64,000 bases of DNA, taken from assembly GCA_937873495.1 (NCBI GenBank), contig CALMXZ010000011.1:248001-312000 (forward strand), read 5' to 3'. Shown piece after piece: positions 1 to 64,000 of the stretch (position 1 is the stretch's first letter; each line of letters opens with the position of its first letter). The translations under genes were made by a program, and so were the position numbers. Below the pieces are notes generated by a model, which saw nothing but the letters and a program-made list of their open reading frames with translations, did not search any database and was not told the DNA's origin. The DNA comes from an uncultured Trueperaceae bacterium. Lineage in GTDB: Bacteria > Deinococcota > Deinococci > Deinococcales > Trueperaceae.

Positions 1-1056
1 TTCCCCCCGAGCCACTGCCCGCGCTGCGATCACCGGCTCGGGCCGCTCGAGCTCGTCCCCGTGCTCTCGTGGCTCGCGCTCAGGGGCCGCTGCCGCCACT
101 GCGGCGCGCCCATCTCACCGCGCTACCCGCTCGTCGAGGCTCTCATGGCCGCCGTCTTCCTCGCCGTCGCGTTGGTGTGGCCGCCCCTCACCTCCGGGCT
201 CGCCTTCCTGCCCCTCTGGATCGTCCTCGCCATGCTCATCATGGCGGCGCTGATAGACCTCGATCACTACATCCTGCCGGACGCCCTCACGCTGCCGGCG
301 GTGGCCCTCGGCGTACTCGGCGCGTTCGTCACCCGCGAGACCCTGACGAGCGCGGCGCCCGACCTCCCCACGCCCGCCGCCGCCCTCGTCGGCGCGCTGG
401 CCGGCGCCGGGGTACTCGCCCTGATAAACCGGGTCGGCGCGCTCGTGCTGAGGCGCTTCGCGGACACCAAGGAGCGCCTCTTCCCCGTCAGCCTCGACCA
501 GGTCAACGTCGCGGCCGTCGTAGGGGCCCTGGCCGGGCCGTGGTGGGGCGTCGCCGCCGGAGCCGCCGGCGTGCTCGTCAACCTCCTGGCGCGGCGGACG
601 GTGCGCCTGCCGGAGCCGCTCGCCTACGGGCTCTGGGCTGTCGCCCTGGTCCTCTCGACGACCACCTTCACGGTCCCGACGGTGACCGCCGTCGGCGGGA
701 GCGTGCTGGCCGCGGGCGCCTGGGCCCTCATCGGCGCCGCCTACTGGTGGATCCACGACCTGGTCAAGCCGGACCCAACCGCCGAGCAGGCGGAGGACGA
801 TCAGGAGCCCGTGGCGATGGGCTTCGGCGACGTCAAGCTCGCCGCCGCGCTCGGCGCGCTGTTGGGGTGGGAGAAGCTCCTCGTGTGCGTGCTGTTCGCC
901 GTCGTGCTCGGCGCCCTGTTCGGCGTGATCGGGCGGCTGGCGGGCGGCAAGCGCGTCATCCCGTTCGGACCCTACCTCCTCGCGGGAGGCCTCGCCGCGC
1001 TCTTCTTCGGCGACGCGACCATCCGCTGGTACCTGGGCATGCTCGGCGTCGGCTGA
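1..1056 (+). CDS. pilD: Prepilin peptidase (type IV leader peptidase, A24), 5' end missing
   Basis: The frame is open from base 1, so the gene begins before the window. The product cleaves and N-methylates type IV prepilins or pseudopilins in the inner membrane. Visible motifs are a CPRC...CRHC zinc-ribbon pair and RYPLVE, then the two catalytic aspartates of the aspartyl peptidase family in ALIDLDH (about codon 86 of the visible part) and GFGDVK (about codon 277). The rest is hydrophobic membrane segments. The two aspartates are about 190 codons apart, whereas in Pseudomonas PilD they are roughly 65 apart. An additional membrane-rich stretch of about 125 residues is therefore inserted between them. 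No pilus genes are visible in the window. The identification is secure. Confidence 0.93.
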   Translation, partial: FPPSHCPRCDHRLGPLELVPVLSWLALRGRCRHCGAPISPRYPLVEALMAAVFLAVALVWPPLTSGLAFLPLWIVLAMLIMAALIDLDHYILPDALTLPAVALGVLGAFVTRETLTSAAPDLPTPAAALVGALAGAGVLALINRVGALVLRRFADTKERLFPVSLDQVNVAAVVGALAGPWWGVAAGAAGVLVNLLARRTVRLPEPLAYGLWAVALVLSTTTFTVPTVTAVGGSVLAAGAWALIGAAYWWIHDLVKPDPTAEQAEDDQEPVAMGFGDVKLAAALGALLGWEKLLVCVLFAVVLGALFGVIGRLAGGKRVIPFGPYLLAGGLAALFFGDATIRWYLGMLGVG

Positions 1057-1147
1057 CGAGCCGCGTAGCCGCGCGCGCGATCACGCCCGCGCGTCCAGAC
1101 CGTCCTTCCAGAGCGACACCCGATGCTATATGGTGGTCCGCGTCGGA

Positions 1148-1179
1148 CGCGCCCCACGCGTTCGGCGCGCCCCACGCGT
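1148..1179 (+). repeat. Two 14-bp direct repeats upstream of argF
   Basis: The sequence CGCGCCCCACGCGT occurs at 1148-1161 and again at 1166-1179, an 18-bp period, just upstream of the argF ribosome-binding site. Its function is unknown. It could be a regulator-binding site in the argF leader. Confidence 0.6.
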
Positions 1180-1205
1180 GAAACGAGCGGCGCGATTGGA
1201 GTGGA

Positions 1206-2147
1206 ATGGAGCCAACACGTCTTCCGAGCTTGGCAGGCAAGGACTTCTTGTCTCTCGCCGACCTGACCAAGGAGGAGTTCGCCGGCCTGATCGCCAGCGC
1301 CATCCAGCTCAAGGTCGACTGGCGGCGCGGCGTGCGACCGGCACCCATGCAGCACAAGACGTTGGCCATGTTCTTCGAGAAGCAGTCGCTCAGGACGCGA
1401 ACCACCTTCGACGTCGCGATGGCGCAGCTCGGCGGCCACTCCGTCCTGCTGAGCCAGGACTACATCGGCATGGGCGTGCGCGAGACAGTCAGGGACGTAG
1501 CCAACAACCTCAGCCGCTGGGTAGACGGCATCATGGCCCGCACTTACGAGCATGGCAAGCTCCTCGACCTCGCCGAGCACGCCACGGTTCCCGTCATCAA
1601 CGGCCTCTCCGACTACCTGCACCCATGCCAGCTGGTGGCCGACTACATCTCGTTGACCGAGACGTTCGGCAGCCTCGCGGGCCTAAAGCTCACGTACGTC
1701 GGCGACGGCAACAACGTCGCCAACTCCCACGTGAACGCGGCCGCGCTCGCCGGCGTGCACCTGACCGTCGCGTGCCCGCCGGGCTACGAGCCCGACGCCG
1801 GGGTGCTCGCCGCGGCGCGTGAGCGCGGCGGTTCGATCACCATCTCGCACGACCCCCGCGCGGCCGTCAGGGGCGCGGACGCGCTCTACACGGACGTCTG
1901 GATCTCGATGGGGATGGAGGAGGACACGGCGCGCCGCAAGCGCGACTTCGCCGGGTACACCATCACCCCGGAGTGGTTCGCCGACCTCGCCCACCGCGGG
2001 GTGTTCATGCACGACCTGCCGGCCCACTACGGCGAGGAGTGCACGGAGGAGTGCGTCTACCACGAGCGCAGCATCGTCTTCGACCAGGCCGAGAACCGCC
2101 TGCACGCCCACAAGGCCGTCATCTACCAGTACCTGGCGGAGCCGTGA
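1206..2147 (+). CDS. argF: Ornithine carbamoyltransferase
   Basis: This cytosolic enzyme makes citrulline from ornithine and carbamoyl phosphate in arginine synthesis. The 313-aa length is normal. The carbamoyl-phosphate loop SLRTR is at residues 61-65 and the HPCQ motif starts near residue 139. The C-terminal signature is LPAHYGEEC followed by FDQAENRLHAHKAV. The family's HCLP motif reads HDLP here (residues 269-272), so the usual cysteine is an aspartate. An N-acetyl- or N-succinylornithine transcarbamylase is possible in principle, but the adjacent argC and argJ fit the acetyl cycle with ordinary ornithine as substrate. The ATG follows GGAG at 1198-1201. It is the first gene of an argF-argC-argJ cluster. 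Confidence 0.92.
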   Translation: MEPTRLPSLAGKDFLSLADLTKEEFAGLIASAIQLKVDWRRGVRPAPMQHKTLAMFFEKQSLRTRTTFDVAMAQLGGHSVLLSQDYIGMGVRETVRDVANNLSRWVDGIMARTYEHGKLLDLAEHATVPVINGLSDYLHPCQLVADYISLTETFGSLAGLKLTYVGDGNNVANSHVNAAALAGVHLTVACPPGYEPDAGVLAAARERGGSITISHDPRAAVRGADALYTDVWISMGMEEDTARRKRDFAGYTITPEWFADLAHRGVFMHDLPAHYGEECTEECVYHERSIVFDQAENRLHAHKAVIYQYLAEP

Positions 2148-2210
2148 GCATGGCCATCACCCCGAACCTCGACGAAGGCGGGCCGACCGTGAGCGCCGAC
2201 GGGGACGCGC

Positions 2211-3311
2211 ATGACTGACGGACGGCTCAGGGTCGGGGTCCTCGGCGCCAGCGGCTACGGTGGCGCCGGCCTGATCGAGCGTCTGGCGCGCCATCCGGGG
2301 GTCGCGCTGGCGGCCATCGGCTCGCGCGCGTACCTCGGCAAGCCGTTGGCAGCGAGTTGGCCGCACCTCACCGGGCTGCGGAGCGACCTGAGGTTCCAGG
2401 ACTCCGAGGACGTGATCGCCGGGTCCGACGTCGTCTTCTGCGCCACCCCGCACGGGGCAACGGCGCCCCTCGTCGCCCAGGCCATAGCCGCGGGCAAACG
2501 CGTCGTCGACCTCTCCGCCGACTTCCGCCTGAGCGCCGCCGCCTACGAGGAGTGGTACGGCCACCCCCACCCCCATCCCGAGCTCCTCCCCGAGGCGCGT
2601 TACGGTCTGGTCGAGCTGCACCGCCACGAGCTGCCAGGCGCTCGGATCGTGGCGAGCCCCGGCTGCAACGCTACGGCCGCCTCCTTGGCCGTCGCCCCGC
2701 TGGCGGCCGCCGGCCTGCTCGGCGACGTCACGCTCGCCAACGTGATAACGGGCGTGTCCGGCGCGGGCCGCTCTCCATCCGGGCCGCTGCACTTCAGCGA
2801 GATGGCCGAGAACGCCCGCCCCTACAAGCCGGCCGGCACGCATCGCCATACTGCCGAGATCGAGGCGGTCGGCGGGCGGGTCCGGGCGGCGGTGGCGCGC
2901 GGCGACGCCAAACGCCTCCTCACTCACGCCCCGTTCCAGCCCGTCCTCGTGGCGTTCACGCCGCACATCGTGCCCATGAACAGGGGCATCGTCGCGACGG
3001 TGGCCACCAGGCCGCTCGACTGGGGCGGCCTTACGCCCTCCACCGGGACGGTCCTCGAGTTGGTGCGCGACTACTACGCCGGCGACCCGCTCGTGGACGT
3101 CGGCCAGGAGCTGCCGCAGACGAAGGCCGTCGCGGGCTCCGACCGGGCCGCCTTGAGCGCGCACTTCGACCAGCGGACGGGGCAAGTCCTCGTCTTCTGC
3201 GCCATCGACAACCTCGGCAAAGGGGCCGCCGGCCAAGCCGTGCAGGGCTTCAACGTCGCGTTCGGTTTCGAGGAGACGACCGCCTTGAGCGTCGCGGGGG
3301 TATGGCCGTGA
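2211..3311 (+). CDS. argC: N-acetyl-gamma-glutamyl-phosphate reductase
   Basis: This is the NADPH-dependent reductase of arginine synthesis that makes N-acetylglutamate semialdehyde. The protein is 366 aa. It opens with a Rossmann motif GVLGASGYGGAGL and carries the active-site cysteine in ASPGCNAT (about Cys152). The PSGPLHFSE and HRHTAEIE stretches are typical of the family. It starts 63 bp after argF and is followed by argJ 70 bp later, all on the same strand, so the three genes are probably co-transcribed. Confidence 0.95.
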   Translation: MTDGRLRVGVLGASGYGGAGLIERLARHPGVALAAIGSRAYLGKPLAASWPHLTGLRSDLRFQDSEDVIAGSDVVFCATPHGATAPLVAQAIAAGKRVVDLSADFRLSAAAYEEWYGHPHPHPELLPEARYGLVELHRHELPGARIVASPGCNATAASLAVAPLAAAGLLGDVTLANVITGVSGAGRSPSGPLHFSEMAENARPYKPAGTHRHTAEIEAVGGRVRAAVARGDAKRLLTHAPFQPVLVAFTPHIVPMNRGIVATVATRPLDWGGLTPSTGTVLELVRDYYAGDPLVDVGQELPQTKAVAGSDRAALSAHFDQRTGQVLVFCAIDNLGKGAAGQAVQGFNVAFGFEETTALSVAGVWP

Positions 3312-3381
3312 CGCCGGCCGCGCCACCGGCGGTCGAGCTTCACCGGACCCCGTTCATCACACGTGTCCTAGGAGGCAAGCA

Positions 3382-4530
3382 GTGAGCGTTCCGCGCGGGT
3401 TCCAGCTGGCCGGTGTCACGGCGGGCATCAAGCGTTCCGGTCGTCCGGACCTGGGGGTCATCTACTCGCCCGCCCCGCTCGCCTGGGCGTACAGCGCGAC
3501 GCAGAACGCCGCTTGCGCCCCGTGCGTCACGCGCGGCCGCGCGCTGGCGGCGGCGGGCACGCCCGTGCGGGCCGTCATCGTGAACAGCGGCAACGCCAAC
3601 TGCGCCAACGGCGAGCAGGGCGTGCGCGACGACGTGGCCTTCGCCGCCGCGGCCGCGGCCGCGCTCGGCCTGGCCGGTCCGGAGGATGTCGTGAGCGCCA
3701 GCACCGGCGTGATCGGCCACAAGCTGCCCTTGGACCCCCTCGTGGCCGCCATGCCGCGACTGGCGGCCGGGCGCTCGGAGGACGCGGCCGGCTTCTCCGC
3801 AGCCATCCTGACGACCGACCTGGCGCCGAAGGTGGCGACGGCCGAACTGGCCAGCGGCGCGCGCGTGCTCGGCGTGGCGAAGGGTTCCGGCATGATCCAC
3901 CCGAACATGGCCACCATGTTCGCGTTCGTCATGACGGACGCTCAGGTGGACCAGGCCACCTTGCGACCCATGTGGCAGCGGGTCGTGGAGCGTACGTTCA
4001 ACCAGCTGACGGTCGACGGCGACACCTCGACGAACGACATGGCCGTCGCCCTCTCCTCGAACCTGGTGCCGACCGACGCCGACGAGGTGGAGCTCGCGCT
4101 CGAGAACGTCGCGACCGAGCTGGCCAAGCACATCGCGCGAGACGGCGAGGGTGCTACCAAGCTGATCACGGTGCGCGTCACCGGCGCCGCGACCGACGTC
4201 GAGGCGCGCCGGGCGGCGCGCACGATCGCCGGCAGCAGCCTCGTCAAGACGGCCGTACACGGCGCCGATCCGAACTGGGGGCGCATCCTGGCCGCCGCGG
4301 GTCGCTCCGACGTCGCCATGGACATGGCGCGTGCGGTGGTGATCGCGCAGGGCACGGAGCTCTACCGCGGAGAGCCGCTCGGCTACGACGCGCGGGCGGT
4401 GTCGCAGGCGCTGCGCGACCCCGACATCCTCCTCGAGGTCGACCTCGGCGTCGGCACGGCGGACGGCACCGCCTGGGGTTGCGACCTCACCGAGGGGTAC
4501 GTCCGCATCAACGCCGACTACACGACCTGA
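3382..4530 (+). CDS. argJ: Bifunctional glutamate N-acetyltransferase / ornithine acetyltransferase
   Basis: ArgJ moves the acetyl group from N-acetylornithine to glutamate (cyclic arginine pathway) and often also makes acetylglutamate from acetyl-CoA. The 382-aa protein has the self-cleavage signature KGSGMIHPNMATM. The nucleophile that starts the beta chain is near Thr178. DPNWGRI and the C-terminal acidic tail ending RINADYTT are typical. It starts with GTG at 3382 behind a strong AGGAGG at 3370-3375. A perfect palindrome follows the stop codon and probably ends the arg transcript. Confidence 0.95.
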   Translation: MSVPRGFQLAGVTAGIKRSGRPDLGVIYSPAPLAWAYSATQNAACAPCVTRGRALAAAGTPVRAVIVNSGNANCANGEQGVRDDVAFAAAAAAALGLAGPEDVVSASTGVIGHKLPLDPLVAAMPRLAAGRSEDAAGFSAAILTTDLAPKVATAELASGARVLGVAKGSGMIHPNMATMFAFVMTDAQVDQATLRPMWQRVVERTFNQLTVDGDTSTNDMAVALSSNLVPTDADEVELALENVATELAKHIARDGEGATKLITVRVTGAATDVEARRAARTIAGSSLVKTAVHGADPNWGRILAAAGRSDVAMDMARAVVIAQGTELYRGEPLGYDARAVSQALRDPDILLEVDLGVGTADGTAWGCDLTEGYVRINADYTT

Positions 4531-4542
4531 CCGATCAACCAA

Positions 4543-4580
4543 GGACTTGGCCGACCGCTACGTAGCGGTCGGCCAAGTCC
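4543..4580. terminator. 38-bp perfect palindrome between convergent argJ and lpdA
   Basis: The half-site GGACTTGGCCGACCGCTAC (4543-4561) is followed directly by its exact reverse complement (4562-4580). It lies between two converging stop codons, so it probably ends transcription from both sides. There is no T-run on either strand. Confidence 0.7.
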
Positions 4581-4599
4581 GCCATGCACCCCCTACCGG

Positions 4600-5994
4600 C
4601 TAGCGCCTGCGGTTGGCGATGTGGATGGCCTTGCCGTGCGCGTGCTCTGCAGCCTCCATGACGCCCTCGGAGATCGTCGGGTGCGGGTGCTGCGTGAGGG
4701 CTATGTCCTCGAGCGTCGCGCCCATCTCGATGGCGAGCGCCGCCTCGGACACGATGTCGCCCGCGTTCGGACCGACCATGTGGAAGCCGAGGAGCATGTC
4801 GGTCTTGGCATCGCCGACGAGCTTGATGAGGCCGCTCGACACACCGATGGAGGCGGCGCGCCCCGAGGCGGCGAGCGGGAAGCGCCCGACACGCACCTCG
4901 AAGCCGGCGTCCGTCGCCTCCTGCTCCGTCATGCCGACGCTCGCGAGCTCCGGCGTGGTGTAGATGACGCTCGGCACGACCGTGTCGTAGGCGCTCGGCA
5001 TGCCGGAGGCGTGCTCGGCCGCCACGACGCCCTCCTTCATGGCCTTGTGAGCGAGGAGCGGCGCGCGCGCCACGTCGCCGATGGCGTAGATGCTGGAGAC
5101 GTTGGTCTGCATGTGGTCGTTGACCACCGGGACGTAGCCCCGCTCGTCGACCTTCACGCCCGCGTTCTCGAGGCCGAGCCCGGCGCCGTTCGGCCGGCGC
5201 CCGACGGCGACCAGCACCCGGTCGGCGACGATGACCTCCTCTTTGCCGTCCGGTCCTTGGACGGTCACCTCCGTGCCCTTCTTCGTAGCCTTCTGACCCA
5301 GCACCTTGGTGGAGGTCAGGATGCGCATGCCAGCCTTCTCGAGCGCCTTGCGCAGCTCCTTGCTCGCGTCGGCGTCGGCGGCGCCGGCGATGTGGTCGAG
5401 CATCTCGACGATCGTCACCTGGCTGCCAAGCGCCGAGTAGACGTCCGCGAACTCCAGCCCGATGGCGCCCGCGCCGATGACCACGAGGCGCGCCGGCACG
5501 CTCTTGCCGATGGTGAGGGCGCCGGTGGAGTCGACGATCCGGTCGCCGTCGAGCTCGAAGCCCGGGATGGCGGCGGGGCGGGAGCCCGTGGCCACGATGA
5601 ACTTCTTGGCGCGGTACGTCTTGCCGCCCACCTCGACCGAGTCAGGACCCGTGAAGCGCGCCTCGCCCTCGAGCACGGTGACCTTGTTGCCCTTGAAGAG
5701 CATGCCGACGCCGCTCGACTGCTTCTTGACGACGTCGAGCTTCCATCTGTCGACGGCCGCCAGGTCGACCTTCGGGGTGCCGAAGTCGACGCCGAACGCG
5801 CTCGCCTCCTTCGCGCCCCGCAGCTCGTCCGCCACGTGCAGGAGGGCCTTGGTCGGGATGCAACCGACGTTGAGGCACACGCCGCCGATCGCGCCCTTCT
5901 CGGCGCACGCGACCTTGAGGCCGAGCTGGGCGGCCCGGATGGCGGCGTGGTAACCGCCCGGTCCGGAGCCTATGACGATGAGGTCGAAGTCCAT
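4600..5994 (-). CDS. lpdA: Dihydrolipoyl dehydrogenase (E3)
   Basis: This FAD flavoprotein reoxidises lipoamide in 2-oxoacid dehydrogenase complexes and the glycine cleavage system. With the start at 5994 (MDFDLIVIG) the protein is 464 aa. It has the FAD motif GSGPGGYHAA and the redox disulfide GGVCLNVGC (Cys40 and Cys45). An NAD-binding GAGAIGLEFA follows, then the C-terminal HPHPTISE that carries the catalytic His-Glu pair. This start is preferred over an upstream ATG at 6060 because GGAGG sits just before it and the protein begins at the usual place. No E1 or E2 genes are in the window. Confidence 0.95.
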   Translation of the reverse strand: MDFDLIVIGSGPGGYHAAIRAAQLGLKVACAEKGAIGGVCLNVGCIPTKALLHVADELRGAKEASAFGVDFGTPKVDLAAVDRWKLDVVKKQSSGVGMLFKGNKVTVLEGEARFTGPDSVEVGGKTYRAKKFIVATGSRPAAIPGFELDGDRIVDSTGALTIGKSVPARLVVIGAGAIGLEFADVYSALGSQVTIVEMLDHIAGAADADASKELRKALEKAGMRILTSTKVLGQKATKKGTEVTVQGPDGKEEVIVADRVLVAVGRRPNGAGLGLENAGVKVDERGYVPVVNDHMQTNVSSIYAIGDVARAPLLAHKAMKEGVVAAEHASGMPSAYDTVVPSVIYTTPELASVGMTEQEATDAGFEVRVGRFPLAASGRAASIGVSSGLIKLVGDAKTDMLLGFHMVGPNAGDIVSEAALAIEMGATLEDIALTQHPHPTISEGVMEAAEHAHGKAIHIANRRR

Positions 5995-6071
5995 TGCTTC
6001 CTCCAAGGGGGCACGACTCTTGGCACCGAGGCGGCGCTCGTGGGGCCGGGGGTCGGGCATGCGCGTAGTTG

Positions 6072-6093
6072 GGGCCGGTCGGAAGGCCGGCCC
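6072..6093. other. Inverted repeat in the lpdA 5' leader
   Basis: GGGCCGG (6072-6078) and CCGGCCC (6087-6093) can form a stem with an 8-nt loop. It lies upstream of lpdA between that gene and a possible minus-strand -10 box TAGACT (complement of 6103-6108). Its role is not clear. Confidence 0.35.
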
Positions 6094-6195
6094 GACGGCC
6101 CAAGTCTACCGCTGCCTCCCCCTACGCGGCGGTCCGGTAGCGGCGCGCCTCTAGAGCGCCTCGCCCCGGACGTGAACCGAAGCGGGTCGTGGGCG

Positions 6196-6224
6196 TTGAC
6201 AGTGCCGGTTCCACCGTCTACCAT
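6196..6224 (+). promoter_or_regulatory. Promoter of the leuS leader
   Basis: A perfect -35 TTGACA (6196-6201) is separated by 17 bp from TACCAT (6219-6224). The first ATG follows 6 nt later, which suggests that transcription begins at or next to that ATG. This is the clearest full promoter near leuS. Confidence 0.75.
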
Positions 6225-6230
6225 TCGCCC

Positions 6231-6299
6231 ATGGAAACTGCCTATCCAGGCACGACCTTCGACTACCTATCCCTACGCGGCAGGACGCGCTCCGGCTGA
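6231..6299 (+). CDS. Putative 22-aa leader peptide upstream of leuS
   Basis: An ATG six bases after the -10 box opens a 22-codon frame ending with TGA at 6297-6299. Its middle reads Phe-Asp-Tyr-Leu-Ser-Leu, with both leucines written as CTA (6267-6269 and 6273-6275), a codon that is rare in this GC-rich DNA. It lies 148 bp before leuS, and its last codons overlap one arm of a possible antiterminator. The likely role is as a sensor of charged leucyl-tRNA, in the manner of the classical amino-acid leader peptides. This is inferred from layout only; translation is not shown. Confidence 0.55.
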   Translation: METAYPGTTFDYLSLRGRTRSG

Positions 6300-6349
6300 G
6301 GCTCTCGCCTACGCTCACGCGCGTCGACCCCGGCACGGCAGCCGGGGTC
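6290..6349 (+). promoter_or_regulatory. Putative attenuator: alternative hairpins before leuS
   Basis: A terminator-like stem pairs GACCCCGGC (6326-6334) with GCCGGGGTC (6341-6349) around a 6-nt loop, followed by TCGTCTT. The arm CTCCGGCTG (6290-6298), which covers the leader-peptide stop codon, can instead pair with CAGCCGGGG (6339-6347), nine pairs with one G-U. The two structures exclude each other. A ribosome stalled at the CTA codons would leave 6290-6298 free and favour read-through into leuS. Confidence 0.55.
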
Positions 6350-6446
6350 TCGTCTTGAAGGACGCCGAGCACAAGCCGCAGAGGTTCACGGGAGCGCGGT
6401 GGCCGGAGCCAGGGCGACGAACCTCCCGACCTATACTGGAGAAATC

Positions 6447-8978
6447 ATGACCGACACGATAACGAGCGCCACCGGCCACGCCGAGCGCTACTCACCGGAC
6501 ACCATCGAGAAGAAGTGGCAGCAGCGCTGGCGCGAGCAGGGCATCTACGACATCGACCTCTACGACGCCGGCCGACGCAACTACTACTTCCTGACGATGT
6601 ACCCGTACCCGTCCGGCGACCTGCACATCGGTCACTGGTACGCGGAGACGCCGGCCGACGCAGCGGCGCGCTACTTGCGCATGCGCGGCAACAACGTGCT
6701 CTTCCCCATGGGCTTCGACGCCTTCGGTCTACCGGCCGAGAACGCGGCCGTGAAGGCGGCAAGGGCGGGCGACACGTCCGTCCACCCCGCGAGGCTCACC
6801 GTGGAGCGCATGGCCCGCATGCGCGAGCAGTTCGAGCAGATGGGCGCGATGTTCGACTGGTCCAAGTCACTCGCGACGTGCGATCCGGAGTACTACAAGT
6901 GGAACCAGTGGTTCTTCCTCAAGATGCTCGAGAAGGACCTCGCCTACCGCAAGGAGTCGTTCGTCAACTGGGACCCGGTCGACCAGACCGTCCTCGCCAA
7001 CGAGCAGGTCATCGACGGCCGGGGCGACCGCTCCGGCGCCCTCATCGAGCGGCGCCTCATGCCGCAGTGGCACTTCCGCATCACGCGCTACGCCGACGAG
7101 CTCCTCGACTTCTCGTCGCTCGACTGGCCCGAGCGCGTCGTCGCCATGCAGACGAACTGGATCGGCCGCTCCGAGGGCGCCGAGGTGACGTTCAAGACCG
7201 AGGCCGGGGACGACATCGTGGTGTTCACCACCCGTCCGGACACGCTCTGGGGCGCCACCTTCATGGTCCTGGCTCCCGAGCATCCGCTCGTCGAGAAGCT
7301 CGCGACCCCTGAACGGCGCGACGCCGTGAAGGCGTACGTCGAGCAGGCCTCCCATCGCACCGACCTCGACCGCATGGCGGACACGAAGGAGAAGTCGGGC
7401 GAGTTCCTCGGCGCCTACGCCGTCAACCCCGTGAACGGCGCTCGCATCCCCATCTGGATCGCCGACTACGTGCTCATGGGTTACGGCACCGGCGCCATCA
7501 TGGCCGTGCCGTACGGTGACCAGCGCGACTTCGAGTTCGCGCGCGCCTTCGGGCTCGAGATCGTTCCCGTTGTGCGCCCGGCGGGAGCGGAAGGCGAGCT
7601 CCTGGCCGCCGACCTCGGCGAGGCTTGGGCTGGGCCTGGCGTGATGGTCAACTCCGGCCCGCTCGACGGGCTCGTGCATAACGGCGAGAAGGGCCGCGCC
7701 AGCCCGGCCATCGCCGCCGCCATCGAGTACCTCGAGAGCACCGGCCTCGGCCGCGCCCAGACGACCTACCGCCTCCGCGACTGGCTCATCAGCCGCCAGC
7801 GCTACTGGGGCACGCCCATCCCCGTCGTCTACTGCGACGCCTGCGGCATGGTCCCGGAGAAACTCGAGAACCTGCCCGTGCTGCTGCCGGAGGACGTGGC
7901 CTTCATGCCGACCGGCGAGTCGCCGCTCAAGACGCACGCCGCCTTCCTCGAGACGACCTGCCCCGAGTGCGGCGGCAAGGCGCGTCGCGAGACGGACACC
8001 ATGGACACGTTCATGGACTCGTCCTGGTACTGGTTCAGGTACCTGAGCCCGCACGACGACGAGCGCCCGTTCGACCCGGAGCTGGCGGCGCGCTGGACGC
8101 CGGTCGACACCTACACGGGCGGCATCGAGCACGCCATCCTCCACCTCCTGTACGCGCGCTTCTTCACCAAGGTGCTGCGCGACCTCGGCTTGACGACGTG
8201 CGACGAGCCGTTCAAGCGCCTTCGGAACCAGGGCATGATCCTCGGGGCCGACAACGAGAAGATGTCGAAGTCGCGCGGCAACGTCGTCAACCCCGACGAC
8301 CTGGTCGCGCGGTACGGCGCCGACACGGTGCGGGCCTACCTCATGTTCCTCGGACCGTGGGACCAGGGGGCGCCGTGGAACTACAGCGGCATCGAGGGGC
8401 AAGCACGCTTCCTCGCGCGCGTCTGGAACCTCGTCGTCGACGAGGCGAGGAGCGAGGCCCAGGGCGGCGCCGCTGAGGTCGCCGCCGCGGAGGCTGAGCT
8501 GAAGAGGGCTGTCCACCACGCCGTGAAGGAAGTGACGGAGGACTTCGAGGCGTTCCGCTTCAACACGGCGATCGCCGAGCTCATGACCTTGCAGGGCGCG
8601 CTGCAGAAGGGCCGCTCGGCCGGGCTGGCGGCGAGCGGCACGTGGCGCCATGGCGTCGAGACCCTGCTCCTCATGCTCGCGCCCATAGCGCCGCATATCG
8701 CCGAGGAGCTCTGGCAGCGCCTCGGCAAGCCGGGCTCCGCCCACCTCCAGAGCTGGCCGACGTACGACCCGGCCGCCCTGGTAGCCGACACCGTTCAGTT
8801 GGCCGTGCAGGTGAACGGCAAGCTCAGGGGCCAGGTCGAGGTGCCGGCCGGCGCGGACGACGCCACCGTAGTAGCCGCCGCGCGGGCGGACGCCAACGTG
8901 GCTAAGCACGTCGATGGCAAGGAGATCGTGCGTTCCATCGTCGTGCGCGGCAAGCTCGTCAACTTCGTCGTCAAGTAG
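6447..8978 (+). CDS. leuS: Leucyl-tRNA synthetase
   Basis: This class I synthetase charges tRNA-Leu. The 843-aa protein has HIGH at residues 60-63 inside YPSGDLHIGHW, the CP1 editing domain with TTRPDTLWGATF, and KMSKS at residues 605-609. The C-terminal anticodon and tRNA-binding domains follow. The ATG at 6447 has GGAG at 6438-6441. An in-frame upstream start at 6399 is unlikely because it would add a non-conserved stretch. A TATACT sequence at 6432-6437 could be a second promoter element. The leader peptide and attenuator-like hairpins upstream suggest control by leucine supply. Confidence 0.97.
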   Translation: MTDTITSATGHAERYSPDTIEKKWQQRWREQGIYDIDLYDAGRRNYYFLTMYPYPSGDLHIGHWYAETPADAAARYLRMRGNNVLFPMGFDAFGLPAENAAVKAARAGDTSVHPARLTVERMARMREQFEQMGAMFDWSKSLATCDPEYYKWNQWFFLKMLEKDLAYRKESFVNWDPVDQTVLANEQVIDGRGDRSGALIERRLMPQWHFRITRYADELLDFSSLDWPERVVAMQTNWIGRSEGAEVTFKTEAGDDIVVFTTRPDTLWGATFMVLAPEHPLVEKLATPERRDAVKAYVEQASHRTDLDRMADTKEKSGEFLGAYAVNPVNGARIPIWIADYVLMGYGTGAIMAVPYGDQRDFEFARAFGLEIVPVVRPAGAEGELLAADLGEAWAGPGVMVNSGPLDGLVHNGEKGRASPAIAAAIEYLESTGLGRAQTTYRLRDWLISRQRYWGTPIPVVYCDACGMVPEKLENLPVLLPEDVAFMPTGESPLKTHAAFLETTCPECGGKARRETDTMDTFMDSSWYWFRYLSPHDDERPFDPELAARWTPVDTYTGGIEHAILHLLYARFFTKVLRDLGLTTCDEPFKRLRNQGMILGADNEKMSKSRGNVVNPDDLVARYGADTVRAYLMFLGPWDQGAPWNYSGIEGQARFLARVWNLVVDEARSEAQGGAAEVAAAEAELKRAVHHAVKEVTEDFEAFRFNTAIAELMTLQGALQKGRSAGLAASGTWRHGVETLLLMLAPIAPHIAEELWQRLGKPGSAHLQSWPTYDPAALVADTVQLAVQVNGKLRGQVEVPAGADDATVVAAARADANVAKHVDGKEIVRSIVVRGKLVNFVVK

Positions 8979-9038
8979 TCGCGTGCGCGGTGGCTCGGCC
9001 CGCCGCGGCGCCGGCCGGCCGAGCCGCCGCCGGCGCCG

Positions 9039-9821
9039 TCACTGCGGCGCCAGCAGCACGACCTGCTGCAACGTGCCGAGCTCGACGCTCGGGCGCACGA
9101 TGAACGTGCGGCGCAGGTCGTTGGGGTCGACGGGCTCCACCTCGATGACGACGCCGACCTTGATGCCGGCCGGGAACAGGCCCCCGAAGCTGGACGTCTC
9201 GACCACGTCGCCGACCACGATGGGCTGATCGAGCATGAAGCGCGACACGCGCACGAGGCCACCCACCTCGCCGACGGCCACGCCCTGCCCGCCCTTCCCC
9301 CGCACGGTCACGCCGACGCGCGACTGCGGGTCGACGACGGTGCGCACGATGGAGGACCCGGGCGCCACGTCCGTGACGATCCCGACCAGCCCCTCCGAGA
9401 CCGTGACCGGCAGGTTGCGCTGCACACCGGCGTTCTCGCCGAGCCCGACGCGCAACCTGGTCAGCTCCGCGCCGGCGTCGCTCCCGATGACGGGCGCCAC
9501 GGCGAGCACCCCAGGCGACTGCGTCCTGGCCACGGTCACGGCCTCCTGGTAACGCTCCAGCTCGAGCTCAAGCTGCCTGGTCGCCTCCTGCTCCGCCGCC
9601 AAGCGCTCGGCCAGCTCCGCCACCAGCGCGCGCAGGTCGCGCCTGTCGACGGCGCTCTCCAGCGCGAGCCTGACGTTCGTTCCCGCGCGGTGGAGCAGTT
9701 CGTGCGGCAGGGCAATGGCGGCCGTTACGTCCGCCGGCACCGTACCGACGAACGCCGTGAACAGCACGGTGAAGAGCCCGAGGGCGACGAACAGGTACCA
9801 GGCGCGCAGGAGGCTAGACAA
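9039..9821 (-). CDS. mreC: Rod shape-determining protein MreC
   Basis: MreC is a bitopic membrane scaffold of the elongation machinery for lateral wall growth. The 260-aa protein has one N-terminal membrane helix (about residues 6-28) and a coiled-coil rich in Glu, Leu and Arg near residues 60-110. The beta-rich domain carries GENAGVQRNLPVTVSEGLVG and ends in IVRPSVELGTLQQVVLL, both typical. It appears to start with TTG at 9821, overlapping the end of maf by 8 bp, so the two genes are translated from one message. No mreB or mreD is visible here. Confidence 0.9.
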   Translation of the reverse strand: MSSLLRAWYLFVALGLFTVLFTAFVGTVPADVTAAIALPHELLHRAGTNVRLALESAVDRRDLRALVAELAERLAAEQEATRQLELELERYQEAVTVARTQSPGVLAVAPVIGSDAGAELTRLRVGLGENAGVQRNLPVTVSEGLVGIVTDVAPGSSIVRTVVDPQSRVGVTVRGKGGQGVAVGEVGGLVRVSRFMLDQPIVVGDVVETSSFGGLFPAGIKVGVVIEVEPVDPNDLRRTFIVRPSVELGTLQQVVLLAPQ

Positions 9822-10398
9822 GCTCTACCCCCAGCCGCCGCGCGGCCAGCACCACGTTGACGAGGCTGAGGCCCATGACGTTGGGGTAGCAGCCCCTCAT
9901 CCCCTCGATCAGGGCGGCGCCCCTGCCCTGGATGGCGTAACCACCGGCCTTGTCGAGCCCCTCGCCCGTGGCGCAGTACCGGGCGATCTCGGCCTCGGAG
10001 AGGGGCCTGAACACCACGGCGCTGCGCACGACGACCGTCTCGAGCGCGCCGCGGTACGCGAGCGCGTGACCGGTGAACACGTCGTGCTCGCGGCCGGCGA
10101 GCAGCGCAACGAACTCGCGGTTCTCGGCCTCGTCGACCGGTTTGTTGAGGATGACACCGTCTACCGCCACGGTCGTGTCGGCCGCTATCACCATGGCGTC
10201 GTGGTGACCCGTCGCCACGACGCGCGCCTTGGAGCGCGCGAGGCGCTCGACCAACGCGCCGGGCGCCTCGCCGCGCGCGGGCGTCTCGTCGACCTCGGGC
10301 ACCACGACGGTGAAGGTGAGGCCGAGGCCGGCGAGCAGCTGTGAGCGGCGGGGTGAGCCGCTCGCCAGGACTATGTTCGGAACGTCGGCCGGTGGCAC
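9814..10398 (-). CDS. maf: Maf family nucleoside triphosphate pyrophosphatase
   Basis: Maf proteins hydrolyse dTTP, UTP or modified nucleotides to monophosphates and influence septum formation. The signature NIVLASGSPRRSQLL begins the protein, and the catalytic region VIAADTTVAVDG and the conserved KPVDEAENREF follow. I prefer the GTG at 10398, giving 194 aa, the usual length. A TATCCT box (complement of 10406-10411) lies 7 nt upstream with no ribosome-binding site, the leaderless pattern. An ATG at 10434 would add 12 residues and place that box inside the gene. It is the first gene of a maf-mreC operon. Confidence 0.9.
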   Translation of the reverse strand: MPPADVPNIVLASGSPRRSQLLAGLGLTFTVVVPEVDETPARGEAPGALVERLARSKARVVATGHHDAMVIAADTTVAVDGVILNKPVDEAENREFVALLAGREHDVFTGHALAYRGALETVVVRSAVVFRPLSEAEIARYCATGEGLDKAGGYAIQGRGAALIEGMRGCYPNVMGLSLVNVVLAARRLGVELV

Positions 10399-10405
10399 GC
10401 GGTAC

Positions 10406-10411
10406 AGGATA
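10406..10411 (-). promoter_or_regulatory. -10 box of maf (leaderless)
   Basis: TATCCT on the minus strand ends 7 nt before the GTG start of maf; no Shine-Dalgarno sequence is present. Confidence 0.5.
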
Positions 10412-10510
10412 ACGGCTCGGCGGGCGGTGTTCACCCCGCGGCCGGCCCGGCGGCGCCAGAACGGGCCCTGGCACGCAGTAACGCCCCCGGACGCCGCCGG
10501 CGCCTGACGG

Positions 10511-10516
10511 TATGCT
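10511..10516 (+). promoter_or_regulatory. -10 box of rpiA (leaderless)
   Basis: TATGCT ends 7 nt before the ATG at 10524. An ATG at 10512 lies inside this box and so is unlikely to be the start. Confidence 0.55.
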
Positions 10517-10523
10517 CCAGACC

Positions 10524-11219
10524 ATGAGTGATGCGATGACCGGGCCGGAGGCCATGAAACGCGCGGCGGCGCTGCGCGCCCTCGCTCTCGTCGATAGCGG
10601 CATGCTCCTCGGCCTCGGCACCGGCAGCACCGCCCGGTGGCTCGTTGAAGAGCTGGGACGAGCCCTCGCGCGCGGCGAGCTGACGCGCGTGCGCGGCGTC
10701 GCTACCTCGAAGCAGACGGAGGCGCAAGCCGCCGCGCTCGGTATCCCCCTCGTCGAGCTGCCGCCAGGCGGCGTCGACCTCGCCATCGACGGCATGGACG
10801 AGCTCACCGCCGGGCTGGACGCCATCAAGGGCCTCGGCGGGGCGCTCACCAGAGAGAAAATCGTGGCCGCGGCGGCCAAGCGGTTCGTGCTCATCGGCGA
10901 CGCGAGCAAGCTGGTCGCCCACCTAGGCGAGAAGGCGCCGCTGCCCGTCGAGGTCGTCCGCTTCGGGCGGCTGCGCACCGAGCGCCTGTTGGCCGAGCTC
11001 GGCGGGGAGGTGAGGCAGCGCCTGGTCGGCCCGGAGCCGTTCGTCACGGACAACGGCAACCTCGTCTACGACATCCGCTTCTCGACCCCGTTCGACGCGC
11101 CCACGCTGGCCGCACGCCTCGCCGGCACCCCCGGCGTCGTGGAGCACGGGCTCTTCCTCGGCATGGCCGAACGCGCCTTCGTTGCCACGGACACGGGCGT
11201 GGACGAGGTCGCCGGTTGA
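10524..11219 (+). CDS. rpiA: Ribose-5-phosphate isomerase A
   Basis: RpiA interconverts ribose-5-phosphate and ribulose-5-phosphate in the pentose phosphate pathway. The 231-aa protein has GLGTGSTARW (phosphate loop), LAIDGMDEL with the catalytic aspartates, and KGLGGALTREKIVAAAAKRF with the catalytic lysine and nearby residues. The last part, GVVEHGLFLGMA, is also typical. The start at 10524 is chosen from the TATGCT box 7 nt upstream. Its stop overlaps the TTG start of acpS (TTGA), so the two are coupled. Confidence 0.95.
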   Translation: MSDAMTGPEAMKRAAALRALALVDSGMLLGLGTGSTARWLVEELGRALARGELTRVRGVATSKQTEAQAAALGIPLVELPPGGVDLAIDGMDELTAGLDAIKGLGGALTREKIVAAAAKRFVLIGDASKLVAHLGEKAPLPVEVVRFGRLRTERLLAELGGEVRQRLVGPEPFVTDNGNLVYDIRFSTPFDAPTLAARLAGTPGVVEHGLFLGMAERAFVATDTGVDEVAG

Positions 11220-11614
11220 TCGTCGCCATCGGGCTCGACATGGTGGAGCTCTCCCGCATCCGCGCGGCGCTCGAGCGCTTCCCCGACCGGTTCGTCGAGC
11301 GCGTCTTCCACCCGGAGGAGCTCGCGGACGTGGCCGACCGCACGGACAAGGTCCCGGGCCTGGCGGCGCGGTTCGCCGCCAAGGAAGCCTTCCAGAAGTG
11401 CTGGCCGACGTCGTTCGGTTGGCGCGACGTCTGGGTCGTGAAGGACGGCAACCGGCCCGTGCTGCGCATGGCGCCCCCCCTCCGCGAGGCTTGCGAGCGC
11501 GAGGGCCTGAGCGCTTACGTGTCATTGACCCACGCCCGCACCACGGCCGCCGCCGTGGTGGTGCTCGAACTCCGGGTTACAGTGGCGCCTCATGTGCCCG
11601 AAGAACGACACTGA
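11216..11614 (+). CDS. acpS: Holo-[acyl-carrier-protein] synthase
   Basis: AcpS transfers phosphopantetheine from CoA to acyl carrier protein. The N-terminal GLDMVELSRI and the central FAAKEAFQKCW are the two magnesium/CoA motifs of the family, and YVSLTHARTTAAAVVVL is the usual final strand. The 132-aa length is slightly above the common 120-125. It starts with TTG overlapping the rpiA stop codon, and its 3' end overlaps rnhA by 23 bp, so rpiA-acpS-rnhA is a tight operon. Confidence 0.93.
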   Translation: MIVAIGLDMVELSRIRAALERFPDRFVERVFHPEELADVADRTDKVPGLAARFAAKEAFQKCWPTSFGWRDVWVVKDGNRPVLRMAPPLREACEREGLSAYVSLTHARTTAAAVVVLELRVTVAPHVPEERH

Positions 11615-12140
11615 CCGGCAGGCGAGCCTCTTCGCCCCCGCCGCCGCAGCTGCCGCGGCGACCGCGGCGACCGGCTCACCCGAGCCGAGGGCCCCGCGCC
11701 GCAGCGTGACGGCCTACACGGACGGCTCGTGCGACACGGCGAGCGGCCACGGCGGGTGGGCGTACATGCTCGTCGAGGGCGGCGCGGAACGGACCGAGGC
11801 CGGCTACGCCCCCGACACGACCAACAACCGCATGGAGCTGACCGCGGCGGTGCGCGCCCTGGCGGCCCTCGAGCAGGCTTCGGACGTCACGATCGTGACG
11901 GACAGCGAGTACCTGAAGAAGGCCTTCACGGACGGCTGGCTGAAGAACTGGCTACGCAACGGCTGGCGCACCGCGGCGCGGCAGCCCGTCAAGAACCGCG
12001 ACCTGTGGGAAGAGCTGCTCGAGCTGGAGAAGCGGCACGTGGTGCGCTGGTCGTGGACCAAAGGGCACGCAGGCCATGCGGAGAACGAGGCCGTCGACGC
12101 GCTGGCGTTGGCGGCGCGACGCTCGCGCGGGCGCCGCTGA
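11592..12140 (+). CDS. rnhA: Ribonuclease HI
   Basis: This enzyme cuts the RNA strand of RNA-DNA hybrids. The catalytic acidic residues are visible: Asp44 in AYTDGSCD, the Glu in NNRMELTAAV, the Asp in VTDSEYLKKAF and the last Asp in NEAVDALAL. The handle region KNWLRNGWRTAARQPVKNRDLW is present. About 38 residues at the N terminus form an Ala/Pro-rich extension not needed for the fold. A TACAGT box (11578-11583) lies 8 nt before the ATG, inside acpS, and might give an additional leaderless transcript. Confidence 0.93.
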   Translation: MCPKNDTDRQASLFAPAAAAAAATAATGSPEPRAPRRSVTAYTDGSCDTASGHGGWAYMLVEGGAERTEAGYAPDTTNNRMELTAAVRALAALEQASDVTIVTDSEYLKKAFTDGWLKNWLRNGWRTAARQPVKNRDLWEELLELEKRHVVRWSWTKGHAGHAENEAVDALALAARRSRGRR

Positions 12141-12161
12141 GCGGTCGGCGGCGGACGGTGG

Positions 12162-13378
12162 TCAGGCCAACCGCGCCAGCAGGCCGGTGAGGGCCGCCAG
12201 GCCGACGCCGAGCGACGCCGGTTCGAGCCATTCGTCGAGGCGGTGGGCGTTGCCCCCGCGGTAGCCGCCGAAAGCGATGGCCGGGATGCCGGCGGCCATG
12301 GCCGGGTTGGCGTCCGTGCTCGCCGCCGCCGTCCTCTGCGCCACCCCGACCTCGGCGTACGCCGCTCGAGCGGCGAGCACGAGCCGTTCGTTGTCCGAGC
12401 GCCCCGCCTGACGCGCGCCCACCTGCACGAGCTCGACGGCGGCGCCGGCCGCCCTGGCGGCCGCGCGCACGGCGGTCAGGGCCACCGCCTCCAGCTCGGC
12501 CAAGGTGGCCGCGTCGAGGCTCCTGAGGTCGAGGTTGAACCCCGCGCGCTCCGCGATGGCGTTGACGCTCGTGCCGCCCCACACCTGGCCGACGTTCAGG
12601 CTCGAGCGCGGCGTGTTCAGCACCTTCACGCGCCGCAAGGCGCCGATCGCCTCGCCCGCGGCGTGCACGGCGCTGGCGGCGCCGTAGTCGCCCCACGAAT
12701 GGCCACCGGGCGCCGTGAAGCGCGCTTCGTACCTGGCGGAGCCGACGGCGGCGTCCGTGATGGAGCCGAGCCCGCCGTCGAACGCGATGAACGCGTCCGC
12801 CCCGCTTCCGAACTCGGCGACCAGGTGCTTGGCGCCGCGGAGGTCGCCGAGGCCCTCCTCGCCGACCGTAGCCGCGACCACGAGGCGCGGTCTGCAAGCG
12901 CGCCCCGGCAAGCCGCGCGTCTGGAGGTACCTGGTCAAGACGGCGAGCGACGCGGCGTTGTCGCCGATGCCAGGGCCGCACCACCGCTCGTCGCCCTGGG
13001 TGACGCTCACGTCGACGTCCGGGCCGAACACGCTGTCAAGGTGGGCGGCCAGGATCACCGTGGGCGGCCCCGCGCTCGTGTCGGAGGAGGCCGCCACGTC
13101 CGCCACCACGTTGCCGACGGCGTCCAGCCGCGCGTCGAGGCCGGCCTCGCGCCAGAGCCGCAACACGAGCGCCGCCCGCTCCCCCTCCGAGCCCGTCGGG
13201 GCAGGCGTCTGGGCGATGTCGAGGAGGAGGGCCCGCAAGGCCGCGGCGTCCGCGGCGGGTGCGGCGGTGGCACCGCCGCCGCCGTCCGCGGCGACACCAC
13301 TGGTGCCGTCCGCGTAGGCACCGGAGGCCGCGCAAGCGTACGGTGCCGCGTCCGTGGCCTGCGCCCCCGGCTTGCCGG

Positions 13379-13382
<4 letters not shown>
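12162..13382 (-). CDS. M20-family metallopeptidase
   Basis: This is a predicted two-zinc exopeptidase or deacylase of the M20 family (406 aa). The metal ligands and catalytic residues appear in [23 protein letters not shown] (bridging Asp) and [13 protein letters not shown] (general-base Glu). A dimerisation domain follows, with [18 protein letters not shown]. The first 45 residues are Gly/Ala-rich and poorly conserved. It starts with GTG overlapping the response-regulator stop (GTGA), so it is translated from that message. Substrate cannot be told; dipeptidase, tripeptidase or acyl-amino-acid hydrolase are all possible. Confidence 0.85.
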
Positions 13383-14044
<662 letters not shown>

Positions 14045-14051
14045 GGGCCCA

Positions 14052-14057
14052 ATCGTA
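14052..14057 (-). promoter_or_regulatory. -10 box of the response regulator (leaderless)
   Basis: TACGAT on the minus strand ends 7 nt before the ATG at 14044; there is no ribosome-binding site. Confidence 0.5.
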
Positions 14058-14286
14058 GCGCATGGGCTAGCCGCGGCGCGGCTAGGCGCGCCACCGCTCC
14101 CGAAAGCGTGCTACCCTTCCCGGGCAGCTGCCGGGCACGCGGCGTCACCGCTACTCGCGTCCTCACCGCCGTACATGGCATGGAGGCGGTCCGGCGACGG
14201 CGGGCGTCCGGCAGCTGCACGATATGGGCGCGATCGGCACCGACCCGGCCCCTGACGAGACCGCATGAACCAAGGATGGAGTGAAC

Positions 14287-15162
14287 ATGGCACACCCCAA
14301 GGGGTTGCTGATCGAGCGCGCCCAGCGGCTCGGCCTGCCACGGCCGGAGTTCGACACCGCGCGTACCGGCCCTGAACACGAACCGTCGTTCCTGAGCGAC
14401 GTCACGGTCGACGGGGAGCTGCTCGGCACCGGCCAGGGCGGCTCCAAGCGCGAGGCAGAGCGGCGCGCGGCCGAGGAGGCACTGAGCACCCTCGACAAGC
14501 GGGAGGCGGGCGGCGGCTCGAAGGCGCCGAACGACGCCACCGCTGCCGGCACCACCCGACCGCCGGCCGACGAGGACGAGGTCGTACCGGCCGCCAGTGG
14601 CAAGCGCGGCGCCAAGGGGACGAAGGCGACCGAGGCCGCCAAGACGACCAAGAGCGCGCCGGCTGCCAAAGGCGCGCGCGGGGCCAAGGAAGCCGCCGCC
14701 AAGGGCCAGGCGAAGGGAGCCGCCAAAGCGGAGCCGAAGGAAGGCCGGCGCCCGGCAGGGGGGCGGCAAGCGGTCGGCGAACCGGCCGCGGCGACGACCA
14801 AGGGCGGGGCGGCCACGGCAGGCGGCGCCAAGGCGGCCACGACGGCGACCGCACCAGCCCCAACCGCACCAGCCAAGGCAGCACCGTCTGCGCCCGTCCG
14901 CGAGCCGCGACCGGCTGCTGCGCCCGCCGCCGCCCCGGCCCAGCCCGCGCGGGAGGACGCCGAACCGTTCAACGGTCCGTGGCCCATGATCGACGACGTC
15001 CTCGCGAGCGTCATCACCGTCGCCGAGCGGCGCGTGAGCGCCGACCTGCGTGGCGAGACGGCGCTCGTAGCCATCCGAGACTTCGCGCTGCGGCTCTACA
15101 AGGACATGCTCGCCGACCTCGGCGAAGTCGTCGAGGAGGACGAGGAAGACGAAGAGGAGTGA
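14287..15162 (+). CDS. dsRNA-binding-domain protein with Lys/Ala-rich linker
   Basis: Residues about 3-65 read as a double-stranded-RNA-binding domain: LLIERAQRLGLPRPEF, then a strand region VTVDGELLGTGQGGSKREAERRAAEEAL with the basic-plus-helix end that contacts RNA in this fold. A long low-complexity stretch (about 75-225) of Lys, Ala, Pro and Gly resembles histone H1 or AlgP-type tails. A compact C-terminal part (PWPMIDDVLASVITVAERR...) ends in a run of Asp and Glu. No RNase III catalytic domain is present, so this is a stand-alone RNA- or nucleic-acid-binding protein of unknown role. GGAG precedes the ATG at 14287; a GTG at 14281 is also possible. Confidence 0.75.
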   Translation: MAHPKGLLIERAQRLGLPRPEFDTARTGPEHEPSFLSDVTVDGELLGTGQGGSKREAERRAAEEALSTLDKREAGGGSKAPNDATAAGTTRPPADEDEVVPAASGKRGAKGTKATEAAKTTKSAPAAKGARGAKEAAAKGQAKGAAKAEPKEGRRPAGGRQAVGEPAAATTKGGAATAGGAKAATTATAPAPTAPAKAAPSAPVREPRPAAAPAAAPAQPAREDAEPFNGPWPMIDDVLASVITVAERRVSADLRGETALVAIRDFALRLYKDMLADLGEVVEEDEEDEEE

Positions 15163-15240
15163 GCCGCGGCGGCCAACCGGCGCTGGGCCAGGCAGCAGCT
15201 AGCGGTCGGGAGGCCAGGTCGCGCTCGGAGCGCGCTGCCC

Positions 15241-15579
15241 CTACTCCGGCGCGGCGACGGCCCTGGCGAAGCGCTCTATCCGCTTGAGGTCCTGGGTCGC
15301 CTTCTCGCGCATGAGCATGTCGCGTAGGCCGGGGCTGACGCCTACGTCCGAGATGCCCTGGATCTCGATGAGGTCGAGCATCTTGGCGCCGAAGGCGCGC
15401 AGGGGGGTCGCCAGCTCGATACCAGCGGTCGTCGCCGGCGTGGCGGCTTCGAGGGTGAGCAGGTCGGCGTCGAGGCCGCCCGCGGCGGGGTTCACGCTCA
15501 CGACGACGTCCCCATGGTCGGTCGTCACTAGGTAACGCCTGTCGGGCCGCCCGCTCGTTCCGTCTGGTACCTGGTTCAT
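15241..15579 (-). CDS. Hypothetical protein (112 aa)
   Basis: I do not recognise this family. The protein has a short N-terminal polar stretch, a beta-rich part (RRYLVTTDHGDVVVSV) and a mixed helical C terminus ending in ERFARAVAAPE. There is no signal peptide or membrane helix. The start at 15579 is picked because TAGCGT (complement of 15587-15592) lies 7 nt upstream, the leaderless arrangement. Longer frames up to 15669 would have a non-conserved Arg-rich start. It converges with the dsRBD gene and is divergent from the antiporter gene. Confidence 0.65.
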   Translation of the reverse strand: MNQVPDGTSGRPDRRYLVTTDHGDVVVSVNPAAGGLDADLLTLEAATPATTAGIELATPLRAFGAKMLDLIEIQGISDVGVSPGLRDMLMREKATQDLKRIERFARAVAAPE

Positions 15580-15586
15580 CGCGGCG

Positions 15587-15592
15587 ACGCTA
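15587..15592 (-). promoter_or_regulatory. -10 box of the 112-aa hypothetical gene
   Basis: TAGCGT on the minus strand ends 7 nt before the ATG at 15579. Confidence 0.45.
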
Positions 15593-15741
15593 GCACGCGC
15601 GCGCCGCCGAGCGCGCGTCATGGTCGGTTGGCCTTCTTCGCGCTCGTCGGTTATGGTCGGGGCCGCCATAGGCCGCGACCTCGCGGAACGCTAAGGAGGA
15701 CGACCACGGCACCGTTCACAGCCGCACCGCACGGAGACGTC

Positions 15742-17859
15742 TTGCACCTGCTGGTGCAGGTCGCGCTACTGCTGTTCGCCGCGCGCGCCCTCGGCGAGTT
15801 GGCGCGGCGCTTCAACCAGCCTTCCGTCGTCGGCGAGCTCCTCGCCGGTATCCTCCTCGGGCCGTCGCTCGCCTCGAGCCTCATCCCCGCCTTCGGCCAC
15901 TGGATGCTCCCGCAGAACGCGACGCAGGCTCACCTGCTCGAGGTCGTTGGTCTGCTCGGCGCCATGTTCCTCCTGCTCATGACGGGCCTGGAGACCGACC
16001 TCCAGCTCATCCGCCGCCACGCTCGCACGGCCATCGGCGTCTCCGTCGGCGGCATACTCGTCACCTTCTCGACGGGCTTCGCGCTCGGCCAGCTGCTGCC
16101 GGAGTCCTTGCTGGGCGCCCAGCACACGCGGCTCGTGTTCTCGCTCTTCGTGGCAACGTCCATGGCCATCTCGGCCATCCCCGTCATCGCCAAGGTCCTC
16201 ATCGACCTCAAGCTCATGCGCCGCGACATCGGCCAGACCATCCTCGCCTCCGGCATGAGCGACGACACGACGGGCTGGATCATGCTGTCCATCGTCGCCG
16301 GCTTGGCGAGCGGTGAGGCCGTGACGGCCGGCAGCGTGCTCTCGACCATCGGGAGCGTGCTCGCGTTCATGGTCGTGTCGTTCACGGCCGGGCGCTGGCT
16401 CGTGCGACACGCGCTGAGCTTCGTGCAGGACCGCATCGCCAGCCCTCACCGGCTCCTGACGCTCGTGGTCGTCATGACCTTCGCGTGGGCGGCGATCACT
16501 CAGGCGCTCAACCTGGAGGCCGTCCTCGGCGCCTTCGTCATGGGCGTCCTCTTCGGCCAGATGCGCAGGTTGCCTGACGAGGTCCACGACCGCATCGAGA
16601 GCCTGTCCGTCGGCATCTTCTCACCCGTGTTCTTCGGCGTCGCCGGCCTCAAGGTCAACATCCAGAACCTGCTCGAGCCGCGCCTCATCCTCGTGGCGCT
16701 CGCGGTCATCGCCGTGGCTTCCGTCGGGAAGGTCGTGGGTACCTACCTCGGCGCCAGGCTGATCGGACGGCGCGACCACTGGACGGCGCTGGCCTACGGA
16801 GCGGGGCTGAACGCCCGCGGGGCCATGGAGATCATCATGGCCACCATCGGCTTGCAGCTGGGCATCCTTGGCCAGGACATGTACTCGATCATCGTCGTCA
16901 TGGCCATGACCACGTCGATCATGGCCCCGACCGCGCTGCGCTTCGTGCTCGCCAGGGTGAAGCCCGACGAGGAGGAGACACGCCGGCTGCGGCAGGAGGA
17001 GCTGGCGGAGGACAGCCTCATCGCCAACGTCCACCGCGTGCTCTTCCCCGTCCGCGGTCCGCGGCCGGGGCAGGACCGTCCGACGCCAAGGACCATCGAG
17101 GCCTTCGTGCTGGACAAGCTGGGCAAGGACCTGTCCGTCACGCTGCTCAACGTCACCAGACCGGGCCAGAAGGTCGCCGCGCAGAGCTTCCTCGGCGACC
17201 TGGCGAGCGACTTCGACAACGGCGAGGTGACGCGCAGGGTCGTCGAATCGGAAGCGGCCGTCGACGTCATCCTCGACGAGGCCGAGAAGGACTACGACCT
17301 CATCGTTCTGGGCGCGTCCGAGCAGGCGGGCACCAACGAGGTCGTGTTCAACCGGCTCGTCGACCAGGTCGTGCGCATGGCGCCGTGCCCGACCATGGTC
17401 GTGAAAGGCGCGGCGCAACCGGCGTCGTGGCCGCCTCAGCGCATCCTCGTGCCGACCGACGGCTCGGCGGCGGGCCGCCACGCGGCCGAGCTCGCCTTCG
17501 CGCTCTCGGACCACGGGGCGAGCCACGTCGCGCTCCTCAACGTCGTCGTGCAGCAGCCGGGGCAGTACCGTCTGGACGCGAGCGGGGCGGCAGAAGAGCG
17601 GCAGCTCGCCGCCGCGCACCAGATCGTCGACAACCTACGCCAGCTCGGCGAAGTGCGGGGGGTGAGACCGAGCACGGAGGTGCGCGTGGCGCCCGACCCG
17701 GTCTCGGCGATCCTGGCCGTGGCGAGCCAGCTCGACTACGACCTGATCGTGTTGGGCACCGACGTGCGCCCTGGCTCGGAGCGGCTCTACCTAGGGCCGC
17801 GCGTCGAGCGCATCCTGGCGGCGGCCGAAGTGCCCGTGATCGTCATCAACGGTTCTTGA
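15742..17859 (+). CDS. Cation:proton antiporter (Kef/CPA2 type) with two universal-stress domains
   Basis: The N-terminal part is a membrane antiporter of about 12 helices with the family opening RFNQPSVVGELLAGILLGPSL and the discontinuous-helix region LNARGAMEII. The cytoplasmic tail has two tandem universal stress protein domains (about residues 440-560 and 565-705), each ending in the typical LG-x-GS-like nucleotide loop and PCPTMVV or VPVIVING strand. It probably exchanges K+ or Na+ for H+, with gating through nucleotide binding by the tail. The start is uncertain. TTG at 15742 has GGAG at 15733-15736 and fits the family; the frame is open to a TTG at 15628, and a strong AAGGAGG at 15692-15698 has no ordinary start codon after it. 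Confidence 0.88.
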   Translation: MHLLVQVALLLFAARALGELARRFNQPSVVGELLAGILLGPSLASSLIPAFGHWMLPQNATQAHLLEVVGLLGAMFLLLMTGLETDLQLIRRHARTAIGVSVGGILVTFSTGFALGQLLPESLLGAQHTRLVFSLFVATSMAISAIPVIAKVLIDLKLMRRDIGQTILASGMSDDTTGWIMLSIVAGLASGEAVTAGSVLSTIGSVLAFMVVSFTAGRWLVRHALSFVQDRIASPHRLLTLVVVMTFAWAAITQALNLEAVLGAFVMGVLFGQMRRLPDEVHDRIESLSVGIFSPVFFGVAGLKVNIQNLLEPRLILVALAVIAVASVGKVVGTYLGARLIGRRDHWTALAYGAGLNARGAMEIIMATIGLQLGILGQDMYSIIVVMAMTTSIMAPTALRFVLARVKPDEEETRRLRQEELAEDSLIANVHRVLFPVRGPRPGQDRPTPRTIEAFVLDKLGKDLSVTLLNVTRPGQKVAAQSFLGDLASDFDNGEVTRRVVESEAAVDVILDEAEKDYDLIVLGASEQAGTNEVVFNRLVDQVVRMAPCPTMVVKGAAQPASWPPQRILVPTDGSAAGRHAAELAFALSDHGASHVALLNVVVQQPGQYRLDASGAAEERQLAAAHQIVDNLRQLGEVRGVRPSTEVRVAPDPVSAILAVASQLDYDLIVLGTDVRPGSERLYLGPRVERILAAAEVPVIVINGS

Positions 17860-17937
17860 GGAGTCGAGCCCCGCGCTCGGCGCGCGAGCAGGCGTGGCGG
17901 GCGCGGGGCGGCGGTCACGCCACCAGGCCGGCCTACC

Positions 17938-18648
17938 TCAGGTGCTCGCCTCGTCGAGGAACGCCTGCAGCCGCTCGGTGTTGACGGTGATGGGCGCGCG
18001 CCTGCGGCGCACCGCCCCGTACTCGAGGAGCCGCGCCAGGCAGTGGCTGACGGTCTCGCGCGTTGCGCCGATCATCTTCGCCAGGTCTTGCTGCGTGAGC
18101 GTGAGGTCGATGACCGTCCCGCGCTCGGAGGGCGTGCCGAAGTCCTTGGCGAGCCTGAGGAGCAGGTTGGCCAGGCGCCCCGGCGCGTCGAACGCGCCGA
18201 CCTCGGCTTGCCACTGCTGCGCCTGCCACAAGCGGGTGCTCATGACCTGGATGAACTTCATGGCGATGCGCGGCTGCTGCTGCAGCAGGCGCTGGAACTC
18301 CATCTCGGGCATGACGATGAGCGTCGTGTCCATGACCGCTTCGGCCTGGTTCGGGCGCCTCTCGCTCTGCAACAGGAGGAGCTCGCCGAAGATGTCGTAC
18401 TTGCCGAGCAGCCCGAGGATCATCTCCTTGCCGTTCGGGAAGTACATCGAGATCTTCACCATGCCGTCGCGGATGAAGTAGAGGGCGTCCGCCGGGTCTT
18501 CCATGTGGTAGATGATCTCGCCCGCCGCGAAGCGCTTGTAGGGCGTGATCTTCGCCATCTGTTCGATCTCGTCCGGAGTGAGGTCCTCGAACAGCTCCGT
18601 GTTCTTGAGGTGCCAAACCAGACTGGGGTACTGGCTCGCTTCCGTCAT
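17938..18648 (-). CDS. Crp/Fnr-family transcriptional regulator
   Basis: This 236-aa regulator has an N-terminal cyclic-nucleotide-binding-like domain (about 15-135) with KRFAAGEIIYHMEDPADALYFIRDGMVKIS and the GKYDIFGELLLL turn. The C-terminal Crp winged helix has LTQQDLAKMIGATRETVSHCLARLLEYGAV. The FGE loop partly matches the cAMP pocket (RPxxFGELALL), but the ligand cannot be named. No FNR cysteine cluster is seen. GGGGAAG precedes the ATG. It is transcribed alone, and its target is unknown. Confidence 0.93.
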   Translation of the reverse strand: MTEASQYPSLVWHLKNTELFEDLTPDEIEQMAKITPYKRFAAGEIIYHMEDPADALYFIRDGMVKISMYFPNGKEMILGLLGKYDIFGELLLLQSERRPNQAEAVMDTTLIVMPEMEFQRLLQQQPRIAMKFIQVMSTRLWQAQQWQAEVGAFDAPGRLANLLLRLAKDFGTPSERGTVIDLTLTQQDLAKMIGATRETVSHCLARLLEYGAVRRRRAPITVNTERLQAFLDEAST

Positions 18649-18763
18649 CTTCTTCCCCTTCGAGCGTGACCGCGTTGCCAGGCACCATCGCCCTGTGCCC
18701 CGCCACGCTCCTCACACGTCGTCGTTCCGGTTCTCACTATCGCACATGAGACGCGCCGAACGC

Positions 18764-19903
18764 TCACGGTTGCACCGGCTGCGGCTCACCCGCCATGGCG
18801 CTGCTGAGCCGCATGAGGCGCAAGTAGTCGGCCACGTCGCGGTAGTCGCCGACCTTCAGGCCGTCGACGAAGACGGTCGGGGTGCCGGTCAGGCGCAGGT
18901 CCTGGGCCGCGACGCGGTAGGACTCCTCCACGAGCGCGCCGTAGCGGCCGCTGCGGATGCACTCCGCCAGCCCTTCGGCCGAGAGGCCGGCGTCCTCGGC
19001 GATGGTGGCGAACACGGGCAGGGGGTCCGGCCGAGCCGCCCACGCGTCCTGGTTCGTGAAGAGTGCGCTCTGGAAGGTCCAGAACGCGCGCTCGCCCGCG
19101 GCGAAGTCGACGCGTTCGGCCGTGGCAGCGGCCACGCATTCGCTCGCCTCCGCCGCCACCGTGGCGTTCGGATGGATGCTCTTGAGCGGGAAGTGGTAGA
19201 GCTCGAGGCGCACGTCGCCGCGCGGGAGAAGTTCGTCCGTCACCACCGGCATGCCGAGCGCCTCGAACTGCGCGCAGAACGGGCACTGCAGGTCGGTGAA
19301 CAGGCGCACGACGTGCTGGGCGTCCAGCGGGCCGAGGACGTGGGCGGGCGGCCCGAAGCGCTCCGCGCCGACGTACTGGGGCACGAAGCGCACGCTGACC
19401 TCGGGGGTCGGACCCGCCACGACGTCGACGAACATGAGGTACTCCATGACCTCGACGGCCACCTCACCGACCCCGGTCAGTTCGGAGGCGCGGGTACGGA
19501 AGAAGTCGGCGACGGGCGCGGCGATGCCGTCGCCGTAGCCGCTCGCGACGCCGACCAGCGCCCCGAGGAAGCGTACGTTCGCGTCGCTCAAGGTCCCGGC
19601 CCCGCTGACCTCGACGGTCACCCCTTCCGAGGCGAGCACGCCGAACTCGAAGCCGCTCGAGGTGACGAAGCCGGTCCCGTCCTCCGTTGGCGTCGGCTGG
19701 TAGCCGGAGAGCGCCGCCAGGATCGTGGCGGGCGGCTCGCCGATCTGGGCGAGCGCCACCGTCGGCAGCAGCGCGAGCAGGAGCGCCCCGGCCCGCAGCG
19801 CCACCGTGAGCGGCCATGCGCTCGCTCGAGCGGGCCGAGGGCGCACGCCAAGGGGAGCCAGCGCACGAGGCCCAGCGAACGTCGAGCGAGGAAGGGCGCT
19901 CAT
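18764..19903 (-). CDS. Secreted DsbA-like thioredoxin-fold protein
   Basis: This 379-aa protein has an N-terminal hydrophobic signal-like stretch (about 29-51, ending VALAQ), so it is exported or anchored. After a beta-rich middle, the C-terminal half is a DsbA-like thioredoxin domain. It has CPFC in LFTDLQCPFCAQFEALG, a helical insert with conserved E.AFW.FQSALFTNQ, and the cis-Pro strand TGTPTVFVDG. It probably acts in disulfide chemistry outside the cytoplasm. The ATG overlaps the stop of the M32 carboxypeptidase gene (ATGA), which puts both in one operon. Confidence 0.85.
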   Translation of the reverse strand: MSALPRSTFAGPRALAPLGVRPRPARASAWPLTVALRAGALLLALLPTVALAQIGEPPATILAALSGYQPTPTEDGTGFVTSSGFEFGVLASEGVTVEVSGAGTLSDANVRFLGALVGVASGYGDGIAAPVADFFRTRASELTGVGEVAVEVMEYLMFVDVVAGPTPEVSVRFVPQYVGAERFGPPAHVLGPLDAQHVVRLFTDLQCPFCAQFEALGMPVVTDELLPRGDVRLELYHFPLKSIHPNATVAAEASECVAAATAERVDFAAGERAFWTFQSALFTNQDAWAARPDPLPVFATIAEDAGLSAEGLAECIRSGRYGALVEESYRVAAQDLRLTGTPTVFVDGLKVGDYRDVADYLRLMRLSSAMAGEPQPVQP

Positions 19904-21420
19904 GCGAGCCCGTAGAGGGCGCCGTACTTGCCCGTCAAGTAGTCGACGTAATGGCGGGAGTCGAGCTCCGAGCCGGTGGCTCGCCTGATCAGCTCGGCGG
20001 GCAGGTAACGCGAGCCGTGCCGGTGCACGTTCGAGCGCAGCCAGCCGAGGAGGGGTGCGAAGTCGCCTGACCGCACGCCGGCGTCTAGGTCGGGCAGCGC
20101 CGCCCTGGCGGCGGCGAAGAGCTGCGCGCTCACCAGGTTGCCGATGGCGTAGGTCGGGAAGTAGCCGACGAGCCCGACGGACCAGTGGATGTCCTGCAAG
20201 CAGCCGAGCGCATCTGAAGGTGGCGTGATGCCGAGGTAGGAGCGGTACAGGTCGTTCCACGCCCCCGGCAGGTCGGAGACGGCGAGGTCGCCGTCCAACA
20301 GCGCCAACTCGAGCTCGAAGCGCACGAGGATGTGCAGGTTGTAGCTCACCTCGTCCGCCTCGACGCGGATGAGGCTGCTCTCGACGCGGTTGACGGCGGC
20401 GTAGAAGGCCGCGACGTCCTCGCCGCCGAGGGCCTCAGGGAAGGCGGCCTGCAGGGCGGGGAACGCGCCTTCCCAGTACGGGAGCGAGCGCCCGACCAGG
20501 TTCTCCCAGAGCCGCGACTGCGACTCGTGGACGCCGAGGCTCGCACCCTGGGCGAGGGGGGTGCGGTGGAACTCCGGCGCGAACCCCTGCTCGTACATGG
20601 CGTGGCCCGCCTCGTGCATCGTGCCGAACAGGGCGGAGTTGAGGAACCGCTCGTCGTAGCGCGTGGTGATCCTCACGTCGTCTGCGCCGATGTTGATGGC
20701 GAAGGGATGGGCCGTGACATCGAGCCGACCGTGCCGGAAGTCGTAGCCGAACGAGGCCGCGGCGGCCTCGCAGACCCGGCGTTGCGCGTCCACTGGGTAC
20801 ACCCTATGCAGCATCCCGTCGGGCGGCCGCACGCCGCTCGCGGCGATGGCGGCGAGCAACGCCACCTGCTGCTCCTTCAACGGCTCGAAGACCGCCTTCA
20901 CTGAGGCGGCCGTCGCACCCGGCTCGTACACGTCGAGGAGCGCGTCGTAACGGCGCCCGCCGGGCTGATCGCCACCGATGGCGTCGGCCTCCTCGCGCTT
21001 GAGTTCGAGCACGGCCGCCAGCTCTGGGGCGAACAGGTCGAAGCGGTCCTCGCCGCGCGCGCTCGCCCACGCAACGCGGGCGCTCGCGGTGCGGCGCGCC
21101 AGCTCCTCGACGAGCCGCCGCGGCATCCGCCCCGCCCGGCGCGCGACGCGGCGCGCCTCGCGCAACATGGCGTGATCGCTGCCGGCCGGGTCGAGCCCGC
21201 TCGCCTCGAGTTCGTCCAGGAGAGCCGTGTAAGCGGGGTCAGTCAGCCGCGCATGGCGAAGGGCATGGAGGGTGGCCACCTGCTCGCCGCGGCCGGCCGC
21301 GGCGCCGGGCGGCATGTAGGTGTCCTGGTCCCAGGACAGTAGGTCAGCCGCGGCGGCCAGGTCGCTCAGGATGGCGACCTCCTCGCGGAAGGCGCGTAGT
21401 GCTTCCGAGACGTCTCGCAT
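19900..21420 (-). CDS. M32-family carboxypeptidase (Taq-type)
   Basis: This zinc carboxypeptidase belongs to the family of Thermus aquaticus carboxypeptidase. The metal motif is MHEAGHAMYEQG, and family blocks include LSWDQDTYMPPG, HPFAINIGADDVRITTRYDERF and GVHESQSRLWENLVGRS. The 506-aa length is normal. The ATG at 21420 is chosen because TATTGT (complement of 21426-21431) lies 5 nt upstream; a TTG at 21429 lies within that box. Divergent promoters for this gene and the dynamin-like gene fit in 62 bp. Confidence 0.93.
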   Translation of the reverse strand: MRDVSEALRAFREEVAILSDLAAAADLLSWDQDTYMPPGAAAGRGEQVATLHALRHARLTDPAYTALLDELEASGLDPAGSDHAMLREARRVARRAGRMPRRLVEELARRTASARVAWASARGEDRFDLFAPELAAVLELKREEADAIGGDQPGGRRYDALLDVYEPGATAASVKAVFEPLKEQQVALLAAIAASGVRPPDGMLHRVYPVDAQRRVCEAAAASFGYDFRHGRLDVTAHPFAINIGADDVRITTRYDERFLNSALFGTMHEAGHAMYEQGFAPEFHRTPLAQGASLGVHESQSRLWENLVGRSLPYWEGAFPALQAAFPEALGGEDVAAFYAAVNRVESSLIRVEADEVSYNLHILVRFELELALLDGDLAVSDLPGAWNDLYRSYLGITPPSDALGCLQDIHWSVGLVGYFPTYAIGNLVSAQLFAAARAALPDLDAGVRSGDFAPLLGWLRSNVHRHGSRYLPAELIRRATGSELDSRHYVDYLTGKYGALYGLA

Positions 21421-21425
21421 GCCAG

Positions 21426-21475
21426 ACAATACCAGCGCCCGGGCGGCGAGAACGCCGATGCCAGCGTGGTATCTT
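21426..21475. promoter_or_regulatory. Divergent leaderless promoters (M32 peptidase / dynamin-like GTPase)
   Basis: TATTGT on the minus strand (complement of 21426-21431) serves the carboxypeptidase. TATCTT on the plus strand (21470-21475) ends 7 nt before the ATG of the GTPase gene. Confidence 0.5.
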
Positions 21476-21482
21476 CGCCTCG

Positions 21483-23210
21483 ATGCTCGAGTTGCCCACC
21501 AGGACGCGGGACCTGCTAACGAAGGAGCGGGGAGCCATCACGGACCTCCTCGTGCTGCTCGCCAAGCTGGAGGCGGAGCCCGACCACGTCGCCGACGTCC
21601 GTACGGCCGTCGAGGACCTCGACGGCATCTTCCTGCTCGTGGTGGCCGGCGAGTTCAACGCCGGCAAATCGAGCCTGGTGAACGCGCTCCTTGGCGAGCA
21701 CGTCATGCCGGAAGGCGTGACGCCGACGACGGACCGCGTCACGGTGATCACGCACGGCGAGGAGATCGGCGAAGTGATCGACGGACGCGACGTCGTCCGC
21801 CGCACCTACCCGAGCGACCTCCTCGATACCGTCGCCTTCGTCGACACCCCGGGCACGAACGCCATCGTGGCCTCCCACCAGGCGTTGACGGAGCGGTTCG
21901 TGCCTAGAGCCGACCTCGTGCTCTTCGTCACGAGCGCCGACCGTCCCTTCACTCAGAGCGAGCGGGAGTTCCTGGAACTCATCGCCTCCTGGGGCAAGAA
22001 GGTGGTGATGGTCGTCAACAAGGTGGACATCCTCGCCTCCGACGCCGAGCGCGAGACCGTCATCGACTACGTGGCGCGGCACGCGCGCGACACGCTCGGC
22101 TCCACCCCCGAGGTGTTCGGGGTCAGCGCCCGCCGGGCGTTCCAGGCGCGGCGGTCAGGCGACGAGGCCGGGCTGGCGGCGAGCGGCCTGCCCGAGCTCG
22201 AGGCGGCCATCCGGGCCCGGCTGGGCTCCGACCGCCTCAAGCTGAAGCTGCTCACGCCCTTGGGCGTCGCAAAGCGGACCTCCGAGCATTACAAGGGCGT
22301 CCTCGACAACCGCCTCGGGCTCCTGACCGACGACAGCACCACCCTCGAGGTGATCGACAGGCAGCGCAAGCGCTTCGAAACCGAGATGCGGCGCGACCTC
22401 GGCCTGCACATCGGGGCGGTGGCCCGCGTGCTCGAGGACGTCGCCAGGCGCGGTGAGGAGTTCTTCGACGACACCATCAGGTGGCGCCGCTTCACCAAGC
22501 TGATGAACACGGAGCGCGTCAAGGACGAGTTCCAGACCAAGGTCATCAAGGACGCCGAGGGTGAGATCGACGGCCGCCTCGGCGAGCTCGTCGACTGGTT
22601 CATCCAGCGCAACCTCCAGTTCTGGGAGGACGTGATGCGCTTCCTCAACGAGAAGCGCGCGGCCGAGCAGGAGCGCGTGATCGGCGAGGTCGGCGGGCGC
22701 TTCCAGTACGACCGTCAGGCCCTGCTCAGGGGCCTGCGCGAGCGCGCCGAGGGCGCCCTGGAGGAGTACGACGCGCCGGCGGAGGCCAAGGCGATCGCCG
22801 ACCGGCTGCAGGCTTCCGTCGTCCGCAGCGGCCTCCTCGAGGTGGGGGGCATAGGGTTGAGCGCAGCTATGCTCGCCCTCCTGACTGGCGCGGCCTTCGA
22901 CATCACCGGCATCGCCATCGGCCTCACCGCCATCGGCCTCGGTCTGCTCGTCCTTCCGCGCCAGCGGGCCCGCTCAAAGCGCGAACTGCGCGCCAAGCTG
23001 GACGAGCTGAGGGCCGCCCTCGAGGAGGGCATCGGCAAGCAGTTCGCGCTCGAGCTCGAGCGCTCGCAGGAGAAGCTGTCCGGCGCCATCAGCCCGTACA
23101 CGCGCTTCGTCGGCGCCGAGCTGGAGCGGCTGCACGAGCTGCAGGCGGAGCTCGGCGACCTGACCGGGCGCCTCGCGGCGCTGAAGCACGAGGTCGAGAC
23201 GACCGCCTGA
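21483..23210 (+). CDS. Bacterial dynamin-like GTPase
   Basis: This 575-aa large GTPase probably remodels or protects membranes. The GTPase motifs are GEFNAGKSSLVNALLG (P-loop), the TTDR switch, DTPGTNA and NKVD. Long helical regions rich in Arg, Glu and Leu follow, as in the dynamin stalk. A hydrophobic hairpin (about 455-500, including LSAAMLALLTGAAFDITGIAIGLTAIGLGLLVLP) serves as membrane paddle or anchor. A last helical part follows. The ATG is preceded only by TATCTT, the leaderless layout. A partner dynamin is often encoded alongside in other bacteria, but none is here. Confidence 0.88.
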   Translation: MLELPTRTRDLLTKERGAITDLLVLLAKLEAEPDHVADVRTAVEDLDGIFLLVVAGEFNAGKSSLVNALLGEHVMPEGVTPTTDRVTVITHGEEIGEVIDGRDVVRRTYPSDLLDTVAFVDTPGTNAIVASHQALTERFVPRADLVLFVTSADRPFTQSEREFLELIASWGKKVVMVVNKVDILASDAERETVIDYVARHARDTLGSTPEVFGVSARRAFQARRSGDEAGLAASGLPELEAAIRARLGSDRLKLKLLTPLGVAKRTSEHYKGVLDNRLGLLTDDSTTLEVIDRQRKRFETEMRRDLGLHIGAVARVLEDVARRGEEFFDDTIRWRRFTKLMNTERVKDEFQTKVIKDAEGEIDGRLGELVDWFIQRNLQFWEDVMRFLNEKRAAEQERVIGEVGGRFQYDRQALLRGLRERAEGALEEYDAPAEAKAIADRLQASVVRSGLLEVGGIGLSAAMLALLTGAAFDITGIAIGLTAIGLGLLVLPRQRARSKRELRAKLDELRAALEEGIGKQFALELERSQEKLSGAISPYTRFVGAELERLHELQAELGDLTGRLAALKHEVETTA

Positions 23211-23257
23211 ACCTCGCATGCCGGCCGACCATGCGGCCGAGCGCCCACGGCTAGGGT

Positions 23258-23263
23258 TACACT
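23258..23263 (+). promoter_or_regulatory. -10 box of pheA (leaderless)
   Basis: TACACT ends 7 nt before the ATG at 23271; no ribosome-binding site is visible. Confidence 0.55.
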
Positions 23264-23270
23264 CCTCGCC

Positions 23271-24137
23271 ATGAGCGCAAAAGGATCCGTTCGCATCGCC
23301 TACCAAGGAGTACCGGGAGCTTTCAGTGAGGAAGCCTCCCTAGGGTTCGCCCCGGGCGGCACGGCCGTCGGGTTCCCCTCCTTCGAGGAAGCGTTCGCGG
23401 CGGCCGCGGACGGCACGTGCGACTACGCGTGCCTGCCGGTCGAGAACAGCCTCGCCGGCTCCATCAACCAGACCTACGACCTCCTGACCGACTCGGCCCT
23501 CAACGTCGTCGGCGAGAGGATCGTGCGCGTGCACCACAACCTGCTCGCCAAGCCGGGCGTGAAGCTCTCGGACATCAAGCGCGTCTACAGCCACCCGCAG
23601 GCTCTGGCGCAGTGCGCCGGCTTCATCAGGCGCCACAAGTTCGAGGCCGTCACCGACTTCGACACGGCCGGTGCCGCCATGCTGCTGGCGCAGAACGGCG
23701 GGGAGGGCAAGGCGGCCATCGCCAGCGTGCGGGCCGCCCAGGAGTACGGCCTGGAGGTGCTGGCCGAGAAGATCGAGGACCTCCCCTTCAACTTCACGCG
23801 CTTCTTCGTCCTCTCCTACGGGGAGGGCCGGGGCCCCAAGTCCGTGAAGGAGGGCGAGAGCGTGCGCTTCAAGTCGAGCATGGTGCTGGCCACGCGGCAC
23901 CGGCCGGGCGACCTCGTCACGTGCCTCGAGGTGTTCCCGAAGCACGACATCAACATGACCAAGCTGGAGTCGCGGCCCAGGCGCGACAAGCCGTGGAGCT
24001 ACCTCTTCTACATCGACATCGACGGCCACGTCGAGGAGCCGCACGTGGCGGCCGCGCTGACCGACCTCATGCGCAGGGCGGCGTTCGTGAAGTTCCTCGG
24101 CAGCTACCCGGCCGCGGAGCCGGTCGAGGTCGGCTGA
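23271..24137 (+). CDS. pheA: Prephenate dehydratase
   Basis: The enzyme turns prephenate into phenylpyruvate for phenylalanine synthesis. The 288-aa single-function form begins IAYQGVPGAFSEEA and has LPVENSLAGSINQTYDLL. The catalytic TRF motif is in FNFTRFFVLS. The C-terminal ACT domain has GDLVTCLEVFPKHDINMTKLESRP, which binds phenylalanine for feedback control. No chorismate mutase domain is present. The S4-domain gene follows after 2 bp. Confidence 0.95.
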   Translation: MSAKGSVRIAYQGVPGAFSEEASLGFAPGGTAVGFPSFEEAFAAAADGTCDYACLPVENSLAGSINQTYDLLTDSALNVVGERIVRVHHNLLAKPGVKLSDIKRVYSHPQALAQCAGFIRRHKFEAVTDFDTAGAAMLLAQNGGEGKAAIASVRAAQEYGLEVLAEKIEDLPFNFTRFFVLSYGEGRGPKSVKEGESVRFKSSMVLATRHRPGDLVTCLEVFPKHDINMTKLESRPRRDKPWSYLFYIDIDGHVEEPHVAAALTDLMRRAAFVKFLGSYPAAEPVEVG

Positions 24138-24139
24138 GC

Positions 24140-24373
24140 GTGGACGATGCCCCGGCCATGCGCCTCGACGACGTGCTCAAGTTCTTCGGGGTCGCGGGCA
24201 CCGGCGGGCACGCCAAGCAGCTGATCCAGTCGGGCGCCGTGCGCGTCAACGGCGTGACCGAGACCCGGCGCAAGCACCTGATCAGGGCGGGCGACAGCAT
24301 CGTCGTCGGAGACGAGGCGTTCGTGGTCGAGTTCGAACGGGCGCCGAAGTTGGAGCCGGAGCCGGAGGGCTGA
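24140..24373 (+). CDS. Small S4 RNA-binding-domain protein
   Basis: This protein of up to 77 aa is almost entirely an S4 domain: MRLDDVLKFFGVAGTGGHAKQLIQSGAVRVNGVTETRRKHLIRAGDSI. That fold binds structured RNA, and related small proteins (YbcJ/YaaA class) associate with ribosomes. The GTG at 24140 lies 2 bp after pheA; an ATG at 24158 begins right at the domain and is equally likely. The spacing implies co-transcription with pheA. Confidence 0.8.
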   Translation: MDDAPAMRLDDVLKFFGVAGTGGHAKQLIQSGAVRVNGVTETRRKHLIRAGDSIVVGDEAFVVEFERAPKLEPEPEG

Positions 24374-24441
24374 CCCGCGCTCGCCCGGAGCGCGCCCCGA
24401 GCCCGGCGCCCGGGCGGCCCACGCCGACGCCGCCCGGGCGC

Positions 24442-25113
24442 CTAACCGCCGAGCCCACCGCGTTCCCATGGGGGCTCAGCTCCCAGCGTCTCGACGGCCA
24501 CGCCGACGAGCCCGGTCACGGGCAGCGCCTCCCCCGGGTACCAGAGCGTGCGCGAACGGTAGGCGCCGCCCCACGGTGAGCGGTACGCCTCCGTCCAGCC
24601 CCGCTTGACATCCACCGACCACGCTTCCCGCACGCCGGCGGCCGCGTAGGCGGCCAACCGCGCTTCGGCCGGCCAGGTGGTCAACTCGATCGCCAGCACG
24701 ACCGCCTCGGCCTCCACCCCGCCGCCGCCGCGCACCAGGTCGCTCGGCGCCGGGCCGGGGCCCCATCTGCGGGGGCGAGCCAACAGCGCCAGGTCCGGCC
24801 TGACCACCGACTCGGGCCCGAGCCGCACCAGGGGGAGGGTCATCACCTCGACGGGCGCCGCGTACGGCGTGGCGACCACGGACCCTGCGCCCTCCGCACC
24901 GCCGGCCCGCGCCGCCTGGCCAAGTGCCGCCACGCGCACGGCACCTTCCAGGCTCGCCCGCACCGTGGCGAGGAGCGACGCCTCGGCGGCGCGGCGCACC
25001 GGCTTCGCCACTACGCGCCCGTCCACCAGCTCCGCCCTGGCGGCGTCGGCCACCCCACCTTCCCGCAGCGAGGCGAGGAACCCCGCCGCGGCCAGCTTCG
25101 CCTCGGGCACCAT
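24442..25113 (-). CDS. Uma2-like (DUF820) putative nuclease-fold protein
   Basis: The pattern of this 223-aa protein fits the Uma2 family, a restriction-endonuclease-like fold of unknown biological role. It has an ELVDGRVV-type opening, VVRPDLALLARP, then VLAIELTTWPAEARLAAYAAAGVREAWSVDV, which corresponds to the family's PD...(D/E)xx core and helix. A gPY-like strand and GEALPVTGLVGVAVETL follow. The Lys of the usual ExK pattern is not obvious (ELT here), so activity may be lost. The start is uncertain: ATG 25113 is chosen, GTG 25125 is possible, and the frame extends to 25332. Confidence 0.65.
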   Translation of the reverse strand: MVPEAKLAAAGFLASLREGGVADAARAELVDGRVVAKPVRRAAEASLLATVRASLEGAVRVAALGQAARAGGAEGAGSVVATPYAAPVEVMTLPLVRLGPESVVRPDLALLARPRRWGPGPAPSDLVRGGGGVEAEAVVLAIELTTWPAEARLAAYAAAGVREAWSVDVKRGWTEAYRSPWGGAYRSRTLWYPGEALPVTGLVGVAVETLGAEPPWERGGLGG

Positions 25114-25297
25114 CAGGCGCCACACGCCCCTGCCTGCCCTGCCGAGCCGGCCGGTTCCATCACCCTCGTCTCGTCCTCGCGTCACGCCGTCAAGCTTCGC
25201 AACCGACGCAACTTCATGCAGCGGTGGCCGGGGTAGGCGCCGAGCCGCGCTAGGCGCGTGCAGGAGCGGAGGGTGCGCCGTGCCGCCGGCCGGGTGG

Positions 25298-25342
25298 TAC
25301 ACTCCGCCTTTGGTGATTGCGAGGCCTCCCATACATGCCTAG
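25298..25342 (+). promoter_or_regulatory. carB promoter element and short overlapping frame
   Basis: TACACT (25298-25303) is the likely -10 box. Six nt later a TTG opens a 10-codon frame that ends with TAG at 25340-25342, overlapping the carB ATG at 25335. It may couple upstream translation to carB, or may be chance. Confidence 0.3.
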
Positions 25343-28300
25343 ACGCGAAGATATACACAAGATCCTGATCCTCGGCTCCGGCCCCATCGTCATCGGGCAG
25401 GCGGCCGAGTTCGACTACTCTGGCACCCAGGCATGCAAGGCGCTGCGCGGGGCCGGCTTCGAGGTCGTGCTCGTCAACTCGAACCCGGCGACGATCATGA
25501 CGGACCCCGAGGTAGCCGACCGAACCTACATCGAGCCCCTCACCCCGGAGTTCGTCACGGAGGTCATCAAGGCCGAGCGCCCCGACGCCCTCCTCCCCAC
25601 GCTCGGCGGCCAGACGGCGCTCAACCTGGCGTCCAAGCTGCACGAGCTGGGCGTGCTCGACGAGTACGGCGTCAAGCTCATCGGCGCCAACTACGCGGCC
25701 ATCCAGAAGGGCGAGGACCGCCAGCTCTTCCAACAGGCCATGGCCAAGATCGGCATCAAGACGCCCGCAGGCAAGATGGTCACGTCGCTCGACGAGGGCC
25801 TGGAGTTCGTGGCCTCGATCGGCTACCCGGCCATCATCCGCCCGAGCTTCACGCTGGGCGGCACGGGCGGCGGCATCGCCTACGACGAGGCGCAGTTCCG
25901 CGCCATCGTCCACCAAGGCCTCCACGATTCGCCCGTCCACAGCGTCCTCGTCGAGCAGTCCGTCCTCGGCTGGAAGGAGTACGAGCTGGAGGTGATGCGC
26001 GACAAGAACGACACGGTCGTGATCATCTGCTCCATCGAGAACTTCGACCCGATGGGCGTGCACACGGGCGACAGCATCACGGTGGCACCGGCCCAGACGC
26101 TGTCCGACAAGGAGTACCAGCGCCTGCGCGACTACTCCATCGCCATCATCAGGGAGATCGGCGTCGAGACGGGCGGGTCGAACATCCAGTTCGCCGTGAA
26201 CCCGGTGGACGGCGACACCATCGTCATCGAGATGAACCCGCGCGTGTCGCGCTCCTCCGCCCTCGCCAGCAAGGCGACCGGCTACCCCATCGCCAAGATC
26301 GCGGCGCTGCTCGCGGTCGGCTACTACCTCGACGAGCTCCCCAACGACATCACCAAGGAGACGAAGGCGGCCTTCGAGCCGACCATCGACTACGTCGTCA
26401 CCAAGGTCCCGCGCTTCGCCTTCGAGAAGTTCCCGACCGCCGCCACCGAGTTGGGCACGCAGATGCGCTCGGTCGGCGAGGTGATGGCCATCGGCCGCAC
26501 GTTCAAGGAGTCGCTCCTGAAGGCCATGCGCTCCCAGGAGCTCGACGTGCGGGGCGCCACCGCCGGCGCCGGCGACGACGAGCTCGAAGCGCTGCTCTAC
26601 CCGAACCCCCGCCGGCTACCAGCCGTGCTCGAGCTGCTGCGCCGCGGTCGCTCGGTGCAGTCGCTCCACGCCGCCACCGGCATCGATCCGTGGTTCCTCA
26701 CCCAGCTCAAGGAGATCGCCCAGGTGGAACGCGAGGTGCGCGACGGACCGCCGGTCGACACCTGGACCTGGGAGCGGTGGCGCGAGGTCAAGCGCATCGG
26801 CCTCTCCGATCGCGAGGTGGCCGAGCTCACGGGCGCCGATCCGGCCGCGGTCAGGACCGCGCGCCTCGCCAACGACGGGGCTCCCGTCTACAAGACGGTG
26901 GACACATGCGCCGCCGAGTTCGAGGCCTACACCCCCTACCTCTACTCCACCTACGAGTGGGAGGACGAGGCGCCGCCGTCCGCGCGGCGGAAGGTCGTCA
27001 TCCTCGGCTCAGGCCCCAACCGCATCGGCCAGGGCGTGGAGTTCGACTACGCCACCGTCCACGCCGTCTGGGCGCTCAAGGACGCCGGGTTCGAGACGGT
27101 GATGGTGAACTCGAACCCCGAGACCGTCTCGACGGACTACGACACCGCCGACCGCCTCTACTTCGAGCCCCTCACGTTCGAGGACGTCAGCAATATCGTC
27201 GACCACGAGCGACCGGACGGCGTCATCGTCCAGCTCGGGGGCCAGACGCCCCTCAAGCTGGCCCGCCCTCTCACGGAGGCGGGGGTGCCCATCTGGGGCA
27301 CGCCGGCCGCCGCCATCCACGCGGCCGAGGACCGCGACGCCTTCCACGCGCTCTGCCAGCGCCTTGGTGTGCCGCAGCCCCGCGGCGCCGTCGCCACGTA
27401 CCCAGAGCAGGCCGTCAGGCTGGCCGAAGGCATCGGCTACCCGCTGATGGTGCGGCCGAGCTACGTGCTCGGCGGCCGCGCCATGCGCGTGGTGCGTAGC
27501 GCCGCCGAGCTCGCCACCTACCTCGACGAGGTGTACGCGGAGCTGCCGGACAACCCCTCGATCCTGCTCGACGAGTTCATCGCCGGCGCCACCGAGCTCG
27601 ACGTCGACGCGCTCTCCGACGGCTCGCGCACGGTGGTGGCCGGCATCATGGAGCACGTGGAGCTGGCCGGCATCCACTCCGGCGACAGCGCGTGCATCAC
27701 CCCACCCGTCACCATCTCGCCCGCGGCGCTCGCCAAGGTCGAGGAGCACACGGTGGCGCTGGCCCAAGCCATCGGCGTGCGGGGGCTCATCAACGTGCAG
27801 TACGTCGTGCGCGGTGACGACGTCATGGTGGTGGAGGCCAACCCGCGGGCCAGCCGCACCATCCCGTACCTCTCGAAGGCGATAGGTGCGCCGCTCGCCA
27901 AGCTGGCGGCGCTCGTGGCGGCCGGCAAGGACCTCGAGGAGCTTGGCTTCACCACCACGCCGCGGCCGAAGCATTACAGCGTCAAGGAGGTCGTGCTCCC
28001 GTTCCTGAAGTTCAAGGGCGTAGCGCCGTTCCTCGGCCCGGAGATGCGCTCGACGGGCGAGAGCATGGGGATAGACGACGATCCTTACCTCGCCTACTAC
28101 CGCGCCGCGCTCGGCGCCGGAGCCGCCCTGCCGCGCTCGGGGCGGGTGCGCGTGATCGGCACCGGGCTCGGCTCCCAGACCGACGTCCTCCTCGGGCTCG
28201 GCTTCGACGTCGCCGAGGGGCCGCTCCCGAGCGGCGCCGAGCCGGACTACGCCATGCTCATCGACGTCGAGCACACTCCGGAGGCACGGCGCGCGCTCGA

Positions 28301-28424
28301 GGACGGCGTGCCTTACGTGACCACGGCGGAGGCCGCCACCTGGACCGTGAGAGCGATGGCCGCAGCAGCCGCGGCGAGCGCGAGCGGCCCGCTGCCCGTC
28401 AGGCCGCTGCAAGACCTCGGCTGA
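25335..28424 (+). CDS. carB: Carbamoyl-phosphate synthase large subunit
   Basis: CarB makes carbamoyl phosphate from bicarbonate, ammonia and two ATP, feeding ArgF in this window and the pyrimidine pathway. The 1029-aa protein shows the two homologous ATP-grasp halves: [28 protein letters not shown] near the start and [28 protein letters not shown] near residue 555. The oligomerisation region is between them, and a C-terminal MGS-like regulatory domain has [20 protein letters not shown]. This domain is short compared with E. coli (1073 aa total). The small subunit gene carA is not in the window. Confidence 0.96.
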
Positions 28425-28453
28425 GCGCAGCGCGGTAAGCCGCCCGCTCAAGA

Positions 28454-28501
28454 AGCGGCGGCGCCCGGCCGCCCCGTATGGGGCGTGCGGGCGCCGCCGC
28501 T
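28454..28501. terminator. Long hairpin between convergent carB and the 546-aa gene
   Basis: AGCGGCGGCGCCCG (28454-28467) pairs with CGGGCGCCGCCGCT (28488-28501), and the loop holds a second stem GCCCC/GGGGC. It probably terminates transcription from both sides. Confidence 0.7.
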
Positions 28502-28518
28502 CGTCAATGCCGGCGCCG

Positions 28519-30159
28519 TCAGGCCTGCAGGCCTTTACCCTCGCCCAGGTCCGCGCCGGTCGGCTCGTCGGCCTCCAGCCCGGTACCCGTCTCGTCCTCG
28601 TCGTCCAGGCCGATGACGCGCTCGCGCCCCCTGATCGGCAGGCGCTCGCGCAACGAGTCGGCGTAGGACGACAGGCCGCTCAGCGCGTTGCCGACGGGCA
28701 GGCGGAGGAGGAACTCGCCCTGCTCGACCCGCGCCACCAGCTGGAACGGCGCCTCGGCCAGCCGCTCGAGGATGCGCAGCACGGCCTCCCTGCCGATGCC
28801 GACGTCGGTGGCCAGCTCCTCGAGCAGGAACACGCTCGGTGCCTTGAGCTGGGCGAGCCGGGTGAGGACCTGCGACGTGGCGCCGCGCTCGGCGACGCGC
28901 TCCGTGACACCGCGCTCGAAGCGCTGCAAGCCGGACTCGAAGAGCCCGTCGCGCTCGAAGTGCGACTCCAGGTCGACAGGCGTGAGCGGAACCGTGCCGT
29001 GCAGCACGCGTAGCCGCTCGAGGGCGGCCCAGCTCCAGAGCGTGGCGCGCGCCAGCTCGGCGGGGCTCGTCAGGCGCACGAGGTCGCGGTGGTCGCCGAT
29101 GACGGCGAGGTAGCGGGCGTTGGACGACCGGCGCCGCGAGAGGAGCGCGGCCCAGTCGAGGCGCTCGCCGTCCGGCAGCACCATGGCATGCACCTGGTAG
29201 TTGCGGCGCCCCATGTCCGTCGCGATCGTGAGCTGGCCGCCGCCCAGAGGCGTCAGCTTGAAACCGAGCGGCTCGAGCACGCCGCGCAGGCGCCGCGACA
29301 GGTCGAGGGCGGTGAGGTCGGCGTCGTCGAGCGCGTCGCGCTGTCCGGTGGGCTCCGAAGGGCCTTCCGGGACGCGCCGCTCGTGCACGTGGCGAGGGCG
29401 CGCTTCGGAGCGCGCCTGAGGAGCGGCACCGGCCGCCGCCCGGGCGTCTCCCCCGCCCCAGATACCCGGCTGCGCGGCCTCCCCCGCTTCCGGCACGAAC
29501 CCGGTTGGTGCCCCGGCGAACGGCTCCCGCGGGCGGGGCTGCTGGAGGCCGCCGGCGGCCGCCCGGGCCGGCGACGCGGCCTCGACGAGCTCGGCCACGT
29601 CCTCGCTCACCGTCGCGACCATGCGGGGGACTTCCTGGACGGGAGCTTCCACCCGCTCCGGCTGCGGCAGCTCCTCCTCGGCGAGCTCCACGCCGGCGCT
29701 CTGCCAGCGACCGTTGCGGAACTCGAAGCGCGGGTCAGCCGCCAGGTACGGGGTGAGGTCGAACCCTTCCGGCAAGCTCGGGTAGAGGGCGTGCAGCTCG
29801 GCTTCCGTGGCCGCCACGCCCGCTTCCGCCACTTCGTCGAGCACGGCCGTGAGGGCGGTGGCGACGTTGTTGGCTGACCGCCTCGTCCTGTTGACGGCCT
29901 CGAAACCGAAGCGCCCCTCGCCGACGGGGGTCACGTGCAGCTCGTCGTTCACGTCCAGGTCGTGCTCGCGGTAGAGGGGCCCGAGCCCGGCGAGCTGGCG
30001 CCGCGACACGAGCTCGAGCGGGTACTCCTTGCCCGTCTCCTGATCGACGGCGACGATGGCGCCGCTCTCGGGGAAGAGCTCCAGCATGGCGAGCGGCAGG
30101 GTCATGGTGCCACCGCGGAGGCAGACGCGGGTGAGCGGGTAGCGGTATGCCTGTGCCAT
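28519..30159 (-). CDS. Large protein of unknown function with possible winged-helix end
   Basis: I do not recognise this 546-aa protein. Its first 85 residues form a small beta-rich domain (TRVCLRGGTMTLPLAML, AVDQETGKEYPLEL). A second short domain reads like a helical or winged motif (EAELHALYPSLPEGFDLTPYLAADPRFEFRNGRW). A Pro/Ala/Glu-rich linker spans about 160-275. The C-terminal half has a mixed region (GFKLTPLGGGQLTIATDMGRRNYQVHAMVLPDGERLDWAAL...YLAVIGDHRDLVRL) that recalls a nuclease-type core, then a helix-turn-helix-like stretch VFLLEELATDVGIGREAVLRILERL. It may act on nucleic acid. The start is firm: AGGAG precedes the ATG. Confidence 0.7.
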   Translation of the reverse strand: MAQAYRYPLTRVCLRGGTMTLPLAMLELFPESGAIVAVDQETGKEYPLELVSRRQLAGLGPLYREHDLDVNDELHVTPVGEGRFGFEAVNRTRRSANNVATALTAVLDEVAEAGVAATEAELHALYPSLPEGFDLTPYLAADPRFEFRNGRWQSAGVELAEEELPQPERVEAPVQEVPRMVATVSEDVAELVEAASPARAAAGGLQQPRPREPFAGAPTGFVPEAGEAAQPGIWGGGDARAAAGAAPQARSEARPRHVHERRVPEGPSEPTGQRDALDDADLTALDLSRRLRGVLEPLGFKLTPLGGGQLTIATDMGRRNYQVHAMVLPDGERLDWAALLSRRRSSNARYLAVIGDHRDLVRLTSPAELARATLWSWAALERLRVLHGTVPLTPVDLESHFERDGLFESGLQRFERGVTERVAERGATSQVLTRLAQLKAPSVFLLEELATDVGIGREAVLRILERLAEAPFQLVARVEQGEFLLRLPVGNALSGLSSYADSLRERLPIRGRERVIGLDDEDETGTGLEADEPTGADLGEGKGLQA

Positions 30160-30331
30160 GTCGTGTCTCCTAAGCCGTCAGGCTCGAGCGGGTTCCGGGT
30201 GGAACCGACGCCGGGCGGCCGGCTCGAACCCGCAGGCCCTACGCGCCACCCGGTCAGTTGGCGAAGTCTACCAGACGGAGTGAAGGAACTCACTCCAGGT
30301 ACCCGCCCGGCGGTCCGGGCGGGTCCGGTGG

Positions 30332-32887
30332 TCAGCCGAAGCGGAGCACCTTGCGCTTCTTGGGCTTACGCGGCTCGTCGACCGGCGCGGCGCTCGGCGG
30401 GGCGCCGGCGGGCGTGCCGGCCGGCGCGGCAGCGAGCGCGCCAGCCTGGGCGGTCTGATCCACGGCAGCGGAGGCCTTCCCGGGGGCCTTCCCGGCGGAC
30501 CGCTCGCGGCCGGCGCGGCCGGCCTTGGCCGCTCCGCCCTTGGCCTCTCCGCCCCTGCCCGGCCTGTCCTTGGCGGTGCCGTCCTTGGCAGTGCCGTCCT
30601 TGGCGGTGCCGTCCTTGGAGGCCCCGCCCTTACCAGCGGCACCCTTACCCGCCGCACCCTTGCCGCCCGCGGTCTTGGCGACCACACCTTCCGCCGCGCC
30701 TTGCTGCGGCGTCTTCAGCTTGGCCGGCGGGCGGGTGTCCGCCTGCTTCTCCTCCGCGTCGACCTCCGGCATCGGCATGTCGGCCGGGATGAGATCGATC
30801 TGGCGCTGCGTCGGGTTGGCCGCGAGGATCTTGACCTCCACCCTGTCGCCCATGCGGTAGCGCTTGCGCGTGTGCTTGCCCATGAGCATGAGCTGGTCCT
30901 CGATGTAGAGGTAGTAGTCGTCGACCAGGTGACTGACGTGCATGAGGCCCTCGACGGCGTTGGGAAGCTCGACGAAGACCCCGAAGTTCGTGACCCCGAC
31001 CACGAAGCCCGTGAACTTCTCCCCGACGTGCTCCTTCGCCCACCGCGAGTGGAAGTAGCGGGTGAGGTCGCGCTCCGCCTCCTCCGCCACGCGCTCGCGG
31101 TCGCTCGCGTGCTCGGCTAGCGCGGGGAAGTCGGTCTTCATCCGCTCCTTCAACGTCGGCGAGAGCCGGTGCTGCAGGAGGGCGCGCACGACGCGGTGCA
31201 CCACCAGGTCGGGGTAACGGCGGATGGGGCTGGTGAAGTGCAGGTAGCTCTCGAACGCCAGCCCGAAGTGCCCGAGGTCCTCGCTCGAGTAGCGCGCCTG
31301 CTTCAGGCTGCGCAGGAGGAGCGTGTTGACGAGCTGCGCCTCCGGCTTGCCGGCCGCCTGGCGGAGGATGGCCTGCAGGTCCTGCGGCTCGGCGTGATGC
31401 AGGTCGAGGACGTAGCCGAGCTTGGCCAGCGCCTTCTGCAGCCCCTGGATCTTCTCGGTGCTCGGGTCCTCGTGCACCCTGAAGAGCGCGGGGACATCGC
31501 GGCGGCTCAGCTCGCCCGCGACGAGGCGGTTCGCAAGCAGCATCAGCTCCTCGACGAGCTGCCTGGCCGAGTTGCTGCGCACCGGCGTCACGTGCAGGGC
31601 GCCCTGGTCGTCGACCTCGACGCGCGCCTCGGTGAAGTCGAAGTCGAGGGCGCCGGCGCCGATGCGGGCCCTGCGCAGCTCCTGCGTGAGGTTGAGGAGG
31701 ACCTTGAGGTCGCGCTCCAACCTGCGCCGCCCGGCCGGCATGCGCCCACCGTCGGAGAACTCTTGGACCTGTCTGTACGTCAGGCGCGCGTCGGAGCGGA
31801 TGACGGTCTCCTTGAACTCGAAGGCCACCACGTCGCCGGTCCTGGACAGCTCGACGAACAGCGAGAGGGCGAGGCGCGCCTTGGCTTCGTCGAGCGAGCA
31901 GATACCGTTGGAGAGCTCCTCCGGCAGCATCGGGAGCACGCGGCCCGGCAAGTAGACCGAGGTGGCGCGCTCCTTCGCCTCCTTGTCGAGGCTGGTGCCC
32001 TCCGCGACGTAGTAGCTGACGTCGGCGATATGGATGCCGACGCGCAGGTTCCCGTCCTTCCCCGTGCCGATGCGTTCGATGCTGATGGCGTCGTCGTAGT
32101 CCTTGGCGTCCTCGCCGTCGATCGTGACGGTCGTGATGTCCCGGCAGTCGGTGCGCCCGGCCATCATCTCCTCCGTCACCTCCTCGGGGACGGCGGCGGC
32201 CTCCTTCATCGTGTTCGGATCGAACTCGGCCTTGAGGTCGTACTTGACGATGACGGCGCGGGTCTCGACCTCGGGGTCGTCCTCGGCGCCGAGGAACTCG
32301 ACCACCTCGCCGAACGGTTCGCGCTCGCCCGACTCCTCGGGCCACACCATGCGCGCCACGATGCGCGAGCCGCCCTCGAGCTTTCCGACGGACTCGGGCG
32401 TGAGGAGCACGCGCTGCTGCAGCCGGACGGAGTCCGGGCGCAAGATGGCGTAGCCGCGCGCGTACTCCAATGTGCCGACCACGCGCTGGTAGCCGCGCTC
32501 GATGACCCTGACGATCTCGCCGGACGGCCGGCCGTCGTCGCTCTTCATGGGGTTCGGACGCGCCATCACGCGGTCCGTGTCCCAGGCGCCCCCGAGCCGG
32601 TCGGCCGGCACGTAGAGGTCCTTACCGCCGACGTCGGGGATGACGAAGCCGTAGCCGCCCGAGGCGACCTGGAGGCGGCCGAGCACCATGTTCATCTCTT
32701 GCGGCAGGCCGTAGGTCCTGCGCCTGGTGCGGATGAGGCGGCCGCCGTCGGCGAGTTCGGCGAGGAGATGGCGCAAGGCGGCGCGGTCCTCTACCTTGAA
32801 GCGCCGCTGGATGTCCTGAACGTGCCAGGGGCGCTCCGGATGATCCAAGAAGAAGCGCATCACCTGGTCGGTATCTAGCTCTGACAT
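30332..32887 (-). CDS. rnr: Ribonuclease R
   Basis: RNase R is a 3'-to-5' exoribonuclease that degrades structured RNA. The 851-aa protein has an N-terminal winged-helix region (VMRFFLDHPERPWHVQDIQRRF), cold-shock domains and the RNB catalytic domain with TIDGEDAKDYDDAISIE, whose aspartates bind magnesium. The S1 domain has GFVVGVTNFGVFVELPNAVEGLMHVSHL. A basic Lys/Ala/Gly-rich tail of about 130 residues follows, with tandem KDGTA repeats. The ATG at 32887 has TAGACT (complement of 32896-32901) 8 nt upstream and a weak AGGAT; an in-frame start at 32917 would lie upstream of that box. Confidence 0.94.
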   Translation of the reverse strand: MSELDTDQVMRFFLDHPERPWHVQDIQRRFKVEDRAALRHLLAELADGGRLIRTRRRTYGLPQEMNMVLGRLQVASGGYGFVIPDVGGKDLYVPADRLGGAWDTDRVMARPNPMKSDDGRPSGEIVRVIERGYQRVVGTLEYARGYAILRPDSVRLQQRVLLTPESVGKLEGGSRIVARMVWPEESGEREPFGEVVEFLGAEDDPEVETRAVIVKYDLKAEFDPNTMKEAAAVPEEVTEEMMAGRTDCRDITTVTIDGEDAKDYDDAISIERIGTGKDGNLRVGIHIADVSYYVAEGTSLDKEAKERATSVYLPGRVLPMLPEELSNGICSLDEAKARLALSLFVELSRTGDVVAFEFKETVIRSDARLTYRQVQEFSDGGRMPAGRRRLERDLKVLLNLTQELRRARIGAGALDFDFTEARVEVDDQGALHVTPVRSNSARQLVEELMLLANRLVAGELSRRDVPALFRVHEDPSTEKIQGLQKALAKLGYVLDLHHAEPQDLQAILRQAAGKPEAQLVNTLLLRSLKQARYSSEDLGHFGLAFESYLHFTSPIRRYPDLVVHRVVRALLQHRLSPTLKERMKTDFPALAEHASDRERVAEEAERDLTRYFHSRWAKEHVGEKFTGFVVGVTNFGVFVELPNAVEGLMHVSHLVDDYYLYIEDQLMLMGKHTRKRYRMGDRVEVKILAANPTQRQIDLIPADMPMPEVDAEEKQADTRPPAKLKTPQQGAAEGVVAKTAGGKGAAGKGAAGKGGASKDGTAKDGTAKDGTAKDRPGRGGEAKGGAAKAGRAGRERSAGKAPGKASAAVDQTAQAGALAAAPAGTPAGAPPSAAPVDEPRKPKKRKVLRFG
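30566..30619 (-). repeat. 15-bp tandem repeat in the rnr tail
   Basis: The unit GTCCTTGGCGGTGCC (plus strand) occurs at 30566-30580, 30581-30595 (one change) and 30596-30610, with a partial fourth copy. It encodes the repeated Lys-Asp-Gly-Thr-Ala of the RNase R tail, and its copy number could vary by slippage. Confidence 0.85.
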
Positions 32888-32972
32888 ATCCTGGCAGTCT
32901 AGCGCGTGAACGTCCACCGGCCGCAGTGCCGCCCGCCCTGGCTCGTCGAGCCGGGCCTACGCGGCGCCCGTT

Positions 32973-33923
32973 TCAGGTCGCTCGCGCCCCCTCGCGCCCG
33001 ACCAGGTCGGCTAGCGCTGCGCGCTCCGGTGAGGGTGGGAAGGCTTCCAGGGCCGAGCGCGCCTCGGCCACCAGCTCGACTATCGCGCGTCTCGTCGCCT
33101 CGCTCGCACCCGAGCGCACGGCCAGTTCGGCCATGCGCTCGACGTCGCCCGCGCGCGCGGCGCGGCGCGCGAGGATGGCGCGCGCCTCTTCCGAGTCGTG
33201 CACGAGGAGGAGTTCGAGCACCGTGTGCGTGGCCTTGCCTTCCCGCAGGTCGCCGCCGACGGGCTTGCCGAGCTTGGCGGCGTCGCCGAGGAGGTCGAGG
33301 TAGTCGTCCCTGAGCTGGAAGGCGCGGCCGTAGGCCATTCCGAAGCGCTCCAAGGCCGCGAGTCGCTCCGCGTCGAGGCCGGCCAGGAGCCCGACACCGC
33401 GCGCGGCGGCGGCGAGCAGCACGGCCGTCTTGCCGTCGATGATGCGGCCGTAGTCCTCCCACGAGTACTCCTGGAGGGTCGCGACCTGGAACTGCAAGAC
33501 CTCCGCCTCGCAGATCGCGGCGGCGGTGCCGGCCATGAGGTCGGTGAAGGCGGCGCTGCCGGTGGCGGCCAGGAGCCGCAGCACGCGGGCGAGCATGAAG
33601 TCGCCGGACATCACGCTGACGACGTTGCCGTAGCGCCTGAAGGCGGCCTCGTTGCCGCGGCGGGTGTCGGCGTCGTCGATGAGGTCGTCGTGCAGCAAGG
33701 AGGCCGAGTGGAGGAGCTCGACGGCGAGCGCGACCTGCATGGTGGCTTCGGGGTCGGCGTGGAGCAGTCGTCCGGTGAGGAAGGCGACGGCCGGCCTCAG
33801 CCGCTTGCCACCCGCCGTCACGAGGTCGGCTCCGATCGCCTCTATGAAGGCGACGGACGAGCGCAGCTCGTCGGCCAGGCGCCGCTCGAAGCGTTCCAGG
33901 TCGCCTGAGACGAGGCCGAGCAC
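32973..33923 (-). CDS. Polyprenyl diphosphate synthase
   Basis: This trans-prenyltransferase lengthens isoprenoid diphosphates, probably for the menaquinone side chain. The two aspartate-rich motifs are DDLIDDADTRRG and RDDYLDLLGD. GGKRLRPA for IPP binding, and GKTA and GKPVGGDLREGKATHTVL, are also present. The 316-aa length fits octaprenyl or heptaprenyl large-subunit enzymes; chain length cannot be read off. GTG at 33923 is taken as the start because TATACT lies 6 nt upstream and the conserved protein begins here. The open frame further upstream (to 34211) overlaps rex and is unlikely. Confidence 0.92.
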   Translation of the reverse strand: MLGLVSGDLERFERRLADELRSSVAFIEAIGADLVTAGGKRLRPAVAFLTGRLLHADPEATMQVALAVELLHSASLLHDDLIDDADTRRGNEAAFRRYGNVVSVMSGDFMLARVLRLLAATGSAAFTDLMAGTAAAICEAEVLQFQVATLQEYSWEDYGRIIDGKTAVLLAAAARGVGLLAGLDAERLAALERFGMAYGRAFQLRDDYLDLLGDAAKLGKPVGGDLREGKATHTVLELLLVHDSEEARAILARRAARAGDVERMAELAVRSGASEATRRAIVELVAEARSALEAFPPSPERAALADLVGREGARAT

Positions 33924-33929
33924 AGGGTC

Positions 33930-33935
33930 AGTATA
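33930..33935 (-). promoter_or_regulatory. -10 box of the polyprenyl synthase gene (leaderless GTG)
   Basis: TATACT on the minus strand ends 6 nt before GTG 33923; no ribosome-binding site is seen. Confidence 0.55.
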
Positions 33936-33975
33936 TGCGGCCCTAGTGCCAAACGTCACAAGGGGTTCCTTGCGT

Positions 33976-34623
33976 TCAGCCCGTGACCGCCACGCCGGCG
34001 TGGGGTTGCAGGTAGAAGGCGAGGCGCTTGAGGCCGGCGAGGAAGTCGACCGGCTCGACGCGCACCGCCTCCGGCACGGTGAGGACCGTCGGCACGAAGT
34101 TGAGGATGCCGCGGATGCCGGCCGCCACGATGAGGTCGGTCGCCGTCTGAGCGCTAGCGACCGGCACGGTGAGGAACGCGATGTCGAGCGCCTGCTCGCG
34201 CGCCCGGCCACCGAGCTCGTTCATGTCGTACACGGGGAGGGCGCCCAGCGTCTTGCCCACCTTGGTCGCGTCCTTGTCGAAGCCGCAGATGAGGCTGAAG
34301 TTGAAGCCGCTGAAATCAGGGTAGTCGGCGAGCGCTTGGCCTAAGCGCCCCATGCCGACGATGGCGACCCGCCACGAGCGCGTGAGCCCAAGGGTGCTGC
34401 TCAGCTCCCGCCTGAGGATCGCGACGGTGTAGCCGCGGCCTCGCGTGCCGGAAGTCACCCGCGTGAGGAGCAGGTCCTTGCGGACCTGGTGGGCGGAGAC
34501 CCGCGACGCGCCACCCAGGCGCTCAGAGGTGACGTAGGTGACGCCCTCGGCCTCCATGTCGGCGAGCACTCGCAGGTAGCTGACGAGGCGGCTGACCGTC
34601 ACCGACGGCAGATCGTGTTGCAT
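33976..34623 (-). CDS. rex: Redox-sensing transcriptional repressor Rex
   Basis: Rex senses the NADH/NAD ratio and represses respiratory and fermentation genes when NADH is low. The 215-aa protein has the N-terminal winged helix (VSRLVSYLRVL...VSAHQVRKDLLL) with GTRGRGY, then the NAD-binding Rossmann domain with VAIVGMGRLGQAL and the domain-swapped C-terminal helix. The ATG at 34623 overlaps the stop of the upstream SPOR gene by one base (TGATG); a TTG at 34626 is adjacent. Rex sites near other genes were not identified. Confidence 0.95.
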   Translation of the reverse strand: MQHDLPSVTVSRLVSYLRVLADMEAEGVTYVTSERLGGASRVSAHQVRKDLLLTRVTSGTRGRGYTVAILRRELSSTLGLTRSWRVAIVGMGRLGQALADYPDFSGFNFSLICGFDKDATKVGKTLGALPVYDMNELGGRAREQALDIAFLTVPVASAQTATDLIVAAGIRGILNFVPTVLTVPEAVRVEPVDFLAGLKRLAFYLQPHAGVAVTG

Positions 34624-35783
34624 CAACGAGCGAAGCTCTCGACGCCGGCGGAGTCGAGACGCGCCTTGGCCTCGGTAAGTGCGGCCCCCTCGTAAGGACC
34701 GACGAGGAGCTTGAGGAGCGTGCCCTCCGTGCGCTCGGTGACCTGGAAGCCGAGCCCCTGCAGGCGCTCGATCTGCGGCAGGGCGCTCTCCCGGCTGCCG
34801 TAGGCCCCGACCTGGAGGTACCTGGCCGCCGCGGAGGCCGTCGCAGCCGGCGTCGGCGCGGTGGTGGCAGGGGTCGTGGTGGCAGGGGTCGTCGTAGCGG
34901 CGGGCGCCGTGGTGGCCGCCGGGGCCGTGGTGGCCGGTGCGGTCGTGGTGCCGCTCGCGTCCGGTTCGTAGCGGTACACGGTGGCGTCGGCCACGCCGAA
35001 GTTCCCGGCCTTCACGCGGTCGGCCACGGACCGGGCCTGCGCCTCGGTGTCGTACGGGCCGACGAGGACGATCGTGAGGTTGCCCTGCGTGCCGAGCAGC
35101 ACCGGGTAGCCGGCGGCCTGGAACGTGTTGGCGAGACGCTGGGCGTTGTCGGGGTTGCCGAACGCGCCGACGGCCACGCGGTACGAGCTCTCCCCGGCCG
35201 CGGCCGTCGCGGCGGCGTTGGCGGGGGCGGTGCTCTGGGCGGTCTGCGCGGCACCGGTAGTCGTGGCCGGCGGCTGGGCCGCGGCGGTCGTGCTCTGCGA
35301 CGGCGGCGTCGCGGGGGTCGTTGGCGTAGTGGTGGCGGGCTGCGTGCCCTGTCCGCCCGGCGGGAGGACCGCTATGGGCGCGCCGCCCTGGGTGCCCGTC
35401 GCTGCCGGCGGCGTGGTGCCCTGGGTGGCCGCCGCTCCGCCGGTGGCCGGCGTCTCGGTGCCGGTGGCCGGCGTGGCGCCGGACGTCGTGTCGGGCGTGG
35501 TGGTCCCGCCTGGCGTGGTCCCGCCTTCCGTTACGGCGCCTTCGGCACCGGTCTCCGCCAGACCGGCCGTGCCGGTCGGCACGCTCGGCGTTATGGCGCT
35601 GCCCGTCGCTCCGGGCGTCGTGCCCGAGCTCTGGGTCGTGGTGGCTCCACCCGCGTTACGGTTGCCCGGGCCGATCGGGAAGAACGAGCCCCCCGAGATC
35701 AACGTAGCGATGATGCCGGCGATGACGGCCACCAGGGCCACGCCTATCAGGAGATCGGGCCAGTTGCGTCGAAGCCAATCCAT
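34623..35783 (-). CDS. Membrane-anchored SPOR-domain protein
   Basis: This 386-aa bitopic protein has one membrane helix near residues 9-29 (LLIGVALVAVIAGIIATLI). A very long Thr/Pro/Ala/Gly-rich linker follows, then two SPOR domains: one near residues 215-270 (SSYRVAVGAFGNPDNAQRLANTFQAAGYPVLL) and one at the C terminus (RYLQVGAYGSRESALPQIERLQGLGFQV). SPOR domains bind denuded glycan strands at the division septum, so a role in cell division or wall remodelling is likely. ATG 35783 has TACAAT 6 nt upstream. Confidence 0.87.
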   Translation of the reverse strand: MDWLRRNWPDLLIGVALVAVIAGIIATLISGGSFFPIGPGNRNAGGATTTQSSGTTPGATGSAITPSVPTGTAGLAETGAEGAVTEGGTTPGGTTTPDTTSGATPATGTETPATGGAAATQGTTPPAATGTQGGAPIAVLPPGGQGTQPATTTPTTPATPPSQSTTAAAQPPATTTGAAQTAQSTAPANAAATAAAGESSYRVAVGAFGNPDNAQRLANTFQAAGYPVLLGTQGNLTIVLVGPYDTEAQARSVADRVKAGNFGVADATVYRYEPDASGTTTAPATTAPAATTAPAATTTPATTTPATTAPTPAATASAAARYLQVGAYGSRESALPQIERLQGLGFQVTERTEGTLLKLLVGPYEGAALTEAKARLDSAGVESFAR

Positions 35784-35789
35784 AGCGTC

Positions 35790-35795
35790 ATTGTA
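35790..35795 (-). promoter_or_regulatory. -10 box of the SPOR gene (leaderless)
   Basis: TACAAT on the minus strand ends 6 nt before the ATG at 35783. This promoter should also serve rex. Confidence 0.55.
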
Positions 35796-35889
35796 CCTTC
35801 GCTGCGCGGCGCCGTAGCGCCGCATGGAGATCGAACGGGTCGCGGGTGGGCGCCGACCGCCTCACCAGCGCTCCCCTGTCAGGCCGCCC

Positions 35890-37419
35890 TCACAGGTAGC
35901 TGCTGATCGCGGTGCAGGCGGGTTGGTAGCCCTGCTGGCAGGACGAGACCCAGGCGTCGCGGGCGGAGCCGCGCCGGTCTTGGGAGTAGAGCGCCCAACC
36001 GAGGTTGTAGAGGCTCTCGCTGTCGTTCGGGTTCTGGCCGATGAGGAGCTGGTAGACCTTCTCCGCATCCTCGTAACGGCGGGCGGCGAGGTAGCCGGCA
36101 CCGAGGTTGACGCGCGCGACGAGGCTGCTCGGATCGAGCTGCACGGCCCGCTCGAAGTTGCGCACGGCCTGCGTGTAGTCGGCGAGCTGGTAGGCGGCCA
36201 GGCCGTACCAGAGCTGCACCTGAGCGTCGTTGGGGCGCTCCTCTAGCACGGCTTGCAGCTCCACCTGGGCCCCCTGGTAGTCGCCGAGACGGTACATGGC
36301 TCGACCGGCTATGAGCCGCGCGTCGAGCACGAGCTTCGGATCGGAGAGGCGGGCGATGGCCTCGCGGGCGTTGCCGAGGGCCTCGGAGCTGTTGGAGAGC
36401 TGGTCGTGGGCCGTGGCGAGCGCCAGGTAGACCTCCGGCCGGTTGCCGTCGAGGCGCTGCGCGTCCTGGAGGGCCCTGACGGCGTCGCGCGTCTGGCCGC
36501 CCTCGAGGTTCGCGATGCCGAGGTTGTACTGCGCTTCCCATGACGCCGGGTAGACGAGGGCGGCGCGCTCGAAGGAGTCGTGGGCCTGCTCGTCGCGGCC
36601 GAGGCCGCGCTGCAGGGTACCGAGCTTGACGAGCGTGCTCGCCTGGGCCGGCTTGTCCTCCGCCCGCTCCGCCTTCTGGAGTGCGCGCTCGAGCGACCAC
36701 AGGGCGTAGTCGATCTGGCCCTGGGCGACGTAGATGTCCGAGATCAGCGCGCTGACGCGGTAGTCGCTGCTCTGCGCCTCGAGGGCCGTCAGCTCGGGCA
36801 GCGCCTCGAGGCCGCGCCCGGCGCGGTAGAGGGCCTGGCCGCGCCTTAGGACGTACGCGGCGGTGCCGGGCTGGAGTTCGAGGGCGGAGGCGTAAGCCGC
36901 TGCGGCGCCCGACCAGTCCTCGCTCAGCTCCAACTGGGCCGCCAGGCCGAGCTGGGCCTGCACGCGATCGTCGAGGCTTGCTTCGGGCTCGGCTTGCGCG
37001 ATGGCCGCGCGGAACGCCGTCGCCGCTTCGGCCGGGCGCCGCAGGCGCGCGAGCGTGACGGCGCGGTTGAACTGCCCGTCGAAACGTTCAGGGTAGAGGC
37101 GCGTGACCTCGGTGAACTCGAAGAGCGCGGCCTGGTAGTCGCCGCGCGAGAACTCCGCGAGGCCGAGGCCGTAGTGGGCGTCGCCCGACGTGTAGTCGAG
37201 GGCGATGGCCTCCAGGTAGCTCTCTTTGGCGAGGTCGAACTCGCCCTGCCCGTAGTAGGCGTTGCCGAGGGCGACCCAAGCGCTCACGCTGCCGGGTTCG
37301 GCGTTGACCTCCGCACGCAGCTCGGAGACGGACTGCGCCCACGCCGGCGAAAGCAGGAGCAACGCGGCCACTGCGACCAGAGCCGCGCGGCCGCTCCACC
37401 TGCGGGTTCCTCTTTCCAT
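35890..37419 (-). CDS. Secreted TPR-repeat protein
   Basis: The 509-aa protein has a signal peptide (RAALVAVAALLLLSPAWAQ) followed by about a dozen tetratricopeptide repeats, for example AWVALGNAYYGQGEFDLAKESYLEAIALD and SLYNLGWALYSQDRRGSARDAW. It is exported and probably scaffolds an envelope complex. No partner can be named. ATG 37419 is used because GGGAGG sits at the right distance; an in-frame start at 37452 would push the signal sequence inward. Confidence 0.85.
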   Translation of the reverse strand: MERGTRRWSGRAALVAVAALLLLSPAWAQSVSELRAEVNAEPGSVSAWVALGNAYYGQGEFDLAKESYLEAIALDYTSGDAHYGLGLAEFSRGDYQAALFEFTEVTRLYPERFDGQFNRAVTLARLRRPAEAATAFRAAIAQAEPEASLDDRVQAQLGLAAQLELSEDWSGAAAAYASALELQPGTAAYVLRRGQALYRAGRGLEALPELTALEAQSSDYRVSALISDIYVAQGQIDYALWSLERALQKAERAEDKPAQASTLVKLGTLQRGLGRDEQAHDSFERAALVYPASWEAQYNLGIANLEGGQTRDAVRALQDAQRLDGNRPEVYLALATAHDQLSNSSEALGNAREAIARLSDPKLVLDARLIAGRAMYRLGDYQGAQVELQAVLEERPNDAQVQLWYGLAAYQLADYTQAVRNFERAVQLDPSSLVARVNLGAGYLAARRYEDAEKVYQLLIGQNPNDSESLYNLGWALYSQDRRGSARDAWVSSCQQGYQPACTAISSYL

Positions 37420-37572
37420 CCCAGCCTCCCAGGTCGCTAACGTGCGTGCCACGCGTTAGTCAGGGCCAAGCTTATACGGTGCCCCCTTGCGCCCTTGTGA
37501 AATCGTCCACCTGCCCGAGGCGCGAGTAGCGTCCTGCTCGTCAAACGCGTGGCGTCGCGCTCCGCCGTCAGG

Positions 37573-38646
37573 TCACGCCCCGGACAGCACCACGCCGGAG
37601 TCGGCCACGCTCGCGGCCTCGGCGCCCTGGAGGGCGAGCTGGCCGCACGCAGCGCCGGCGTCGCGCCCGCGGCTGAAGCGCACCGACACGCTCACGCCCC
37701 GCGCCTCGAGGCGCCGCTGGAACTGGGCCAGCCGCGGTCGCTGCGTGCCGGTGAAGCCCGAGTCGGTCCACGGGTTGAACGGGATGAGGTTCACGTGGCT
37801 CGTGAGCCCGGTCAGGAGCCCGGCGAGCATGTCGGCCTGCCACGGGTGGTCGTTGACCCCCTCCAGCATCGTGTACTCGATGGTCACACGGCGTGAGATG
37901 GCCTTCTGCCAGTCGTGCATGGCGGCCACGATGTCGTCAACCGAGTTGGCCAGCGCGGTCGGGATGATGCGTTGCCGCGTCTCCTGGTCCGGCGCGTGCA
38001 GGCTGACGGCGAGGACGAGCGGCAAACCCTCGGCCGCGAGCTTCCGCATGCGGCTCGGCAGCCCGACCGTCGACAAGGTTATGCGCCGCGGCGACATGTC
38101 GAGCCCGCCCGGGTCGATGAAGGTCCGGATGGCGCCGACGGCGTTGTCGTAGTTGAGCAGCGCCTCGCCCATGCCCATGAGGACGACGTTGCGGATGTCG
38201 GGCGGCTCGAGGCCCTCCTGGCGCGCCACCTCGACGAGCTGGGCGACGATCTCGCCGCGCGTGAGGTTGCGTCCGAAGCCGAGCGCCCCCGTGGCGCAGA
38301 ACGCGCAGCCGGCCGGGCAGCCGACCATCGAGCTGAGGCAGACGGTCCGCCGGCCGGCGTACGGCATGTAGACGGCCTCAGTCTGCTTGCCGTCGCGCAG
38401 GGTGAAGAGGTAACGCACGGAGCCGTCGTCGGACGGGAAGCGCCTGGAGGCGACGAACGGCCGGGCCCCGTGTTCGGCGGCCAACCACTCGCGCAAGCCC
38501 GTGGGCAGGTCGGTCATCTGCTCGGCGTCCGTCACTCCCCGGCGGTAGAGCCAGTGCGCCACCTGCTTGCGCCGGAAGGCGGGCTCGCCCTCCGGCAAGG
38601 GCAGCGAGGCGAGCTCATGATCGAACAGGGTCGGGGCCAGCGCCAT
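37573..38646 (-). CDS. rlmN: Dual-specificity 23S rRNA/tRNA adenine-C2 methyltransferase RlmN
   Basis: RlmN is a radical-SAM enzyme that methylates A2503 of 23S rRNA and A37 of some tRNAs. The 357-aa protein has the cluster motif [32 protein letters not shown] and SLHAP. The mechanistic C-terminal cysteine is in DAGAACGQL. The N-terminal accessory domain ([15 protein letters not shown]) is present. TAGCGT (complement of 38653-38658) lies 6 nt before the ATG, the leaderless layout. It is divergent from glgC. Confidence 0.95.
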
Positions 38647-38652
38647 GGCGCC

Positions 38653-38658
38653 ACGCTA
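38653..38658 (-). promoter_or_regulatory. -10 box of rlmN (leaderless)
   Basis: TAGCGT on the minus strand ends 6 nt before the ATG at 38646. Confidence 0.5.
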
Positions 38659-38761
38659 CCGCGTCCGCGGGGGCGCTATCATGCTTGGTACATACACGGA
38701 CGATCGGCCGAGCCGATCATGGCAGGACGCCGTGGCCGGGTCTTTGTCTCATGGAGGGCGC

Positions 38762-40015
38762 ATGCTTACCCGCAACGTCAAGGTCATAGGCATGGTGTTG
38801 GCTGGCGGCAAGGGCTCGCGCCTCCACCCGCTAACGCTGCAGCGCACGAAACCCGCCGTGCCGTTCGGCTCCAAGTATCGGATCATAGACTTCGCTCTCA
38901 ACAACATGATCAACTCGGGCGTCTACGGCATGTACATCCTCACGCAGTTCAAGGCCCAGTCCTTGACGGAGCACATCCAACGGCATTGGCGCTTCGGCAC
39001 CTTCCTCGACGACCACTTCATCACCCTCGCCCCCGCGCAGATGTACCTCTACGAGGAACTCGGCGCGGAGTGGTACAGGGGCACGGCCGACGCCATCTAC
39101 CAGAACCTCCACCTCATCGGCAACAACCGGGCCGACCTCGTGGCCATCTTCTCCGGCGATCACATCTACAAGATGGACATCAGCCACATGATCGAGTACC
39201 ACCTAGACAACCAGGCCGACGTGACCATCGCCGCCTACCCGACGCCGGTCGAGGACGGCAAGCGCTTCGGTGTGCTGCAAGTCGACGACGACTGGCGCAT
39301 CACGGAGTTCCAGGAGAAGCCGGACGCGCCGAAGGCCATCCCGGGCCGCCCCACGCACTGCCTGGCCAGCATGGGCAACTACGTCTTCACGGTCTCGACG
39401 CTCATCGAGATGCTCAAGGACGACGTCGGCCGCCGCGACTCCGAGCACGACTTCGGCAAGGACGTGCTGCCCCGCGCCCTGCAGGAGGGCAAGCGGATGT
39501 TCGCGTACGACTTCGCTCGCAACCCCATCCCGGGCCAGAACGGGCCGAACACCTACTGGCGCGACGTCGGCACGCTCGACAGCTACTGGGAAGCCAACAT
39601 GGACCTGGTGGCCGTCAAGCCGGAGTTCGACCTCTACAACGAGGAGTGGCCGCTGCGCACCTCGGCCGAATACTCGGCACCGGCCAAGTTCGTCCACGAG
39701 GAGGAGGGGCGGCGGGGTCAGGCGTTCAACTCGTTGGTCGCGGGGGGCGTGATCATCTCGGGGGCCACCGTGCGGCATAGCGTCGTCTTCCGCCGCGTGC
39801 GCGTCAACTCCTACGCCACCGTCGAGAACTCCGTGCTCTTCGACAACGTCACCGTCGGGCGCCACGCGCGCGTCGTCAACGCCATCCTCGACAAGAACGT
39901 GGTCGTGCCGGACGGCGTGACCGTCGGCGTCGACCCGGAGGAGGACAGGGCGCGGGGCCTGATCGTGACCGAGACGGGCCTCGTGTGCGTGCCGAAGGGG
40001 TACGCGTTCCGCTGA
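38762..40015 (+). CDS. glgC: Glucose-1-phosphate adenylyltransferase
   Basis: GlgC makes ADP-glucose for glycogen synthesis, usually under allosteric control by glycolytic intermediates. The 417-aa protein has the nucleotide loop [43 protein letters not shown] with the metal-binding Asp, ITEFQEKP, and a C-terminal left-handed beta-helix. ATG 38762 has GGAGGG at 38753-38758. Upstream in-frame codons back to 38645 overlap the rlmN promoter and are not conserved. No other glycogen genes are in the window. Confidence 0.95.
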
Positions 40016-40215
40016 CCCCCGCAGGCGCGCGCCTTCCTAGCGCACGGGGCGCTCGGGCGGAACGTTAAGGTTCCCCTTAGCTAAAGACGCCCCAGTACAG
40101 TGCCGGCTCATGGTCCGGTGCTAGGCTTTACGCATCGGTTCGCGGCACCCACGACCGCCGCTTGCCAGACCAACTGCGTGTGGCCGGAGCGGAGCCCGGG
40201 CCTTGGAGGAATCAG

Positions 40216-42225
<2,010 letters not shown>

Positions 42226-42285
42226 CCGGCGCGAGCGAGCGCCATGCCGACGGGCGGTAGAGCGACGCTGACGGCGGGGGTCTGA

Positions 42286-44118
42286 ATGTCGTTGCTCGAC
42301 GGCAGGTACGAGGTGATAGCGCAACGCGCCCTCGACGCGGGGCGCACGGAGTTCGAGGCGACGGCGCCGGACGGCGCGCCGCTACGCATCGAATGGTTCG
42401 ACCTGAAGCCGGAACGCGAGCCGGAGTTCGAGGCGTACCGGCGCTTGCTGCGGCGCCTCAAGGAGGCCGGGCTGGCGGCCGTCCACGACGTCATCGCCCG
42501 CCCCGGCGCCCACTACGTGGCGTGGGAACGCCCGCCGGTCGACTCGGTCGCGGTGTCAGCCGCCTCCGGCAACGGTGCGGCCTCCGACCTGCGCGAGCTC
42601 ATCGAGCGCGCCGGCTACCCGGTCGAGGCCGCCGACCTGCGCAGGCAGCACGCGCGGCAACCGCGCGTCCTCCTCTACGGGCTCGCGTTCGGCGGGGCAC
42701 GGAAGGCCCAGCCCCCCTCGCACCCTCAGGCCCAGCGCGGCCAGCGCGACGCCGCGGGGCAACCCGACCCGGCCGTGCCCTACGGTCAGACCGGCCAAGC
42801 GGAACCCGACCTGACGCTGCGGGCGCGGCCGCTGCGCCACCAACAGTCCCTCCGCCGGCGTACCGCAGAGCTGGTAGCGCGGCTGCCGGAGCGCGCGCTC
42901 GCCTGGGGCATCGCCGGCGCGTTGACGCTTGTGGCCATCACCCTCACGCTCATCGCCCTGAGAGTGGCCGCCGTCGACGCGTTCGTGAGCGTGCCGGACG
43001 TCGTCGGCGCCGACGCGACCCTCGCGGCCCAGCAGCTCGCGCAGCTCGGGCTGCTGGTCGACGCGACCCCGCTCACGTCCGCCGAGCCCCCAGGCACCGT
43101 TCTCGCCGTCGAGCCGCCCGCCGGCTCCACCCTCAGACCCGGCCGCACTGTCCTCATGCGCTACGCCCTTCCCCCCGGCGAGCTGGCGCCCACCGAGGCC
43201 CCGTCGCTCCTGGGCCTGACCTACCCGGACGAGGCGCGCAGCGTGCTCGAAGCCGCCGGGCTGCGGCTCGGGGAGGCGGCGCGTATCCATGCTCCGAGCC
43301 CGGTCGGAACGGTCCTCGCCCAGGACATCGACGCCGGCGGCCGGGTAGCCAGCGACACGGCCGTGGCGGTCCTCGTGAGCCTCGGTCCTCGGGTCGCGCA
43401 CACCTTCCTCCCCAACCTAGTCGGCCTCGAGCTCGAGGAGGCCAAGGCGCTGGCGAGGCTGGCCGGTATCGGCGACGACCGCATCGCGGTCGACGAGCTG
43501 CTCGCCACGGCCGGGGCTCGCGGCCAGGTGCTCGAGCAGTCCCTCGCACCCTACGTCCCGGTCGCGCGCGACACGGCCGTCCTGCGCCTCGTCGTCCAGG
43601 CCGGCGAGCCGGTCGAGCAGGCGCAGGGCGACGGGGCGCAGGGCACCAGGGCGCAGGGCGCCAGAGCGCCAGACGTGGTCGGTCTGGGGCTGGCCGGCGC
43701 CCGCGCGGTGGCGAGCGGCTGGGACCTGGACGTGCGGGTGATAGGCAACCCCGGCTTGCCGGAAGGGGTCGTCGCGCAGGACCCCGGTCCGGGTGCGCAG
43801 CCGAACGCGACGCGGACCTTGGTGCTCACGGTCAACGCGCACCCGGTCAGGCTCCCAGCGAGCGGCGCGTACGCCGTCGTGCGCGGGTCCGAGCCGCGCA
43901 GCGTCGAGTACGCCTGGGCCATCCAGCCTGGCATCGGCCTGCAGCAGGGCGAGGTGTGGGCAACGGACCTGGCCGGCAACCGCGTGCTCGTGAGCCGCGT
44001 CTCCGTGCGGGGCGGCGAGATCCTCCGCGGTCAGTGGCGTACCACCATGGTCGGTCCGGTCCGGTTCGACCTGCTGCTCGCCGGGGTTCCCTACGGCGAG
44101 TCGTTACTGGTACCATGA
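42286..44118 (+). CDS. Membrane protein with kinase N-lobe-like start and four PASTA domains
   Basis: This 610-aa protein begins like a Hanks-type Ser/Thr kinase (LLDGRYEVIAQRALDAGRTEF...PLRIEWFDL...EAYRRLLRRLKEAGLAAVHDV), but the glycine loop and the ATP-binding Lys (VAxK) are missing and no HRD or DFG motif follows. A Gln/Pro-rich linker, one membrane helix (about 205-228) and four extracellular PASTA repeats come next (the first with PDVVGADATLAAQQLAQLGL). A beta-rich domain ends the protein. PASTA domains bind peptidoglycan or muropeptides. It is likely a wall-sensing or scaffold protein derived from a PASTA kinase that has lost its catalytic part. It lies 60 bp after ftsH on the same strand. 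Confidence 0.8.
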   Translation: MSLLDGRYEVIAQRALDAGRTEFEATAPDGAPLRIEWFDLKPEREPEFEAYRRLLRRLKEAGLAAVHDVIARPGAHYVAWERPPVDSVAVSAASGNGAASDLRELIERAGYPVEAADLRRQHARQPRVLLYGLAFGGARKAQPPSHPQAQRGQRDAAGQPDPAVPYGQTGQAEPDLTLRARPLRHQQSLRRRTAELVARLPERALAWGIAGALTLVAITLTLIALRVAAVDAFVSVPDVVGADATLAAQQLAQLGLLVDATPLTSAEPPGTVLAVEPPAGSTLRPGRTVLMRYALPPGELAPTEAPSLLGLTYPDEARSVLEAAGLRLGEAARIHAPSPVGTVLAQDIDAGGRVASDTAVAVLVSLGPRVAHTFLPNLVGLELEEAKALARLAGIGDDRIAVDELLATAGARGQVLEQSLAPYVPVARDTAVLRLVVQAGEPVEQAQGDGAQGTRAQGARAPDVVGLGLAGARAVASGWDLDVRVIGNPGLPEGVVAQDPGPGAQPNATRTLVLTVNAHPVRLPASGAYAVVRGSEPRSVEYAWAIQPGIGLQQGEVWATDLAGNRVLVSRVSVRGGEILRGQWRTTMVGPVRFDLLLAGVPYGESLLVP

Positions 44119-44127
44119 CCGTTCTAC

Positions 44128-44150
44128 CTGGCGGTTATAGTCGCCGCCAG
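44128..44150 (+). terminator. Small hairpin after the PASTA gene
   Basis: CTGGCGG (44128-44134) and CCGCCAG (44144-44150) form a 7-bp stem 10 nt after the stop codon, followed by CAATTT. Confidence 0.4.
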
Positions 44151-44211
44151 CAATTTCGGCGTCCGCCTATGAATTAGGGCCGGAGCGGGGGCCGAAGACG
44201 AAGCACCTCCA

Positions 44212-44249
44212 CGACGACCGCCTCCGTACCCCAGCGGAGGCGGTCGTCG
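44212..44249. terminator. 15-bp perfect hairpin upstream of the ABC exporter operon
   Basis: CGACGACCGCCTCCG (44212-44226) pairs perfectly with 44235-44249 around the loop TACCCCAG. It lies between the PASTA gene and the exporter genes and probably ends the upstream transcript; it has no T-run. Confidence 0.6.
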
Positions 44250-44277
44250 GCCGCGCGTCAGGGGAGCGAGGAGTCAT

Positions 44278-46041
44278 GTGCTCAAGACCATAAGAGACCT
44301 GCTGCCGTACGTGAGGAGGCACCGCCTCAAGCTCCTGCTCGGCACGGGGCTGATCGTCGTCAACGGCTTCTTCTCGACGTTGACGCCCATCATCCCTGGG
44401 CGGGCCATCGACGAGTTCAGGAACCGGAGCATGACCATGGACCGGCTCTGGCTCTACGCCCTCGCCCTGCTGGGCGTGGCCGTGGTGGCCGGCGTGGCCA
44501 TGGTGCTGGTCAGGCGCATATTCATGTACACGAGCTGGGAAGTCCAGTTCGATGTCAGGCACGCTATCTTCAAGCACTTCACCAAGTTGGACGGCGGCTA
44601 CTTCGACCGCACGCGCGTCGGCGACCTCATGGCCCGCCTCACGGCCGACCTCGGCGCCGTGCGCATGCTGGCCGGCGTGGCCGTCTTCCAGGGCCTCAAC
44701 ACTCTCTTCCTGTTCGCCTTCACCTTCTACCGGATGTTCGACCTGAGCGTGCAGCTCTCCCTCATCACGCTCGCCACGGCCCCGCTCACGTCGCTGGCCT
44801 TCTATCTGATACTGCGCGTCGTCCACCGCCGGTACCAGTACGTGCAGGAGCAGTTCTCCAACGTCTCCGCGATGGCGCAGGAGAACTTCTCCGGCATCCG
44901 GGTAGTCAAGGGCTTCGGCATCGAGGAGCGCGAGATCGGCACCTTCGGCCACCTCAACGACGAGTTCGTGAAGCGCAACATGGCTCTCGTGAGGGTGGAC
45001 GGCCCGCTCTTCCCGATGATGGAGTTCCTCTTTGGGCTCACCATGTCGCTCCTGCTCCTGGTGGGCGGCAGGCTCGTCCTCGGCATAGGCGGCGACCTCA
45101 CCGTCGGCGAGTTCTCGAGCTTCGTCTTCCTCTACGAGGGCATCCAGTGGCCCATGATCTCGCTTGGCTGGATCGGCAGCCTCATGCAGCGTGGCACCAC
45201 GTCGTGGGGCCGCCTCAAGGAGATCCTCACGCAGGTGCCGGAAGTCGCCGACGGCCCGGAGACCGACTACGACCTCCGCACGGTCGGGGGTCGCATCGAG
45301 TTCAAGGACGTGAGCGTCACGTACAACGGCATCAAGGCCCTTGACCGCGTCAGCTTCGTCGTCGAGGAAGGCGAGGCCATCGGCATCACCGGTCGGACGG
45401 GCTCGGGCAAGACCCTGATCGTCAACCTCATCGCCCGCGTCATCGACCCTGACGAGGGCCGGATCCTCATCGACGGCATCGACCACAAGCGCTTCCCCGT
45501 CGAGGTGCTGAGGCGCTTCATCGGTCTGGTGCCCCAGGAACCGTTCCTCTTCTCGGACAGCATCGGGGAGAACATCGCGTACGGTCTGCCCGAGGCCCCC
45601 GCCGAGGTCCTGGCGCCGCGCGTCCTGCGCGCGGCCGAGGTCGCGCAGCTGGCCGGCGACGTCCAGGAGTTCCCCAACGGCTTCGACACGCGTCTCGGCG
45701 AGCGCGGCGTGACGCTCTCCGGCGGCCAGCGCCAGCGCACGGCCATCGCCCGCGCCCTAGTGCGCGAGCCGTCCATCCTGATCTTCGACGACGCCCTCTC
45801 CGCCGTCGACACGCAGACCGAAGCCCGCATCCTCGACGGCCTCGCCGAGGCTCAACGGGGCCGCACGACCGTGATCGTCGCCCACCGCATCAGCGCCTTC
45901 CAGAACGCGCACCGCGTGCTGGTGCTCGAGAACGGCCGGGTGGTCGAAGAGGGCACCCACGACGCGCTCATCGCGCAAGGCGGTTGGTACGCGGACATGG
46001 ACCGTAGACAGCAGCTCGAGTCCGACCTGGAGGTGGCGTGA
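44278..46041 (+). CDS. ABC exporter half-transporter, subunit 1 (degenerate ATPase site)
   Basis: This 587-aa protein fuses six membrane helices to one nucleotide-binding domain. Walker A is GRTGSGKT, the signature is the standard LSGGQRQRTAIARAL, and the H-loop His is in VIVAHRIS. Walker B ends IFDDALSAVD, with Asp where the catalytic Glu should be. With the next gene it forms a heterodimeric exporter of the TmrAB/BmrCD/TM287-288 type, which moves drugs, lipids or peptides outward. It starts with GTG behind GAGGAG, and its stop overlaps the next start (TGATG). Confidence 0.9.
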   Translation: MLKTIRDLLPYVRRHRLKLLLGTGLIVVNGFFSTLTPIIPGRAIDEFRNRSMTMDRLWLYALALLGVAVVAGVAMVLVRRIFMYTSWEVQFDVRHAIFKHFTKLDGGYFDRTRVGDLMARLTADLGAVRMLAGVAVFQGLNTLFLFAFTFYRMFDLSVQLSLITLATAPLTSLAFYLILRVVHRRYQYVQEQFSNVSAMAQENFSGIRVVKGFGIEEREIGTFGHLNDEFVKRNMALVRVDGPLFPMMEFLFGLTMSLLLLVGGRLVLGIGGDLTVGEFSSFVFLYEGIQWPMISLGWIGSLMQRGTTSWGRLKEILTQVPEVADGPETDYDLRTVGGRIEFKDVSVTYNGIKALDRVSFVVEEGEAIGITGRTGSGKTLIVNLIARVIDPDEGRILIDGIDHKRFPVEVLRRFIGLVPQEPFLFSDSIGENIAYGLPEAPAEVLAPRVLRAAEVAQLAGDVQEFPNGFDTRLGERGVTLSGGQRQRTAIARALVREPSILIFDDALSAVDTQTEARILDGLAEAQRGRTTVIVAHRISAFQNAHRVLVLENGRVVEEGTHDALIAQGGWYADMDRRQQLESDLEVA

Positions 46042-48077
46042 TGGCCCGCGCGCCCGGCAACGCTCCTGAACCAGGAGGAGCCGACCGCGACCATGTGGTC
46101 GGCGCCGCCCGCGCCGCCGCGCTCGGCGCCGAACGCCGTCCGGCAGACCTGCTCGACACCGACCTACCCGACTACTCGGTCGAAGCGGCGAAGGGCGCCT
46201 ACCGCACGCGGGACCGCGACCGGCGTCGGGCCATGCGCGCGGAGAGCGTCCGGGACGAGGACGGCGAGGAGTTCGAGAAGGCCTACGACCAGGGCATCAT
46301 GCTGCGGCTCCTGGGCTACCTCAAGCCGTACCGGCTCCAGCTCTCGCTCGGCGTCGGGCTCCTGCTCCTTAGCAGCGCCCTGACCCCGGTCTTCCCCACC
46401 CTGCTCGCGCGCGCGCTCGACGACTACATCATCGCGACGGCCGAGCCGTTCGCCAGCCTCGACATGGACGGGCGCCTACGCGGCCTGCTGGTCATCGTGG
46501 CCGTCTACCTGGCGTTGCGGCTCCTGAGCTTCGGCCTCAGGTTCGGCTACACCTACCTCGTGTCGTGGCTGGGGCAGCGCATCATCTACGACATGCGGCG
46601 CGAGATGTTCGCCAAGATCCAGCGCCTGCACATGGGCTTCTTCGACCGCACGCCCGTCGGGCGCCTCATCACGCGCATCACCAGCGACGTCGACGCCATC
46701 CAGCAGATGATGACGGACGGCGTCGTCGGGCTCATCGCCGACGTCGGCCTCATGGCCGGCCTGCTCTTCTACATGTTCTCCATCAACTGGCGCATGGCTC
46801 TCATCACGCTCGTCGTGATGCCGCCGCTCTTCCTCATCCTCAACCTGCTCAGACGCCGCATCCGCACCGCCTACCGCTCGGTGCGCCTCAGGACCTCACG
46901 CTCGAACGCCTACCTCGCCGAGAACCTCAGCGGCATGAAGACGGTCCAGCTCTTCAACCGCGAGGCCCGCAACGCCAGGCGCTTCGACGAGCTGAACCTG
47001 CAGCTGCTCGAGGCCAACAACGAGCAGGTGCGGTGGTTCAGCCTCTTCTTCCCGACCATCGGCATCACCAGCGCCATCTCGACCGCGCTGATCCTGTACT
47101 ACGCCGGCACGCAACTCGTGCCCGACGTGGCGTCGTTCGTGACCATCGGCACGCTGGTGGCGTACATCCAGTACTCGGGGATGTTCTTCCGGCCCCTGCA
47201 AGACCTCTCTGACAAGTTCAACATCATCCAGGCGGCCATGGCCTCGAGCGAGCGCATCTTCGGCCTCCTCGACACGCCGGAGCAGATCGCCGACCTGCCC
47301 GACGCCGCCGGCTTCGAAGGCTCGTTCAGGGGCGAGGTCGCGTTCGAGGACGTCTGGTTCGCGTACGACGGCGAGGAGTGGGTGCTGCGCGGCGTCGACT
47401 TCACGATCGCGCCGGGCGAGTCGGTGGCGTTCGTAGGGCATACCGGCGCGGGCAAGACGACGATCATCAGCCTCGTGAGCCGCTTCTACGATGTGCAGAA
47501 GGGGCGCGTGACGATCGACGGCAAGGACGTCCGCGACTACGACCAGGTGCAGTTGCGCAAGCACGTCGGCATCGTGCTGCAAGACCCGTTCCTGTTCTCC
47601 GGCACGGTGCGCAGCAACATCACCCTTGGCGACGACAGCGTGCCGCAGGAGCGCGTCGAGGAGGCGGCCAGGTTCGTCAACGCGCACGAGTTCATCTCGC
47701 GCCTGCCGGAGGGTTACGACACGCCCGTCCTGGAGCGCGGCGCGGGCTTCTCGACCGGCCAGAAGCAGCTGATCGCCTTCGCCAGGGCCCTGGTGCAGAA
47801 CCCCGACATCCTCCTGGTGCTCGACGAGGCGACTGCCAACGTTGACACGGAGACGGAAGAGCTCATCCAGGACGCCCTCAAGAAGCTCATGCAGGGGCGG
47901 ACGAGCATCATCATCGCCCACCGCCTCTCCACCATCCAGGACGTCGACCGCATCCTCGTGATGCGCAAGGGCAAGCTGATCGAGCAAGGCAACCACTTCG
48001 ACCTGCTGAGGGTGGAGGGGTACTACCGCAAGCTGTACGAACTCCAGTACCGGGAGCGCACCGCGCGGTCTGACTGA
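46041..48077 (+). CDS. ABC exporter half-transporter, subunit 2 (catalytic Glu present)
   Basis: This 678-aa partner of the preceding gene has an additional charged N-terminal stretch of about 85 residues before the first membrane helix. Its Walker A is GHTGAGKT, and Walker B LVLDEATANVD keeps the catalytic Glu. Its signature is FSTGQKQ instead of LSGGQ. In the heterodimer, the changed signature faces the degenerate Walker B of subunit 1, giving one inactive and one active ATP site, as in known asymmetric exporters. GGAGGT lies 8 nt before the ATG. Confidence 0.9.
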   Translation: MARAPGNAPEPGGADRDHVVGAARAAALGAERRPADLLDTDLPDYSVEAAKGAYRTRDRDRRRAMRAESVRDEDGEEFEKAYDQGIMLRLLGYLKPYRLQLSLGVGLLLLSSALTPVFPTLLARALDDYIIATAEPFASLDMDGRLRGLLVIVAVYLALRLLSFGLRFGYTYLVSWLGQRIIYDMRREMFAKIQRLHMGFFDRTPVGRLITRITSDVDAIQQMMTDGVVGLIADVGLMAGLLFYMFSINWRMALITLVVMPPLFLILNLLRRRIRTAYRSVRLRTSRSNAYLAENLSGMKTVQLFNREARNARRFDELNLQLLEANNEQVRWFSLFFPTIGITSAISTALILYYAGTQLVPDVASFVTIGTLVAYIQYSGMFFRPLQDLSDKFNIIQAAMASSERIFGLLDTPEQIADLPDAAGFEGSFRGEVAFEDVWFAYDGEEWVLRGVDFTIAPGESVAFVGHTGAGKTTIISLVSRFYDVQKGRVTIDGKDVRDYDQVQLRKHVGIVLQDPFLFSGTVRSNITLGDDSVPQERVEEAARFVNAHEFISRLPEGYDTPVLERGAGFSTGQKQLIAFARALVQNPDILLVLDEATANVDTETEELIQDALKKLMQGRTSIIIAHRLSTIQDVDRILVMRKGKLIEQGNHFDLLRVEGYYRKLYELQYRERTARSD

Positions 48078-48112
48078 CGACCGACCGCGCCCCGCCCGGC
48101 ATGGACCAGAAA

Positions 48113-48150
48113 CGTTAGCGGCGGCCGACGATGGTCGGCCGCCGCTAACG
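48113..48150. terminator. 17-bp perfect hairpin between converging genes
   Basis: CGTTAGCGGCGGCCGAC (48113-48129) pairs exactly with 48134-48150 around GATG. It probably ends both the exporter operon and the gene at 48167-48670. Confidence 0.75.
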
Positions 48151-48166
48151 CCATCAGGTCACGAAG

Positions 48167-48670
48167 CTAGTTGACGAGCGTGGCGCGGTAGTAGAACGGC
48201 TCTTCCTGGCCTGGTTCCATGGCGACTAGGAGGGTCCAGCGGATCATGGTGTACTCCGTCGGCTCGGCCACCCTGCGCGCGTCTTCCGGCCCGACGAGGA
48301 CCGGCGGGGCCGAGAAGGTCTTGCCGTCGACCGAGTACTCCGTGAGCACGCGGTCGGAGGTCGGCGTGGCCGAGTTCGCGACGAACTGGAGGTTCGCCTG
48401 GATGGGTCCGACGATCTGAACGGCGCCGGCCGGCAGCGTCGTCTCGCCGGCGTTCGTCGCGAAGATGCGGTACTCGACGACCTGACCGGGGATGGCCTCG
48501 GTAGCCGCCGTGAAGCGCTCTTCCTTGGTGCCGTCCTGCAGCGTGACTTGACTGACTATGTAGATCTCGCTGCGAAACTGGATGGCGTTGGCGGCGTTCT
48601 GGGCGAAGCCTGCGCCTAGCAGCGCTAGCACCGCGGACGCCAGGAGGGTGACCACATGACGATCTCTCAT
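48167..48670 (-). CDS. Secreted protein with DUF11-like beta domain
   Basis: The 167-aa protein has a clear signal peptide (VVTLLASAVLALLGAGFAQ) and then a single beta-sandwich-like domain with the conserved pattern PGQVVEYRIFATNAGETTLPAGAVQIVGPIQANLQFVANSATP. This pattern is typical of DUF11 'conserved repeat' domains found in envelope proteins. Its role is unknown. TATCTT (complement of 48678-48683) lies 7 nt before the ATG. Confidence 0.78.
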   Translation of the reverse strand: MRDRHVVTLLASAVLALLGAGFAQNAANAIQFRSEIYIVSQVTLQDGTKEERFTAATEAIPGQVVEYRIFATNAGETTLPAGAVQIVGPIQANLQFVANSATPTSDRVLTEYSVDGKTFSAPPVLVGPEDARRVAEPTEYTMIRWTLLVAMEPGQEEPFYYRATLVN

Positions 48671-48677
48671 CGGACCC

Positions 48678-48683
48678 AAGATA
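48678..48683 (-). promoter_or_regulatory. -10 box of the DUF11-like gene (leaderless)
   Basis: TATCTT on the minus strand ends 7 nt before the ATG at 48670. Confidence 0.5.
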
Positions 48684-48750
48684 GCAACTTCAGATGACCG
48701 GTCTTTGAGGGGCATGAAGGCGACGCTTAGCGTTCGTCCGGCCGGGCCGC

Positions 48751-50337
48751 CTACTCGTCGTCTTCGCGCAACGCTTCCATGGCGAACGCCACGTAGTCGG
48801 CAGCGGGCGTGAGGCCCGTCGCCGCGGCCGCGCGGAACTGCGCCAACGCCGCGACCGGGTTGCGCGCGACGCCCGTGCCGTGCAGGAGCAGCTTCCCGTA
48901 CTCGTACTGCCCCTGCGGGTAGCCGAGCGCCGCCGCCCGCGCGTACCAGGAGGCGCCGGCCACGTCGTCTCGCTCGACGCCCATCCCCCGCAGGTAGAGG
49001 TCGCCAAGGGCGAGCTGCGCTTCCGGGACGCCCCCCTCGGCGGCCCGCCGGTAGTAACCGGCCGCCTTGGCGTTGCTCCACGGCTGCCCGAGGCCGTTCT
49101 GGGCCATGTACCCAAGGTAGTACTGGGCCAAGCGGTTGCCGGCCTCGGCCTCCGGCTCGAGAGCGCGTCTGGCGCCGCCGAAATCCCCACCGCGATAGGC
49201 GGCCATCCCGACCTCGAAGGAGCTTGGCGCCGGCGCGCCGGCCATGCGGCCGGCCATCACGTACTGCAGCAACAGGAAGACGGCGATGGAAGCGACGAGG
49301 CTCCAGAGGAGGTACGGGCGCAGCCGCGGCGCGCCCACCCTGGCGGGCGGCTCGAGCCAGGTGGCGCCGCCGTAGGCGGCGGTCGGCAGCTTGGCCCCGC
49401 CGGTACCCCGGCCGGCCGATGGCGACACCCCCTCGCCCCACCGCGCGTCGCCGTAGGCCGTGCCGGACTCCTCGAGACCGTCCGCCGCGGCGCGCTCGTC
49501 GGGAGCGTAGCCGTCGTGCGGCGACGGCACCCACCGCGTCGAGGTCGTGAACACGGCGATGTCGTCGGCCCTACGCCGGGGGCCGAGGCGATCGGCCTCC
49601 TCCTCGCCGTCGCCAGGGCGCTCCTCCGCGGCCACCGCCTCGACGGTCGCCTCCTCTTCCTCCTCGACGGCGCCGTGCTCAGGCCGGTCGGTGGCGACGG
49701 GGCGCAGGGCGCTCCAACTGCCCGTGTCCTCGACGGCCCAGGCCGACGAGGTGTCCCAACCGGCCCGTTCGGGAGGGGCCATGGGGGCGTCGCGCTGAGC
49801 ATCGTATGGAGCATCCTGCGGGGCGTCCGGCCCGGCACCGGCGAGAGCGCTTCGCACGTCGGCTTGGCGTTCTCGTTCGACGAACCGCTCGCGTTCATGA
49901 TCCCGCTCGAGCTGCTCCCCCCAGGGCGTCTCCGAGTACGGCTCGGATTCGAGCTCCAGGTCCGGCTCCGGGCCGAAGTCGGGCTCGTCCTCCGGCTCGT
50001 CGTACGGCTCGTCGTAGGGTGCTGGGCCCGGTCCGACCGCCGAGCCGACGCTGGGCTCAGGCCGAGCGTCCGGCTCCGCACCCGAGACGAAAGACACGAC
50101 CGGGTCGGGTGCAGGCACCACCGCGACCTCGACGCCGGCTTCCATGAACACCTCGGCGATGGCCGCGGCCTTGTCAGGCAGCACCGGCTTGGTGACCGGA
50201 CCCTTGCGACCGTGAAGAAGCGTGTGAATGCGTTGCGGGTCCATCTCCAAGCGCTCGGCGATACGCGTAGAGACCCCCCCGACGTCGGCGGCGGGTACCG
50301 GGCGAGTGACTTCCACAACGAAGCGCCGTTCGCTCAA
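48751..50337 (-). CDS. Sel1-repeat membrane protein with acidic linker
   Basis: This 528-aa protein has three parts. The first 78 residues are a small alpha/beta domain (RRFVVEVTRPVPAADVGGVSTRIAERLEMDPQRI) I cannot name. A long Glu/Asp/Pro-rich linker follows, then a membrane helix near residue 345 (LLWSLVASIAVFLLLQYVM). The C-terminal part carries four or so Sel1 repeats (AQYYLGYMAQNGLGQPWSNAKAAGYYRRAAEGG). Sel1 repeats mediate protein contacts. It appears to start with TTG at 50337 behind GGAAGGTG, with TACAAT (complement of 50362-50367) as a -10 box. Confidence 0.78.
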   Translation of the reverse strand: MSERRFVVEVTRPVPAADVGGVSTRIAERLEMDPQRIHTLLHGRKGPVTKPVLPDKAAAIAEVFMEAGVEVAVVPAPDPVVSFVSGAEPDARPEPSVGSAVGPGPAPYDEPYDEPEDEPDFGPEPDLELESEPYSETPWGEQLERDHERERFVERERQADVRSALAGAGPDAPQDAPYDAQRDAPMAPPERAGWDTSSAWAVEDTGSWSALRPVATDRPEHGAVEEEEEATVEAVAAEERPGDGEEEADRLGPRRRADDIAVFTTSTRWVPSPHDGYAPDERAAADGLEESGTAYGDARWGEGVSPSAGRGTGGAKLPTAAYGGATWLEPPARVGAPRLRPYLLWSLVASIAVFLLLQYVMAGRMAGAPAPSSFEVGMAAYRGGDFGGARRALEPEAEAGNRLAQYYLGYMAQNGLGQPWSNAKAAGYYRRAAEGGVPEAQLALGDLYLRGMGVERDDVAGASWYARAAALGYPQGQYEYGKLLLHGTGVARNPVAALAQFRAAAATGLTPAADYVAFAMEALREDDE

Positions 50338-50409
50338 ACCGCACCTTCCCGTCCTGGCGTCATTGTACTCTCACCAACTCGGGGTTCTGTCTGCTAGCAT
50401 GTTCACACC

Positions 50410-50739
50410 ATGAAGTTGATCCTCGCCATCGTGCAGGACGCGGACTCCTCGCGCCTACAGGAAGCCCTGGGGGACAACGGCTTCCAGTCCACCAAACTTG
50501 CCTCGACCGGCGGCTTCTTGCGCGAGGGCAACACGACCGTGCTCATCGGCGTCCAGGACCACAAGGTGCCCGAGGTCAAGGAGATCATCCACGCCACGTG
50601 CCGCGAGCGCACGAAGGTCGTCACGGCCGGCTCCCCCATCCACGCACTCGAAGGCGTCTTCGCCAGCCAACCCATGGAGGTCCCGGTCGGCGGCGCCATC
50701 GTGTTCGTGCTCTCGACCGACGAGTTCGTCAGGCTGTAA
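50410..50739 (+). CDS. Cyclic-di-AMP receptor (DarA/YaaQ, PII-like)
   Basis: The 109-aa protein fits the DUF970 family, PII-like trimers that bind c-di-AMP in Firmicutes. Visible family blocks are MKLILAIVQDADSSRLQEALGDNGFQSTKLASTGGFLREGNTTVLIGVQ and the GGAIVFVLSTDEFVRL end. No diadenylate cyclase is in the window. A TAGCAT box (50395-50400) lies 9 nt before the ATG, and a strong hairpin follows the gene. Confidence 0.9.
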   Translation: MKLILAIVQDADSSRLQEALGDNGFQSTKLASTGGFLREGNTTVLIGVQDHKVPEVKEIIHATCRERTKVVTAGSPIHALEGVFASQPMEVPVGGAIVFVLSTDEFVRL

Positions 50740-50792
50740 TCGCCGCGCGGCAAACGCGCGCCCACAGGCGCGCGCGTCCACTTCGTCCTCTG

Positions 50793-50814
50793 CCGCCTCC
50801 CGTTCGGGAGGCGG
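50793..50814. terminator. Hairpin between darA-like gene and MFS gene
   Basis: CCGCCTCCCG (50793-50802) and CGGGAGGCGG (50805-50814) form a stem closed by a short loop, followed by TTCGGTTCT on the plus strand. It lies between converging genes. Confidence 0.75.
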
Positions 50815-50821
50815 TTCGGTT

Positions 50822-52093
50822 CTAGAGCTCGGCTTCCCCTGACGTGGCGGCCGAGAGCGCCCGCTTGTCTGCCGCCCGCAGCGCCCCGAACCTGAACGAG
50901 AGCGAGACGGTGATCGCCGCCATGAACACGGCCAAGCCGAAGAGCGCCGGAGTACCGACGAAGGGGATGAGGATGCCGGCCGCGACGGGCGCGAGGCTCG
51001 GCAGAGCCAGCACCGTGTTCGAGAGGCCGATGTAGAGAGACCTGTCATGCACGGGCGCGATGGCGTACAGGAGGTTCCACGCGGCGATCCCGACGCCGGC
51101 GTTGCCGACGGACGAGAGCACGAACACGACCGAGTAGACGCGCCAGTCGTGGATCAGGAGCGCCGCCAGCGGAGCGGCGAGGAGCGAGAAGTACCCGACC
51201 TGCATCACGAAGACGTTGCGGCCGCCGTTGGCCGGCGACCTGAAGGCGTAGTTCCCGACGATAGTGGCGGCCGTCGCGGCCATGACGTAGAAGCCGATGG
51301 CGCTCTCGGGGGCGCCGAGCTTCGTGATGGCGTACACGGCGTAGAACGGCTCCGCGAGGAGAGCGGCCAGGCCGAGGAAACGCACGCGCAGGAAGCGCCG
51401 CAGCCCGACGTCGACGCGTAACAGGGTGGGTATCTCGCGGAGCATGCCGATCAGCGGACGCTTCAGCCCCGGCACGCCGGGCGGCTCCTTGACGAGCGAG
51501 AAGCTGGCGTACGCGAGCCCGGACAGGATCGTCCCGAGCAGGAAGATCAGGCCGAAGTTGTTGGGGAAGCGGATGTCGGACTCGAGGACGGCGCGCAGCA
51601 CGAAGCCGGCCCCCAAAGCGAGGATGCCGCCGATGGAGTTGCGCAGCGCCCAGTAGGTACCGAGCCGGGCGTGGGGCACGATCTTGGCCGTGACGTCCGC
51701 GAACGGGACCCCGCCGATCCCGCCGGCCATAGCGTTGACGGTGATCATGACGAGGAGGATCGTCGTCATCAGCGCCGGCCGATCGCCGCCGATGAAGAAT
51801 ACGGAGGCGGTCATGGTGAGGAGCGCGAGCGTGCGCACGGTGGACGTGAAGTGGTAGAAGCGCAGCTTGAGCGGCTCCGGCGAGATGCGGTTGGCGACCA
51901 GGAGCTGCGGCAGGAACCACGTCCCGACCCGGAGCGCCGGTACGAGGCCGATCACGACGGCCGGCGCCCCGATCGAGGCCAGGAACGGTGCCATGACGAG
52001 GCCGGAGTGCAGGAAAGCCTCGCCGCCGTTGACGATGATCCCGTTGATCACGCCCAGGAAGAAGTTCCGCCGCTTGACGCGCTCAGGCAACAT
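50822..52093 (-). CDS. MFS transporter
   Basis: This 423-aa integral membrane protein has about 12 hydrophobic helices and the general major-facilitator layout (FFLGVINGIIVNGGEAFLHSGLVMAPFLASIG; a basic loop after helix 2 is short). The substrate cannot be deduced. I place the start at ATG 52093 (MLPERVKRRN); another ATG at 52105 is in frame and near the possible -10 sequence CTATACGAT. The frame is open to 52249, but that part is Arg-rich and unlikely to be coding. Confidence 0.8.
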   Translation of the reverse strand: MLPERVKRRNFFLGVINGIIVNGGEAFLHSGLVMAPFLASIGAPAVVIGLVPALRVGTWFLPQLLVANRISPEPLKLRFYHFTSTVRTLALLTMTASVFFIGGDRPALMTTILLVMITVNAMAGGIGGVPFADVTAKIVPHARLGTYWALRNSIGGILALGAGFVLRAVLESDIRFPNNFGLIFLLGTILSGLAYASFSLVKEPPGVPGLKRPLIGMLREIPTLLRVDVGLRRFLRVRFLGLAALLAEPFYAVYAITKLGAPESAIGFYVMAATAATIVGNYAFRSPANGGRNVFVMQVGYFSLLAAPLAALLIHDWRVYSVVFVLSSVGNAGVGIAAWNLLYAIAPVHDRSLYIGLSNTVLALPSLAPVAAGILIPFVGTPALFGLAVFMAAITVSLSFRFGALRAADKRALSAATSGEAEL

Positions 52094-52226
52094 GTCTCGG
52101 CACATCGTATAGCGCCCCGACCGGCTGGTGGGCCGCCGCGGCGGGCCGCGCGCCGCCGGCCGGTGGTCCCGCCGGTCTGGAGCGCCACCGCGCCGGTCCT
52201 GGCGGGAGCCCAGCGCATACGGCCGT

Positions 52227-52256
52227 TTGACACCTCCGCGGCGCAACACTTACACT
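52227..52256 (+). promoter_or_regulatory. Promoter of tRNA-Ala
   Basis: TTGACA (52227-52232) and TACACT (52251-52256) are 18 bp apart, and the tRNA begins 41 nt after the -10 box. The leader holds a small hairpin (CGGTCCG 52267-52273 with 52281-52287). Confidence 0.8.
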
Positions 52257-52296
52257 TCCCGTTGCCCGGTCCGCTTCGCACGGACCGCCGGCTCCC

Positions 52297-52373
<77 letters not shown>

Positions 52374-52387
52374 AGAAAGTACGATGG

Positions 52388-52415
52388 GAACGGCGCTTCT
52401 TCGGAGGCGCCGTTC
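52388..52415 (+). terminator. Terminator hairpin after tRNA-Ala
   Basis: GAACGGCGC (52388-52396) pairs with GCGCCGTTC (52407-52415) 16 nt after the CCA end. Confidence 0.65.
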
Positions 52416-52538
52416 ACCGTTACTGCCGGCGCTAGCGGCTCGGGGCGGACGGCGCGGTGAGCCGTCGGCCGCGAGCGGCCGTTACCGGCGCGTATCCTTC
52501 TGCGAGGCGCGGACGAGCCACGACGGGAGACGATCACG

Positions 52539-52868
52539 ATGCCCAAGTACCTGTTCTCGGTCCTTCACGACTCGGACGGCCTGGCCACCGCCGCCGAGAT
52601 GGTCGCGATCGACGCGTTCAACGAGCGGATCCAGGCCGACGGCCACCGGCTCTTCGCCTGCGGCCTTGCCGCGCCCAGTACGGCTACCGTCATCGATGGG
52701 CGCGGTCGGGAGGTGGTGCTGAGTGCCGGGCCGTTCATCGAGTCAGTGGAGCACGTCGTCGGGTTCTGGATCATCCAGGCCCCCGACCGCGACGTCGCGC
52801 TCCGGCTCGCCGCCGAGGCGTCGCGGTGCTGTAACCGGCGGATCGAACTCCGGGCCTTGTACGACTGA
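52539..52868 (+). CDS. YciI-family (YCII) protein
   Basis: This 109-aa protein has the small ferredoxin-like fold of the YCII family (MPKYLFSVLHDSDG, EMVAIDAFNERIQADGHRLFACGLAAPSTATVID, GFWIIQAPDRDVALRLAAEASR). Similar proteins are common in Actinobacteria, often beside ECF sigma factors, which are absent here. The biochemical role is not established. GGGAGA lies upstream of the ATG. Confidence 0.85.
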   Translation: MPKYLFSVLHDSDGLATAAEMVAIDAFNERIQADGHRLFACGLAAPSTATVIDGRGREVVLSAGPFIESVEHVVGFWIIQAPDRDVALRLAAEASRCCNRRIELRALYD

Positions 52869-52993
52869 GGGCTGGAGCGTGGCGGAGCCGGCCGCGACCG
52901 GCGACCGGTCGGCGCCGAGTGCGCGCGAGATGTAAGCAAGCCCACAGGCCTGGCCCTTCCCTAGTGTGTCGTCAGGCTGTTACACTCTTTCTC

Positions 52994-53017
52994 GGCCCAC
53001 GACCCCCCGCGTGGGCC
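52994..53017. terminator. Hairpin between yciI-like gene and ZIP gene
   Basis: GGCCCAC (52994-53000) pairs with GTGGGCC (53011-53017), followed by ACTTTTC on the plus strand and preceded by CTTTCT, so it could work in both directions. Confidence 0.5.
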
Positions 53018-53021
53018 ACTT

Positions 53022-53043
53022 TTCATAGGTATCCACCTATGAA
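53022..53043. other. Perfect inverted repeat in an intergenic region
   Basis: TTCATAGGT (53022-53030) and ACCTATGAA (53035-53043) flank ATCC. The region is AT-richer than its surroundings and lies downstream of both neighbouring genes. It could be an operator for an unseen small gene or part of a terminator. A further stem GCGCAG/CTGCGC is at 53105-53120. I see no gene in 52869-53138. Confidence 0.5.
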
Positions 53044-53138
53044 TGTCCCGCTCACCACGGTAGTTTTGAGGTTTCCACTCTAACATGTGACTCAACACTA
53101 CGGCGCGCAGGCACCTGCGCCGAGCGCCGCCGTCAGCC

Positions 53139-53963
53139 TCAGCCGAGGGCGACGTCCAGCACCAACATGACCAGGGCGCCGAGCATGGTGCCGAGCGTCG
53201 CGACGCGCTCATGCCCGTTCCCGTGCGTCTCCGGCACGATCTCATCCAAGATCACGAACAGCATGGCGCCGGCCGCGAAGCCCATGGCGTAAGGCAGGAT
53301 GGGCGCCGCGATGTGCACCAGCCAGGCACCTAGCACCGCCAAAGGGACCTCGACCACCCCGGCCCTTATCCCGGTGAACGCGGCGTACCAGAGGCTGCCC
53401 ATCCCGGCGTTGCGCGCCGCGACGGCCACCGCCAACCCCTCCGGGACGTTCTGGATGCCGATGGCCAGCATGAGCGCGATGGCATCGTTGAGGTTGCCGC
53501 TGCCGAAGCCGACGCCGACGGCGAGGCCCTCCGGCATGTTGTGGAGGGTGATGGCAACGATGAAGAGGAGCACGCCGGAGAGGCCGCTGCGACGGCGGGC
53601 GTCCGCGCCGGACTGCTGGGCGGCGTCGGCCCTCGACCGGCCCGTCACGAGCACGTGGATGTGCGGCACCCACGCATCCGCGCGGTCGAGCATGACGACA
53701 CCGAGGACCATGCCGATGACGACGGGGAGCAAGCCGCCGACCTCGATGCCTGGCAGGATGAGGCTGGTGAAGCTCGCTGTGAGCATCACACCCGCCGCGA
53801 AGCCGAGCGCCGCGTCGAGGGAGCGACGCGTCGGGTTGCGCCAGACGAGTACCGCCAGAGCGCCGAGCAGGTTGAAGGCGGTGATGACCATCCCGCCCCA
53901 GAAGCCCTGCCAGACTGGGTGTGGACCGATCACTTTCGCGAAGAGGTCGACGAGGCCTTCCAT
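53139..53963 (-). CDS. ZIP-family metal transporter
   Basis: The 274-aa membrane protein has the ZIP signature metal-binding helices, HNMPEGLAVGVGFGSG and IGIQNVPEGLAVAVA, and about eight membrane segments. It imports zinc or a related divalent metal. TACACT (complement of 53971-53976) lies 7 nt before the ATG at 53963. No Zur box was recognised. Confidence 0.9.
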   Translation of the reverse strand: MEGLVDLFAKVIGPHPVWQGFWGGMVITAFNLLGALAVLVWRNPTRRSLDAALGFAAGVMLTASFTSLILPGIEVGGLLPVVIGMVLGVVMLDRADAWVPHIHVLVTGRSRADAAQQSGADARRRSGLSGVLLFIVAITLHNMPEGLAVGVGFGSGNLNDAIALMLAIGIQNVPEGLAVAVAARNAGMGSLWYAAFTGIRAGVVEVPLAVLGAWLVHIAAPILPYAMGFAAGAMLFVILDEIVPETHGNGHERVATLGTMLGALVMLVLDVALG

Positions 53964-53970
53964 CGGCGCC

Positions 53971-53976
53971 AGTGTA
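53971..53976 (-). promoter_or_regulatory. -10 box of the ZIP gene (leaderless)
   Basis: TACACT on the minus strand ends 7 nt before the ATG. Confidence 0.5.
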
Positions 53977-54096
53977 TGTTCCCGCCGACCAGGGAGGGGC
54001 CCGGACCGGCGCCGGCCGGCGGACTCGAGGACCCGGCCACCGGCAGACACAGGACTTCGCACACCGCCAAGCCACGCGCCGGACCATGATGTGGTC

Positions 54097-55107
54097 ATGC
54101 CAAGCCACTCGACCCGCAACGTCAGGGTAAGGACCGCGGTCGTGACCGCACTGCTCCTAACGGCTTTCTGCGGCTGCGCGGGGAGCAGGTCGCAGACCCC
54201 TCCGCCACCGGGCCGAGGCCCAGACCTCGCCGGCTGCCCGCTGCTGCCGGCCGACAACATCTGGAACGCGCGGGTCGACGGGCTTCCGGTCTTGGCGCGG
54301 ACGAACGACTACGTGGCCTCCATCGGGGCCGGCGCGTCCGTGCGCGCCGACTTCGGGTCCGGGCTCTGGGAGGGGGCGCCCATCGGCATCCCGTTCACCA
54401 CCGTCGAAGCCGGTCAGCCGACAGTGACCGTGAGCTTCTACTACCCGGACGACTCTGACCAGGTGCCGTACCCGATCCCGCGCGACGCGCCAGTCGAAGG
54501 CGCGCCGCCCGGCGGGGTGGCGGACGGCGGCGACAGGCACGTGCTCGTCGTGGACGTCTCGAGCTGCGTCCTGTACGAGCTGTTCGACGCCGAGCTGCAG
54601 CGGGACGGGAGCTGGGCCGCCGGTTCCGGCGCCGTCTTCGACCTACGGAGCAACGCCCTCAGGCCGGACGGTTGGACGTCGGCGGACGCCGCTGGCCTGC
54701 CGATCCTCCCCGGCCTCGTGCGCTACGCCGAGGTGGCGGCAGGCGAGATCGCCCATGCCATCCGGTTCACCGCGCCCCGCACGCGCGACACCTACGTGTG
54801 GCCGGCGCGCCACGAAGCGTCCAACCGCGGCGAGGGCGAGCTCCCGCCCATGGGTCAACGCTTCCGCCTGCGCGCGGACTTCGATGCGAGCGGCATGGCG
54901 CCCGAAGTACAGGTCATCGTGAGAGCCATGCAACGCTACGGCATCATCCTCGCCGACAACGGCTCGAGCTGGTTCCTCTCCGGCGCGCCGGACGAGCGTT
55001 GGGACAACGAGGCCTTACGGCAACTCATGCGGATAGAGGGCAGCGACTTCGAGGCGGTGGACGTCTCCGGCCTCATGGTGGACCCCGACTCCGGCCAAGC
55101 GAGGTGA
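54097..55107 (+). CDS. Secreted protein of unknown function
   Basis: The 336-aa protein has an N-terminal export signal (VVTALLLTAFCGCAGS) that may be a lipoprotein signal, though the cleavage box is not ideal. The mature part looks like one globular domain (LLPADNIWNARVDGLPVLARTNDYVASIG, GSGLWEGAPIGIPFTTV, YYPDDSDQVPYPIPRDAPVEG, RYGIILADNGSSWFLSGAPDERWD). I recall similar conserved secreted proteins in other bacteria but no described function. It is followed 4 bp later by the PfkB kinase gene. Confidence 0.78.
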   Translation: MPSHSTRNVRVRTAVVTALLLTAFCGCAGSRSQTPPPPGRGPDLAGCPLLPADNIWNARVDGLPVLARTNDYVASIGAGASVRADFGSGLWEGAPIGIPFTTVEAGQPTVTVSFYYPDDSDQVPYPIPRDAPVEGAPPGGVADGGDRHVLVVDVSSCVLYELFDAELQRDGSWAAGSGAVFDLRSNALRPDGWTSADAAGLPILPGLVRYAEVAAGEIAHAIRFTAPRTRDTYVWPARHEASNRGEGELPPMGQRFRLRADFDASGMAPEVQVIVRAMQRYGIILADNGSSWFLSGAPDERWDNEALRQLMRIEGSDFEAVDVSGLMVDPDSGQAR

Positions 55108-55111
55108 AGGC

Positions 55112-56023
55112 GTGCGCTTCGTCTGCGTCACGCCGAACGCCGCCGTCGACCGCATCCTGCACTTGAACCAGCCGCGCGCCCCGCACGGCTTGAACCGCGT
55201 GGCACGCGTGATCGAGTCGGCGGGCGGCAAGGGGATGAACGTCGCGCGCGTCCTCAAGGCCCTCGGCGCCGAGGTCACGGTGGCGGGGTTCCTCGCCGGC
55301 CTCAACGCCGGCCGGTTCAAGGCGCTTCTCGAGCGCGACGGCCTGGACGGACCCTTCGTCCAGGTAGCCGGCGAGACGCGCGAGTGCCAGATCCTGGTGG
55401 ACGGCACCGGGCAACCGATGGAGATCAACGACCCTGGGCCATGGGCCGATGCAAGCGATTGGGAGCGGCTCGCCGCCGAGCTGCCGGAAGGGCGCCTGGT
55501 CGTCTCGGGGAGCCTGCCGCGGGGCCTCTCGCCCGAGGAGTTCAAGAGCTTCCTCACCGACGTCGCCGAACGGCGTGGGGAGGAGCCGATCGTCGATACG
55601 AGCGGGCCGTTCCTCGTCGCGGCGGTCGCCGCCGGCGCCGCCCTAGTCAAACCGAACGAGCACGAGATCGGGCTCCTGAGCGCTGGGGTCGCCGACCCCG
55701 TCGAGGCCGCCAAAGAGGTCAACGCCCGCACCGGCGTCCCGGTCCTGCTCACGCTCGGAGCGGCCGGCGCCGCGTACGTCGGCGTGGAGAGCGCCTTCGT
55801 GCCCGCGCCGGCGATCGATGCCGTCAACCCCGTCGCGTCGGGCGACTGCCTGCTGGCCGCCTTCCTGTGGGCGAGCGCCGAAGCCTGGCCGCCTGCCGAA
55901 GCGCTGCGGCTGGGTGTAGCGGCCGGCGCGGCCAACGCTCGGCACGGTGGCGGCGGACGGCTGAGCCGCGAGCAGGTCTTCGAGCAGCTCCGCCAGGTGG
56001 CACCGGCCGGCGCGCTCGGTTGA
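55112..56023 (+). CDS. PfkB-family sugar-phosphate kinase (1-phosphofructokinase-like)
   Basis: This 303-aa kinase has the two family signatures: AGGKGMNVARVLKALGAEVTVAGFLAG near the start and the C-terminal NPVASGDCLLAAF with the catalytic Asp (normally GAGD, here ASGD). VKPNEHEIGLL is also typical of the hexose-phosphate group. The opening TPNAAVDRI fits 1-phosphofructokinase or tagatose-6-phosphate kinase; no PTS or fru genes are adjacent to settle it. It starts with GTG behind GGTGAAGG. Confidence 0.88.
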   Translation: MRFVCVTPNAAVDRILHLNQPRAPHGLNRVARVIESAGGKGMNVARVLKALGAEVTVAGFLAGLNAGRFKALLERDGLDGPFVQVAGETRECQILVDGTGQPMEINDPGPWADASDWERLAAELPEGRLVVSGSLPRGLSPEEFKSFLTDVAERRGEEPIVDTSGPFLVAAVAAGAALVKPNEHEIGLLSAGVADPVEAAKEVNARTGVPVLLTLGAAGAAYVGVESAFVPAPAIDAVNPVASGDCLLAAFLWASAEAWPPAEALRLGVAAGAANARHGGGGRLSREQVFEQLRQVAPAGALG

Positions 56024-56055
56024 GGCGCGCTACCGTCCGGCCCGCACGCTCATCG

Positions 56056-57087
56056 TCACTGCGCCTCCAGCGCCGCCTCGGTAAGCCCGACGTAGTCGAT
56101 GGCGCCCGAGGCCATGCCCGCCTGGATCTCGCTCAGACGTGCGCGTAGCGCCTCAGGCACGTACTGCTCGTAGAGAGCGTCCTCGGCCAGGGAGATGGCG
56201 CCTTCCTTCACGCCGGCGCGCTCGACCGTCCCGTACGGCAACTCGCCGGCCATGGTGCGCTCGACCACGGCGTAGATGGAGTTGTCGAGGCGTTTGAGCA
56301 CGCTCGCCAGGATCACGCCGGGCGCGTCGCCGTTCTGGTTCGTGTTGACCCCGACGGCATAACCGCCCGACTCGCCGGCCGCGCGGTACACGCCGCCGTC
56401 ACCACCGCCCGTGACCGCCATGACCGCGGTGGCACCGCGGTTGAACATGCCGAGGGCCAGGTCGCGCGCGCGGCTCGGATCGTTCCAGTCGCCGACGACG
56501 GCGTAGAGGACGGTCGCCCCTTCGGTCACGTACCGCGCGCCGGCGGCGAAGCCGGGGTGGATCTTCGTGTCCATCGCCGGGTACGGCGTGCCGGCGAGGA
56601 GCCCGATCGTCGGGTTGGCGAGGTCCCTGCTCGAGCCGTCCGCCCCGGCGAGCAGCCCCGCGACGGCTCCGCCGAGGAAGCCGAGGGCCTCGTCCGAGTA
56701 CACGAGCGAGTAGACGTTGGGCTGGTCGGGGGCGGCGGCATCCAGCACCGCCCACTTCTGCCCCGGGAAGTACTGGGACACTTCCCGGACGATCTGCGGC
56801 ATGCCCTCGGTGAACGTGACGATGAGCTCGAACCTGCCGCTCGCCGCCAGCGCCATCGCCCCCGACTCCCAGTCGGAGGCGGCCCCGCCCTCCAGCACGC
56901 GCACGGCCACGTTCGGGAACGCCTCGCGCACCCGCTCGACACCGGCCGTGATGGGCGGCTCGATCGGGTTCCCCCCTAGCCGACCAGGGAAGAAGACCGC
57001 GACCTCGAACGCATCGCCCTGCGCCCACGCGAACGCCAGGACCAGCGGGAGCAGCAGGACCATCAGGGTCTTCGGGGAACGTCTCAT
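56056..57087 (-). CDS. BMP-family ABC transporter substrate-binding protein
   Basis: The 343-aa exported protein has a signal peptide (LMVLLLPLVLAFAWAQ) and the Bmp/PnrA fold (VAVFFPGRLGGNPIEPPITAGVERVREAFP, LVYSDEALGFLGGAVAGLLA, GGGDGGVYRAAGE, GVNTNQNGDAPGVILASVLKRLDNSIYAVVE). PnrA-type proteins bind purine nucleosides. No lipobox cysteine is seen, so it may be periplasmic rather than lipid-anchored. AAGGAGA precedes the ATG. The permease and ATPase genes are not next to it. Confidence 0.88.
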   Translation of the reverse strand: MRRSPKTLMVLLLPLVLAFAWAQGDAFEVAVFFPGRLGGNPIEPPITAGVERVREAFPNVAVRVLEGGAASDWESGAMALAASGRFELIVTFTEGMPQIVREVSQYFPGQKWAVLDAAAPDQPNVYSLVYSDEALGFLGGAVAGLLAGADGSSRDLANPTIGLLAGTPYPAMDTKIHPGFAAGARYVTEGATVLYAVVGDWNDPSRARDLALGMFNRGATAVMAVTGGGDGGVYRAAGESGGYAVGVNTNQNGDAPGVILASVLKRLDNSIYAVVERTMAGELPYGTVERAGVKEGAISLAEDALYEQYVPEALRARLSEIQAGMASGAIDYVGLTEAALEAQ

Positions 57088-57267
57088 CGGGCTCTCCTTC
57101 TCGTGCCGCCGGCGGCGCCGCGGCCCCAAGGTGCCGATGATAGCCTCGCCCGCGCGCTCGGCTGGTCGCGCGGTGGCTCCGGCCGGCCCGCCTCCCGTGC
57201 CCCCGCTACTGGTCGTCCGCTCCCGCGCTCCTCGCCTAGAATCTGAGCGTTGGGAGGCTCGAACCAC

Positions 57268-57687
57268 ATGCCCTGGTGGAGCTATGCGTTGCTTTCGGCA
57301 GTAGCCGCGTCCGCGACGGCGATCCTCGCGAAGATCGGCGTGAAGGACGTGCCCTCGAACCTGGCTACCGCGATACGGACGGTCGTGGTGCTGGTGTTCG
57401 CGTGGGGCGTCACCTTCGCGCTCAATGAGCACCACGCCCTGAAGGAGCTGAAGCCGCGCTCGGTGACGTTCCTCGTGCTGTCGGGCATCGCGACGGGCGC
57501 TTCCTGGATCGCCTACTTCAAGGCGCTACAGCTGGCGCCCGCGTCGCGCGTCGCGCCTCTCGACAAGCTCAGCTTGGCGCTCACCATCGTCCTCGCCGCC
57601 GTTGTGCTCGGCGAGCAGATCTCCTGGAAGCTCGGGCTGGGCGTGGCCTTCATGGTGGTGGGGGCGCTCCTGACCATCTCGAAGTGA
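57268..57687 (+). CDS. EamA-type small membrane transporter
   Basis: This 139-aa protein has one EamA domain with four to five helices (WSYALLSAVAASATAILAKIGVKDVPSNLATAIRTVVVL, RVAPLDKLSLALTIVLAAVVLGEQISW), half the size of ordinary two-domain members, so it must act as a dimer. TAGAAT (57237-57242) ends 7 nt before an in-frame TTG at 57250, which would add six residues by leaderless initiation. The ATG at 57268 has GGGAGG 10 nt upstream. Confidence 0.83.
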   Translation: MPWWSYALLSAVAASATAILAKIGVKDVPSNLATAIRTVVVLVFAWGVTFALNEHHALKELKPRSVTFLVLSGIATGASWIAYFKALQLAPASRVAPLDKLSLALTIVLAAVVLGEQISWKLGLGVAFMVVGALLTISK

Positions 57688-57694
57688 GCGACCG

Positions 57695-58762
57695 TCAGCC
57701 CTTCAGGATGATGTCGTAGGCCTCCCCTATCAGCTTGAACTGCTCCTCGGCCAGCTTGACCATGGCGCGCGGCATCTTCTTCGAGCGCATGGCGTCAGGA
57801 TGCACGGCGGCGCGCAGCTCCCGGTAGCGTTGCTCGATCTGGACCCTTGACGCGCCCTCCTGCATCTCCAGCACCAGCAGCGCCTCGGCGACGGTGCGCG
57901 GACGCGCCTGGCCCCCCGCGGGCTGCCTCTGATCCTGACTTTCCGTGCGGCCGGCACGGAGGCCGGCCTGGTAGGAAGCCTGGCGCTCCACCCGGATGCG
58001 CTCCTCGACGCTCGCCATGACCGTGCGCTGCCCGTCGGTCACGCCCCGACCGTAGGCCTCGGAGGCAAGCCTCTGCGCCTCGCCGACGCCGTCCGAGCGC
58101 CCTTGAACGTAGGCCGCGTTGGCGGCGGACGAGACGCGCGTCTGAACGTCCGCCCCGTTGAAGAGCCGCGTCGCGTCGCGACGACCCTGCTCGAGGCCCG
58201 CGGTGAAGCGCTCGTCGATCAGCTTCGTCAGGTACGCCCTTGCCAGTTCCGTCTGCCGCGCCGAACTGGTCTTGACGACCTCCTCCAGCTCGTCGGAGAC
58301 CGCCGACACGTGGGCCGCCACCGAGTCGGGAGCCGCCGAGAACCGCGCGTAGTCGCGAGGCGCCATGGCCCTGAACAGCCAGACGCCGAGCCCCGCGCAT
58401 GCGGCGGCCAGCACGAGCCAGTGCCACGGCTCGACGTTCGCCGCCCAGCCGGACTGGCCGGGCAGCACGCCGGCGGCGCCCGCGAGCGCGGCACCGACCA
58501 GGGCGCAGCCACCCACGAGCACCCCTACGATCGCGCGTTCCCGACGGCGCACGAAGACCGCCACGCGCCACCGCTCCGCCTCGGCCTGGTGCGCCCACGC
58601 GTGCCTGTAACCGAGCCGCACGCCGTCGCGGTAGAGGGACTCGATGAGGAGGTCGGCCTGGGGCAGGTCGCGGACCTCCTTCGCGGCGCGCCGGGCCTGG
58701 TTGCCGCGCGCCAGGAGCCACACGACGATGACGGCGACCGCCACCCATACGAGGAGGCCCAT
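57695..58762 (-). CDS. Membrane-anchored J-domain (DnaJ-like) protein
   Basis: The 355-aa protein starts with a membrane helix (LLVWVAVAVIVVWLLA). Two further helices follow (about 78-100 and 113-130). Next come a long helical region with Arg/Glu-rich segments, then a C-terminal J domain: AEALLVLEMQEGASRVQIEQRYRELRAAVHPDAMRSKKMPRAMVKLAEEQFKLIGEAYDIIL. The HPD motif needed to stimulate DnaK is present. It is probably a membrane co-chaperone; most DnaJ proteins carry the J domain at the N terminus instead. It converges with the EamA gene. Confidence 0.83.
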   Translation of the reverse strand: MGLLVWVAVAVIVVWLLARGNQARRAAKEVRDLPQADLLIESLYRDGVRLGYRHAWAHQAEAERWRVAVFVRRRERAIVGVLVGGCALVGAALAGAAGVLPGQSGWAANVEPWHWLVLAAACAGLGVWLFRAMAPRDYARFSAAPDSVAAHVSAVSDELEEVVKTSSARQTELARAYLTKLIDERFTAGLEQGRRDATRLFNGADVQTRVSSAANAAYVQGRSDGVGEAQRLASEAYGRGVTDGQRTVMASVEERIRVERQASYQAGLRAGRTESQDQRQPAGGQARPRTVAEALLVLEMQEGASRVQIEQRYRELRAAVHPDAMRSKKMPRAMVKLAEEQFKLIGEAYDIILKG

Positions 58763-58950
58763 CAGCCTGCCGCCCGCGCGTGAGGCACTATCCGGTCGTA
58801 GATGACTAGGTCGGTCACCAGCGCCTCAAAGCGTACCGAACCGGGCAGCGGAAGCAGCACAACTACCAACCAGCGTAGTAGCGACCGTTGGCAGCCGAGC
58901 AGAAGAGCGTGGAGAGGGAGCCGGCTACGGTGCCGCGAGAGACGGTTGCG

Positions 58951-58984
58951 CGTACCGGATTCCGGCGCGCCGGAATCCGGTACG
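58951..58984. promoter_or_regulatory. 34-bp perfect palindrome: likely autoregulatory operator
   Basis: The half-site CGTACCGGATTCCGGCG (58951-58967) is followed by its exact reverse complement (58968-58984). It overlaps the -10 box TACGAT (58981-58986) of the antitoxin gene, which lies 6 nt before the ATG. Repression by the toxin-antitoxin complex is the natural reading. Confidence 0.75.
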
Positions 58985-58992
58985 ATGCTGGT

Positions 58993-59250
58993 ATGAGCCT
59001 GGTCAAACTCGGCAAGAAAGGGCAGGTGTCCATCCCCAAGGCGCTCCTCGACCGCCTCGGCATGGAGGGCGAGCAGATGCTGCTGGCGGACGCCACCGAC
59101 GACGGCGCCATCGTTCTACGGCCGACGGGCGTGTATCCGATAGAGATCTACAGCGAGGACCGCGTCCAGGAGTTCCTCGACGAGGACACCCTTCCACGAG
59201 CACTCGAGGAGTCGGCGGCAGAGCACCTCTCGAGGCGCCACGGCAAGTGA
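58993..59250 (+). CDS. AbrB/MazE-type antitoxin
   Basis: The 85-aa protein opens with a swapped-hairpin AbrB domain (MSLVKLGKKGQVSIPKALLDRLGMEGEQMLLADATDDGAIVLRP) that binds DNA. Its C-terminal tail (EIYSEDRVQEFLDEDTLPRALEE) is acidic, as in antitoxins that mask a partner. It is followed 12 bp later by a PIN toxin gene. Its promoter is covered by a long palindrome. The start follows TACGAT by 6 nt. Confidence 0.87.
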   Translation: MSLVKLGKKGQVSIPKALLDRLGMEGEQMLLADATDDGAIVLRPTGVYPIEIYSEDRVQEFLDEDTLPRALEESAAEHLSRRHGK

Positions 59251-59262
59251 GGCGGGTCGCTC

Positions 59263-59688
59263 GTGCGCGAACGCTTGTTCCTCGACGCAAACGTCCTCTT
59301 CACGGCCACCATCTCCCCTGAGGGCGTGAGCCGTCGCATCCTGGAGTTCGCCGGCGCCGACGCCTGCGAACTCCTCACGTCCTCGTTCGCCTTCGAAGAG
59401 ACGCTCCGCAACATCCGCGCAAGGTACCCGGCGCACTTGGCGGAGTTGCGAACCGTCGCCGGTCAGATCGGGTTCGTGCCCGAGGCGGGCGAAGCGCTCG
59501 TCGCTCTGTCCGCGAAGCACCTTCCGCCCAAGGACGCGCCCATCCTGGCCGCAGCCCTAGGCGCCAACGCCACGGTGCTCGTTACCGGTGACCGGCGGCA
59601 TTTCGGCGCCTTGTTCGGCAAGACGCTGAACCGAACGGTGACCGTCCTCCCACCCAGGGACGCTCTCGAGCGCCTGCTCCGCCAATAG
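59263..59688 (+). CDS. PIN-domain toxin (VapC-like)
   Basis: The 141-aa protein is a PIN-type ribonuclease by its acidic residues: LFLDANVLF, an E in SFAFEETLRNI, KDAPILAAAL and VTGDRRHFG. With the preceding antitoxin it forms a type II toxin-antitoxin pair. PIN toxins usually cleave tRNA or rRNA; the target here is unknown. It starts with GTG 12 bp after the antitoxin gene. Confidence 0.85.
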   Translation: MRERLFLDANVLFTATISPEGVSRRILEFAGADACELLTSSFAFEETLRNIRARYPAHLAELRTVAGQIGFVPEAGEALVALSAKHLPPKDAPILAAALGANATVLVTGDRRHFGALFGKTLNRTVTVLPPRDALERLLRQ

Positions 59689-59704
59689 TCGGGGTCGAGG
59701 TCGT

Positions 59705-59772
59705 CGAGGGTTCATGCAGGACGTGGCGGGCGTAGATGTCCGCGATGGCCGCCAGGTCGCGTCTCGGATCAT
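59705..59772 (-). pseudogene. Remnant of a GNAT (phosphinothricin-type) acetyltransferase gene
   Basis: On the minus strand an ATG at 59772 reads MIRDA. After a frame change, the next 18 residues read DLAAIADIYARHVLHEPS. Together these match the usual start of this acetyltransferase family (MIRDAT..DLxAIxxIYxxHVLH). The rest of the gene is missing; the homology ends just before the 3' end of the PIN toxin gene. Recognition is by eye on a short segment. Confidence 0.45.
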
Positions 59773-59806
59773 CCGTTCGCCTCGTAACCGCCCCGATAAC
59801 CAGAAC

Positions 59807-59838
59807 AGGACGTGCTCCTTTAACGCGAGACACGTCCT
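59807..59838 (-). terminator. Inverted repeat downstream of tRNA-Lys
   Basis: AGGACGTG (59807-59814) pairs with CACGTCCT (59831-59838), starting 11 nt after the tRNA 3' end on the minus strand. Confidence 0.4.
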
Positions 59839-59848
59839 ATCGTGCGTG

Positions 59849-59924
59849 TGGTGGGTCGTGTAGGACTCGAACCTACAACCTACTGATTAAGAGTCAGCTG
59901 CTCTACCGGTTGAGCTAACGACCC
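59849..59924 (-). tRNA. tRNA-Lys (anticodon CTT)
   Basis: A 76-nt cloverleaf on the minus strand with acceptor GGGTCGT/ACGACCC and D-stem GCTC/GAGC. The anticodon loop is CTCTTAA (anticodon CTT, reading AAG), the T-arm is GTAGG-TTCGAGT-CCTAC, and CCA is encoded. Confidence 0.95.
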
Positions 59925-59956
59925 ACGGCGACGCGCTTAGCGCGCGAACGTCGTGA

Positions 59957-59986
59957 AGTGTACGCAATGAGGCTGGGCATGGTCAA
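59957..59986 (-). promoter_or_regulatory. Promoter of tRNA-Lys
   Basis: On the minus strand TTGACC (complement of 59981-59986) and TACACT (complement of 59957-59962) are 18 bp apart, the same layout as the tRNA-Ala promoter. Confidence 0.75.
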
Positions 59987-60077
59987 CCGCTTCGGGGCGA
60001 ATCGTTGGCGGGTTCGTGGCCATCCGATCGGGAGCGCGGGCGGGCGGCAGGCGGCTCCCGCGCCGGCCGCCCGTCGG

Positions 60078-60117
60078 TTGACAACGACTGTTGCAAGTTC
60101 GTATGTTTGTACAACAG
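60078..60117 (+). promoter_or_regulatory. Promoter and possible operator of the peptide ABC importer operon
   Basis: TTGACA (60078-60083) and TATGTT (60102-60107) are 18 bp apart. CTGTTG (60088-60093) and CAACAG (60112-60117) form an inverted repeat around the -10 box, and TTGTACAA (60107-60114) is itself palindromic. Binding of a repressor, perhaps GntR-type, is possible. Confidence 0.6.
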
Positions 60118-60204
60118 CACGTGTACGAAGAGCAGGCGCCCAGGCAGGTGGCAAGGGCGGAGCAGGACCCCACCGCGACAGGCCGGTGGCCCAAGGAGGA
60201 CGGC

Positions 60205-61716
60205 ATGCATCGGATGAAATGGTTGCTCATATCGCTGGCAGCTCTGGTCTTCATGTCGGCCGGCGCCGAGAAACTGACGTTCGTTCTGGACGTCACGGAG
60301 AACCGGTCCGACGAGGGCCAGGCGATCGTCGCCCAACTACAGGCCATCGGCATCGACGCGTCGTTGCGGGTCTGGCAATCGACCGTACTGAGGGACGAGA
60401 TGCTGGCCGGCAACCGCTCGGCTTCCACCTCGGACTGGGGGAGCGCCTACTTCGACCCGTTCGATCTGGCCATCCCCAAGCTCCGCACCAAGGACCGCGG
60501 GAACTACTCCTTCTACTCGAACCCGGCCGTGGACGAGGCCTTCCGTATCGCCTCGACCTCCATAGACGACGCTACTCGCAGCGAGGCGTACCTCACGGCG
60601 CAGAGACAGATCTTCGCGGACGCGCCGCTGGTGTTCAGTTACGTACTCCAGAACATCGAAGCGGCCTCCGACAACGTTCGGGGCTGGGAACCGGCAGCCG
60701 ACAACAGCGAGAACTTCGCCAGAGCCTCGGTCATAGGCTCGGACACGCTCGTGATCGGCATGCGCGTCGATGCCATCGTTACGCTCGATCCCGCCATGTA
60801 CCGCGACCGCGACACCGAGGCGGTGCTCCGCAACATCTTCGACGCCCTCACCATCCCCACCGCCCAGGGCCAAGTACAGCCGCACCTAGCGACCGCTTGG
60901 CGGGTCGTCGATCCACTGACCTACGAGTTCGACCTGCGCTCGGGCGTGACCTTCAGCAACGGCGAGGTCCTGGACGCCGACGACGTGGTCTTCACCTTCG
61001 AGCGCATCCTGACGGAGGGCGCCATCGACGGCGCCACGAGCCCGCGCGCCGGCCTGCTCGGCCCGATCGACCACGTCGAGAAGGTCGACGCGACGACCGT
61101 CCGCTTCGTCTACAAAGAGACCTTCCCGCAAGAGCTCGTCCTGCAGGCCCTCACCCACTTCCAGATCGTGCCGAAGGACTACCTGAGCGAGGTAGGCGTG
61201 GCGGCCTTCACCGCCAAGCCGATCGGCTCCGGTCCGTTCGCCTACGCGCGCGGAGCCCTCGATTCGCAGGTCGTGCTCGAGGCCAACCCCACCCATTGGA
61301 ACGGCGCGCCCGAGTTGAAGAGCGTCGTGTGGCAGATGATGCCGGAAGCGTCCACGCGCATCGCCGCGCTCCTCGCGGGCGAGGTCCACGTGATCCAAGC
61401 CGTTCCGCCAGACCTGGTCGAACGCATCGCCAGCGTGCCGGGAGTGGGCGTTCACACCGCGCTTGGAACGCGCTCCTATCAGATCGAGCTGAACAACGCC
61501 GCCGCGCCGTTCAACGACACGCGCGTGCGCCAGGCGCTGAACTACGCGATCGATTGGGACAGCATCCTGAAGAACATCTACCGGGGCTACGCCGATAGGC
61601 TGTCCACGGTGTTCCTCCCGAGCGGCTTCGGCTACGCTCAGGACCTGGCGCCCTACCCGTACGATCCGGCCAAGGCCAAGGAGCTCCTCCGCCAGGCCGG
61701 CTACGAGACGAACTGA
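60205..61716 (+). CDS. ABC transporter substrate-binding protein (SBP_bac_5) in circularly permuted order
   Basis: This 503-aa exported protein belongs to the DppA/OppA class, but its parts are in swapped order. After the signal peptide (residues 1-21), residues 22-175 match the usual C-terminal segment: AIVAQLQAIGIDASLRVW, NYSFYSNPAVDEAF, AEDAP-like FADAPLVFSY, DNVRGWEP. Residues 180-503 match the usual N-terminal two-thirds: TLVIGMRVDAIVTLDP, ADDVVFTFER, PIGSGPF, VRQALNYAID. They end at YDPAKAKELLRQAGY, the point where the segment found here at residue 22 would normally continue. The likely role is capture of peptides or similar ligands for the two permeases downstream. AAGGAGG lies 5 nt before the ATG, so the start is firm. 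No internal stop or frameshift is seen. Confidence 0.85.
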   Translation: MHRMKWLLISLAALVFMSAGAEKLTFVLDVTENRSDEGQAIVAQLQAIGIDASLRVWQSTVLRDEMLAGNRSASTSDWGSAYFDPFDLAIPKLRTKDRGNYSFYSNPAVDEAFRIASTSIDDATRSEAYLTAQRQIFADAPLVFSYVLQNIEAASDNVRGWEPAADNSENFARASVIGSDTLVIGMRVDAIVTLDPAMYRDRDTEAVLRNIFDALTIPTAQGQVQPHLATAWRVVDPLTYEFDLRSGVTFSNGEVLDADDVVFTFERILTEGAIDGATSPRAGLLGPIDHVEKVDATTVRFVYKETFPQELVLQALTHFQIVPKDYLSEVGVAAFTAKPIGSGPFAYARGALDSQVVLEANPTHWNGAPELKSVVWQMMPEASTRIAALLAGEVHVIQAVPPDLVERIASVPGVGVHTALGTRSYQIELNNAAAPFNDTRVRQALNYAIDWDSILKNIYRGYADRLSTVFLPSGFGYAQDLAPYPYDPAKAKELLRQAGYETN

Positions 61717-61731
61717 CCACCGGGTGATCAG

Positions 61732-61759
61732 GGTGGCGCCCCGCGCCAGGGGCGCCACC
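61732..61759 (+). terminator. Intercistronic hairpin after the binding-protein gene
   Basis: GGTGGCGCCCC (61732-61742) pairs with GGGGCGCCACC (61749-61759). Such stems often stabilise or partly terminate transcripts so that more binding protein than permease is made. Confidence 0.65.
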
Positions 61760-61834
61760 TCAGTGTCCAGCTGAGAGGGCCCGGATCCGCTCGCCGGCGG
61801 GGCCCCGCACCAACCCATTGGCAGTGAGGACCCG

Positions 61835-62842
61835 ATGCGCCTGACCAAGCTGCTCGAACGCGTGCTGTCCGCCATCCCGGTAGCCCTGGGGGTAGCCGTC
61901 CTCGCGTTCATGTTCCTGCGCTTCCTCCCCGGCGACCCGGTCGAGATCATGCTCGGCGACACGCAGGTATCGCAGCAGCAACTCGACTCGCTCAGGAGCC
62001 AGCTCCACCTCGACAAGCCGCTCCTCGCGCAGCTCGGCATCTTCCTGTCCGGCCTCATCCGGGGCGACCTCGGGGTGAGCATCGTCAAGAACGCGCCGGT
62101 GGCGAAGCTCATCGGGGACACCCTTCCCGCCACGATCGAACTGACCATCGCCACCGTCCTGGTAGGCATCCTCATCGCCATGCCCGTTGGCATCATCAGT
62201 GCCGTGCGGGCGGGCTCCTGGCTCGACCGCACGGCGCTGTCCGGCGCCCTGGTCGGGATCAGCATGCCCGCGTTCTGGTTCGGGCTGCTGATGATCCTGC
62301 TGTTCGCGGTCGAGTTGCGGGTCCTGCCAACGTCCGGCCGCATAGCGGCCACCATGGTGGTGGACAAGACCACCGGCTTCATGCTGGTTGACACGTTGCT
62401 GGCGGGCAACCTCAAGGCGTTCGGGGGCGCGCTCAAGCACTTGATCCTGCCGGCGCTCACGCTCGGGGTGGTGTTCGCGGCGGTGCTCGCCCGCGTGGTG
62501 CGCACGTCGATGCTCGAGGTGCTCGGTAAGGACTACGTGACGACCGCGCGCGCCAAAGGCCTGCGCGAGTGGGGCGTCATCCTCAAGCACGCACTGCGCA
62601 ACGCTCTCATACCGGCGCTCACGGTCACGGGCCTGCAGTTCGGTGAGCTGCTCGGCGGCAACATGATCGTCGAGACGGTCTTCGCCTGGCCCGGGCTCGG
62701 CAGGCTCGTCGTCAGCTCCATCTTCGCGCGCGACTACGTCGTCGTGCAGGCGGCCGTGATGCTCTACGCCCTCACCTACGTCGGAGCGAACCTCGTCGTC
62801 GACGCCCTCTACACGCTCCTGAACCCTCGGATCTCGCTGTGA
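61835..62842 (+). CDS. Peptide-type ABC transporter permease (DppB/OppB family)
   Basis: This 335-aa inner-membrane permease opens RLTKLLERVLSAIPVALGVAVLAFMFLRFLPGDPVEIMLG, the family signature. The LRSQLHLDKPLLAQ loop and the EAA-type coupling loop follow (KDYVTTARAKGLREWGVILKHALRNALIP). About six helices are present. GAGG precedes the ATG. Its stop overlaps the next permease start (GTGA). Confidence 0.94.
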   Translation: MRLTKLLERVLSAIPVALGVAVLAFMFLRFLPGDPVEIMLGDTQVSQQQLDSLRSQLHLDKPLLAQLGIFLSGLIRGDLGVSIVKNAPVAKLIGDTLPATIELTIATVLVGILIAMPVGIISAVRAGSWLDRTALSGALVGISMPAFWFGLLMILLFAVELRVLPTSGRIAATMVVDKTTGFMLVDTLLAGNLKAFGGALKHLILPALTLGVVFAAVLARVVRTSMLEVLGKDYVTTARAKGLREWGVILKHALRNALIPALTVTGLQFGELLGGNMIVETVFAWPGLGRLVVSSIFARDYVVVQAAVMLYALTYVGANLVVDALYTLLNPRISL

Positions 62843-63702
62843 ACCGGGCGGCCGGTGTGTTCGCGACGCCGCTCGGACGCATCAGCGCGACCATCGTGGC
62901 CACGTACGTGCTCGCCGCCGCCCTGGCGCCAGTGTTGGCTCCCTACGGCCCCGAGGCCGGCGATCTGGCGCAGCGCCTGGCGCCTCCGTCCGCGCAACAC
63001 TGGTTCGGAACCGACTCGCTCGGCCGCGACATCCTCACGCGGACCCTCTACGGGGCGCGCGTGTCGCTGCTGGTCGGCATACTGACCGTGGCCATCACGG
63101 CCGCCTTCGGGACCGTGGTCGGGGCCGTTGGCGGCTTCTACCGCGGCGCCTTCGATGCGGTGGTCGGACGCGTGACGGAGCTACTGCTCGCGTTCCCCTA
63201 CCTGATCTTTGCCATCGGCATGATGGCCTTCCTCGGACCGGGTTTCGCCAACCTCGTCGCCGCGCTCTCTCTGAAGGGCTGGGTGGAGTTCTATCGCCTG
63301 GCGCGAGGCGAGACCCTCGATCAGGGCCAGCGGGAGTACGTGGAGGCCTCGCGCGCCCTCGGCCAGAAGCGCCCGCGCACGCTCTTCAGGGAGGTGCTTC
63401 CCAACGTGCTGCCCGCCATCAGCGTGCTGAGCACGTTGAGAATCGGCTACTTCATGGTCCTGGAGGCATCGCTCAGCTTCCTTGGCGTCGGCATCCCGCC
63501 CAACATCCCGGCTTGGGGCTCGATGATCTCCGAAGGGCGCGGGGTGCTGTTCATCGCCTGGTGGGTGAGCACGATCCCGGGGATCGCGCTCCTCGTCCTC
63601 GTCTTGGCCATCAACCTGCTCGGAGAGAGCTTGCAGGAGGTCTACGCGCCGAGGAACAAGCGCCGGGGCTTCGCCCGCCCCGCCGTAGGCAAGGTCCGCT
63701 GA
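62839..63702 (+). CDS. Peptide-type ABC transporter permease (DppC/OppC family)
   Basis: The 287-aa second permease has the family opening region (HWFGTDSLGRDILTRTLYGARVSLLVG) and the coupling loop YVEASRALGQKRPRTLFREVLPNVLP. It also has the end segment GVGIPPNIPAWGSMISEG. The GTG start overlaps the stop of the first permease by 4 bp. No ATPase genes are in the window; they may follow or lie elsewhere. Confidence 0.94.
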   Translation: MNRAAGVFATPLGRISATIVATYVLAAALAPVLAPYGPEAGDLAQRLAPPSAQHWFGTDSLGRDILTRTLYGARVSLLVGILTVAITAAFGTVVGAVGGFYRGAFDAVVGRVTELLLAFPYLIFAIGMMAFLGPGFANLVAALSLKGWVEFYRLARGETLDQGQREYVEASRALGQKRPRTLFREVLPNVLPAISVLSTLRIGYFMVLEASLSFLGVGIPPNIPAWGSMISEGRGVLFIAWWVSTIPGIALLVLVLAINLLGESLQEVYAPRNKRRGFARPAVGKVR

Positions 63703-63725
63703 CGGAACAGCGCTCAGGAGGCATA

Positions 63726-64000
63726 GTGCGTCCACCCATCATCGGTATCACCGTCCATGTGGCCGAGGTCGCCGCCAAGGAGGGGCATTCGGAGTGGCGC
63801 TTCCAGGTGGCGGCACGGTACGCGGAGGCGGTCTCGGAGGCGGGCGGCGTCCCGTTGCTCGTGCCCACCCACGCCGCGGCGTGCCGCAGCCCCAAGGACT
63901 TGCTTGGCGCCGTCGACGGGCTGCTGCTCAGCGGGGGCGGCAGCATCCCGGGACAGTACTTCCTGGACCACCCGAACCCGAGCCTGCGCGACACGAACCC
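63726..64000 (+). CDS. Class-I glutamine amidotransferase-like hydrolase (PuuD / peptidase C26 type), 3' end missing
   Basis: Only the first 91 codons are in the window. They match gamma-glutamyl-GABA hydrolase-type proteins: PPIIGITV, then YAEAVSEAGGVPLLVPT and VDGLLLSGGGSIPGQYF. The catalytic Cys would lie further on. It starts with GTG behind AGGAGG (63716-63721), 23 bp after the second permease, so it belongs to the importer operon. This hints that the importer takes up gamma-glutamyl compounds or small peptides. Confidence 0.8.
   Translation, partial: MRPPIIGITVHVAEVAAKEGHSEWRFQVAARYAEAVSEAGGVPLLVPTHAAACRSPKDLLGAVDGLLLSGGGSIPGQYFLDHPNPSLRDTN

Follow-up and report, generated by a model that had tools for sequence, protein, structure and literature searches.

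Leader peptides in the attenuators of Proteobacteria are Shine-Dalgarno-led and usually contain several sensor codons. In a survey published in 2010, leader-peptide systems were known only from Proteobacteria, from Actinobacteria and, as a new addition, from Firmicutes (PMC2965389). Among the systems closest to the one described here, those of leuS in Streptomyces coelicolor and S. avermitilis are predicted leader-peptide attenuators (PMC1262725), and mutation work supports a leaderless attenuator of this type at ilvBNC of Corynebacterium glutamicum (PMC11857589, which cites Morbach et al., 2000). In the Deinococcus-Thermus phylum, leaderless expression is common, and -10 motifs located 6-7 bases before ORFs have been established for leaderless genes in Deinococcus radiodurans, in a paper that mentions neither attenuation nor leader peptides (PMC12340547).

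In the present study, we analysed a window of 64,000 nucleotides of DNA from an uncultured Trueperaceae bacterium (3.4-Mb genome, G000), in which the region upstream of leuS, bordered on its other side by a divergent dihydrolipoyl dehydrogenase gene (TIGR01350), appears to form an attenuator (Table 1). Judging from the sequence, leuS is very probably controlled by a ribosome-dependent transcription attenuator with a leaderless sensor peptide. RNA polymerase would start at or beside the leader ATG, and the ribosome is therefore proposed to initiate directly at the 5' end of the mRNA. With ample charged tRNA-Leu reading CTA, the ribosome would arrive at the stop codon at 6297 and cover the region of the alternative stem, in which case the hairpin at 6326-6349 would stop transcription. 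When this tRNA is uncharged, the ribosome would wait at 6267 or 6273, a stem approximately 17 bases past the first CTA would be free to form, the terminator would be disfavoured and leuS would be made. From the arrangement of these elements we infer leaderless initiation, stalling, antitermination and a response to leucine.

Table 1. Features of the putative leuS attenuator in the window and leaders of other genes in the same genome
Feature	Position	Strand	Remarks
-35 element TTGACA	6196..6201	+	6/6 consensus; kept in relatives
-10 element TACCAT	6219..6224	+	4/6 consensus; 17-bp spacer to -35; six bases 5' of leader ATG
Leader ORF METAYPGTTFDYLSLRGRTRSG, then stop	6231..6299	+	Predicted leaderless; ATG 6231, 22 sense codons, TGA 6297-6299
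First CTA	6267..6269	+	Predicted sensor codon
Second CTA	6273..6275	+	Predicted sensor codon
Candidate stem 6284-6290/6319-6325, antiterminator position	6284..6325	+	With inner helices; also in L002, L003; abuts terminator
Alternative pairing 6290-6298/6339-6347 of the sequence-only reading	6290..6347	+	Present, -13.5 kcal/mol; not conserved
Predicted terminator hairpin 6326-6334/6341-6349	6326..6349	+	Perfect 9-bp stem, -19.7 kcal/mol
T-poor tail TCGTCTTG	6350..6357	+	After hairpin
Possible second -10, TATACT	6432..6437	+	leuS-proximal; by inspection; lacks an identifiable -35; comparable sites in several relatives, some free of a leaderless leader
GGAG, Shine-Dalgarno-like site of leuS	6438..6441	+	
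leuS, leucine--tRNA ligase	6447..8978	+	Putatively regulated gene; TIGR00396, E 1.2e-295; start ATG 6447
leuC leader MTASTTGGRVSRTRRRLAFVQWRSVVWLAEREA, then stop	L152, G000:C3 near 157238-157276	-	CTA; terminator-like stem; counterparts L184, L197, L206, L216
Nondiscriminating aspS leader MTNALALRTDDNSDSRPLGA, then stop	L154, G000:C7 near 42211-42249		GAT AAT TCG GAT; counterparts L199, L214, L227, L229
pheS leader MRSPLASESFTR, then stop	L297/L239, G000:C9 near 61338		TTT
ilvB leader MTVSLSGAITSWGLLITSSRGRAG, then stop	L293, G000:C2 near 161285	-	CTA CTA ATT; counterpart L218

Regarding the promoter, which had been called perfect in an earlier reading of the sequence alone (hereafter the sequence-only reading), the -35 element deserves this description, whereas the -10 element does not. 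TTGACA-17-TACCAT was the single promoter-like site in the 2.5 kb scanned, with 0.1 expected by shuffling. The leader that the same reading had placed 6 nt after the -10 element is present as described, namely, a short ORF of 22 codons between the promoter and leuS, the two leucine codons of which are both CTA. A TANNNT motif approximately 6-7 bases 5' of a start codon, where a ribosome-binding site would be, is the motif of leaderless mRNAs; upstream of leuS, the TANNNT-6-ATG spacing is kept in relatives, being mostly six bases, and the six bases of the window match the spacing in D. radiodurans (PMC12340547).

The layout of promoter, leader ATG, CTA and terminator is found again before leuS in each of the five families sampled, a sample in which Deinococcus itself was apparently absent, and the small frame and its CTA codons, the conservation of which the sequence-only reading had proposed to examine by alignment, thereby proved to be shared among relatives. 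With the promoter and start codon as the only selection criteria, a leader was found at 24 of 30 loci, and CTA accounted for 34 of the 59 leucine codons of these leaders versus 2.5 expected from leuS genes, an enrichment in a codon cognate to the regulated gene, of the kind that characterizes leader-peptide attenuators. By our own count, the layout extends to about 26 genera of the five families, the lists behind this count having demanded a CTA for automatically chosen leaders. The exceptions are genera g11 and g16, which are without a leader, and g7, the leader of which is without CTA. Leader peptide sequences differ between most genera, whereas the CTA codon is kept. In 19 of 20 Thermus-type genomes, an 8-codon leader starting with ATG contains a single CTA at codon 6, while the twentieth (L178) has a shorter leader starting with GTG (VRASLRP, then stop) with CTA at codon 5. 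One relative with the arrangement (L030) has a LeuS that is nearly the same as the Thermus thermophilus enzyme of known structure, matching it with 1273.8 bits over 579 residues, a resemblance that would place the window in the Deinococcus-Thermus phylum. Within the genus of the window, L004 has no recognisable leader, and the attenuator of L003 may be altered or broken because its leader frame has no stop codon until past the terminator. One genome (G110) has two leuS matches (L122 and L123), which are accompanied by different CTA leaders. The same scan at 76 leuS loci, nearly all assigned to other phyla and including some with very short flanks that could not be judged, gave three weak candidates in two loci; since none of them was leaderless, the leaderless-leader layout is not general in this sample.

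Comparisons of predicted RNA structures among relatives point to the same type of control. A stem with a T-rich tail follows nearly every leader, mostly 15-35 bases past the stop codon. The RNA before the terminator, starting 13 bases beyond the first CTA and running up to the 5' arm of the terminator, folds better on average than shuffled sequences (mean z -1.66, 44 leaders), and the RNA near the leader stop pairs with the terminator's 5' arm together with the bases that immediately precede this arm (mean z -1.37, p < 0.05 in 15 of 46), while pairing of the leader end with the 3' arm was at the level of shuffles (mean z -0.04, p < 0.05 in 0 of 46); related sequences are counted as independent in these averages, and the tests are not independent. 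In the Thermus-type leaders, a CCCTTCCC arm is predicted to pair either with GGGAAGGG just past the leader stop or with the 3' arm of the terminator. Stems recur in relatives, where the sequence-only reading had proposed to look for them, although the covariation that it had also proposed to examine could not be assessed in the Thermus-type alignment, which varies too little to be informative. Its antiterminator, which would engage the 3' arm, is probably wrong given the preference of leader ends for the 5' arm, and the predicted pairings support an exclusive antiterminator acting through the 5' arm across relatives. Its central proposal, in which leuS is under translation-dependent attenuation through a leaderless peptide, receives strong support from the comparison, in which promoter-ATG spacing, CTA enrichment, the terminator and the predicted pairing of the leader end with the 5' arm are all found across the phylum.

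The copy in the window is less clear in its details. The terminator-like stem lies between the leader and leuS, as had been read, and is perfect, but its tail is T-poor, whereas most relatives have T-runs, and an automatic terminator scan of the window did not list it. The pairing of the leader end with the 3' arm that had been proposed as the antiterminator exists; however, its stability is below that of the terminator and it is not conserved, and pairing of this type did not significantly exceed shuffles (p 0.066 in the window, 0.51 in L002 and 0.88 in L003). An extended version including the tail (6281-6298/6339-6357) was rejected as an antiterminator because the tail would have to be transcribed first. 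The candidate stem 6284-6290/6319-6325 starts at a distance of 17 bases from the first CTA, close to its starting point in relatives, and ends exactly where the terminator starts. When the leader was occluded, as had also been suggested, with ribosome edges from 6281 to 6287, this stem and the terminator were predicted to form together, with an energy of -44.6 versus -40.0 kcal/mol for the earlier alternative. With the edge at 6289, at which the upstream strand of the stem is masked, the fold gained three pairs at the base of the terminator (6321-6323 with 6351-6353), and competition between the stem and these pairs through this slight overlap is possible according to the model. Pairing of the leader end with the 5' arm was not above shuffles in the window (p 0.40). 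Therefore, the layout of an attenuator is convincing in the window and the precise switch is not, because the stem only abuts the terminator.

This lack of overlap, together with the absence of a leader in genera g11 and g16, speaks for an alternative in which leuS is mainly driven here by the proximal TATACT, giving a nearly leaderless leuS mRNA, with the upstream attenuator as a decaying relic. TATACT-like sites are found just 5' of the leuS start in several relatives, and promoters that lie beside ORFs and consist solely of a -10 element work in D. radiodurans (PMC12340547). On the other hand, a relic does not fit the promoter, both CTA codons and the terminator, which are intact in the window and in L002, or a use of CTA far above the background, and the proximal site has no recognisable -35 element, with TATACTGGAG also being readable as the context of a ribosome-binding site. 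We consider this explanation unlikely; however, the proximal promoter may, from its position, bypass the attenuator, and both promoters may be active.

The attenuator reading is also favoured by other leaders in the same genome. The strict pattern of promoter plus ATG has nine matches genome-wide and none in a reversed control, and pattern searches, the yield of which is probably incomplete, placed leaderless leaders with terminator-like stems before leuC, aspS, ilvB and pheS (Table 1). The codons concerned are rare in 12 genes of the window: CTA constitutes 4 of 433 leucine codons, TTT 0 of 115 Phe codons, AAT 0 of 94 Asn codons, GAT 10 of 233 Asp codons and ATT 1 of 133 ATT plus ATC codons. 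The gene behind the GAT/AAT leader encodes a nondiscriminating aspartate--tRNA(Asn) ligase (TIGR00458), and the end of its leader, CTCGGGG, is complementary to the terminator arm CCCCGAG. Ser-x-Phe leaders resembling that of pheS were found in two families (L231-L234, L237, L238, L240 and L241). When loci of further synthetases (Ile/Val, Trp/Tyr and class II enzymes sharing PF00587) were scanned in five genomes, with 1500-base flanks from which the starts of long genes may escape, the criteria singled out the leuS and pheS leaders alone. Ribosomes may be slowed at rare codons irrespective of supply, and leaderless expression is widespread in the phylum, as described above; the leuS leader may encode a small peptide that is functional or causes arrest, or be a site of general slowing without leucine sensing. 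This is very improbable because CTA is kept while the peptide varies between most genera, and because the rare codons of the other leaders match the amino acid of the gene that follows (TTT for pheS, GAT and AAT for aspS, CTA and ATT for ilvB), which favours cognate sensing over general slowing. As a tentative extension, which we regard as possible rather than probable, the leuS, leuC, ilvB, pheS and aspS leaders may form a leaderless set that senses single rare codons and their tRNAs rather than amino acids, with one rare codon sufficing in some lineages and with the GAT/AAT leader of aspS reporting Asp-tRNA as well as the Asn-tRNA into which the product of this ligase is converted by transamidation.

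Other leaderless short frames were also observed. Two (L181, MCNMHIDP...; L208, MLCNLHTL...) lie directly 5' of D-alanine--D-alanine ligase-like genes, with the family confirmed for L208 only and no terminator noticed, and one (L220, MVVKRLTKRLTTVSTRD, then stop) adjoins, by eye, a LacI-type-like regulator gene.

Although many synthetase genes of Firmicutes are under T-boxes (PMC1262725), control of leuS by a T-box or another known riboswitch is scarcely conceivable because Rfam 15, the T-box model included, gave no family matches at the leuS leader of the window, as the sequence-only reading had supposed for the T-box, or of relatives, apart from a sub-threshold anti-hemB match in L022 that was judged spurious. 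A plasmid collection gave no match.

Text searches of the literature found no description of attenuation in Deinococcus-Thermus, an absence that remains unproven since the paper on transcript starts in D. deserti was outside the search, and leaderless-peptide attenuation thus appears to be undescribed so far in this phylum. If the attenuator reading is true, leaderless translation would serve directly as a sensor of the supply for a synthetase in bacteria where this mode of translation is common, and Thermus thermophilus, which is structurally well studied, would be a test bed for leaderless initiation, single-codon stalling and transcription-translation coupling together. The leuS attenuators of Streptomyces likewise place a leader peptide with leucine codons, an antiterminator and a terminator before leuS and are, as here, predicted only, but they belong to another phylum and a leaderless start is not mentioned in the text of the paper (PMC1262725). 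In C. glutamicum ilvBNC, transcription starts one base from the leader ATG and the terminator is translation-dependent, which resembles the leuS leader, whereas the codons are those for Ile, Val and Leu and the target is a biosynthesis operon of Actinobacteria (PMC11857589). According to the summary in PMC9031893, the speed of translation also reports amino-acid supply in the leaderless poly-Cys short ORFs of mycobacteria (Canestrari et al., 2020), which differ in sensing cysteine through runs of Cys codons. In the leader-peptide attenuators of Proteobacteria, including that of pheST, synthetase genes are likewise set by the position of the ribosome (PMC1262725), but many of the leaders described here carry one rare codon in place of the several sensor codons usual there. 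Since leuS attenuators and leaderless attenuators are both known elsewhere, the present system represents a known mechanism in a new phylum, and its distinctive aspects are leaderless sensing and the choice of a rare codon.
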